A stretch of DNA of 38,254 nucleotides, from NCBI GenBank assembly GCA_024638815.1, contig JAHEJM010000032.1:1-38254 (forward strand), read 5' to 3'. The position numbers and the translations under genes were made by a program. The stretch comes from Acidimicrobiales bacterium. Lineage in GTDB: Bacteria; Actinomycetota; Acidimicrobiia; Acidimicrobiales; SZUA-35. The notes below the pieces were generated by a model that did not search any database, was not told the origin of the DNA, and saw nothing but the letters and a program-made list of their open reading frames with translations. Positions 1 to 38,254 of the stretch are shown here, in pieces. Position 1 is the first letter of the stretch, and every line of letters begins with the position of its first letter.

Positions 1-202
1 CTGTGCTGTCGTCGGTTGCGGTCTCGTCGGCTGCGGTCTCGTCGGCTGTGCTGTCGTCGGCTGCGGTCTCGTCGGCTGTGTCGTCGTCGGCTGCGGTCTC
101 GTCGGCTGCGGTCTCGTCGGCTGCGGTCTCGTCGGTTGTGCCGTTGCCGCCATCGGGGCCGTTTTCCTCGTTGGAGTCGTTGTCGTCGGTAGCTTCGCTC
201 AT
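1..202 (-). CDS. Acidic tandem-repeat protein, N-terminal part (cut by window edge)
   Basis: The minus strand reads open from an ATG at 202-200 to the window edge, about 67 codons. It begins MSEATDDNDSNEENGPDGG and then repeats ADETA/ADDTA-like units encoded by 15-nt tandem repeats. The product so far is extremely acidic (Asp, Glu, Thr, Ala) with no hydrophobic stretch, so this part is probably disordered. The ATG overlaps the stop of the small membrane-protein ORF as ATGA, which suggests translational coupling and supports this strand over the Ser/Ala/Val-rich plus-strand reading. The functional domain, if any, lies outside the window, so no function is assigned. Confidence 0.6.
   Translation of the reverse strand, partial: MSEATDDNDSNEENGPDGGNGTTDETAADETAADETAADDDTADETAADDSTADETAADETATDDST
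6..140. repeat. 15-bp tandem repeat, nine units
   Basis: Nine consecutive 15-bp units (plus-strand consensus GTCTCGTCGGCTGCG) run without spacers. Units differ by a few substitutions (for example GTCTCG/CTGTCG, CTGCG/CTGTG). Read on the minus strand in the frame of the acidic protein, each unit encodes five residues of the type A-D-E-T-A. The period is a multiple of three, so gain or loss of units changes length without breaking the frame. Confidence 0.9.
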
Positions 203-441
203 TGGAGTCGTCTCGCTTTCCCGGGAATCGCGTCGGTCCGGGGTCGGCGCATAGGGCGGCGGCACCGGACGGGCACATCGAAAAGGGCTGACCAGAGCAC
301 TGTCGCCCCGACGACACAGCTTAGACCCACCATCTGGATTGTTGCCCAAGCACCGACCATTTCCACACCAAGCTGAGCCATTTCGGCCATCACAGTTTCT
401 TCGATGGTCACCAAATCTCGCGACGTTTCGTCTAGTTTCAT
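199..441 (-). CDS. Small single-pass membrane protein, hypothetical
   Basis: About 80 residues if started at the ATG at 441; a GTG at 447 is an alternative. An N-terminal acidic and amphipathic stretch is followed by one hydrophobic span (WATIQMVGLSCVVGATVLW and onward) that fits a transmembrane helix, then a basic Arg/Pro-rich tail. The stop overlaps the start of the acidic repeat protein as ATGA, so the two are probably one transcript. A GGCGGGGTG stretch lies upstream of the start. It is divergent from the DUF4332 gene with only about 40 bp between the starts. I do not recognise the family; the case rests on the membrane span and the start/stop overlap. Confidence 0.42.
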   Translation of the reverse strand: MKLDETSRDLVTIEETVMAEMAQLGVEMVGAWATIQMVGLSCVVGATVLWSALFDVPVRCRRPMRRPRTDAIPGKARRLQ

Positions 442-481
442 CGTCACACACCCCGCCAGCTACTGCAAAGGAAGGCAAGCA

Positions 482-901
482 ATGGTAACAATCGAGAGCA
501 TCGAGGGTATAGGGCCGGCCAACGGAAAGAAGCTCCGGACCGCCGGCGTCCAATCGGTCAACGCACTGCTGCAGGCCGGTGGGGCCAAGTCCGGCAGGAA
601 GGCGTTGGCCAAGGAGACCGGCATGAAGGAGTCGATGATTCTCGGATGGGTCAATCGGGCCGATCTAATGCGGATCAAGGGGGTGTCGACCCAGTACAGC
701 GATCTCCTCGAAGCAGCCGGCGTCGACACGGTGAAGGAACTCCGCAAACGCAAGCCCGCCAACCTCGCGGCCAAGATGAAGGAGGTGAACGATTCCGCCA
801 TTGCCAAGGGATCGAGCATCGTCCGCCGTCCCCCATCGCTCAGCGAGGTCGAGAAGTGGGTGGCCCAGGCCAAGGACATGAAGCCGGGCGTGAGCTACTG
901 A
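482..901 (+). CDS. DUF4332 helix-hairpin-helix protein
   Basis: 139 residues. The start at 482 is chosen because AAAGGAAGG lies just upstream and the protein then begins MVTIESIEGIGPANGKKLR, the usual opening of DUF4332 proteins. Two helix-hairpin-helix-like modules are visible: one around residues 5-35 (IEGIGPANGKKLRTAGV) and one around 60-90 (MRIKGVSTQYSDLLEAAGV). The Gly-rich hairpins suggest non-specific nucleic-acid or protein binding, but the family has no established reaction. The Lys-rich middle fits nucleic-acid contact. TAGTTT at 433-438 could be a -10 element giving a short leader. In-frame codons upstream to 404 exist but lack family similarity. Confidence 0.85.
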   Translation: MVTIESIEGIGPANGKKLRTAGVQSVNALLQAGGAKSGRKALAKETGMKESMILGWVNRADLMRIKGVSTQYSDLLEAAGVDTVKELRKRKPANLAAKMKEVNDSAIAKGSSIVRRPPSLSEVEKWVAQAKDMKPGVSY

Positions 902-1079
902 TACCTGCGTCATGATCGTTCGTTCTCCGGCGTTGACTCGACCATCGCCGGGTACGGAGCATCCATAGCGTTCGGCGCTGTGGCCGCAGATCCCGGCGTG
1001 TTCTCAGGACGGTGCCCGTTCTGCCGATATCGGGACCGTGACCATCCGTGCCGATCTCGAGCTGGGCCGATCGGCGAAA

Positions 1080-1097
1080 TCGGTATCCCGATACCGA
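1080..1097. promoter_or_regulatory. Perfect 18-bp dyad, possible operator
   Basis: TCGGTATC-CC-GATACCGA has perfect 8-bp arms and a 2-nt centre. It lies 16 bp upstream of the tiny zinc-ribbon ORF in the gap after the DUF4332 gene. The very short centre suits a dimeric DNA-binding protein better than an RNA hairpin. No regulator is identified. Confidence 0.45.
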
Positions 1098-1112
1098 CGT
1101 CTCGGCCTTCGT

Positions 1113-1229
1113 ATGAACTGTGCCCCGTGTGAAGTGGCCTGGACCGGCGCCGCCGACTCTCAGTGCTGGGTGTGCGATGGGCCTGGAACGCCGGGTCCGC
1201 CCCCGTCGATCTATCCCGGGATCGACTGA
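1113..1229 (+). CDS. Tiny zinc-ribbon-like protein (38 aa), candidate
   Basis: The ORF from the ATG at 1113 encodes MNCAPCEVAWTGAADSQCWV and 18 more residues ending in a Pro/Gly tail. Cys3-x2-Cys6 and Cys18-x2-Cys21 with tryptophans beside them give the spacing of a minimal zinc ribbon, which is unlikely in a random frame. No clear ribosome binding site is visible and in-frame codons extend upstream to 1038, so the start is uncertain. It sits alone between the DUF4332 gene and the yceH-like gene; the flanks 902-1112 and 1230-1283 show no other gene. Function unknown. Confidence 0.45.
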   Translation: MNCAPCEVAWTGAADSQCWVCDGPGTPGPPPSIYPGID

Positions 1230-1270
1230 GGAGACCGAAGACGTCGGCGCCGAACCAGGGGTCGCACCAT

Positions 1271-1276
1271 TAGCAT
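1271..1276 (+). promoter_or_regulatory. -10 element for leaderless yceH-like gene
   Basis: TAGCAT is followed by exactly 7 nt and then the ATG at 1284, so transcription would begin at or next to the start codon. No Shine-Dalgarno sequence and no convincing -35 box are visible. Confidence 0.5.
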
Positions 1277-1283
1277 CGGGCCC

Positions 1284-2033
1284 ATGGAACTGTCCGCCGA
1301 AGAGCTCCGTGTCCTTTGTTGTCTGATCGAGAAGTCCCACACCACCCCCGAGCACTATCCGCTGACCACCAATGCGCTGGTGATCGCCTGCAACCAGAAG
1401 ACCAGCCGGGATCCCGTGGTCAACTACGGCACGAATCAAGTGGACCAGGTCATGCAGCAACTTCGGGCCGATGGCTGGGCCCGGACCATTCGGACATCGG
1501 GCGGCCGGACCAACAAACACAAACATGTGATCGATGAGAAGCTCGGATTGACCGACCGTCAGCAGGCGCTGGTCGCTGTGCTGGGATTGCGGGGCCCTCA
1601 GTCGCCGGGGGAGCTGAAGACCAGGACGGAACGCTACGTGGCGTTCGACTCGTTCGCCGATGTCGTGGGTGAGTTGGAGGTACTGGCTGATCGGGCTGTG
1701 CCGCTCGTCCACAACATCGGTACCCGACCGGGCCAGTCCCAGCCTCGCTGGATCCAGCTCCTGGGAGACGGAGGAGCTCACGATGGCGACGGCCGGCCGC
1801 CCATCAACGGTCATGTCGCCGCCAACGGGGGCGATGGCACCGCGCCGGGGAACAATGCCCCGGGCCGCGGTCTCGAGGCCACCACGACTCCGACGGTGAG
1901 TGCCGCCCACACCGGCCCCGTTGCCATCGAGTCCGCGGTGGTCACCGAGCTGCGGTCCGAGCTGCGCGACGTCAAGCGTCGGCTGGACGCCGCCGAGGCT
2001 CGAATCGATGAACTCGAGGCCGGGCAAAACTAA
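1284..2033 (+). CDS. YceH/DUF480 family protein with C-terminal coiled coil
   Basis: 249 residues. Residues 1-160 match the UPF0502/DUF480 (YceH) family: MELSAEELRVLCCLIEKSHT, then YPLTTNALVIACNQKTSRDP and the second half LTDRQQALVAVLGLRGPQSPGEL. The family folds as tandem winged helices and its role is poorly defined. A Gly/Asp/Pro-rich linker (about 160-215) leads to a predicted coiled coil near the C-terminus (VTELRSELRDVKRRLDAAEA), as in other family members. The ATG at 1284 follows a -10-like TAGCAT by 7 nt, suggesting a leaderless message. It is followed at 65 bp by the Septum_form lipoprotein gene, which has its own promoter-like site. Confidence 0.88.
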   Translation: MELSAEELRVLCCLIEKSHTTPEHYPLTTNALVIACNQKTSRDPVVNYGTNQVDQVMQQLRADGWARTIRTSGGRTNKHKHVIDEKLGLTDRQQALVAVLGLRGPQSPGELKTRTERYVAFDSFADVVGELEVLADRAVPLVHNIGTRPGQSQPRWIQLLGDGGAHDGDGRPPINGHVAANGGDGTAPGNNAPGRGLEATTTPTVSAAHTGPVAIESAVVTELRSELRDVKRRLDAAEARIDELEAGQN

Positions 2034-2084
2034 CCGGTCAACAAACAATTGGCCAAGACGGACACGACGGCGATTGCCACCTCT

Positions 2085-2090
2085 TATCCT
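2085..2090 (+). promoter_or_regulatory. -10 element for leaderless lipoprotein gene
   Basis: TATCCT is followed by 7 nt and then the GTG at 2098. The spacing is the same as at the yceH-like gene and selects this GTG among several possible starts. Confidence 0.5.
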
Positions 2091-2097
2091 GTGTGCC

Positions 2098-2661
2098 GTG
2101 CGTACGAGGCCCCAGGTTCCACACCGCCACGACCGCAGGGGCCCTTGGGCGCTTCGGAACCTCATCTCTCCAGCCGGTGCAGCCGCCGTGGCTGTGGTGG
2201 CATGGCTGACACTCGTCGGCTGTGCGTCGCCCAACGAAGATCAGTCGACCCGACAGGACGGCGTCATCGTCGACGGAGGTCGGGTCGGTGTCAACCGGCT
2301 GCAGACCGGCGACTGTTTTGACGATGTCGACCCCAGCACGCTGAGCGACGAATTCAGTGAAATCGAGGCCGTCGACGCCAAGCCCTGCACCGACGCCCAT
2401 ACCTACGAGGTCTACTACCTGGGGGCGCTGCCCGATTCCGACTTCCCCGGTGAACAAGCCGTGAATCAGCAGGTGGACGGCCAGTGTCTGGCCCTCTTCG
2501 AGCCCTACGTCGGCATCGGGTACGACGCCTCGATGTTCGACTACAGCTTCATCTTCCCGTCAGCCGAGAGCTGGGCCGACGGTGATCGTGGCTACATCTG
2601 CACCCTGTACAGCCTCGCCGGCGACTCGCTCCAGGGTTCGATGCGGGGTGTGGGCCGGTAG
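2098..2661 (+). CDS. Septum_form-domain lipoprotein
   Basis: 187 residues from the GTG at 2098. A basic N-terminus is followed by a hydrophobic span (AGAAAVAVVAWLTLVGC) with a lipobox LVGC whose Cys42 would be the lipidated residue, so the mature protein should sit on the outer face of the membrane. The mature part matches the Septum_form family of actinobacteria: LQTGDCFDD, a PCTDAHTYEVY segment, paired cysteines and the C-terminal GDRGYICTLYSLAGDSLQGS. Despite the name, a direct role in division is not well established. The open frame extends upstream to 1900 but that part overlaps yceH and does not look like protein. Confidence 0.82.
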   Translation: MRTRPQVPHRHDRRGPWALRNLISPAGAAAVAVVAWLTLVGCASPNEDQSTRQDGVIVDGGRVGVNRLQTGDCFDDVDPSTLSDEFSEIEAVDAKPCTDAHTYEVYYLGALPDSDFPGEQAVNQQVDGQCLALFEPYVGIGYDASMFDYSFIFPSAESWADGDRGYICTLYSLAGDSLQGSMRGVGR

Positions 2662-2692
2662 CCGATGCCGGGTCGGTGATGTCGTGACCGGC

Positions 2693-3844
2693 TCAGAATC
2701 CGAGTGAGCGGCCGACGATCTCCTTCATGATCTCGTTGGTCCCGCCATAGATGCGTTGCACCCTGGCGTCGCGCCAGGCTCGGGCGATCGGGTATTCCTC
2801 CATGTAGCCGTAACCGCCGAAGAGCTGGAGGCACTGATCCATGACTCGGAACTCGAGGTCGGTGCACCACCACTTTGCCTCCGCCGCATCGTCGGCGGTC
2901 AGCTCACCGGCCAAATAGGCCTCGACCTGGCGGTCGAGGAACACCTGACCGATGTCGAGTTCGGTCTTCATCTCGGCCAGCGTGAACTTCGAGTTCTGGA
3001 ACGAACCAATGGGCCGGCCGAAGGCCTGACGGTCACGGCAGTACTCCACTGTCCAATCGAAGGCGGCCTGAGCATGGGCCAGGGCGGAGATGGCCAGGGA
3101 GAGCCGTTCCCGGGGTAGGTTGTCGACAAGCTGGAAGAAGCCTTGTCCTTCTCGGCCCAGGAGGTTCGCGGACGGAACCCGGACGTCCTCGAAGAAGAGC
3201 TCGGCGGTGTCCTGGGCGTGCATGCCGACCTTGTCAAGATTGCGACCCCGCTTGAAACCCGCCATGCCGTCCTCGACCACCAGCAGGCTGATACCGCGGT
3301 GGGACTGTGACGGGTCGGTCTTGGCCGCCACGATCACGAGGTCGGAGTTGATCCCGTTGGTGATGAAGGTCTTCGATCCGTTGACCACATAGCTGTCGCC
3401 GTCGGCGATGGCCGTTGTCTTCATCCCGGCCAGGTCCGAGCCGGCACCGGGTTCGGTCATGGCGATGGCGGTCATGAGTTCGCCCGACGCCAGACCGGGA
3501 AACCACCGGGCCTTTTGCTCGTCGTCGGCCAGTTCGGTGAAGTAGGGCAGACAGACGTCGTTGTGGAGGGTGATGCACATCCCGGAGGCCATCACCCCGG
3601 CCCGCTGGATCTCCTCGTTGATGACCACATTGAACCGGAAGTCGTCGACACCGCCGCCGCCGAGCGATTCCGGGATCTCCATGGCCAGGAAGCCGGCCTC
3701 GCCGGCGGTGCGGAACATCGACTTGTCGACGACACCGGCCTGCTCCCACTTGTCGGCATTGGGCACGATCTCCCGTTCGACGAAGGAACGCACCGCATCT
3801 CGGAACAGCTCGTGTTCGTCGTCGAACATCGTTCGTCGCAGCAT
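2693..3844 (-). CDS. Acyl-CoA dehydrogenase
   Basis: 383 residues, full length for the family. It catalyses FAD-dependent alpha,beta-desaturation of acyl-CoA, passing electrons to ETF. Visible motifs are the N-terminal helical domain (DDEHELFRDAVRSFVEREIV), the substrate/FAD motif AMTEPGAGSD near 128-137, SYVVNGSKTFITNG, and the C-terminal YGGTNEIMKEIVGRSLGF. The C-terminal GGTNE lacks the Glu used as base by medium-chain enzymes; Glu246 in LPRERL is at the place used by long-chain and isovaleryl enzymes. That assignment is inference from family knowledge, and chain-length preference cannot be read from sequence. The start at 3844 is chosen because TACCAT lies 7 nt upstream. It is divergent from the thiamine kinase gene. 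Confidence 0.95.
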   Translation of the reverse strand: MLRRTMFDDEHELFRDAVRSFVEREIVPNADKWEQAGVVDKSMFRTAGEAGFLAMEIPESLGGGGVDDFRFNVVINEEIQRAGVMASGMCITLHNDVCLPYFTELADDEQKARWFPGLASGELMTAIAMTEPGAGSDLAGMKTTAIADGDSYVVNGSKTFITNGINSDLVIVAAKTDPSQSHRGISLLVVEDGMAGFKRGRNLDKVGMHAQDTAELFFEDVRVPSANLLGREGQGFFQLVDNLPRERLSLAISALAHAQAAFDWTVEYCRDRQAFGRPIGSFQNSKFTLAEMKTELDIGQVFLDRQVEAYLAGELTADDAAEAKWWCTDLEFRVMDQCLQLFGGYGYMEEYPIARAWRDARVQRIYGGTNEIMKEIVGRSLGF

Positions 3845-3851
3845 GATCCGG

Positions 3852-3857
3852 ATGGTA
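3852..3857 (-). promoter_or_regulatory. -10 element for leaderless acyl-CoA dehydrogenase gene
   Basis: On the minus strand TACCAT is followed by 7 nt and the ATG at 3844. CTGACC, 17 bp further upstream (3880-3875), is a partial match to a -35 box. Confidence 0.5.
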
Positions 3858-3943
3858 TCGGTTTGTCGACGACCGGTCAGATCCATCGATTCGGCCGGAG
3901 GGCCGCAATTCGATCAGGACTATGGCATCCTGTGAATGTCGCA

Positions 3944-3949
3944 TAGGCT
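3944..3949 (+). promoter_or_regulatory. -10 element upstream of thiamine diphosphokinase
   Basis: TAGGCT is followed by 9 nt and the ATG at 3959 (3 nt before the GTG at 3953). The same hexamer precedes ftsH. The position favours the ATG as the start of a leaderless or nearly leaderless message. Confidence 0.4.
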
Positions 3950-3958
3950 CCTGTGACC

Positions 3959-4720
3959 ATGGGGCCGGTTGCGATCATCACCCAAGCCAGCTTGGCCGCC
4001 GAACGACCAGTCATCGTGATCTTGGCTGGAGGCGACCGACCTGACCCCACCCTCACCGCCGTCTTGCCGCCGCCAACCTTCACCATCGCCGCCGATTCCG
4101 GAGTCGACCATGCCCGGTCGCTCGACATGCCCGTGGACCTGGTCATCGGCGATCTTGATTCGGCCGGTCCCGCTGCGCTCGAGTGGGCCCGCTCGACGGG
4201 GTCCGAGATCCGGCGACACCCGGCCGACAAGGACGAGACGGATCTGGAATTGTCGCTCGAGGCCGCCGCTCGTCGGATGACGCAGCTCGACGGCGCCCAG
4301 TTGCTCGTCCTCGGGGTGGGGGGCGGACGCCTCGATCATCTGCTGGCCAACATGCTGGTGCTGGCCGGACCCCTGACCGAGGATTTCGAGGTCCGGGCCG
4401 TGGTAGGGGACTCGTTGTTCACCGTGGTTCGTGATCGGGCCCGGCTCGTGGGCCGACCGGGCGACACGGTGTCGTTGCTGGCCGTGCACGGTCCGGCCTT
4501 CGGTGTGAGCACCACCAATCTGGCGTATCCCTTGACGCACGAGATCCTGCTTCCCGGATCGGCACGAGGGGTCAGCAACGTCTTCCAGGCCGGTCCGTCG
4601 GAGCCGAATGCCGGGGCCGGAGGGCTGCCTCCCGGTTTGGTTCAGGCCGAGATCACGGTGACCGATGGTGTGATCATGGCTGTTCAATCGCTGGACGTGG
4701 TGGCCGGAGGCCCACGGTGA
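3959..4720 (+). CDS. thiN: Thiamine diphosphokinase
   Basis: 253 residues from the ATG at 3959; a GTG at 3953 is the alternative. It transfers pyrophosphate from ATP to thiamine to make thiamine diphosphate in the cytoplasm. Family motifs are present in order: AADSGVDHA, VIGDLDS, the acidic KDETDLELSLEAA and GGGRLDHLLANM. The C-terminal part is the usual thiamine-binding beta domain, ending in VTDGVIMAVQSLDVVAGG. It overlaps the following LCP gene by GTGA (4717-4720), so the two are translationally coupled. In actinobacteria this family often sits beside genes of unrelated pathways, so the coupling need not mean a shared function. Confidence 0.88.
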   Translation: MGPVAIITQASLAAERPVIVILAGGDRPDPTLTAVLPPPTFTIAADSGVDHARSLDMPVDLVIGDLDSAGPAALEWARSTGSEIRRHPADKDETDLELSLEAAARRMTQLDGAQLLVLGVGGGRLDHLLANMLVLAGPLTEDFEVRAVVGDSLFTVVRDRARLVGRPGDTVSLLAVHGPAFGVSTTNLAYPLTHEILLPGSARGVSNVFQAGPSEPNAGAGGLPPGLVQAEITVTDGVIMAVQSLDVVAGGPR

Positions 4721-6468
4721 CCATTGTCGACCAACCCGGCGTGGACACCGGGCCCGAATCCGCCCCGCCCGGTCGCAAAGTCGGTCGACCCGGCCCGGGA
4801 GGCTCTGGTCGCCGGTCGGCCTCGGCCGGCCCAACCAGCAACGACGTTCGCACCCGGACACGATTCTCGATCCGGTCCCGTGCCCGATCGGGTCGGCGCA
4901 GCTGGCTGCAGCGGGCGGTGCTGTTTCTCAACGCAGTGCTGATCATGACGGCTCTGGCTGTGGCCGGCGGCTTGCTCTACGGCTACCGACAGGCCGCCGG
5001 CATCTCCAGAATCGCCCTCGATCGCAGCCTGACCGCCGTTCCCTCCGATGCCGCCCCGGGAGAACGGGTGCTCAACATCCTGCTCGTCGGATCCGACAGC
5101 TCCGCCGGTCTCGATCCCGACGACCCGGTTCAGATCGGTCGACAGGGCGAACGGTTCGGTGATGTCATCATCATCGCCCACCTGGACGAACGAACCGGCG
5201 ACGTGGCCCTGCTGTCGATACCCCGTGACCTGTGGCTGCCCATCTCCGGTACCAACCGGGAGGCACGGATAAACCGTGCCTTCGAATTGGGAGGTCCGGG
5301 AGCGCTGATCGACACCATCGAAGATCAGCTGGCCGTTCCCATCCACCACTACGTGAATGTCGACTTCGCCGGTTTCAAGGGCCTGGTCGAGGCCGTCGGG
5401 TCGGTCGATGTGTACTTCGAGACTCCGGCTCGGGACTGGAACGTGGCAGCCAAGCCCGAGCCGCGGTCCCAGACCGGGTTCCTCGTTGGCGAAGCCGGCT
5501 GTCACTCGCTCGACCCCGAGATGGCGCTGGCCTACGTGCGGTCCCGCTACTACCAGACCCAGGATGCCGACGGTGACTGGACCACCGACCCGACCTCCGA
5601 TTTCGGCCGCATCCGTCGCCAGCAGGACTTCCTTCGGCGCTTACTCCAGAAGGCCATCGACCGGGGGGCCCGCAACCCGTTCGTGCTCAACGACCTGGTC
5701 GATACCGGCCTCGACAATGTGGCCATCGACCAGGAGCTGACACCCCAGTTGCTGCTGGATCTGGGTTCGGCCTTCCAGTCCTTCCAGCCCGAGGAACTGC
5801 AGGCCTACAGCATCCCCGCCGCCGATGCCACCATTGACGGCAACCAGGTGCTGCTTCCCCGAGTCGGTGAAGCCGAACCGATCCTGCGCCTGTTCCGGGG
5901 TATCGGCTTCGACCACCCGAGTACGGTTCCAGTGACGGTGGTGACCATCGAGGGCGCCTCGGCCGACGACGTCGCCCTGACCCAACGGTTGGTGACCGGA
6001 CTTCGGGCCGCTGGGTTCACGGTGGAGATCCAGGAGCGAGCCGACGCTCCGGGCGGTGTTCGCCTGGTCCACGGCCCCGACGGTGTGCACGCCGCCACCC
6101 TCGCTGCGGCCGCGGTGAACGAGGTGGCCGGCGATGCCCTCGAGGTGCCGGCAGCCGTCGGCGAGAACAGCCGGGTCGTGGGTCGAGGGGTCGAAGTGGT
6201 CGTCGGGCCCACGGTCACGGAGCTCGATGGCTCCGACGGAGCGGCCCCGCCCGTTGGGTCGAACAGCGGATCCGGCGATGGGGAATCTTCCATGTCGGGG
6301 GATGCCGACTCGTCGAATCCCCCCAAAACAGGGGACGTGTCGTCGGATGACGCGAGCGCCACCACCGGCGATGGTGGCGCATTTCCTGGCAATTCGTTTA
6401 CCATTGCGGGCGACGCCACGGACGCCAAGTCGTTACAATCCAGTGCGGCTTCGTGTCGCTCAGGTTAA
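4717..6468 (+). CDS. LytR-CpsA-Psr family glycopolymer ligase with LytR_C domain
   Basis: 583 residues. A basic Pro/Gly-rich cytoplasmic tail (1-63) leads to one transmembrane helix (about 64-90). The extracellular LCP domain follows (about 115-305): ILLVGSDSSAG, GDVIIIAHLDERTGDVALLS, IPRDLWLPI, INRAFELGG, VNVDFAGFKGLVEAVGSVDV and the Arg-rich YVRSRYY...DFGRIRRQQDFL. A LytR_C domain (about 405-490) and a Ser/Asp/Gly-rich tail end the protein. LCP proteins move lipid-linked glycopolymers onto peptidoglycan or arabinogalactan-type walls. Start is the GTG inside the GTGA overlap with thiN. Downstream nucleotide-sugar and glycosyltransferase genes fit a role in attaching the polymer they make. 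Confidence 0.93.
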   Translation: MTIVDQPGVDTGPESAPPGRKVGRPGPGGSGRRSASAGPTSNDVRTRTRFSIRSRARSGRRSWLQRAVLFLNAVLIMTALAVAGGLLYGYRQAAGISRIALDRSLTAVPSDAAPGERVLNILLVGSDSSAGLDPDDPVQIGRQGERFGDVIIIAHLDERTGDVALLSIPRDLWLPISGTNREARINRAFELGGPGALIDTIEDQLAVPIHHYVNVDFAGFKGLVEAVGSVDVYFETPARDWNVAAKPEPRSQTGFLVGEAGCHSLDPEMALAYVRSRYYQTQDADGDWTTDPTSDFGRIRRQQDFLRRLLQKAIDRGARNPFVLNDLVDTGLDNVAIDQELTPQLLLDLGSAFQSFQPEELQAYSIPAADATIDGNQVLLPRVGEAEPILRLFRGIGFDHPSTVPVTVVTIEGASADDVALTQRLVTGLRAAGFTVEIQERADAPGGVRLVHGPDGVHAATLAAAAVNEVAGDALEVPAAVGENSRVVGRGVEVVVGPTVTELDGSDGAAPPVGSNSGSGDGESSMSGDADSSNPPKTGDVSSDDASATTGDGGAFPGNSFTIAGDATDAKSLQSSAASCRSG

Positions 6469-6499
6469 GGAACTGTCTCAAGAGCGGCGGAATGAGAAG

Positions 6500-6536
6500 G
6501 CTCAGATGAACGTCCGGCGGGACGGACGATCTGAGC
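6500..6536 (+). terminator. Two-part hairpin between the LCP gene and ugd
   Basis: Outer arms GCTCAGAT (6500-6507) and ATCTGAGC (6529-6536) are perfect and enclose inner arms GTCCG (6512-6516) and CGGAC (6523-6527). A 4-nt/1-nt internal loop separates the two stems. There is no U-tract, so it may be a weak terminator, a processing site or an mRNA stabiliser between the two genes. Confidence 0.45.
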
Positions 6537-6596
6537 TGTAGCGGCGATGGCCGCAGATGGCACAGTCAGGAACGGAAGGCTCCGGAGGAGAGTGCA

Positions 6597-7892
6597 GTGG
6601 CCTCAATCGCAATTATCGGCACCGGCTATGTCGGATTGACAACGGGTGCCTGCTTCTCCCACCTCGGCCATGATGTGATCTGCGCCGACATCGACGAGGA
6701 CAAGGTCCGGCGCCTGCAGGCCGGTGAGATCCCCATCGTCGAGAAAGGACTGGATCGGCTGGTCGACGAGGGGCTGCGCTCGGGCAAGCTGCGCTTTGTC
6801 CTCGGCGCGGCCAACGCGTCCAAGGACGCCGAGTTCCATTACCTCTGTGTGCCCACCCCGCAGGGTGATGACGGTGCCGCCGATCTCAGCTACCTGGAAG
6901 CGGCGGCGGCCGAGATTGCCTCCGTTCTTCCCGACAACAGTGTGGTGGTCAACAAGTCGACGGTTCCGGTCGGATCGACCCGTGTGGTGGCTCGGGTTCT
7001 CGGTCGCTCGGATGTGGCCGTGGTATCGAACCCCGAATTCCTGCGTGAGGGAACCGCAGTGGCGGACTTTCTGCAGCCTGATCGGGTTGTCATCGGCTCC
7101 AGGGACCAGGAAGCCGCCATCCGGGTCGCCGCTTTGTACTCCCGGATCGCCGCCCCGATCATGGTCACCGACCCGGTCTCGGCCGAAACCATCAAATACG
7201 CATCCAATGCGTTCCTGGCTTCGAAGCTCTCGTTCGTCAATGCCATCGCCACCCTGTGCGAGGCCGTGGGGGCCGACGTCAACGACGTTGTCCTCGGCAT
7301 GGGTTACGACTCCCGCATCGGTCGGGAGTTTCTGCGACCAGGTCCGGGGTGGGGTGGAAGCTGCTTTCCCAAGGACACCCGTGCTCTGGCCAAGATCGCC
7401 GAGGACGCCGGCTACGAGTTCCATTTCCTCAACGAGGTGCTGCGGGTCAACCACGATCAATTCACCCGGACGGCACAGAAGCTCATCGACTCCGTGCCGG
7501 CTCATCTCAGCGACGCCCACATCGCCGTGCTGGGCCTGACGTTCAAGGCCGGCACCGACGATCTCCGCGACTCACCCTCCATCGAGGTACTACAGCGGGT
7601 GGTGGACGCAGGACTGACGGTCAAGGCCTATGACCCGGCCGTGCTGGTCGATGACAATCGGTTGTTCGAGATCTACCCCGACCTGAAGATCGAGGTGGTC
7701 TCCGACCCCTACGCCGCCTCCGAAGGAGCGGCCTCGCTGGCCATCCTCACCGAGTGGGATGAGTTCACCTGGCTCGACTTCGACAAGCTGGCCGAGATCA
7801 TGAAGGGTCGCAATATCGTCGACGCCCGCAACCTGCTCGACCCCACCATTCCGCGCCGTCGAGGTTTCAATTATCGGGGAGTTGGTCGCTGA
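6597..7892 (+). CDS. ugd: UDP-glucose 6-dehydrogenase
   Basis: 431 residues, normal length. It oxidises UDP-glucose to UDP-glucuronate with two NAD+. The N-terminal Rossmann motif IIGTGYVGL, the STVPVGST and NPEFLREG motifs, and the catalytic GGSCFPKD (Cys256) are all present, followed by the C-terminal [15 protein letters not shown] signature. The GTG start at 6597 is set by GGAGGAG at 6584-6590, 6 nt upstream. It ends one base before the ATG of the decarboxylase gene, so product and next enzyme are encoded together: UDP-glucose to UDP-glucuronate to UDP-xylose. Confidence 0.96.
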
Positions 7893-7893
7893 C

Positions 7894-8832
7894 ATGGCAC
7901 GCGTGGTGGTCAGCGGCGGGGCCGGATTCCTTGGTTCACACCTGTGTGATCGCCTCCTTCAACGGGGTGACGAGGTAGTCTGCCTCGACAACCTGATAAC
8001 GGGCTCGACCGACAATGTCGAGCACCTCTTCGGGAACCAGGGGTTCCGGTTCGTCGAGACCGATGTATCCGACTATGTCTGGGTGCCGGGCCCCGTCGAT
8101 GCCGTGATGCACCTGGCCTCGCCGGCGTCTCCAATCGACTTCGAACGGATTCCCATCAAGATCCTGAAAGTCAGCTCGCTGGGAACCCATCGTCTGCTCG
8201 GCCTGGCCCGACAAAAGGAGGCTCGGTTCTTCCTGGCGTCGACCAGCGAGGTCTACGGTGACCCGCTGGTTCATCCCCAACCCGAGACCTACTGGGGCAA
8301 CGTCAACCCCATCGGCCCCCGGGGTGTGTACGACGAGGCCAAACGCTTCGCTGAATCCATGACCATGGCCTATCACCGACAGCATGGGATGGATGTGCGC
8401 ATCGTCCGCATCTTCAACACCTACGGGCCCCGCATGCGACCCGATGATGGGCGGGTGGTGTCCAATTTCATCACACAGGCCCTGCGCAACGATCCCATAA
8501 CCCTGTTCGGCGACGGCTCCCAGACCCGAAGCTTCTGCTATGTCGACGACCAGGTGTCGGGTCATCTGGCCCTGCTCGACAGCGATCACACCGGGCCGAT
8601 CAACATCGGCAACGAGAACGAGTTCACCATTCGGGAGCTGGCCGAGCTGGTCATCAAGTTGACCAACAGTTCGAGCGAGCTGACCTTCGCCCCGCTACCG
8701 ACCGACGATCCCACACGCCGTCGGCCCGACTTGACCGAAGCCACCACCAAGCTGGGGTGGGCGCCCGTCGTCGAGCTGGAAGAGGGCATTCGCCACACCG
8801 CCGATTACTTCGCACGGATCCTCGGCGTCTGA
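7894..8832 (+). CDS. UDP-glucuronate decarboxylase (UDP-xylose synthase)
   Basis: 312 residues, extended SDR family. It converts UDP-glucuronate to UDP-xylose with NAD+ as a recycled cofactor. Motifs are [18 protein letters not shown] (NAD binding), HLASPASP, the Ser in [18 protein letters not shown] (Tyr and Lys of the SDR active site), NTYGPRM and the C-terminal [14 protein letters not shown] typical of UXS enzymes. The ATG at 7894 is preferred over an upstream TTG at 7882; it follows GGGGAG by 12 nt and the ugd stop by 1 nt. A 4-keto reductase or dTDP-glucose dehydratase is less likely given the motifs and the ugd partner. Confidence 0.92.
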
Positions 8833-8847
8833 TCGCCGACCATTGGT

Positions 8848-8890
8848 CGTCACCGGCCCGAGGGTGGATACGCCCTCATCGTCGGTGACG
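8848..8890 (+). terminator. Nested hairpin after the UXS gene
   Basis: Outer arms CGTCACCG (8848-8855) and CGGTGACG (8883-8890) are perfect. Inside sits GAGGGTG-GATA-CGCCCTC (8860-8877), a 7-bp stem with one G-U pair and a 4-nt loop. There is no U-tract. It lies 15 bp after the UXS stop and could end or attenuate the upstream transcript. Confidence 0.45.
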
Positions 8891-8918
8891 TCGGTCGGTG
8901 GTGCCACAATGGAAACCT

Positions 8919-10040
8919 ATGCCGCACGTCGTCGCCGTGGTGGAGCAGTTCTGGCACCGGCTGCCGGGGGGGACAGCTCGATCCACTGAACGTACGCTCG
9001 CCGCGCTGCACGACTCGGGTCGATACACGATAACCGGGGTGGCGGCCCGGCATCGCCGTCGTGGCAACGGGCCGGCCACCCGGATGCCCCCGTCTTCCAC
9101 CCTCGTGCATCATCGTCTGCCCAGGCCCGCACTCTATGAGTCGTGGCTTCGGTCGGGGCGTCCGTCGGTGGACCGCTGGTGTCGGGAGGACACCGTGGTC
9201 TGGGCCTCCAGCCTGATCGTGCCCCCCACGTCCCGTCCGGTGCTGGCCACCGTGCACGACCTCGACTTCCTCCGCCATCCCGAGTATCTGACACCAAGGG
9301 GGCGGCAGTTCTTCCCGCTGATGTGGCGGGTCGCCCGGGAGCGGGCCGATCGGTTCGTGTGCCCGTCAACGGTCGTGGCCGCCGACCTAGCCGGACACGG
9401 GATCGACCGGGCTCGTATCGATGTGGTTCCGTGGGGAGTCGACCCGCCCCGGTGCTCCAGTGCCGACTCCCAGGCGGTGCTGGACGGGCTCGGACTCGAC
9501 CCCGGGTATGTCCTGGTGGTGGCGGGCATGACACCACGCAAGAATCCGGAAGGAATCGTCGAGGCCATTGTCGCCGTCGATTGTCGGGCCGTGCTGGTCG
9601 GGGCCGTGACCGATGATCCTCGGATCGAGGCAGCACTCGACTCGGTGGCCGACCGGGTCACCAGGTTGGGTGACGTCGACGATGTCACGCTGAGTGCGCT
9701 CTACCGGGGTGCCGACGTGCTGCTCTACCCGTCGCACCGGGAAGGGTTCGGGTTGCCGGTGCTCGAGGCCATGGTCCACGACACGGCGGTCATCACCTCC
9801 GGCGGTACGGCTACCGAAGAGGTGGCGGCGGGGGCAGCCCTTCTCGTCGACCCGTCCGACCGCCGCGGTATCGCCGAAGCCCTGGACCGGGTGCTGGCCG
9901 ACGAAGGTCTACGACTGGACCTGGTGGCGCGTGGCCGGGCCCGGGCCGGCTCCATGACGTGGGATCGAACCGGCAATGGCTACGGGGCCATCATCGACCA
10001 TCTGGCCACCACCCTCGGGGCGAGCCGGAGCACCGGTTGA
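8919..10040 (+). CDS. GT4 glycosyltransferase (first of three)
   Basis: 373 residues from the ATG at 8919. The sequence is a GT-B fold enzyme: a short N-terminal domain (MPHVVAVVEQFWHRLPGGTA), the linker motif VVAGMTPRKNPEGIVEAI at the start of the nucleotide-sugar domain, and the retaining E-x7-E motif in HREGFGLPVLEAM. The TVHDLDFL segment is common in mannosyl- and glucosyl-type GT4 enzymes acting on lipid-linked or protein acceptors. Donor and acceptor cannot be read from sequence. The stop overlaps the next start by one base (TGATG), so it is coupled to the next GT4. CACAAT at 8905-8910 is a possible -10. Confidence 0.9.
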   Translation: MPHVVAVVEQFWHRLPGGTARSTERTLAALHDSGRYTITGVAARHRRRGNGPATRMPPSSTLVHHRLPRPALYESWLRSGRPSVDRWCREDTVVWASSLIVPPTSRPVLATVHDLDFLRHPEYLTPRGRQFFPLMWRVARERADRFVCPSTVVAADLAGHGIDRARIDVVPWGVDPPRCSSADSQAVLDGLGLDPGYVLVVAGMTPRKNPEGIVEAIVAVDCRAVLVGAVTDDPRIEAALDSVADRVTRLGDVDDVTLSALYRGADVLLYPSHREGFGLPVLEAMVHDTAVITSGGTATEEVAAGAALLVDPSDRRGIAEALDRVLADEGLRLDLVARGRARAGSMTWDRTGNGYGAIIDHLATTLGASRSTG

Positions 10041-11254
10041 TGTCGAACGGGTCCGTCCCCACAGTGGGAGTCAACCTGACCTGGCTCGACCCCGGTGTGG
10101 TCGGCGGCTCCGAGGAGTACACGATTCGCCTGCTCCGGGCGGTGTCCGATCTCGATCCTCGAGAGTTCCGGCTCCGGCTCTACGGGCGCCGCGCACTGTT
10201 CCGGCGTTATCCCGACCTGATCGACCGATATGGGGTCGCGGTGATGCCGGGCCATGCCTACGGCAAGGGGTGGCGCATCGTCCTGGAGAACAGCTGGTTG
10301 GCCACGGCTTCGTCCCCCGACTCCGTCGTCCATCACGCAGGGGGTGTGGTTCCCCTCATCCGATGGCAGACCCCCATCGTCACCGTCCACGACCTCCAGC
10401 CGCTGGATCTGCCCGACAACTTTGGTCCGCTGAAGCGGCTCTGGCTGGAGGCCATGCTGCCGCATTCGGTTCGGGCCGCCCGTCTCGTGATCTGCCCCAG
10501 CCGATTCACGGCCGATCGGCTGGCCGACCGGCTCGGCGTTCCCGAGCACAAGCTGCGAATCGTGTACCACGGGCATGCGGCCCCGACCGTGCCGGTCGGC
10601 GCCGCCGACGAGGATCACGCCCGGGGGCCCCGAACCGACCACGATCCGGCCCCCGAGGTTCACCGGGGGAGCGGGAGTGGGGCGGGCCCGGTGCCATCCG
10701 ACGGACGGCCCTATGTGTTGCTTCCGGCCATTGCCTACCGTCACAAACGTCACCGGGACATCATCGACGCATTGGCTCCCCTGGACGACGTCGGACTGGT
10801 CATGACCGGTCGGCCCGGCCCCGAGACCGACTCGCTGAGGGCCCAGGTCCGGAGGTTGGGCATGGAGGAACGGGTGCACATGCCGGGGCGGGTCAGCGAG
10901 CAGGAGCTCGACGAGCTCTATCGTCGGGCCCTCGCCCTGGTCTTCCCCTCCGAGTACGAGGGGTTCGGCAATCCGGCCCTGGAGGCCATGGCCAATGGCT
11001 GTCCGGCCCTGGTCAGCGACAGCGGTTCGCTGCCCGAAGTGGTGGCCGACGCCGGTGTGGTGGTTCCGACCGGCTCCGTCGCCGCCTGGCGACAGGCCAT
11101 CGTCGAGCTGCGGGCCAAGCCGGAGCTGGCCCGCGATCTGGCGGAGCGGGGTCGACGCAGGGCATCGGACTTCACTCCGGAACGGGCCGCTCGGCAGCTC
11201 GTGGGCGTCTATCGCCAGGCCCTCCGGTTACCCTTGTCCCCGGATGAGACCTGA
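10040..11254 (+). CDS. GT4 glycosyltransferase (second of three)
   Basis: 404 residues from the ATG at 10040. It opens VGVNLTWLDPGVVGGSEEYT, where the GGSE motif is typical of GT4 enzymes, carries TVHDLQPLDLP, and has the E-x7-E motif in SEYEGFGNPALEAMANG. Between the two GT-B domains is a charged Gly/Pro/Asp-rich linker (about residues 190-220) longer than usual. Frame continuity on both sides argues that it is a real insertion and not an error. It is probably a cytoplasmic enzyme acting on a membrane-linked acceptor. The one-base overlap with the previous GT4 implies joint translation; the sugar is unknown. Confidence 0.9.
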   Translation: MSNGSVPTVGVNLTWLDPGVVGGSEEYTIRLLRAVSDLDPREFRLRLYGRRALFRRYPDLIDRYGVAVMPGHAYGKGWRIVLENSWLATASSPDSVVHHAGGVVPLIRWQTPIVTVHDLQPLDLPDNFGPLKRLWLEAMLPHSVRAARLVICPSRFTADRLADRLGVPEHKLRIVYHGHAAPTVPVGAADEDHARGPRTDHDPAPEVHRGSGSGAGPVPSDGRPYVLLPAIAYRHKRHRDIIDALAPLDDVGLVMTGRPGPETDSLRAQVRRLGMEERVHMPGRVSEQELDELYRRALALVFPSEYEGFGNPALEAMANGCPALVSDSGSLPEVVADAGVVVPTGSVAAWRQAIVELRAKPELARDLAERGRRRASDFTPERAARQLVGVYRQALRLPLSPDET

Positions 11255-11302
11255 GTTCCGGTCGGTCTCATCCGCCGCCCGCCGCCGATACTCCGAGACG
11301 AC

Positions 11303-12556
11303 ATGAGACTCCTGCTCATCTGTCCCCACTTCCGCCCTGACCTGTACGCCGCCACCGGCGAAGTCATGACCCAGCTGGTCGAGAGCCTGGCCGAGCTCGA
11401 CCACAACATCGATGTCGTCACCTCGCTGCCGTGGTACCACCGTCACGATGTCGAGCCCGAATGGCGGGGACGACCGTGGCGAACGGAGACCACCGAGTGG
11501 GGCCGCATCGTTCGGGCCTGGCCCTTTCCCACCACCAAGATCAACGTACCGGCCCGTGCCGCCGGATTCCTGGCCCAGACCGCCCTGGCCTCGGGGCTGG
11601 CCGCCACCCTGGGACGCCACGATGCGGTGATAGGGATGTCGCCGCCCATCTTCTTCGGTGACGCCGCGTGGCTGGCGGCCCGACGCAGCCGGGCCCCGTT
11701 CGTGTTCAACACCCAGGACATCTTCCCCGACATCGCCGTACAGCTCGGGGCACTCACCAACCCGCGGGTCATCGAGCTGGCCCGCCGCCATGAGCTCTCG
11801 GTCTATCGGCGGGCCGATGCCATCACCGTGCTGTCCGAGGATCAGGCCGACAACGTGCGGGCCAAGCTGGCCGGTCGAAACGAGACCGACGCCGACAAGA
11901 TCCGCATCATCGCCAACTGCATCGACGTCGACCGCATCACACCGGTGGATTGGGACAACTGGTACCGGCGCCGGCACGGGCTCCTGGACAAGACGGTGGT
12001 CATGTACTCGGGCAATGTCGGGTTGTCGCAATCGTTCGATCTGATCCGCGCCGGGGCCGAGACCTGGGCCGCCGATGAACGGGTCCATTTCGTCATCAAT
12101 GGCGAGGGAGCGGCACGAGACCAGGTTGAGGCCTGGGCCCGGGACCTCGACAATGTGTCCATCGTCGATTTCGGGCAGCGGGATGAGATCCCCGACATAC
12201 TCGGCGCGGCGGACCTCCATCTCATCCTGCTCAAGTCCGGGCTCGCCGCCTCCAGCACCCCGTCCAAACTCTACGGCATCCTGGCCGCCGGCCGTCCCAT
12301 TCTGGCCAGCATCGACACCGGAAGCGAGGTCGATGTGGTCGTTCGGCGCTCAGGAGCCGGTTTGTCGGTCGCACCCGACGATCCGTGGGCGTTCGTCCAA
12401 GCCCTGGAGAAATTGCTGGCCGATCCGGAGGAGCTTCGTTCCATGGGCAAGCGGGCACGGGGCTACGCCGAAACCTGCCTGACTCCGGCAGCCCAGGCCG
12501 AGGCCTATGACACCCTGCTCCGGGATCTGATCCCACGGCGGAGATCGTCGGGGTGA
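11303..12556 (+). CDS. WbuB-like GT4 glycosyltransferase (third of three)
   Basis: 417 residues. It resembles WcaI/WbuB-type enzymes of capsule and O-antigen pathways: LLLICPHFRPDLYAATGEVM, ending of the N-domain FNTQDIFPDIAVQLGAL, IIANCIDVDRI, MYSGNVGLSQSFD at the start of the C-domain, and SSTPSKLYGILAAGRPILAS near the donor site. Enzymes with this pattern often transfer N-acetylaminosugars or deoxysugars, but the sugar here cannot be assigned. The start is the ATG at 11303, 48 bp after the previous gene, with only a weak ribosome binding site. A 436-bp gap follows before the next gene. Confidence 0.9.
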   Translation: MRLLLICPHFRPDLYAATGEVMTQLVESLAELDHNIDVVTSLPWYHRHDVEPEWRGRPWRTETTEWGRIVRAWPFPTTKINVPARAAGFLAQTALASGLAATLGRHDAVIGMSPPIFFGDAAWLAARRSRAPFVFNTQDIFPDIAVQLGALTNPRVIELARRHELSVYRRADAITVLSEDQADNVRAKLAGRNETDADKIRIIANCIDVDRITPVDWDNWYRRRHGLLDKTVVMYSGNVGLSQSFDLIRAGAETWAADERVHFVINGEGAARDQVEAWARDLDNVSIVDFGQRDEIPDILGAADLHLILLKSGLAASSTPSKLYGILAAGRPILASIDTGSEVDVVVRRSGAGLSVAPDDPWAFVQALEKLLADPEELRSMGKRARGYAETCLTPAAQAEAYDTLLRDLIPRRRSSG

Positions 12557-12615
12557 GACCGTATGGCGCCGACCGTGCAACTGGAGGTGACGGTGGGTCA
12601 TCGTCCGATAAGGCT

Positions 12616-12631
12616 CGGATGCCTGCATCCG
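12616..12631. repeat. 16-bp dyad CGGATGC-CT-GCATCCG
   Basis: Perfect 7-bp arms with a 2-nt centre, 60 bp after the third GT4 gene. It suits an operator or the core of a transcript-end hairpin. Confidence 0.5.
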
Positions 12632-12648
12632 TGGTCATAGCCTCCGTG

Positions 12649-12685
12649 GTTGTCGGTAAGGTCGAATGGTCAATCCGCCGACAAC
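12649..12685 (+). repeat. Inverted repeat GTTGTCGG/CCGACAAC
   Basis: Perfect 8-bp arms (12649-12656 and 12678-12685) enclose 21 nt. TAGCCT at 12638-12643 would start transcription at about the first base of this hairpin. Confidence 0.5.
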
Positions 12686-12691
12686 GACGGA

Positions 12692-12714
12692 TTGTCCGGC
12701 GAATGCCGGGACAA
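12692..12714 (+). repeat. Hairpin TTGTCCGGC-GAAT-GCC(G)GGACAA
   Basis: A nine-pair stem with one bulged G and a GAAT tetraloop, 6 nt after the preceding inverted repeat. The two could form tandem hairpins in an RNA leader. Confidence 0.5.
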
Positions 12715-12992
12715 CCGAGTTCTCCATGACGTGCCGATTCGACCGTCCAAATGCGAGATACCTGATTCGAGATCTGTGCTTCCCTCTACCGAGACGCCAA
12801 ATCGAGAACCCGCCTACCGACAAGCCGCAAGGAGGAGCTGAGACTGGCCGGCGAGCCCGCAGCGACCCGTGAAATGATCTGTACAACAACCTGTGAAACG
12901 AGCCTTGTGAACAAGACGGTAACGATGGGCGCCACCGACACTGCGACCTTCTCAGGGCTTTGGTCCCTGACCGGTCCGATCCTGGGCCGCCG

Positions 12993-13481
12993 ATGAGTTC
13001 CGAGGCCTCCGCCCGCCCGATCGGCGTCATTGTCAGCGGCTACTTCAGCCCCCTTCACGTCGGTCATCTCGACATGATCGAGGCCGCAGCCGGACTCGGC
13101 GACCGGCTGATCGTGATCGTCAACAACAACGATCAGCAGCTGGCCAAGAAGGGCAAGCTCATCCTCGACGAGCAAGATCGGCTTCGCCTTGTCCGCGCCC
13201 TCCGCGCGGTGGACGATGCCTTCATCGCCGTGGACCAGGATCGAACCGTGTCGGAGTCCATTCGTCTCGCCGCCACCAAGTACCCGGACCATCACCTGAT
13301 CTTCGCCAACGGCGGCGATCGGCAACCCGGGTTCGTTCCCGAGTCGGCGGTGTGCGAGGAGTGTGGTGTGGACATGGTGTTCGCGGTCGGCGGCGACGCC
13401 AAGGCAGACTCCAGCACTCGAATCAATATGGAACTGGGGGTGGAGACCGAACCATCGGCCCCGCCCTCGGAGCACTCCTGA
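12993..13481 (+). CDS. Cytidylyltransferase-like nucleotidyltransferase
   Basis: 162 residues from the ATG at 12993. It has the class I nucleotidyltransferase signature GYFSPLHVGHLDMIEAA (HxGH), a basic KKGKLILDEQDRLRLVRALR stretch, and the C-terminal DSSTRI in place of the usual ISSTRI motif. It resembles the glycerol-3-phosphate cytidylyltransferase and heptose-1-phosphate adenylyltransferase group, which activate a phosphorylated polyol or sugar with CTP or ATP. The substrate is unknown. Its place at the end of the glycosyltransferase run suggests it supplies an activated precursor for the glycan. It ends before a very strong hairpin shared with the convergent helicase gene. Confidence 0.82.
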   Translation: MSSEASARPIGVIVSGYFSPLHVGHLDMIEAAAGLGDRLIVIVNNNDQQLAKKGKLILDEQDRLRLVRALRAVDDAFIAVDQDRTVSESIRLAATKYPDHHLIFANGGDRQPGFVPESAVCEECGVDMVFAVGGDAKADSSTRINMELGVETEPSAPPSEHS

Positions 13482-13504
13482 TCGACTCCGCCCCTTTTTT
13501 GCGG

Positions 13505-13552
13505 ACTTTGAGCGTCCCACGACCCACAAACGGGTCGTGGGACGCTCAAAGT
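13505..13552. terminator. Perfect 21-bp stem hairpin between convergent genes
   Basis: Arms at 13505-13525 and 13532-13552 are perfect complements over 21 bp with a 6-nt loop (ACAAAC). The hairpin lies 23 bp after the nucleotidyltransferase stop and 30 bp after the helicase stop. CTCCGC/GCGGAG also flank it at a distance. The only T-run (13494-13499) is on the upstream side for the plus strand. It probably acts as a terminator for both strands, though the perfect arms are longer than needed. Confidence 0.8.
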
Positions 13553-13582
13553 TCAGCGGAGGGTATCGTCTCGGTTGTTGGG

Positions 13583-16162
13583 CTAGAGGCTGTAGGCCCG
13601 TAGCCAGGCGAGCACGGCGCCGCCGGTGTCGGCCGATGCCTCCCGGTCGACCCGGCCCTCGATGCGCCAGGCATCGATGCCATCGGGGTCGTGGAGGGTC
13701 TGGGTGGCCAGCCCGGCGTCATGATCATAGAAGAACCGGGTTCGTGCTCTGGCCTCGGCATCGATCCGCACCTCGTCGAATTCGTCCCAGTAGTGGGCCA
13801 ATTCGACCTCCGGATCCCGATCATCGGACCCTGTGGGCAGCAGGTCGTAACGATGCCGGGCGATGAACTCCACCCATCGGAACATCTCGTTGCGGACCAT
13901 GACGGTGAAGGCCCGCCGATTGGTGGTGATGTCGTCGGCGTCGACCCCCGGCGGGCCCACGGAGGGGGAGTGGGGGACGTCGGCGTCGAGGTCATCGGCC
14001 GCTGCCGTGAGCTGCTCCCACTCGTCGATCAGGCTGGAGTCGACCTGGCGGACCACGGCTCCCAGCCATTCGACGACATCCATCACCTCGTCGGTGGCCG
14101 AATCGGCCGGTACGTTCTGGATCAGGGCCTTGTAGGTGTCGGTCAGATAACGCAGGACCACTCCCTCGGAACGCTTCAGCCCATAGTGATTGATGTACTC
14201 CCTGAACGTCATGGCCTGGGTCAGCATGTCCCGCACGATCGACTTCGGCTTGACGTTGTCGCCACCGACCCAGGGATGATGAATCCGGAAACGGTCGAAG
14301 CTCTCGTAGATTCGGTCTTTTTCCGGCTTGGGGTGCTCGACCTCGGCCAGTTTCTCCATGCGCTCCTCATACTCCACCCCCCGCGCCTTCATGTCGGCCA
14401 TGAGTTCGTCCTTGGCCTTGTTGATCTGGGCGGCCAGGATGACGCCCGGGGACTCGAGCACCGATTCGATGGTGCTCAACACCGACAGGGCGTAGCCGGG
14501 ATCGTCCCGATCGAGTTCGTCGACGGCCTCGATGGCCCACAACGACAGCGGCTGGTGGAGGGCGAACTCGTCTTGGAGGTCGAAGTTGACCCGGATCGTG
14601 CGTCCCTCGGCGTCGGGCTCGTCAAGCAGCTCCAGTAGGTCGGCGTCCAGCAACGATCGGTACATGGCGATGGCCCGCTTGATGTGGCCCCGCTGCCGTT
14701 TCCGGGTTTCGTGGTTGTCGGTCAGCAGCCGTTTGACCGCCCCGCAGCCGTCGCCCGGTCGGTCCAGCATGGTCAGCAGCATCTGGTGGGTCACCTGGAA
14801 CGATGAGGTCAGCGGCTCGGGTTCGCCGGTGATCAGCTTGTCAAAGGTGTCCTCGTTCCAGTGGGCGTAGCGCCGCTCCGGGGGCTTCTTCTTGACCACC
14901 TTCTTGCGGTTCCTGTTCTTGTCCTTGGCCGCTTGGGCCGCCTTCGCCTCGGCTCGGAGGTTGTCGACCACGTGTTCCGGGGCCTGGGCCCAGACATAGC
15001 CGACATGGTCGAAGCCCCGACGACCGGCCCGGCCGGCGATCTGCTGGAATTCCCGATTGGTCAGCACCCGAGTGGTCGATCCGTCGTATTTGTAGAGCTG
15101 GGTGAACAGCACCGAGCGAATCGGGACGTTGACGCCGACCCCCAAGGTGTCGGTGCCACAGATGATCTTGAGCAACCCCTCCTGAGCCAGCTTCTCGACC
15201 AGCAGTCGATACTTGGGCAGCAGGCCGGCATGGTGGACGCCGACGCCGCCCAGAATGTAGCGGCGAAGATCCTTGCCCACCGGTGAGTCGAACTTGAAGC
15301 CCCCGACGGCCTGCTTGACCAGGTCTTTCTGGGTCTTGGACAACGGGTCGAGCGACAGATAGCCCTGGGCCGCCTCGGTTGCCTCCCGCTGGGTGAAGTG
15401 CACCAGATAGATGGGGGCCCGATCCTGTTCCAGCAGGTCGGAGATCGACTGGTGAAGGGTGGTTCGTCGGTACTCGAATTCGAGGGGCACGGGCCGTTCG
15501 GCCGAGGTGACGAGGGTGGTGGGCCGGCCGGTGCGGCGGGTCAGATCCTCGCAGAAGAAGTCGGTGGATCCCAGGGTGGCCGACATCAACAGGAACTGGG
15601 CGTGGGACAGCTCGAGCAGCGGCACCTGCCACGCCCAGCCCCGTTGAGGATCGGCGTAGTAGTGGAACTCGTCGGCGATGACCATGTCGACATCGGTGTC
15701 CTCACCGTTCCGAAGGGCCCGGTTGGCCAGGATTTCCGCCGTGCAACAGATGATGGGGGCATCGGGGTTGATGGAGGCGTCGCCGGTGATCATGCCCACT
15801 CGCTCGGTTCCGAAGTCGCGGCGGAGGGCGAAGAACTTCTCCGAGACGAGGGCTTTGATGGGGGCGGTGTAGAAGCTGCGGCGACCGGTGGCCAGGGCCA
15901 TGAAATGACCGGCCGCCGCCACCAGAGATTTGCCCGACCCGGTCGGGGTGTTGAGGATGACGTGGTTGCCGGCCAGGAGTTCAAGGATGGCCTCCTCCTG
16001 GGCCGGATAGAGCTCGATGCCCTGGGTGACGGCGAAATCGACGAATCCGTCGAGCAGTTCGTCCGGTGCGGGTTCACCGCTGCCGGCTCCGTGACCGGAA
16101 CCGGGCGGAAGGTAGGCGACCAGGGAGGGGACGTCGGTAGGTTGCGCAGCCTCGATGCTCAC
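13583..16162 (-). CDS. Ski2/Mtr4-like DEAD/DEAH helicase with DUF3516 domain
   Basis: 859 residues from the GTG at 16162. Helicase motifs are TPTGSGKS (Walker A, 72-79), APIKALVSEKF (Ia), DEFH (164-167), MSATLGSTDFF (III) and QIAGRAGRRG (VI). The C-terminal half matches the DUF3516 domain of actinobacterial Ski2-like helicases: a Lys/Arg-rich linker (KDKNRNRKKVVKKK) is followed by long helical regions. Such enzymes unwind RNA or RNA-DNA in the cytoplasm, but this group's target is not established. The start overlaps the cofE stop as GTGA, so it is coupled to the F420 genes with no evident shared role. The open frame upstream to 16429 lies inside cofE and is not protein-like. Confidence 0.93.
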   Translation of the reverse strand: MSIEAAQPTDVPSLVAYLPPGSGHGAGSGEPAPDELLDGFVDFAVTQGIELYPAQEEAILELLAGNHVILNTPTGSGKSLVAAAGHFMALATGRRSFYTAPIKALVSEKFFALRRDFGTERVGMITGDASINPDAPIICCTAEILANRALRNGEDTDVDMVIADEFHYYADPQRGWAWQVPLLELSHAQFLLMSATLGSTDFFCEDLTRRTGRPTTLVTSAERPVPLEFEYRRTTLHQSISDLLEQDRAPIYLVHFTQREATEAAQGYLSLDPLSKTQKDLVKQAVGGFKFDSPVGKDLRRYILGGVGVHHAGLLPKYRLLVEKLAQEGLLKIICGTDTLGVGVNVPIRSVLFTQLYKYDGSTTRVLTNREFQQIAGRAGRRGFDHVGYVWAQAPEHVVDNLRAEAKAAQAAKDKNRNRKKVVKKKPPERRYAHWNEDTFDKLITGEPEPLTSSFQVTHQMLLTMLDRPGDGCGAVKRLLTDNHETRKRQRGHIKRAIAMYRSLLDADLLELLDEPDAEGRTIRVNFDLQDEFALHQPLSLWAIEAVDELDRDDPGYALSVLSTIESVLESPGVILAAQINKAKDELMADMKARGVEYEERMEKLAEVEHPKPEKDRIYESFDRFRIHHPWVGGDNVKPKSIVRDMLTQAMTFREYINHYGLKRSEGVVLRYLTDTYKALIQNVPADSATDEVMDVVEWLGAVVRQVDSSLIDEWEQLTAAADDLDADVPHSPSVGPPGVDADDITTNRRAFTVMVRNEMFRWVEFIARHRYDLLPTGSDDRDPEVELAHYWDEFDEVRIDAEARARTRFFYDHDAGLATQTLHDPDGIDAWRIEGRVDREASADTGGAVLAWLRAYSL

Positions 16163-16917
16163 CGGAACAGGTCCTCGCCGGGATGGCGAATCACCTGCTC
16201 GGCCACCGAACCGGGCCCGAACCACTCCGGACCGCCACCCCGGATGACGGCCACTGCGATCCCGGTGGCCTTGCCCCTGACCAACTCGGCCGCCGCCGCC
16301 AGTTCGTCGACCAGGCAGACCTCGGTCACGTGGAGTTGCCGCCCACCGGCATCCGGGGTGCCTCGCAGATCGAGAATGGGCTTGAGACCGGCACATCCCA
16401 GGGCGATATCGGTCAGGCCCCGCCGCCATGGCCGGCCGAAGGTGTCGGCCACGATCACCCCGACGTTCACCCCGTGGCGGCCGGCCACCGCATCGCGAAT
16501 CCTTCGAGCCGATCGATCGGAGTCCTCGGGTAAGAGTGCGGCCACGTCGGGCGCCACATTCGATCGATCGATCCCGGCGTTGGCGCAGACGAATCCGTGC
16601 CTGGTCTCGCTGATGATCAGATCACCCCGCCGTCGCAGGATACGAGCCGATTCCCGCTCCACCAGGGGCTTGTGAGCCAGGGGATCGCCCGGGTCGACCG
16701 GGACCAGGCGGTCCTCGGCCTTCGACACCACCTTCTGGCTCACCACCAGCACATCGTGGTCGTGCAGACCGCAGGACTGGAGGCAGGCGTCGATGATCAG
16801 CCTGGCCAGATCGTCTCCGGGCCGGATCTCCGGGAGGCCGGGTACCGGGATGATCTGCAGCCCGATCGGCCGCGCCGTATCGGCGGTTCTCGGAGACGCT
16901 GAATCCGATTGGGTCAT
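16159..16917 (-). CDS. cofE: Coenzyme F420-0:L-glutamate ligase, single-domain
   Basis: 252 residues. CofE adds glutamate to F420-0 using GTP. Family motifs are IIPVPGLPEIRPGDDLARLI, VLVVSQKVVSKAEDR, ETRHGFVCANAGIDRSN, VGVIVADTFGRPWRRGLTDIA and the C-terminal GGGPEWFGPGS. In mycobacteria the orthologue (FbiB) carries a C-terminal FMN domain that reduces dehydro-F420; here the protein ends after the ligase domain, so that reduction would need another enzyme. The ATG at 16917 lies 14 bp after the cofD stop, and its own stop overlaps the helicase start. Intact motifs suggest it is still under selection although cofD upstream is interrupted. Confidence 0.93.
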   Translation of the reverse strand: MTQSDSASPRTADTARPIGLQIIPVPGLPEIRPGDDLARLIIDACLQSCGLHDHDVLVVSQKVVSKAEDRLVPVDPGDPLAHKPLVERESARILRRRGDLIISETRHGFVCANAGIDRSNVAPDVAALLPEDSDRSARRIRDAVAGRHGVNVGVIVADTFGRPWRRGLTDIALGCAGLKPILDLRGTPDAGGRQLHVTEVCLVDELAAAAELVRGKATGIAVAVIRGGGPEWFGPGSVAEQVIRHPGEDLFR

Positions 16918-16931
16918 GGGCTGGTCGCTCG

Positions 16932-17891
16932 CTACCGCCGTCCGGTCGGGGCCAGAACCGTGGTTCGGGCCAGATCGGCCGCCCGGCGGGGTTCGCTCAT
17001 GATGGTGTCGGTCACCACCGAGGACAAGCCTAGCGACTCGATGGCCGGTGCTTGATCGGCGTCGACCTCGTCGATGACCAGAGTGCCGGCGATCGACCGG
17101 TACCAGCCGGCGATGCCGGCCACCGATGCCTGGTGACCCAACTCCGCCAGCATGCGATCGGCCGGACCTTTCAGGGCCTTGCCACCGACGATGGGCGACA
17201 CCGCGACCACCGAGGACCGTCGGGCCTCCAATATCGGCCAGACACCGTCGATGGCCAGGATGGGATCGATGGAGACCACGGGGTTCGAGGGGGCGATCAC
17301 GACCACGTCGGCCCGTTACAGCGCCTCCAGGACTCCGGGCCCGGGGCGGGCCCCGTCGGCGCCGGCGAATCGAACCGAGGTGACGGTCACATCATGGCGG
17401 CGACGCACGAAGTACTCCTGGAACGGGATCTCGCCCTCGTCCACGGTTGTGATCATGGTCCGAATGCGGTCGTTGCTGGCCGGCAGGACGGCCAGCCTCA
17501 GCCCCCAGGCGGCCGCCAGCTCGGCTGTCACTTCGTGAAGCAGCGCCCCCTGGGAAAGCCGTTCGGTTCGGAACAGATGGGTGCCGAGGTCCCGATCGCC
17601 CAGACTGAACCAGTCCACGCCGCCGTAGTGCCTTACCATGTCCATCGCCTGCCAGGTCTCGCCTTCGAGGCCCCAACCCCGCTCCCGGCTGCCGGCTCCG
17701 GCCAGGGTGTAGACGATGGTGTCGATGTCGGGAGAGATGCGCAGACCGTGGAGCACGAGATCATCGGCCACGTTGACGATGGCCGTGATGTCGTCGTCGC
17801 TCATCACCTGACGCAGACCTTGCAGGAACCGGGCGGCGCCCACGCCCCCACACAGGACGGCTACCGAACCGTCGAATCGTTCCCGCCCCAC
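16932..17891 (-). pseudogene. cofD: CofD (FbiA), F420 2-phospholactate-type transferase, interrupted by in-frame TAA
   Basis: CofD joins the phosphoenolpyruvyl or phospholactyl moiety to the deazaflavin Fo in F420 synthesis. Reading from the GTG at 17891, motifs are in order: SVAVLCGGVGAARFLQGL, VNVADDLVLHGLRISPD, DTIVYTLAG and WFSLGDRDLGTHLFRTERL. At codon 192 (17318-17316) there is a TAA; the same frame then continues RADVVVIAPSNPVVSIDPIL to the normal C-terminus, 319 codons in all, the usual family length. There is no frameshift: one base change explains it. GTG codons at 17306 and 17300 lie just after the TAA, so reinitiation could yield two chains (191 and about 124 residues). Sequencing error, recent nonsense mutation and a split gene are all possible. 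It starts 8 bp after gmd. Confidence 0.9.
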
Positions 17892-17899
17892 GGCGCCCG

Positions 17900-18877
17900 C
17901 TACGCCGGCCGGGTCAGCTGGCGACCGACCAGTTCCATGTCCGATTCCATCATCATGGCCACCAGCTCGGGAAAAGCCGTCCTTGGTTTCCATCCCAGCA
18001 CGGTGGCCGCTTTCGACGGATCGCCGATGAGTAGATCGACCTCGGCCGGACGCATGTATCGCTCGTCCTGCACCACCCACTCCCGCCAGTCGAGACCGAC
18101 CATGCCGAACGCCAACTCGCAGAACTCCTGCACCGAATGGGTTTCGCCCGTGGCGATGACGTAGTCGTCGGGTTCGTCCTGTTGGAGCATCAGCCACATG
18201 GCTTCCACGTAGTCCCCGGCGAATCCCCAGTCCCGCTGGGGGTCGAGGTCGCCCAACCGCAGTTCCCGAGCCAGGCCGTGCTTGATCTTGGCCACGTTGT
18301 AGGTGATCTTGCGGGTCACGAACTCCAGGCCGCGACGGGGGCTTTCGTGGTTGAACAGGATGCCGCTGGAGGCGTGCAGGTCGTAGCTCTCCCGGAAGTT
18401 CACGGTGATCCAATGGCCGTAGACCTTGGCTGCACCATAGGGGCTACGGGGATAGAACGGCGTGTTCTCGGTCTGCGGCACCTCGACCACCTTGCCGAAC
18501 ATCTCCGAGGACGACGCCTGGTAGAACCGCACATCCTGATCGCACTGTTGGATGGCGTTGAGTAACCGGGTCACCCCCAAGGCCGTGGTTTCGCCCGTCA
18601 GCACCGCCTGCTGCCACGATGTCTGGACGAACGACTGGGCCGCCAGATTGTAGATCTCGTCGGGACGATGCTCCCTCATGATGTGGCGCAGCGAGGTCTC
18701 GTCGAGGAGGTCGCCCTGAACGATCTCGATGTCGTCCTGGATGGGAGCCACCCGCTCGAAGTTGAGGGTGCTGGTGCGGCGGACCATGCCGATGACGTGA
18801 TAGCCCCTATCCAGCAGGAACTCGGCCAGATACGAGCCGTCTTGGCCGGTGAGGCCGGTGATGAGTGCGCGTTTCAC
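17900..18877 (-). CDS. gmd: GDP-mannose 4,6-dehydratase
   Basis: 325 residues. It converts GDP-mannose to GDP-4-keto-6-deoxymannose with bound NADP. SDR motifs are [19 protein letters not shown], the SSSEMFG motif, [11 protein letters not shown] (Tyr/Lys pair) and the GMD-specific [16 protein letters not shown] and [17 protein letters not shown]. The GTG at 18877 is the start; no strong ribosome binding site is seen. It heads the gmd-cofD-cofE-helicase run. Its partner reductase gene rmd lies 204 bp upstream on the same strand, so GDP-D-rhamnose is the likely product of the pair. Confidence 0.96.
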
Positions 18878-18958
18878 GATGGGATCCAGTTCTCGAAGAC
18901 AGCAAAACCTAGTATTCGCCGACGGGGCGGCTCACGGAAACCCACCGAGTTTCATCGA

Positions 18959-18977
18959 GTTTGGCCTCCGGCCAAAC
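18959..18977 (-). terminator. Hairpin between rmd and gmd
   Basis: GTTTGGCC and GGCCAAAC form perfect 8-bp arms with a 3-nt loop in the 204-bp gap after rmd. There is no U-tract. It may reduce read-through from rmd into gmd. The rest of the gap shows no gene. Confidence 0.5.
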
Positions 18978-19081
18978 GCCGCTGAACTTGACAGTCTTGT
19001 GAGCAGTCACCTCATCAAGCGGAACTAGTGCAAACCGTAGCCCGAAACCGGCCGCCGCCCGTGGAAGCCGGACCGGACGAT

Positions 19082-20068
19082 TCACCCGTTGGCGTTCTCG
19101 GCCGAACCCCCCGCCGCTTGCACCCGTCGTCGGGCATCGTCGAGTACTGCCGCCAGCGTCTGCGCCAGCTCCATCCGAGGAGTCCAGCCGGTTGCGGCTC
19201 GAAGCTTGCCGTTGTCGCCGCAGAGCACGGGAAGATCGACCGGACGTCGCAGCTTGGGATCGACGACTCCGGTGATGGGGGCCGAACTGAGGCCGGTCAA
19301 GGTGTCGAACACCTCCTGCATGGCAACCGCCCGGCCGGAACAGATGTTGTAGGTCTGGCCCGGTTCACCTCGTTCGGCCAGGAGGCGATAGGCCCTGACG
19401 ACGTCGCGTACGTCGGTGATGTCTCGGCACGGGGTGAGATCTCCGTGGCTGACCACGTGGGCATCGCCTTCGGCATCTGATACCGGCCGATCGGCCGGTA
19501 TCAGATCCACACCGCACTCGATGGCGGCGATCTGGTGGGCCCACGAGGGCGCGGCGAATCGCGGACTCTGGCCCGGACCCATGTGATTGAACGGCCGGGC
19601 AATGACAACCGGCACCGAGAATCCCCGCCCGTACGCCAGCGCAGCCGCCTCCGCCCCTTGCTTGCTGGCCCCGTACGGCGAGCGAGGCTGGACCGGTGCG
19701 TGCTCGGTCAGGGGTAGCCTGTCCGGGTCCGCTGTGCCGTAGACGTCGGCGCTGCTGACCAGGACCACCCGGATGCTGGTACCGGCACCGGGTCGACGAG
19801 CCGCCTCGAGAATCGAGACCGTGCCCAACACGTTGATCTCGTAGGTCTCCCACGGATCCTTCCAGGATCCGCCGACGTCGCTCCAACCGGCCAGATGGTA
19901 GATGACGTCGGGCTCGGCTTCGGCCACGACCTTGCGCCATGCATCATGGTCGCGAAGATCAGGGCCACGGCCCAGGTCGAGGCCGATGACGTCATCGCCG
20001 TCGGCGCGCAGATGATCGACCAGGTGGCGTCCGACAAAGCCTGAAGCCCCGGTCACGAGCGCTCTCAT
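19082..20068 (-). CDS. rmd: GDP-4-keto-6-deoxymannose reductase (Rmd-like)
   Basis: 328 residues from the ATG at 20068. It would reduce the Gmd product to GDP-D-rhamnose. SDR motifs are ALVTGASGFVGRHLVDHL, YHLAGWSDVGGSW (the HLA.xSxVGxSW type of Rmd), SSADVYG, SPYGASKQGAE and RPFNHMGPGQSPRFAAPSWA. A stretch near residues 195-215 (IPADRPVSDAEGDAHVVSHG) is longer than in typical members just before the RDITDVRDV motif. GDP-fucose synthase (Fcl) is a less likely alternative given the motifs. It lies divergent from the GT2 fusion gene, with TAGAAT as a possible -10 41 bp upstream. Confidence 0.85.
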   Translation of the reverse strand: MRALVTGASGFVGRHLVDHLRADGDDVIGLDLGRGPDLRDHDAWRKVVAEAEPDVIYHLAGWSDVGGSWKDPWETYEINVLGTVSILEAARRPGAGTSIRVVLVSSADVYGTADPDRLPLTEHAPVQPRSPYGASKQGAEAAALAYGRGFSVPVVIARPFNHMGPGQSPRFAAPSWAHQIAAIECGVDLIPADRPVSDAEGDAHVVSHGDLTPCRDITDVRDVVRAYRLLAERGEPGQTYNICSGRAVAMQEVFDTLTGLSSAPITGVVDPKLRRPVDLPVLCGDNGKLRAATGWTPRMELAQTLAAVLDDARRRVQAAGGSAENANG

Positions 20069-20108
20069 GGCCGTGCCGACGGTGTCGGCCGAGCCTCGGT
20101 TCCCGCTG

Positions 20109-20114
20109 ATTCTA
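20109..20114 (-). promoter_or_regulatory. Possible -10 element for rmd
   Basis: TAGAAT on the minus strand (20114-20109) is a close match to a -10 box and would give a leader of about 35 nt before the ATG at 20068. No clear -35 box is seen. Confidence 0.4.
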
Positions 20115-20264
20115 GGCCGGTCACAGCTGTTGAGCATACCGCCGAGGGGCTTCGAGAGGTCATGGAAAGCCGTCGGCATGAGCCGATCGGATGCTGAAGG
20201 GAAGGGCTCGACTCTCGTGACCTTCGACATCGAGGGCATAGGCGCATTGACCGGCGGGGGAGAG

Positions 20265-20270
20265 TAGCAT
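20265..20270 (+). promoter_or_regulatory. -10 element for the GT2 fusion gene
   Basis: TAGCAT is followed by 9 nt and the GTG at 20280. It is the same hexamer as at the yceH-like gene, again with very little room for a leader. Confidence 0.42.
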
Positions 20271-20279
20271 TCGGGGTTC

Positions 20280-23200
20280 GTGAGCGAGATTTCCACCGGA
20301 CCAACAACTGAGGCGGCGTCGGTGTCGACCATCGCCACCACGTCCGGCTCGCATGAGCAGGTTCGCCGTGACGTGCCGGCTGTGGTCGCCGTTGTCGTGG
20401 CCTGTAATCCCGGTCCCAACTTCGAGTCGACGCTGGTGTCCCTGGCCGAGCAGGACTACGAGAACCTCTCCGTCCTGGTTGTCGACGCCGGTAGCGACGA
20501 ACCGATCGCCGAACGGGTGGCCGACGTTTTGCCCAAGGCCTATCTGCACCGGTTGGCCGGTGATCCGGGGTTCAGCGTGGCCGCCAATCAGTCGTTGGAA
20601 CTGGTCTCGGGTTCGCCCTTCCTACTGTTCTGCCACGACGACGTCTGGCTGGAGCCGGACTGTGTCTCGACCCTGATGAGCGAGCTGTACCGGAACAACG
20701 GCGGCATCGCCGGTCCCAAGTTGGTGAGCTGGGACGACTCGCGGCGCCTTGCCCAGCTCGGCATGGGCAGCGACCGTTTCGGGGTGATGTTCGATCAGGT
20801 CGAGCGGGGTGAGTTCGACCAGGATCAGTACGACTCCGTCCGCAACGTCTTCGTCGCCCCCGGCGGGGTGCAGCTCGTCCGGGCCGATCTCTTCGCCGCC
20901 CTCGGCGGCTTCGACCCCACCATCAAGGTCCTGGGCGAGGATCTGGACCTGTGCTGGCGGGCCCAGATCGCCGGGGCAACGGTGCTGGTTGTGCCCGGAG
21001 CCAAGGCTCGGCACCTCGAATCGATGGATCGCAATGTCGATCATCGGGATCGACGGCGACTGCTGGCTCGGCATCGCCTGCGGACCGTTCTGATCACGGC
21101 CGAGCGGCGGACGCTCTTCACCCACATACCCCTCGGCCTGCTGTTGCTGGTACTCGAGGCCTTCTACAACATGGTGGCCGGCCGGCGCGGCCAGGCCCGT
21201 GATCTGCTTGCCGCCATTCCGTGGAACCTGTCCCGGCTGGATGACATTGGACGTCGGCGGCAGCTGGTTCGCCGGACCAGGTCCCAGAGCAACAAAGACG
21301 TGGCCGAGCTGCAGATGCGGGGTTCGGCCCGAATGTCCGACCTGGCCCGGGGTCAGTTCAACGCCGGGCAGGATCGATTCTCAGACCTGGTCGGGTCGGT
21401 GCGGTCATCGTTTGCCGGTGAGGACGCCGGCAATGTCCGGGATGCCACCGTCATCTTCGTTTTCGTCCTGCTGTTGATGATCTTCGGCAGTCGTCATCTC
21501 CTGACCCGAGGTGTGGTGCCGGTGGGGCAGATCCCCAACGTGCCTGGCGGTCTCGACCTGCTGCGTGAGTGGTTCGGCGGTTGGCGATCCACCGGTGTCG
21601 GGGGGCCGGGAAATCCTCCTACCGCCCTCCTGCTCCTGGCCGGAGGGCGCCTGGTCATGTTCTGGGGGTCGGGCCTGTTCCAGACGCTGGTCGCCATCGG
21701 TCCCATCTTCCTGGCCCCGTTGGCCATGTACCGGACCCTGCGCCCGGTGGCCAGCGGCCGGGCTGCCATGGTTGCCGCCCTCCTCTACGCCTGTACCCCT
21801 CTGATCCCGTCGGCAATGTCGGCCGGCCGGTGGGACTCAATGGTCGTGCTGGCCACCGCCCCCTATCTGATCGCCGGACTGTTGAAGTTGAACGGTGACG
21901 GGCCGTTCGGCCGGGACACCGGCGTGGCCGGTCCAACGGTGGTCGACCGCTCGGTTCCTGTTCGGTTGATCCGGGTCGCTTTCCTCGTCGCCCTGACGGC
22001 CGCCTTCGTGCCGGCCGTCATCCCGGTGGTCGTCGTGCTGACCTTGGTCATGGCCGCCGTCAGCTTCGTGCTGGGAATGGGCAAGCCCCTCGAACTGCTG
22101 CTGGCGGGAGCGCTCTCCATCGTCGCCCCGGTGGCCCTCCATGGTCCGTGGAGCTTCGATGTGCTGCAGGCCTTCTCCTGGGATTGGCTGGTCGGTCCGA
22201 AGCCGCCCCAAGCCGGGTTCTCGAGCATGTTGGAGCTCATCCAGTTCGCTCCCGGCGCCCTCGATCCCCAGCTCATGGCCTTCTCCCTGATCGTGGTGGC
22301 GGCGCTGGCGGTGCTGGTGGTCCGCAACGAACTGTTTCATCTCGTGGCCCACGGCTGGGCCATCGCCGTCACCTTCTGGTTGCTGACCTGGGCCGAGCGT
22401 CGTGGCTGGATCCCGTTCGAGATCCCGGCACCGGAAACCCTCCTGGCACTGTCGGCCGCAGGTCTGAGTTACGCCGTTGCCGCCGGGGTCCGCTCGGTCG
22501 AGATCGATCTGATCGGAGGTGGGTTGTCGGCCCGTGCCGCTCGTCTCCGGCGAGCTACGGTGATCGTCGGTTCCGTGGGAGTTGCGGCCATGTTCCTGGT
22601 CGGTACGCTGGCCGCCCTCGATGGCGCATGGCGAACACCCCAGGCCAGTTTCGCCACCCCGGTCGACTTCCTCGTCGAGCGCCGCTTCGATGAGGCCGAC
22701 GTCATCACGCAGGGTCGGGTGCTCTGGATCGGTGATGACAGCGTGTTGCCGCTCGACGCCCTCGAGACCGATACCGGGATCGCCTATGTCGTCACCGACG
22801 GTGGCTATCACGACGTCTTCGGCCGCTGGCTGGCCGGGCCCGTCGGCTCCACCGATGGCATCGGCCGTCAGATCGATCTGGCCCGCCGGGGTGAGATCGT
22901 CCGGCTGGGCCGCCTCCTAGCCCCCTATGGCATCGACTACGTGGTCGTCACCCAGCAGCTGGCCCCCGAACCCTACGAGGGACCGGTGGTTCCGGCCGAA
23001 CCGGGCGTGTTGTCATCACTCTCCCAGCAGTTGGACCTCGAGCGGGTGCCCGGCGTCCCCAATCTCATCGTCTTCCGCAATCGCTCGTCGTTCGGGGTGG
23101 CCCCCCTCCTGCCGTCACCGGATCAGGCCCAGGCCACGACGGCGGCCGAGCAGCTCGACATCGACCTCACCGGTGACAGCGCCGGCTATATCAACGAGCA

Positions 23201-23462
23201 ACCCGGCGTGTGGACGATCCAGGCCCCGGCCGACGCCAGTGTGCTGGTGGCTCTGACCAACGCCGGCCTCGAGGTATCCGGGGCTCGTACCGAGTCGATC
23301 TCGGGCTTTGATGATCTTCTGGTGCTGCCACCAGGACCGGACGGTGACGTCACGGTCGAATACACCCCTCGGGCCCGTCGCCGTTTCGCCATTCTCGGTC
23401 AGTTCCTCATCGTTGGTGTCGGGGCACTCCTGGCCCAGACCAGGCGGGAGGTGACCGAGTGA
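20280..23462 (+). CDS. GT2 glycosyltransferase fused to large multi-pass membrane region
   Basis: 1060 residues. Residues about 33-260 are a GT2 domain: VVAVVVACNPGPNFESTLVS, VLVVDAGSDEP, the DD pair in CHDDVWLEP (120-121) and GEDLDLCWR (about 219-227). Afterwards come many hydrophobic segments (for example VIFVFVLLLMIFGS, VAFLVALTAAFVPAVIPVV, LIVVAALAVLVV) and a soluble, probably extracellular, region before a last helix near the C-terminus (FLIVGVGALLA). The GT2 part resembles rhamnosyltransferases of the WbbL group. The membrane part looks like polyprenyl-sugar-using transferases, so one chain might combine a cytoplasmic and an extracellular step; that is inference. It is followed by a DUF5719 gene 28 bp on, a pairing I recall from other actinobacteria. 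Confidence 0.88.
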   Translation: MSEISTGPTTEAASVSTIATTSGSHEQVRRDVPAVVAVVVACNPGPNFESTLVSLAEQDYENLSVLVVDAGSDEPIAERVADVLPKAYLHRLAGDPGFSVAANQSLELVSGSPFLLFCHDDVWLEPDCVSTLMSELYRNNGGIAGPKLVSWDDSRRLAQLGMGSDRFGVMFDQVERGEFDQDQYDSVRNVFVAPGGVQLVRADLFAALGGFDPTIKVLGEDLDLCWRAQIAGATVLVVPGAKARHLESMDRNVDHRDRRRLLARHRLRTVLITAERRTLFTHIPLGLLLLVLEAFYNMVAGRRGQARDLLAAIPWNLSRLDDIGRRRQLVRRTRSQSNKDVAELQMRGSARMSDLARGQFNAGQDRFSDLVGSVRSSFAGEDAGNVRDATVIFVFVLLLMIFGSRHLLTRGVVPVGQIPNVPGGLDLLREWFGGWRSTGVGGPGNPPTALLLLAGGRLVMFWGSGLFQTLVAIGPIFLAPLAMYRTLRPVASGRAAMVAALLYACTPLIPSAMSAGRWDSMVVLATAPYLIAGLLKLNGDGPFGRDTGVAGPTVVDRSVPVRLIRVAFLVALTAAFVPAVIPVVVVLTLVMAAVSFVLGMGKPLELLLAGALSIVAPVALHGPWSFDVLQAFSWDWLVGPKPPQAGFSSMLELIQFAPGALDPQLMAFSLIVVAALAVLVVRNELFHLVAHGWAIAVTFWLLTWAERRGWIPFEIPAPETLLALSAAGLSYAVAAGVRSVEIDLIGGGLSARAARLRRATVIVGSVGVAAMFLVGTLAALDGAWRTPQASFATPVDFLVERRFDEADVITQGRVLWIGDDSVLPLDALETDTGIAYVVTDGGYHDVFGRWLAGPVGSTDGIGRQIDLARRGEIVRLGRLLAPYGIDYVVVTQQLAPEPYEGPVVPAEPGVLSSLSQQLDLERVPGVPNLIVFRNRSSFGVAPLLPSPDQAQATTAAEQLDIDLTGDSAGYINEQPGVWTIQAPADASVLVALTNAGLEVSGARTESISGFDDLLVLPPGPDGDVTVEYTPRARRRFAILGQFLIVGVGALLAQTRREVTE

Positions 23463-23490
23463 TGGACGAGATCGCCGGGAGGTGCAGCCG

Positions 23491-25131
23491 ATGATTCGCT
23501 GGCCCTTGGTCTTTGTTCTGATCGGCTTGGCGGCGGCTGCCGTCGTCTTCGATCGCGTCTCGACCATGCCCACCGTGGCCATTGAATCCCGGGCCGAACT
23601 CGACGTCCAGACCCCCATCATGTCGGATCCGCCGCAGCTCAACAGTGCCTGGTACTGCCCGGCCGGTTCGTCCAGCCCCGGCGGATTCGCCGATCACGAG
23701 GTCGTCATCGCCAACTTGTCGGAATCGCCGGCCGTGGCCAATCTGACGGTCCTGACCGGTGAAGGCCAGGGGGCCGGTCGCCGGGTGGAACTGGAACCGC
23801 AATCGACTCAGGAGATCGCGTTGTCCGACAGCCAGGAGTCCACCGTGGCCGGAGCGGTGGTGGAGATCATTGCCGGCGAGGGCGCAGTCGGACATCGAGT
23901 ACGCACGGCCCAAGGCGTGGCCGAGGGTCCGTGCGCCACCGCGGTGTCCAACGAGTGGATCTTCGCCGGGGGTCGCACCGAAGTCGACTCCAAGCAGTAT
24001 CTGGCTCTCATGAACCCCTTTCCGGAGACCGCGGTCTTCAGTGTCGAGTTCCGCACACTTGCCCGCCGTCGTCAACCCCAGGCTCTTCGAGGTGCCTTCG
24101 TGCCCGCCCGTTCGGTTCGGGTCATCGAGGTGGGCGAATACATTTCCAACGAGTCATCGGTGGCCACGATCGTCACCACGGAACGAGGTCGGCTGGTGGC
24201 CGAACGGCTGCAGGTCCTCGACGGTGAGTTGGGGGCGGAAGGGGCGGCACTGCAGCTTGGGGTGGCCACCCCGGCGACGAGCTGGATACTGCCCGCCGGT
24301 CGCATCCATTCCGGCGGTGATCACATCCTGACGGTATTCAACCCGGCCGAGCCGGTGACGCCGGTCATCGGCACCGACCCCGAAACCGGCGAGGAAACCG
24401 TGGTCGAAGCCGATGATCCCAACCTGGCGGTGATCGATATCGAAATCTGGCCCAACAATCCGACCGATCTGTCCCTCTACGGTGTGGTCACGGCCACCCG
24501 GGAGGTCCGGCCCGGCAACTTCGAGGTCATCGACCTCGGTGCCCAGGCGGCGCGATTCGGCTTCCCCCTGCCCTACGAGCTCGGGGTGCGGGTCACGTCC
24601 CAGAACCAGATGCCGATCGTGGTCGAGCGCTGGCACGTGGGCGAACAACTGCAGGAACGTAGCGTGTTGCTCGACACATCCGATGACGACGACGACGCCG
24701 ACAACGAGGACTCCGAGAGCCCTCAGGGTGACTTCGAGATCCCCGTCCTCGGAATCGACGAGGAACCACTGCTGCAGCCCATCGCCTCCACCGGTCTGGG
24801 GACGAGCCGAGGGGTCGAGCAGCTGTCCCAGCGATGGGTCATTCCCTGGGTGTCGATCAACGGCGACTCGACCACGGTGGCTATTGCCGCCACCGACGAG
24901 GCCGCGGTCGAGGTCAGGGTGTTGGCCAACGGCAGCTTTGCCGGCCCGTTCCGGGTGACGGTCCCGGCAGGGGGGCGGCGGACCGTCCCCCTCTCGGTGC
25001 CGGGGGTTGAAGGAGGAGCGGTGGAGATTGTGGCCGATGCCCCGGTGGCGGTCGAGGCTCTGGTGGTGGAAGCCGATCAGCGGCTCGATGTCGTGGCCGC
25101 CGTTCCCACCGTCCGCCGCCAGGTCGAGTAG
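23491..25131 (+). CDS. DUF5719 family secreted/membrane-anchored protein
   Basis: 546 residues from the ATG at 23491, with GGGAGG at 23477-23482. An N-terminal hydrophobic helix (WPLVFVLIGLAAAAVVF) is an uncleaved anchor or signal. The rest is extracellular beta-rich repeats typical of DUF5719: WYCPAGSSS near residue 50, then two further blocks containing W-I/V-F/L-P or G-G-R motifs (NEWIFAGGRTEVDS, SWILPAGRIHSGGDH, QRWVIPWVSINGD). An acidic loop (SDDDDDADNEDSE) separates two of them. No enzyme motif is seen. The family usually accompanies a GT2-membrane fusion, so it may be an accessory part of the same surface-glycan machinery. Confidence 0.82.
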   Translation: MIRWPLVFVLIGLAAAAVVFDRVSTMPTVAIESRAELDVQTPIMSDPPQLNSAWYCPAGSSSPGGFADHEVVIANLSESPAVANLTVLTGEGQGAGRRVELEPQSTQEIALSDSQESTVAGAVVEIIAGEGAVGHRVRTAQGVAEGPCATAVSNEWIFAGGRTEVDSKQYLALMNPFPETAVFSVEFRTLARRRQPQALRGAFVPARSVRVIEVGEYISNESSVATIVTTERGRLVAERLQVLDGELGAEGAALQLGVATPATSWILPAGRIHSGGDHILTVFNPAEPVTPVIGTDPETGEETVVEADDPNLAVIDIEIWPNNPTDLSLYGVVTATREVRPGNFEVIDLGAQAARFGFPLPYELGVRVTSQNQMPIVVERWHVGEQLQERSVLLDTSDDDDDADNEDSESPQGDFEIPVLGIDEEPLLQPIASTGLGTSRGVEQLSQRWVIPWVSINGDSTTVAIAATDEAAVEVRVLANGSFAGPFRVTVPAGGRRTVPLSVPGVEGGAVEIVADAPVAVEALVVEADQRLDVVAAVPTVRRQVE

Positions 25132-25233
25132 CTTGCGGCGGGACCGCGTTCTCCGCTCCGAGCCGAGGCGACGCCCCGAGACCGTTGAGGTGACGCCGAT
25201 GTCCGCTCATCCGATGACGAAGCAGGAGTCATC

Positions 25234-25647
25234 GTGGAACGACTGATTCTGCTCCTGGTGCTGGCGGCGGTCGCCGTACTCGTTGCCTACCTCCTTCAAC
25301 GGCGGCGCCCTGATCCCCCCTCGGCTCCCAGCTACCGTGCCCCTCGCCAGCTCGACCGAGCCGATTTCGAACAACCCGAGCATCCGGTGCTGGTTGTCGT
25401 GTTCGCATCCACCACGTGCACGACATGCCCAAAGGTCTGGGCCGACGTGGAGCCCAGCGGTGGCCCGACGGTGGCCGTCCAGCATGTGACCGTCCAGGAC
25501 GATTCGAGGCTGCACAAGCGGTATCGCATCGACGGGGTTCCCACCACGGTCATCGCCGACGGCGAAGGGGTGGTTGTCCACGCGTTCTTCGGGCCGGTCG
25601 ATGCCGACGAATTGGCTGTCGCCATCGATGCCGCTCAGGGCCGCTGA
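25234..25647 (+). CDS. Membrane-anchored thioredoxin-like protein
   Basis: 137 residues from the GTG at 25234, with AGGAG upstream. Residues 2-21 are one transmembrane helix (LILLLVLAAVAVLVAYLL). A thioredoxin fold follows: VLVVVFASTTCTTCPKVW carries a C-T-T-C redox pair instead of the common CGPC, and RYRIDGVPTTVIADGEG contains the cis-proline of the fold. The domain orientation (cytoplasmic or extracellular) is not certain because few charges flank the helix; the basic QRRR after it favours the fold being inside. It is the last gene of the GT2-DUF5719 run and ends at a strong hairpin terminator. Confidence 0.85.
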   Translation: MERLILLLVLAAVAVLVAYLLQRRRPDPPSAPSYRAPRQLDRADFEQPEHPVLVVVFASTTCTTCPKVWADVEPSGGPTVAVQHVTVQDDSRLHKRYRIDGVPTTVIADGEGVVVHAFFGPVDADELAVAIDAAQGR

Positions 25648-25650
25648 ACC

Positions 25651-25680
25651 TCGACAACCGCTCACAGGAGCGGTTGTCGA
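25651..25680. terminator. Hairpin terminator between convergent thioredoxin and ftsH genes
   Basis: TCGACAACCGCTC and GAGCGGTTGTCGA form a perfect 13-bp stem with an ACAG tetraloop. It starts 4 nt after the thioredoxin stop and lies 27 bp from the ftsH stop, so it can serve both strands. There is no long U-tract. Confidence 0.8.
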
Positions 25681-25707
25681 CGGGTCAGGGATCGGGAAAC
25701 TTTGGCT

Positions 25708-27636
25708 CTAGGCTTCGACCGAGGTGGTGTCGGCGGTCAGCTCGTGGTCGGTATCAGACAGATCGTCGAGTTCACCCCCGGCCACGGTGATGAGGCGATT
25801 GACCTCTTCCCCGCTGAGTGTTTCGTGCTCCAACAGGTTGCGGGCCACCAGGTTCAACGCGTTTCGATGGGTGGAGAGCAAGTCCAGGCACCGGGTTTCC
25901 TGCTCCATGAGGATGCGTTGGGTCTCCTCATCGATGACGCGGGCCAGCTCTTCGGAGTACTCCTTGGTCTGCATCATGTCGTCACCGAGGAAGACCGGAC
26001 CGTTGGTACCGAAGGCCATAGGCCCGATTTTCTCCGACATTCCCCACTCGCTCACCATGCGACGGGCCAGGCCGGTGGCTTTCTGCAAGTCATCGCCTGC
26101 TCCCGATGACACCACCCCGAACACCAACTGCTCGGCGTTGCGGCCGCCCAGCATCATGATGATCATGTTCTGGGCGTGGCTCCGTCGAAGCGAATGACGG
26201 TCCTCCTCGGGCAGTGTCATGGTGACCCCGAGGGCCATGCCGGTGGGGATGATCGTCACCTTGTGCAGGGGGTCGTAGTCGGGGAGGAGCGCGGCGCAGA
26301 GGGCGTGTCCGGCCTCGTGGTAGGCCGTCATCTCCCGTTCGGTCTCCGACATGACCAACGAATCCCGCTTGACACCCATGATCACCCGGTCCCGGGCCAT
26401 GTCGAAGTGCCGAGCGTGAATCTTGTCCTCACCGTTCCGAACTGCGAACAGGGCGGCCTCGTTGACCAGATTGGCCAGGTCGGCACCACTCATACCCGGG
26501 GTCCCTCGGGCGATCAGGCCGATGTCGACGTCGTCGCCGATGCGCTTGTGCTTGATGTGGACGCCGAGAATGGCTTTCCGGTCGTCGAGTTCCGGCAGGG
26601 GGACCACGACCTGCCGGTCGAAACGACCGGGTCGGAGAAGGGCGGGGTCGAGGATGTCGGGACGGTTGGTGGCGGCCATCATCACGATGCCCTCGGTGGC
26701 CTCGAAGCCGTCCATCTCCGACAGCATCTGGTTGAGCGTCTGTTCCCGCTCGTCGTGGCCGCCACCGAGGCCGGCGCCTCGTTTACGGCCGATGGAGTCG
26801 ATCTCGTCGATGAAGATGATGGCCCTGCCCAACTTGCGAGCCTCGTTGAAAAGGTCCCGAACCCGGCTGGCCCCAACCCCGACGAACATCTCCATGAAGT
26901 CCGAGCCGGTGACGGACAGGAAGGGAACGCCGGCCTCGCCGGCCACGGCACGGGCGATCAGGGTCTTGCCGGTGCCGGGAGGCCCGACCAGCAGCACTCC
27001 CTTGGGGATGCGGGCCCCGATGTCGGCAAACTTCGCCGGGTTCTTCAGGAAGTCGACCACCTCGGTGATCTCCTTCTTGACCGCGCCGTAACCGGCCACG
27101 TCGTCGAAAGTGGTACCCGGGCGTTCGGACGAGTAGGTCTTGGCCTTGCTACGACCGATGGACATGATGCCGCCCATCTGTGATTGCTGACGGCGAGCCA
27201 TCCACCAGAAGAACCCGATGATGATGAGGAACGGCAGGAACAGGGGTAGTAGCCCGACGAAGAAGTTCGTTTGCGGGGTGATCGGCTTGTATTCGACTCC
27301 ACGCTCGTCGAAGAGCTGGCGATCCTGCTCCGAGAACTCCCGGAATCCGGTGGTCGAGAACGATTCACCATTCTCCCTGGTGCCGGTGATCTCGTAGGTG
27401 GTGTTGTCAAACTCGAACTCGGTGATGTCCCCCTCGTCCACCTCTTCCAGGAACTGGGTGAACGAGATCTCGTCAGACGGCTCGGTGTTCATCGTCGAGG
27501 CCAGGAACAGCAGCGCGATGAGCACACCGATGACGATCCAAGCCGACCAGCGGGGCCAACCCGAGTCGGGTCGACCCGGAACCTTCGAGTTGCCGCCTCG
27601 CGGGTTTGGTGGCGGGGGGGAGCCTTCAGAACTCAT
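25708..27636 (-). CDS. ftsH: ATP-dependent zinc metalloprotease FtsH
   Basis: 642 residues. A membrane-bound AAA+ protease that degrades misfolded and short-lived membrane and cytoplasmic proteins as a hexamer. Order of parts: Pro-rich cytoplasmic tail, helix 1 (about 31-48), extracellular domain, helix 2 (about 126-147), Walker A GPPGTGKT (218-225), Walker [12 protein letters not shown] region [20 protein letters not shown], zinc-binding HEAGH (440-444) and a Ser/Asp/Glu-rich C-terminus. All catalytic residues seen are intact. On the minus strand TAGGCT lies 6 nt before the ATG, and no ribosome binding site is visible, so the message is probably leaderless. It stands alone as a single-gene unit between two convergent/divergent neighbours. 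Confidence 0.97.
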
Positions 27637-27642
27637 AACATC

Positions 27643-27648
27643 AGCCTA
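27643..27648 (-). promoter_or_regulatory. -10 element for leaderless ftsH
   Basis: On the minus strand TAGGCT is followed by 6 nt and the ATG at 27636. The same hexamer lies upstream of thiN. TCGGCA, 17 bp upstream, is a partial -35 match. Confidence 0.5.
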
Positions 27649-28215
27649 ATTGGACGGGGAGCCGTTGCCGAACCGGGAGCATTCATGTCGAGCTTGATCA
27701 TCGAGTGCTCCAGTCGGAATTCCGGCTCAGGAAATGACGTGTTGTCGTCGGTATCTACGTTTTCACGGCCGCTCCGGTTGCATCGTCGAGAGCCGGTACG
27801 GGGCAGAGGACCGGCACCGGTTTCTCTCCTGGACCGCCTTCGGTACGCTAACCACAGCGGGCTAAAGAAGATCTAAAGTACGGCCATTTTCTCGCTGTCG
27901 GTTGTAATTTTCGCCGTCCCTGCTCGTCATGTCGCTGACGCCGCCGGCGGTGCGATTGCGGGCGGCCGCTGCCCGGTCCGAGGTTGCGTGGCGCAGTCCG
28001 CGCCCGGCTAGGGTTGAACCGCTCGGCTCGGGTCGGGTTTCATCGGACCCCGGTCCTACCCGGACACAGCATACGTTTGCCCAGTTGGTTGGCACGGGTT
28101 TTGGGGCAGATGTCGACTGGTGGCTGTCGGTGCCGGCCCGCGGCCCAGTCAACGGGGCCCGGTCCGCCGGGCCCGATCCGCTTCACCACAAGCCCCACCT
28201 TCGTTCGAGCCCATC
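27649..28215. other. 567-bp gap between ftsH and the CPBP gene, no clear gene
   Basis: No protein-like frame on either strand. It contains the ftsH promoter end, a 10-bp palindrome CGGAATTCCG (27715-27724), an inverted repeat GCCGGT/ACCGGC (27792-27815), a local AT-rich patch around 27860-27915 with a CTAAAG-AAGAT-CTAAAG direct repeat, and TAGGGT at 28009-28014, which could be the -10 of the CPBP gene and would give a leader of about 200 nt. An open frame from a GTG at 28120 would extend the CPBP protein by 32 low-complexity residues. Confidence 0.4.
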
Positions 28216-28944
28216 ATGTTCCGTTCCCCGTCGGCCGATTGGCCACCACAGCCGCCACAGGTCCGATGGGACTTCATGGAGACGATCGGGGTCTGGTTGG
28301 GATCCCAGGTCGGGGGTGTGGTGTGGGCGGCCGCCGTGTTTGCCGCCGCCGGGGTTGCGGCCACCTCCACCGACGACCTTCCGTTGCTGCTCACTCTGGC
28401 CGCCAGCTTCGGGCTGTGGCTGTGCTACCTGTTGATCCCCGATCTCGTGAGTCGGCGTCTGGGCCAGGGCCCTCAACACGATTTCGCCTTTGGTCGTGAC
28501 CTCGGCGAGCTGGCGGCGGCCGCCGCCATCGGGGTTGGAGTGCAGCTGGTTGTGATTCCGCTGCTGTACTGGGCCATCGGCGGCTGGTTCGACGACGATC
28601 CCGGTCAGGCCGCCCTTGACCTGGTGGACCGTATCGAGCGCTGGCCCGATGTGGCCTTCCTGGTGTTCGCGGTGGTCATCATCGCCCCATTGGCCGAGGA
28701 ACGCATGTATCGCGGCATGTTTCTGCCGGTTGTGACCCGGCGTTTCGGGCTTGGGGCCGGCGTGGTGCTGTCATCGCTCATCTTCGCCGTGGCCCACGGG
28801 CAGTTGGTCGTGGTGCCCGGACTGTTCCTGTTCGCCTGTGTTCTCGCCTGGCTCACCGCCACCACCGGGCGTCTTGGCCCGGCCGTGGTGGCCCACATGG
28901 CGTTCAATGCCACGACGGTGGTCCAGCTCGTCGCCCTGGCCTGA
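28216..28944 (+). CDS. CPBP family intramembrane metalloprotease
   Basis: 242 residues from the ATG at 28216. A Pro-rich start is followed by several transmembrane helices (VVWAAAVFAAAGVAA, LLLTLAASFGLWLCYLL, AAAAIGVGVQLVVIPLLYW, VAFLVFAVVIIAPLA). The three CPBP/ABI motifs are present: EERMYRG (EExxxR), the His in FAVAHGQ and HMAFN near the C-terminus. The family includes CAAX-type prenyl proteases and bacteriocin-immunity-like proteins; the substrate here is unknown. It is followed by an inverted repeat and a zinc-ribbon gene on the same strand. An upstream in-frame GTG at 28120 is less likely because the added residues look like non-coding sequence. Confidence 0.87.
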   Translation: MFRSPSADWPPQPPQVRWDFMETIGVWLGSQVGGVVWAAAVFAAAGVAATSTDDLPLLLTLAASFGLWLCYLLIPDLVSRRLGQGPQHDFAFGRDLGELAAAAAIGVGVQLVVIPLLYWAIGGWFDDDPGQAALDLVDRIERWPDVAFLVFAVVIIAPLAEERMYRGMFLPVVTRRFGLGAGVVLSSLIFAVAHGQLVVVPGLFLFACVLAWLTATTGRLGPAVVAHMAFNATTVVQLVALA

Positions 28945-28987
28945 CGTTCGGTCGGACCCACCCACCGGATGAGCCCGACGGCCCAAC

Positions 28988-29021
28988 CCCGGCTCCGGCG
29001 CTAACAACGTTGAGAGCCGGG
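28988..29021 (+). terminator. Inverted repeat after the CPBP gene
   Basis: CCCGGCTC and GAGCCGGG form perfect 8-bp arms around an 18-nt loop that itself contains AACGTT. It lies between the CPBP gene and the zinc-ribbon gene, with no U-tract; terminator or leader hairpin. Confidence 0.4.
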
Positions 29022-29054
29022 CCGACCGAAACGAGGACGGGCACTGGAGGTCAG

Positions 29055-29375
29055 ATGAGCAACAACGAGATGTGGGCTGCCTCAACGGCAACCAAGGAAC
29101 CCGAGCCGCGGCCCGGGGCGTCGTGGGTCGAGTCCTCACCGGTGTTCGAAGACGCCGATGTTCAGGTCCGTGCCGACGGGCGAACGCCGGAGGAAGCCGG
29201 CTGTCAGATCTGCGGGGCCGAGGTGTCGCTCATCAACATCACCGTGGAGGCCAACGTGCTGGTCATGGAATCCTGCGACGGGTGCGATTCCAGACGGTGG
29301 CACATGGCGGGCGAAGCGATCAGCCTCGACCGGGTACTGAACAAGGTCGGTGAACACACCGGCCGCCGCCGCTAG
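29055..29375 (+). CDS. Zinc-ribbon-like hypothetical protein
   Basis: 106 residues. The ATG at 29055 is chosen because GGAGG lies 8-9 nt upstream; codons further upstream to 29010 are unsupported. The first half is charged and probably disordered. The second half has Cys-x2-Cys (CQIC) and, about 25 residues on, Cys-x2-Cys in CDGC followed by DSRRWHMAGEAISL, a four-cysteine zinc-ribbon arrangement with beta strands between (EVSLINITVEANVLVMES). No known family is recognised. It lies just upstream of the large membrane-protein gene, but nothing links their functions. Confidence 0.72.
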   Translation: MSNNEMWAASTATKEPEPRPGASWVESSPVFEDADVQVRADGRTPEEAGCQICGAEVSLINITVEANVLVMESCDGCDSRRWHMAGEAISLDRVLNKVGEHTGRRR

Positions 29376-29387
29376 AGCCCGTTTTCT

Positions 29388-29393
29388 TACTAT
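29388..29393 (+). promoter_or_regulatory. -10 element before the mini-ORF
   Basis: TACTAT is followed by 10 nt and the GTG at 29404. It would start transcription just before a 31-codon frame that ends at the start of the membrane-protein gene. No -35 match is seen. Confidence 0.35.
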
Positions 29394-29403
29394 CGTCCCC
29401 GGG

Positions 29404-29499
29404 GTGAGTCTTTTCCGGTACCGGGTCGTCCAGCCCGCCCTCGCCGCCGACTGGCGATGGGTGATGGTGGGGGACGGCGGGCGGAGCGCGGTGCCGTGA
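29404..29499 (+). CDS. Candidate 31-codon leader ORF coupled to the membrane protein
   Basis: From the GTG at 29404 the frame encodes MSLFRYRVVQPALAADWRWV plus 11 more residues and stops at TGA 29497-29499. That stop overlaps the GTG start at 29496 of the large membrane protein as GTGA. TACTAT, 10 nt upstream, could make it leaderless. The overlap and promoter position are the only evidence; the peptide has no recognised motif. It could act as a translational leader. Chance occurrence cannot be excluded for so short a frame. Confidence 0.3.
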   Translation: MSLFRYRVVQPALAADWRWVMVGDGGRSAVP

Positions 29500-32420
29500 C
29501 CACCGTGGGGGAGCCCACAGTACGCGACCGCTCGGTCGCCGACCGACTCCGCGACGGCCGTCCGGGGCGGGTGGGGTCGCAACGACCGCCGGTCGTCGAG
29601 TTCTCGGCCGTCCGGTCCCTGGGCGACCGCCTGACCGATGGTCGCGGTCGACTGGGCCTGCTGGTGGCACTGGTTTGCTCCACCTTCGTGTTCGGGCTCA
29701 TGAACTGGCCCGACGCATCGTCGATCGACGACCTCACCGACCCCCTTCTGTTCGCCGACACCACGCCGTCGGGCGGTGACATGGGGGCCCACGTCTGGGG
29801 TCCCGCCTACCTGCGGGACCATCTCCTGCCCCAACTCCGGCTGACCGGGTGGACCGCCGATTGGTACGCCGGATTCCCCGCCTACCACTTCTACATGGTG
29901 GTGCCGTCGCTGGCCATCGTCGTCCTCAACGCCGGATTTCCCTGGTTCGTGGCCCTGCCGATGTTGGCCGCTGCCGGCTACGGGATCAACCGCGCCGCCC
30001 GGGAGTCGTGGTGGCGAGGTCCCCGGTCGACAGGGGCCGTGGCCGCGGTGCTGGTAGCCCTCGGCCTGCTCCTGTTCTCCTTCCCCTACGGCATTGCCTT
30101 CAAGCTGGTGTCGGTGTCGGGTCTGGTTGCCTTTCCACTTACGGCGTGGGCCATGGGCCGGCTGGCTCGGGCTCCCGAGCCGGTTCCCGCCTTTCTCTCG
30201 TTGGCCGCGTTCATCTTCCTCTTCGACACCAACTTCACCATCTACGGCGGCAACATCACCTCCACCCTGGCCGGCGAGTTCGCCTTCTCCATGAGCCTCT
30301 GTCTGACCCTGGTGGCCATCGGCCTGGTCATCAGAGGCATGGACGACGATCGGTGGCGAGTGCCTGGATCCATCGTGATCGCCCTCGTGGCGTTGTGCCA
30401 CCTGATCCCGATCTTCTTCATCATCCCGGCCCTCATGTTGGCCACCCTGTCCGATGGCGCAACGTCGGCCCGGGCCTGGACGGCGGCCGGTACCGTCGCC
30501 CTCGGTCTGGTGCCCATTGCGTTCGCCGATGGCACGGCTGTGGCCATCCGGGGCCTGGCCGTGGTCGCCGTGCTCGTGGTCTTCCTGGCCGCCATGTATG
30601 GCGATTCGGTCCTGGCCCGGCGATCGTGGTGGCTCATGGCCGTCGGACCGGTGGCCATTGCTCTGTCCGCCTTCTGGCTTCTGCCCTTCTACCTTCGCGA
30701 GCCCTATTTCAATGACATGGGCTGGGAGCGTCTGAACGACATCGGACCGCCGATGTTGACGGTTCCCATGAAACTGGCCTTGCCGGTGGCGGCCATCGGT
30801 CTGCTGCTCGCCTACACCGCCCGGGAACGGATCGGCATGATCTTCGCCGGTACCGGAGCGGTCTTCGCCGCCGCCGTGGCCAACCTGGGTGAGGGGCCGC
30901 TGTGGAACGCCCGCCTCCTTCCTTTCTACTATCTGTCGGTTTACGTGGTGGCCGCAGTCGGTGTGGCCTTCGTCGTGCGGCTCGGAGCGTCGTTGGTGAG
31001 CGGTAACCTTCGAGGGCCCAACTCCGAAGTGTTGGCGGTGTCCGCCGTGGCCGGCGCCGCCGCAGTGTTCGTGGCCGTGGCCATGCCGCTGCGGTTGATG
31101 CCGTTCGGCCAGATCACCGACGACGGTCACTACCAGTGGTTGGTGTTCACCAACCGGGCCCGGAGCGCAGTGCCGGGCTGGGCCGAGTGGAACTACAGCG
31201 GCTACGAGCGCAAGGAGTCCTACGCCGAGTATCGCCAGGTCGTCGTCGAGATGGACCGCATCGGCCGGGACGAGGGGTGCGGTCGGGCCATGTGGGAGTA
31301 CACCAGTGATCTCGACCGCTACGGAACGCCGATGGCGCTGATGCTGCTTCCGCACTGGACCGATGGCTGTATCGGCTCGATGGAGGGTCTCTACTTCGAG
31401 TCGTCGGCGACCACGCCGTTCCATTTCCTCAACCAGAGCGTGCTGTCGGATTCGCCGTCCCGGGCCCAACGCGACCTTCCCTATAAGAGTTTCGACATCG
31501 ATCTCGGCGTGAACCAGCTCCAGCTCATGGGTGTTCGCTACTACATGGCCCAGTCGGACGAGGCCATCGCCGCCGCCGACGACCATCCCGATCTGACCCG
31601 GGTGGGTGAGGCCCAACCGTTCGTGATCTATGAGGTTGCGGGCTCGGCCCTGGTCGAAGGTCTCGACTACTCACCGGTGGTGGTGTCGGGTCGGACCGAG
31701 GAGCAGGTCGGTGAAGAATCGGCCGGCCGATTCGACATCGGCTGGGTCGGTCAGGCCGTGGCTCAGTACAACGACCCCGCCGCCTTCCTGGCCCTGCCGG
31801 CCCAGGACGGTCCCGACGCCTGGATTCGCCGGGAGTCATTGACCGTCGACGACGGTGAACCGGTGGATCGGGCCGAGGTCTCCGAGATCGAAGCCGGTAC
31901 CTCGACGGTGTCCTTCACCGTCGATCAGCTCGGCGAGCCGGTTCTGGTCAAGACCTCGTTCTTCCCCAATTGGAGTGTCGACGGTGCAGAAGGGCCATGG
32001 CGGGCCGGGCCGAATCTCATGGTGGTGGTGCCAACGGCCAACGAGGTCACCCTCAGCTACGGGCGCACAGGCGTCGAGTGGCTGTCCATCGTCGTGACGC
32101 TGGTGGGGTTGGGGGCCCTGGTCGGGCTGCGACGGTTGGAGCGAGGCAACGTGCCGGGCGCCTCCGTTGTCATCGGGCACGATGTCCCTGCGGTGGCCGG
32201 CACCGTTGGGGCGGTCGCCCGTCCTCCCGATGCTCGACCGGTTGAGGCCCCGCTCATCCGCCCGTCGCCGGTCGAGATGGGGTCCCTGGACGGCGGCGTC
32301 GAGCAACCCGCCGATGGTGCCGTCCCGGCCGACTCCCCCCCTGAACGGCATCACCACCGTGGTGGTGATGCCGTGAGTGACGAAGCCGCCGACGGGGATC
32401 CGGCGGCGAGAGCCGACTAG
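29496..32420 (+). CDS. Large membrane protein with PTPS-related (PF10131-type) region
   Basis: 974 residues from the GTG at 29496; an in-frame ATG at 29457 would add 13. After a basic tail come a first helix (LGLLVALVCSTFVFGLM) and the motif SGGDMGAHVWGPAYLRDHLL, with WYAGFPAYHFYMVVPSLAIV, which matches the 6-pyruvoyl-tetrahydropterin-synthase-related membrane family (the name does not imply that activity). Many further helices follow, then an extracellular domain with a beta-rich end (VLVKTSFFPNWSVDG) like YfhO-type proteins, a last helix and a low-complexity cytoplasmic tail. The layout resembles GT-C transferases that use polyprenyl-phosphate sugars. The GtrA-GT2 fusion next to it could make such a donor; that link is inference. 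Confidence 0.85.
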   Translation: MTTVGEPTVRDRSVADRLRDGRPGRVGSQRPPVVEFSAVRSLGDRLTDGRGRLGLLVALVCSTFVFGLMNWPDASSIDDLTDPLLFADTTPSGGDMGAHVWGPAYLRDHLLPQLRLTGWTADWYAGFPAYHFYMVVPSLAIVVLNAGFPWFVALPMLAAAGYGINRAARESWWRGPRSTGAVAAVLVALGLLLFSFPYGIAFKLVSVSGLVAFPLTAWAMGRLARAPEPVPAFLSLAAFIFLFDTNFTIYGGNITSTLAGEFAFSMSLCLTLVAIGLVIRGMDDDRWRVPGSIVIALVALCHLIPIFFIIPALMLATLSDGATSARAWTAAGTVALGLVPIAFADGTAVAIRGLAVVAVLVVFLAAMYGDSVLARRSWWLMAVGPVAIALSAFWLLPFYLREPYFNDMGWERLNDIGPPMLTVPMKLALPVAAIGLLLAYTARERIGMIFAGTGAVFAAAVANLGEGPLWNARLLPFYYLSVYVVAAVGVAFVVRLGASLVSGNLRGPNSEVLAVSAVAGAAAVFVAVAMPLRLMPFGQITDDGHYQWLVFTNRARSAVPGWAEWNYSGYERKESYAEYRQVVVEMDRIGRDEGCGRAMWEYTSDLDRYGTPMALMLLPHWTDGCIGSMEGLYFESSATTPFHFLNQSVLSDSPSRAQRDLPYKSFDIDLGVNQLQLMGVRYYMAQSDEAIAAADDHPDLTRVGEAQPFVIYEVAGSALVEGLDYSPVVVSGRTEEQVGEESAGRFDIGWVGQAVAQYNDPAAFLALPAQDGPDAWIRRESLTVDDGEPVDRAEVSEIEAGTSTVSFTVDQLGEPVLVKTSFFPNWSVDGAEGPWRAGPNLMVVVPTANEVTLSYGRTGVEWLSIVVTLVGLGALVGLRRLERGNVPGASVVIGHDVPAVAGTVGAVARPPDARPVEAPLIRPSPVEMGSLDGGVEQPADGAVPADSPPERHHHRGGDAVSDEAADGDPAARAD
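32347..32372. repeat. Perfect 12-bp-arm palindrome inside the membrane-protein tail
   Basis: GGCATCACCACC and GGTGGTGATGCC flank a central GT. It lies 46 bp before the stop and encodes part of the low-complexity tail (RHHHRGGDA). In RNA it would form a stable hairpin just before the next gene. Confidence 0.8.
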
Positions 32421-32446
32421 ATGGTCCCGTTGGGACATACGGGCGA

Positions 32447-33631
32447 GTGAGAAGTCGACTTCGCTGGTTCGCCCTGGTCGGTCTGCTGGCCACCACGGTC
32501 GACATCGGGGTGTTCCTGGCCCTGGCCGACAGAGGATGGGCATGGTGGTGGGCCGACGCTATTGCCCTGGCCGCAGCGGCCATCGTGGGCTACACCGGCA
32601 ATCGACAGTTCACCTTCCGAGGTGAGACGTCGGCTCGCTGGGTCAGCAATCCCAGCATCTTCGCCGCCGCTGCGGTGGTGGCCGGTGCGCTGGACATGGC
32701 CATCATGGCCGCGCTCCTGACCCGATACGAGGCCCTGTTTCCGATCAAGTCGGCGGCGATCGTCGGGGCGGCCACGGTCCGCTGGTTCGTCTACCGGTGG
32801 GTGCTGTTCAACCAGGTGCGACGGGATCTGGCCGTGCGACGAGTGCGGCCGCCGGCCACCGGCCGGTTTCGGCTGTCGGTGGTGATACCGGCCTACAACG
32901 AGGCGGATCACATCGCCCGGTCGGTTCGCCGTCTGGACACCGACTTGAGCGCCGCCCTCGGACCTGGCCAGGCCGAGATCATCGTGGTCGACGACGGCTC
33001 CAGCGACGGCACTGCGGCTCGAGCCTCCGACGCCGGGGCCCGGGTTGTCGTCCAGCCCACGAACCAAGGCAAGGGAGCCTCGGTGCGGGCCGGGGTTCTG
33101 GCTGCCGAGGGTCGTTCGGTGGTGTTCACCGACGCCGATCTGGCCTATCCGCCCCGGCTGGTGTTGTCGATCCTCGAACAGCTGGAGCAAGGATGGGACA
33201 TGGTGGTCGGCAGCAGACGCCATCACCACACCAACACCCTGGTCCGAGCCCGCCGTATCCGAGAACTGGGTGGGAGGTTCGTGAACTGGCTCACCCATCT
33301 TGTGCTTCTCGGGCACTTCCGCGACACCCAGTGCGGTATCAAGGGTTTCCGTACCGACATCGCCAAAGTGTTGTTCGAGCGGACCAGGATCGACGGCTGG
33401 GCGTTCGACGTGGAGCTGTTCCTGATGGCCGAGCAGGACCAGCTCTCGCTCCAGGAGTTGCCGGTCACCGTGGAGAATCGGCCGGGCTCGTCGGTTCGGG
33501 TCGTGGCCGACTCCTTCGCCCTGTTGGTCGACCTGGTACGCATACGCCGCTGGGTGGGCAAGGGGCTGTATCGCCCCGATGCCCAACAGGCCCGGATCCT
33601 CATGACCGAAGTGGAACAAGGCCTAGGATAA
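32447..33631 (+). CDS. GtrA membrane domain fused to ALG5/DPG-type GT2
   Basis: 394 residues. Residues about 1-125 are a GtrA-like four-helix membrane domain (FALVGLLATTVDIGVFLALA, the NRQFTF motif, later IVGAATVRWFVYRWVLF). Residues about 143-390 are a GT2 domain of the dolichyl/polyprenyl-phosphate glucosyltransferase type: LSVVIPAYNEADHIARSV, IIVVDDGSSDGT, VVFTDADLAYPP, DTQCGIKGFRTD and GWAFDVELFLMAEQ. This pair would make a polyprenyl-phosphate sugar and may help move it across the membrane, feeding extracellular GT-C enzymes. GtrA usually stands alone or after the GT2; here it is N-terminal. The GTG at 32447 is the start; the ribosome binding site is weak. Confidence 0.92.
   Translation: MRSRLRWFALVGLLATTVDIGVFLALADRGWAWWWADAIALAAAAIVGYTGNRQFTFRGETSARWVSNPSIFAAAAVVAGALDMAIMAALLTRYEALFPIKSAAIVGAATVRWFVYRWVLFNQVRRDLAVRRVRPPATGRFRLSVVIPAYNEADHIARSVRRLDTDLSAALGPGQAEIIVVDDGSSDGTAARASDAGARVVVQPTNQGKGASVRAGVLAAEGRSVVFTDADLAYPPRLVLSILEQLEQGWDMVVGSRRHHHTNTLVRARRIRELGGRFVNWLTHLVLLGHFRDTQCGIKGFRTDIAKVLFERTRIDGWAFDVELFLMAEQDQLSLQELPVTVENRPGSSVRVVADSFALLVDLVRIRRWVGKGLYRPDAQQARILMTEVEQGLG
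33624..33629 (+). promoter_or_regulatory. Possible -10 element for manB
   Basis: TAGGAT overlaps the stop codon of the GtrA-GT2 gene and would give a leader of about 27 nt to the GTG at 33663, including AGGTGAA as ribosome binding site. It could start a separate manB-manA message. Confidence 0.35.
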
Positions 33632-33662
33632 GGCCCTACCCGCCGAGACGAACAGGTGAAGC

Positions 33663-35078
33663 GTGACCCCAGAACCGTCCACCGAAACACCACCGAGCCA
33701 GGAGCTGTCCACCGTGCTCGACACCATCGTCAAGGCCTACGACATCCGAGGCGTCTACCCCGGACAGATCAACGCCGACGTCGTCGCTCGGCTCGGCCAG
33801 GGATTCGCCGCCTTCATCGCCCGGGTCGAGCCCGACACCACGGCGGTGGCTCTCGGCCGGGACATGCGTCCTTCAGGTCCAGAGTTGGTCGACGCCTTCG
33901 CCCACGGGGTGATGGCCCACGGCTTTGACGTGATCGATATCGGCCTGGCCTCCACCGACATGTTGTACTTCGCCTCCGGTTCGCTGAATGTTCCCGGTGT
34001 GATGTTCACCGCCTCCCACAATCCGGCGGAGTACAACGGCATCAAGCTGTGCCGATCCGGTGCCGCCCCCGTCGGTGAGGCCTCCGGGCTGGCCGACATC
34101 AAGCAGGTCGCCATCGAGGGTGGTCCCGAGCCGGCGACCCGGGCCGGATCCCGGTCGAGCCGGAACCTGCTTGACGACTTCAGCCGCCACGTTCGTTCCT
34201 TCATCTCCACCGACGGGCTTCGCCCGCTGAGGGTGGTGGCCGACACCGCCAACGGCATGGGCGGACTCGTGGTGCCCGAGGTGTTCAAGCAGTTGCCGTT
34301 CGAGCTGGAGGTCATGTATCCCGAGTTGGACGGTATGTTCCCCAACCACGAGGCCAATCCCATCGAAGCCAAGAACCTGGTCGATCTCCAGGCCCGGGTC
34401 CTGGAGACCGGAGCCGACATCGGTCTCGCCTTCGACGGTGACGCCGACCGGGTGTTCCTGGTCGACGAAACGGCCAGGCCGGTTTCGGGTTCGTTGACCA
34501 CCGCACTGCTGGCCAAGTCGATCCTGGCGTCGAACCCCGGTGCCAAGGTCATCTACAACCTGATCTGCTCCAAGGCGGTACCCGAGGTGATCTCGGAGGC
34601 CGGTGGTATGGCCTTGCGGTCGCGGGTCGGCCACTCGTTCATCAAGGAGACGATGGCCCGTGAGAGTGCGGTCTTCGGCGGCGAGCACTCGGCTCACTAC
34701 TACTTCCAGGACAACTGGCGGGCCGATTCCGGTCTGATCGCCTCGGTCATGGTGCTGGAGCAACTGGGAAGGTACGACGGTCCGCTGTCGGAGCTGCTGG
34801 CTCCTCTCGATCGCTATGCCGCCTCGGGTGAGATCAACACCCGGGTGTCGGATGCGGCCGGCGTCATCGACCATGTGGCCCGGTATTTCGCCTCGACCTA
34901 CGACCACGCCGTCAGCGACCGGCTCGATGGCCTGACCGTTGACCTCGGTGATTGGTGGTTCAATCTGCGGCCGTCCAACACCGAGCCGTTGCTCCGGCTC
35001 AACCTGGAGGCGGCGGACGACACCTCGGTGGCCGCCGGCGTGGCCGAGGTCCAGTCGGTGATGGCGGCCGCGTCGTGA
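33663..35078 (+). CDS. manB: Phosphomannomutase/phosphoglucomutase
   Basis: 471 residues. It interconverts hexose 6- and 1-phosphates, here most likely mannose-6-P to mannose-1-P for GDP-mannose. All signature sites are present: the phosphoserine loop TASHNP (Ser118), the metal loop DGDADR (258-263), the sugar loop GEHSAHYYF (340-348) and the phosphate-binding RPSNTEPLLRLNLEA near the C-terminus. The first ~20 residues are a variable extension. The GTG at 33663 follows AGGTGAA. It is followed 60 bp on by manA, so two consecutive steps from fructose-6-P are encoded together; with gmd and rmd elsewhere in the window the GDP-rhamnose route lacks only the pyrophosphorylase. Confidence 0.95.
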   Translation: MTPEPSTETPPSQELSTVLDTIVKAYDIRGVYPGQINADVVARLGQGFAAFIARVEPDTTAVALGRDMRPSGPELVDAFAHGVMAHGFDVIDIGLASTDMLYFASGSLNVPGVMFTASHNPAEYNGIKLCRSGAAPVGEASGLADIKQVAIEGGPEPATRAGSRSSRNLLDDFSRHVRSFISTDGLRPLRVVADTANGMGGLVVPEVFKQLPFELEVMYPELDGMFPNHEANPIEAKNLVDLQARVLETGADIGLAFDGDADRVFLVDETARPVSGSLTTALLAKSILASNPGAKVIYNLICSKAVPEVISEAGGMALRSRVGHSFIKETMARESAVFGGEHSAHYYFQDNWRADSGLIASVMVLEQLGRYDGPLSELLAPLDRYAASGEINTRVSDAAGVIDHVARYFASTYDHAVSDRLDGLTVDLGDWWFNLRPSNTEPLLRLNLEAADDTSVAAGVAEVQSVMAAAS

Positions 35079-35138
35079 GCTCCCTGTTGTGACCCCGAGG
35101 TCATCGATGGTTGAGTACCGAATCGTGAGCTGCCGGTG

Positions 35139-36443
35139 ATGCCGGCGATGTGGCGCCTCGAAGGGGTTGTCCAGCACTATCACTGGGGCGACGAGCACAC
35201 ACTGGCCTCCCTGCTCGGCCGCCCGCCGTCGGGACGGCCCGAGGCAGAGTACTGGCTGGGTGCCCACGACAGGGCCCCCAGTCGGGTACTGGAGGCGACG
35301 GAGGAAGGCCCGCCCCGGACACTCGAGCAGATGATCGCAGCGGACCCGATCGCCGCCCTGGGCCCGGCGACGGCCAAGCGGTTCGGTCAACTGCCGTTTC
35401 TGTTCAAGATCCTGGCCGTGGACCAGCCATTGTCCATCCAAGCTCACCCCAACAACCGTCAGGCCTCGACCGGATTCGAGCGGGAGAATGGGCGTGGAAT
35501 CCCGATCGACTCGCCGACCCGCAACTATCGGGACCGCAACCACAAGCCGGAGTTGATCTGTGCCCTGAGGCCCATGGAGGCGAAGTGCGGGTTCCGAACC
35601 ATGGATGGTTTGCGCCAGGTCGCATCGCTGTTTCGGACCAAGCCGGTAACCCGGGTCTTCTCCACCCTCGATCTTGCCGCCGGTGCCCGGCTGGATGACG
35701 ATGGCCAAGCCGTCGTGATCAAGGAATTGATGCATCGCCTGCTGACCCTGTCACCGGCTCAAATCGGCCAAATCGTCGACGCTGCGGTGTCCGAGTGCCG
35801 GTCGATGGTGGGCGAGAACGACGGCGATGGCGATCTGGAACGGCGAGTGAACGCTACTACGGGCCCGATTGGTCGGGCCGAGCTGGCCCGGACGGTGGCG
35901 TGGACGGTGCGAGCCCACGACTGCTACGGCCCTGACGTCGGCGTGTTGGTGGCGCTGCTGCTGAACCACATCGTGCTCGAACCGGGCCAGGGCCTGTTTC
36001 TCGAGGCCGGCAACGTCCACGCCTACCTTTCGGGTGTCGGAGTCGAGCTGATGGCCAACAGCGACAACGTGCTGCGATGCGGGTTGACGTCGAAACATGT
36101 CGATGTCGACGAGCTTCTGGCCATCGCCGAGTTCACCCCGGGTCGGCCGTTGATACTGGAACCGGAGGGGGCGGAGCATCGATTCGCCCCTCCAATACCG
36201 GAGTTTTCCCTGGTCAGAATGGTTGTCGGGCCGGACATGGAGCCCGGTTGTTGGTTGGAGTGTGATGTCGGCGGGCCGGAGATCGTGCTGGCCACCGGGG
36301 GTCCCATGATCGTGGAATCCGGTATCGATCGGTGGGCGATGCGTCCAGGACAGGCTGTGTTCGTCGGTGACGACGTTTCCCGGTTTCGGCTCCGGCTCGA
36401 TGCCTCCTCCACGGTTGCCTGGCGGGCCACGATCGGACGATAA
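35139..36443 (+). CDS. manA: Mannose-6-phosphate isomerase, class I
   Basis: 434 residues from the ATG at 35139; the GTG at 35136 and the ATG at 35148 are alternatives. It interconverts fructose-6-P and mannose-6-P and needs zinc. Type I motifs are present: VVQHYHWGDEHTLASLLG, AEYWLGAHDRAPS, LPFLFKILAVDQPLSIQAHP (metal-binding Gln and His), NYRDRNHKPELICAL (second zinc region), EAGNVHAYLSGVGVELMANS and VLRCGLTSKHVDV. The protein is of the normal length for class I enzymes. It follows manB closely and is followed by the Trm112-like gene. Confidence 0.94.
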   Translation: MPAMWRLEGVVQHYHWGDEHTLASLLGRPPSGRPEAEYWLGAHDRAPSRVLEATEEGPPRTLEQMIAADPIAALGPATAKRFGQLPFLFKILAVDQPLSIQAHPNNRQASTGFERENGRGIPIDSPTRNYRDRNHKPELICALRPMEAKCGFRTMDGLRQVASLFRTKPVTRVFSTLDLAAGARLDDDGQAVVIKELMHRLLTLSPAQIGQIVDAAVSECRSMVGENDGDGDLERRVNATTGPIGRAELARTVAWTVRAHDCYGPDVGVLVALLLNHIVLEPGQGLFLEAGNVHAYLSGVGVELMANSDNVLRCGLTSKHVDVDELLAIAEFTPGRPLILEPEGAEHRFAPPIPEFSLVRMVVGPDMEPGCWLECDVGGPEIVLATGGPMIVESGIDRWAMRPGQAVFVGDDVSRFRLRLDASSTVAWRATIGR

Positions 36444-36445
36444 CC

Positions 36446-36451
36446 TAGGGT
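36446..36451 (+). promoter_or_regulatory. Possible -10 element for the Trm112-like gene and ahcY
   Basis: TAGGGT lies just after the manA stop. Transcription would start near 36458, just before the GGAGG (36462-36466) of the Trm112-like gene. Confidence 0.4.
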
Positions 36452-36471
36452 CTTCTACCACGGAGGTACCG

Positions 36472-36717
36472 GTGTCGCTCGATTCCCGTCTACTCGAAAT
36501 CCTGGCCTGTCCAGAGGACAAGGGACCATTGCTCTACTTCGAGAGCGAGGGGTCTCTCTACAATCCTCGTCTCATGCGGCGGTATCGGATCGAGAACGAC
36601 ATTCCGGTGATGTTGATCGACGAGGCGGAGACGGTCGACGAGGCCGAACACCGGCGGCTGGTCGACAAGGCGTCAGGCGAGGGAATCGACTTCACCTTCG
36701 CCCCCGATAACGGCTGA
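36472..36717 (+). CDS. Trm112/UPF0434 family small protein
   Basis: 81 residues from the GTG at 36472, set by GGAGG at 36462-36466. It has the family core LLEILACPEDKGPLLYFESE and SLYNPRLMRRYRIENDIPVM, ending in a short acidic tail. Classical Trm112/YcaR proteins have a zinc-binding CPxC; here the second Cys is Asp (CPED), so this copy probably does not bind zinc at that place. In other organisms the family acts as an activating partner of methyltransferases. The next gene is ahcY, which clears the S-adenosylhomocysteine made by such enzymes, but its neighbour on the other side is manA and the link is only suggestive. Confidence 0.85.
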   Translation: MSLDSRLLEILACPEDKGPLLYFESEGSLYNPRLMRRYRIENDIPVMLIDEAETVDEAEHRRLVDKASGEGIDFTFAPDNG

Positions 36718-36724
36718 TAGTCTT

Positions 36725-36740
36725 CGGCCGTCACCGGCCG
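36725..36740 (+). terminator. Small GC hairpin before ahcY
   Basis: CGGCCG-TCAC-CGGCCG gives a perfect 6-bp stem with a tetraloop in the 63-bp gap between the Trm112-like gene and ahcY. No U-tract; could be an attenuator. Confidence 0.35.
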
Positions 36741-36780
36741 CCCTCATCCCTCCACGATCCCAAGAACAAGGACCCCAACC

Positions 36781-38253
36781 ATGTCTGTAACCGAGAGCCG
36801 ACCCCGAACCGTCGCCGACGGCGACTACAAGGTCGCCGATCTGAGCTTGGCCGGAATCGGTCGCAAGCAGATCGAACTGGCCGAGCAGGAGATGCCCGGC
36901 CTGATGGCGCTACGGGCGGAGTACTACGACGAACAGCCGCTGGCCGGGGCTCGCATCACCGGCAGCTTGCATATGACGGTCCAGACCGCCGTACTCATCG
37001 AGACCCTCACCACCCTCGGAGCCCAGGTCCGATGGGCCAGCTGCAACATTTTCTCCACCCAGGACGAGGCGGCCGCCGCCGTGGTGGTCGGCCCAGAAGG
37101 CACCACCGCGCATCCCACCGGTACCCCGGTTTTCGCCTGGAAGGGCGAGACCCTGGAGGAGTACTGGTGGTGCACCGAGCAGGCCCTGCGCTGGACCGAC
37201 GGCTTCGGTGCCCCGACGCTGATTCTCGACGATGGCGGTGACGCCACCATGCTGGTCCACAAGGGGGCCGAGTATGAGGCGGCCGGCGCCGTACCCGACG
37301 CCACCGACGACGAGCCCGACGAGTGGCACGTCATCATCGACCTGCTGAAGCGGCTCCATTCCGAGGACGACAAGCTTTTCACCGACATGGCGTCCAACAT
37401 CCGCGGCGTGTCGGAAGAGACCACCACCGGCGTGCTCCGGCTCTACGACATGAAGAAGGCCGGCACCCTCAAGTTCCCCGGTATCAACGTGAACGATGCC
37501 GTGACCAAGTCGAAATTCGACAACCGCTACGGCACCCGGCATTCGCTGATCGACGGTATCAACCGGGCTACCGATGTCATGATCGGCGGCAAGCGCTGTG
37601 TGGTCATCGGCTACGGCGACGTGGGCAAGGGCTGCGCCGACTCCTTCCGCGGCCAGGGGGCCAGGGTCATCATCGTCGAGATCGACCCGATCTGCGCCCT
37701 GCAGGCGGCCATGGACGGCTACGAGGTCAACACCCTCGAGCGGGTCCTCGACAGCGCCGACATCTTCATCACCGCCACCGGCAACAAGAACATCATCTCG
37801 GCCGAGATGATGAGCCGTATGAAGCAGGGGGCCATCGTGGGCAACATCGGTCACTTCGACAACGAGATCGACGTGGCCGGCCTGATGCGCCAGAGCGACA
37901 TCCAGCGCATCAACATCAAGCCCCAGGTCGACGAGTTCCGCTTTCCCGACGGCAAGAGCATCATCCTGCTGAGCGAGGGTCGACTACTCAATCTGGGAAA
38001 TGCCACCGGCCATCCCAGCTTCGTCATGTCGGCCAGCTTCACCAATCAGGTGTTGGCCCAGATCGAGCTGCACCGCAACGCCGAGTCCTACGGGCTCGAC
38101 GTGGTCACCCTTCCCAAGATTCTCGACGAGAAGGTGGCCCGACTCCATCTCGACGCCCTGGGGGTCCGGCTGACCACCCTGACTCCGAACCAGGCCGAGT
38201 ACATCGGTGTTCCGGTCGAGGGGCCGTACAAGCCCGATCACTACCGGTACTAG
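36781..38253 (+). CDS. ahcY: S-adenosylhomocysteinase (complete)
   Basis: 490 residues, ending one base before the window edge with the canonical PDHYRY. It hydrolyses S-adenosylhomocysteine to adenosine and homocysteine with tightly bound NAD. Motifs are [62 protein letters not shown], the NAD-binding [20 protein letters not shown] and [13 protein letters not shown]. The ~40-residue insert ([18 protein letters not shown] and onward) is typical of the longer bacterial and plant form. AAGGA lies upstream of the ATG. TAGTCT at 36718-36723 is a possible own -10. The leader is too short for a known SAH riboswitch. Confidence 0.97.
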
Positions 38254-38254
38254 T

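What the first reader, a model, noticed from the sequence alone, without database searches (positions are those of the whole stretch)
17316..17318. Single in-frame TAA splits cofD (F420 biosynthesis) in an otherwise intact cof operon
The cofD frame is continuous for 319 codons from 17891 to 16932 except for one TAA at codon 192. Conserved motifs lie on both sides (SLGDRDLGTHLF before, APSNPVVSIDPIL after) and there is no frameshift. cofE downstream is intact. If real, F420 synthesis is lost or depends on read-through or reinitiation: GTG codons occur 3 and 5 codons after the TAA. UGA- or UAG-type recoding does not apply to TAA.
Basis: partly seen in the sequence, partly recalled or inferred. 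Interest (0 to 1): 0.75.

Follow-up and report, generated by a model that had tools for sequence, protein, structure and literature searches.

The report
Lone stop codon in cofD
One stop codon interrupts the gene for an enzyme that makes the cofactor F420 in an uncultured actinobacterium; it was seen in none of the relatives compared and looks like a recent private mutation or an assembly error rather than a new genetic mechanism.

Summary
An in-frame TAA lies at 17318-17316 (- strand), codon 192 of a single-copy cofD. TIGR01819 matches positions 2-186 before it and 189-299 after it, with no frameshift.

Comparison makes it ordinary. All 92 other CofD rows aligned have a sense codon in that very variable column. 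Of 298 genomes sampled from the order, 287 match TIGR01819 (270 over its cut-off); of the best 150 rows, the only ones listed, only this one has a stop inside. The half after the stop shows no decay: 27 of 27 conserved columns are kept and its branch is not lengthened. Other F420 pathway genes and F420-dependent families are present without stops. The only other CofD-family gene found is YvcK. No tRNA with a UUA anticodon was found in an incomplete set. No ribosome-binding site at a usual distance precedes the downstream GTGs, and the RNA after the stop is not unusually structured.

Best reading: a private, very recent one-codon change, either a consensus error or minor allele of this draft genome, or a true new nonsense mutation. 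Reads, not held here, would decide. Interest is low.

The parts
16932..17891 (-). cofD frame (319 codons plus the natural stop TAG), interrupted once
17316..17318 (-). in-frame TAA at codon 192; sense codon in 92 of 92 other rows
17319..17891 (-). upstream piece, 191 aa (TIGR01819 positions 2-186), holds the NVADD and PDID stretches that correspond to the metal-site aspartates of FbiA
   Evidence: correspondence by the alignment
16935..17315 (-). downstream piece, 127 aa (TIGR01819 positions 189-299); all 27 highly conserved columns kept
17304..17306 (-). first GTG after the TAA (possible reinitiation codon; the nearest GGAGG ends 17 bases upstream of it, inside cofD)
   Evidence: sequence
16162..16917 (-). 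cofE, F420-0:L-glutamate ligase, intact
17903..18877 (-). GDP-mannose 4,6-dehydratase-type gene directly upstream, also directly upstream of cofD in 37 of 50 relatives examined

Best explanation
A private, very recent one-codon change in an otherwise normal single-copy cofD, most likely a consensus error or a minor-strain allele in a draft genome whose population carries a working CofD. No special decoding is involved. Shown: the stop is unique to this genome among those compared, the site is variable, there is no decay after it, and pathway genes and users are kept.
For: 92 of 92 other CofD rows have a sense codon there. Only G000 among the 150 listed rows of the order, and among the 12 genomes of the genus, has a stop inside. 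27 of 27 C-half and 44 of 44 N-half conserved columns are kept. The terminal branch is 0.345 (C half) against 0.315 (N half), ratio 1.09; the whole tree has 1.22, and 20 of 27 relatives have a higher ratio. The CofH part of a fused-looking 898-aa frame, CofC, cofE, 29 luciferase-like matches and 7 F420H2_quin_red matches have no stops. Six of the 8 luciferase-like proteins tested (of 29 matches) pass the cut-off of an F420-dependent subfamily. The genome is a fragmented assembly, 227 contigs and 90.8% complete, with a 100-N gap in 5 of 20 stretches.
Against: No reads or same-species genome could be examined, so error is not shown. The window itself has no N. In the 381.6 kb of stretches outside the window the scan (914 of 1980 positions scored as if a stop would have been caught) found no other unexplained in-frame stop, so the assembly is not visibly full of such errors. 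A true new nonsense mutation fits all the data equally well.
Confidence: 0.5

Rival explanations
1. A true, recent nonsense mutation fixed in the sequenced strain: CofD is cut at residue 191, F420 synthesis stops at Fo, and the F420-dependent enzymes idle or use F420 taken up or not at all.
For: The TAA is in the consensus; no second CofD was found; the piece before the stop lacks the invariant PSNPxxS stretch and what aligns with the GDP-enclosing loop 239-254 of FbiA.
Against: The other pathway genes tested and many users are intact; 270 of 298 genomes sampled from the order have cofD over the cut-off, which speaks for strong need. No second lesion is seen in the gene.
Confidence: 0.37
2. 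Two-chain CofD by termination and reinitiation at one of the GTGs 9 or 15 bases after the TAA; the halves associate into a working enzyme.
For: GTGs lie just after the stop; the break sits at a very variable position between conserved blocks; both halves remain conserved.
Against: No relative among the listed rows uses this arrangement. The nearest GGAGG ends 17 bases before the first GTG, too far for a usual ribosome-binding site (spacing recalled), and it also encodes L-E-A in two relatives of the genus without a stop. Such a young change gives little time for an evolved mechanism.
Confidence: 0.06
3. Read-through of UAA by a suppressor or near-cognate tRNA yields some full-length CofD.
For: Both halves are conserved and a low level of enzyme might suffice. 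[quoted passage not shown] coli (reference-list passage).
Against: None of the 41 tRNA places plus tRNA-Sec has anticodon TTA or CTA, though the set is incomplete (for example no tRNA-Gly GCC or tRNA-Ser TGA was seen). TAA ends 17 of 198 long frames, so it serves as an ordinary stop. The RNA after the stop folds no better than shuffles, z 0.67. Reported read-through was 0.01% for UAG and 0.08% for UGA in P. putida, with UGA about 12% in E. coli (PMC9481147, passages; no UAA figure seen there).
Confidence: 0.04
4. An old pseudogene on the way to F420 loss.
For: The stop itself.
Against: No decay in either half and other pathway genes intact.
Confidence: 0.03

Closest known systems
FbiA (6uvx, the mycobacterial enzyme of PMC7253369) and Methanosarcina CofD (3c3d)
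   Same: Same family. The downstream piece alone matches both chains, and the intact relative L035 aligns with both over nearly its whole length.
   Different: One uninterrupted chain in both; here one codon, equivalent to about residue 200 of the FbiA chain by the alignment (counted by eye), is TAA.
Genes with isolated nonsense codons in draft genomes (sporadic pseudogenes or consensus errors; recalled as a kind)
   Same: A single stop, unique to one genome among those compared, no other lesion.
   Different: Nothing observed sets it apart.
Selenoprotein TGA recoding (machinery present in the same genome: tRNA-Sec, SelB; candidate gene DUF3179)
   Same: An in-frame stop inside a conserved gene.
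   Different: cofD has TAA, at a variable column in which no Cys was seen in 92 rows; Sec recoding uses UGA.

Membership tests
CofD/FbiA (TIGR01819) | Score over the curated cut-off across the full profile | tested here: met
   317 bits against 257.45 when the stop is read through by the search; the pieces alone score 198.6 and 102.2, each below the cut-off
CofD/FbiA (TIGR01819) | One uninterrupted reading frame | tested here: not met
   TAA at codon 192
CofD/FbiA (TIGR01819) | Gene context with cofE | tested here: met
   cofE directly downstream here and within 300 bases on the same strand in 31 of 50 relatives
YvcK-type CofD relative as a substitute | A second CofD equivalog in the genome | tested here: not met
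   The only other PF01933 match (C172) is YvcK, 253.5 against 196 bits; TIGR01819 has one match in the genome
Decayed pseudogene | Loss of conserved residues or faster change after the stop | tested here: not met
   27 of 27 conserved columns kept; branch ratio 1.09
UAA recoding or suppression | tRNA reading UAA | tested here: inconclusive
   No TTA anticodon among the 41 tRNA places and tRNA-Sec found; the genome is 90.8% complete and the tRNA set has gaps
UAA recoding or suppression | The same in-frame stop kept in relatives | tested here: not met
   0 of 92 rows
Assembly or consensus error | Reads disagree with the consensus | not testable with these tools
   No reads held

The most novel reading that the evidence does not exclude
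The organism makes a working CofD from two separately translated chains (stop, then reinitiation at the GTG 9 bases on), or by regulated read-through of UAA, so that F420 synthesis is tied to translation termination.
Probability: 0.05. Interest if true: 0.6.

Novelty: new member of a known kind. Interest (0 to 1): 0.12.

Why it matters
Little, if read as above: a caution that one stop codon in a draft genome should not be scored as loss of a pathway when other pathway genes, the users and the gene's second half are intact. If the mutation is real and fixed, the strain would be a natural case of a bacterium that keeps many F420-dependent enzymes without making F420.

Tried and rejected
Second cofD copy: only YvcK found. 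Genome-wide TAA reassignment: TAA ends 17 of 198 long frames, and none of 29 PF00296 and 7 PF04075 matches carries a stop. The 198 frames were taken by length alone, so some are not genes: at cofD itself the frame on the opposite strand was taken. Ochre suppressor tRNA: none in the set found. Stimulatory RNA structure after the stop: z 0.67. Internal promoter or terminator in 16900-17950: none by consensus scan, which covers sigma-70-type sites only. An apparent broken cofD in L045 was an artefact of my start choice; the frame there is intact. Structure model of an intact relative: the machine was busy each time, so the secondary structure at the site was not modelled. Literature: 'F420, CofD, nonsense' gave 0 papers; 'F420 biosynthesis, cofD, pseudogene' gave 1, seen as a listing only; the search on stop codons in MAGs gave 0. 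Searches were seen as listings, apart from passages of PMC9312934, PMC7253369 and PMC9481147.

Rows dropped before the 92-row count: the two own-window loci, rows under 230 aa (L014 and L042, cut by contig ends before the site; L045, mis-started, read separately and intact) and identical duplicates; 28 rows come loci and 64 loci. For the branch test 27 relatives of at least 290 aa were used with OWN. The 150 rows were counted by eye; the listing stops there, so lower-scoring matches of the order were not seen. In the genus search 12 of 12 genomes match and 11 are over the cut-off; G004 falls below it because its gene is split over two contigs, which I read as contig ends.

Full report
Observation. 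The frame 17891-16932 (-) reads through cofD with a single TAA at codon 192 and ends at a natural stop. The two pieces match adjoining parts of TIGR01819, leaving out only positions 187-188, and adjoining parts of PF01933.

Host. The window is a complete 38,254-base contig (C56) of a 4.7 Mb genome in 227 contigs, 90.8% complete. Its closest named relatives are metagenome-assembled Acidimicrobiales/Acidimicrobiia. No close strain is held: the highest identity in the first half of CofD is about 77% (G034, same family), and the two best DNA matches, G007 and G003 of the same genus, have about 75%.

Comparison. The same place holds a sense codon in 92 of 92 other CofD rows. The column varies freely (T 18, E 18, A 17, D 10, R 9, G 7 and others; one GAA and one CAA among the codons). 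G007 and G003 have TCG. In the genus, 12 of 12 genomes match TIGR01819, 11 over the cut-off, and only this one has a stop inside. Of 298 genomes sampled from the order, 287 match and 270 are over the cut-off; of the 150 rows listed, the best ones, only this one has a stop inside.

Age and decay. All 44 highly conserved columns before the stop and all 27 after it are kept; 33 of the other rows also keep all of both, so this is normal for an intact gene. On a fixed tree of 28 sequences the own terminal branch is 0.315 for the first half and 0.345 for the second, a ratio of 1.09; the whole tree's ratio is 1.22, and 20 of 27 relatives have a higher ratio than the own one. The branch is long, so this test would miss a recent change: if the stop is real, it is young.

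Pathway. The CofH model matches at 464.1 against 374.1 bits in an 898-aa frame that carries a second, weak match to the same model (33.8 bits), as expected of the fused FbiC; the CofG model itself was not run. CofC (114.9 against 105 bits) and CofE are intact. There are 29 PF00296 matches, none with a stop. Of 8 such proteins scanned, 6 pass the cut-off of an F420-dependent subfamily (TIGR03559, 03617 twice, 03841, 03842, 03560); the other two (L122, L126) pass none and score best with FMN-type or other monooxygenase models. There are 7 PF04075 matches, 6 over the cut-off. The only other CofD-family gene found is YvcK. F420 therefore looks to be needed and not otherwise made.

Possible mechanisms of rescue. 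TAA serves as an ordinary stop here (17 of 198 long frames; TGA 127, TAG 54; the frames were taken by length and some may not be genes). The 41 tRNA places found by covariance search and the tRNA-Sec were typed with ARAGORN; none has a TTA or CTA anticodon. That set lacks some expected tRNAs, so absence is not proved. The RNA after the stop is no more structured than shuffles. The GTGs after the stop have no ribosome-binding site at a usual distance; the GGAGG 17 bases before the first GTG encodes residues of CofD and is present in G007 and G003, which have no stop. The metal-binding aspartates 45 and 57 of FbiA lie before the break and the GDP-enclosing loop 239-254 after it (PMC7253369, passages seen; position by the alignment, taking chain numbering as the paper's). 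Neither piece alone is therefore expected to work; this is inference.

Base rate. A codon-usage scan over 419,854 bases of this genome flagged five stops with coding signal on both sides. It would have caught 914 of 1980 positions inside long frames scored as if a stop, and it does not look for frameshifts. Two of the other four are pairs of different genes (prenyltransferase/RecO; BacA/AlaDh_PNT), and one is a BFN-domain gene followed by a frame without a match. The last is a TGA within DUF3179 that is probably selenocysteine: the family is listed as a selenoprotein with UxxC/T (PMC9312934, one table passage), and the genome has tRNA-Sec (66.5 bits; ARAGORN) and SelB (242.9 against 242.25 bits). 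So cofD is the only unexplained interrupted gene that the scan saw. About 2.7% of random single-base changes in these codons would make a stop (from the sums, 0.2447/9), and TAA is the least likely kind (0.0448 of 0.2447). One such event is compatible with a modest number of errors or with one real mutation, and does not tell them apart.

Verdict. A real letter in the assembly, ordinary in meaning: a recent private change or an error. No new mechanism is indicated.

Noticed in passing
L156:5967-5969 (+), G000:C145 of the same genome: In-frame TGA inside a DUF3179 (PF11376) gene, directly before P-L-C (profile 2-64 before, 66-150 after); probably a selenocysteine codon, as the genome has tRNA-Sec and SelB and DUF3179 is listed as a selenoprotein family with UxxC/T. 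No SECIS search was made.
   Followed up: partly
window 13583-18877 (-): GDP-mannose dehydratase lies directly upstream of cofD in 37 of 50 relatives and cofE within 300 bases downstream in 31 of 50; the DUF3516 DEAD-box helicase is found in 11 of these 50 loci (flanks are cut, so these are lower bounds). Elsewhere the window carries phosphomannomutase, phosphomannose isomerase and glycosyltransferase genes.
   Followed up: partly
window 29457-32417 (+): A 987-codon open frame without any Pfam match at E 1e-8, in a stretch of strong negative AT skew.
   Followed up: no
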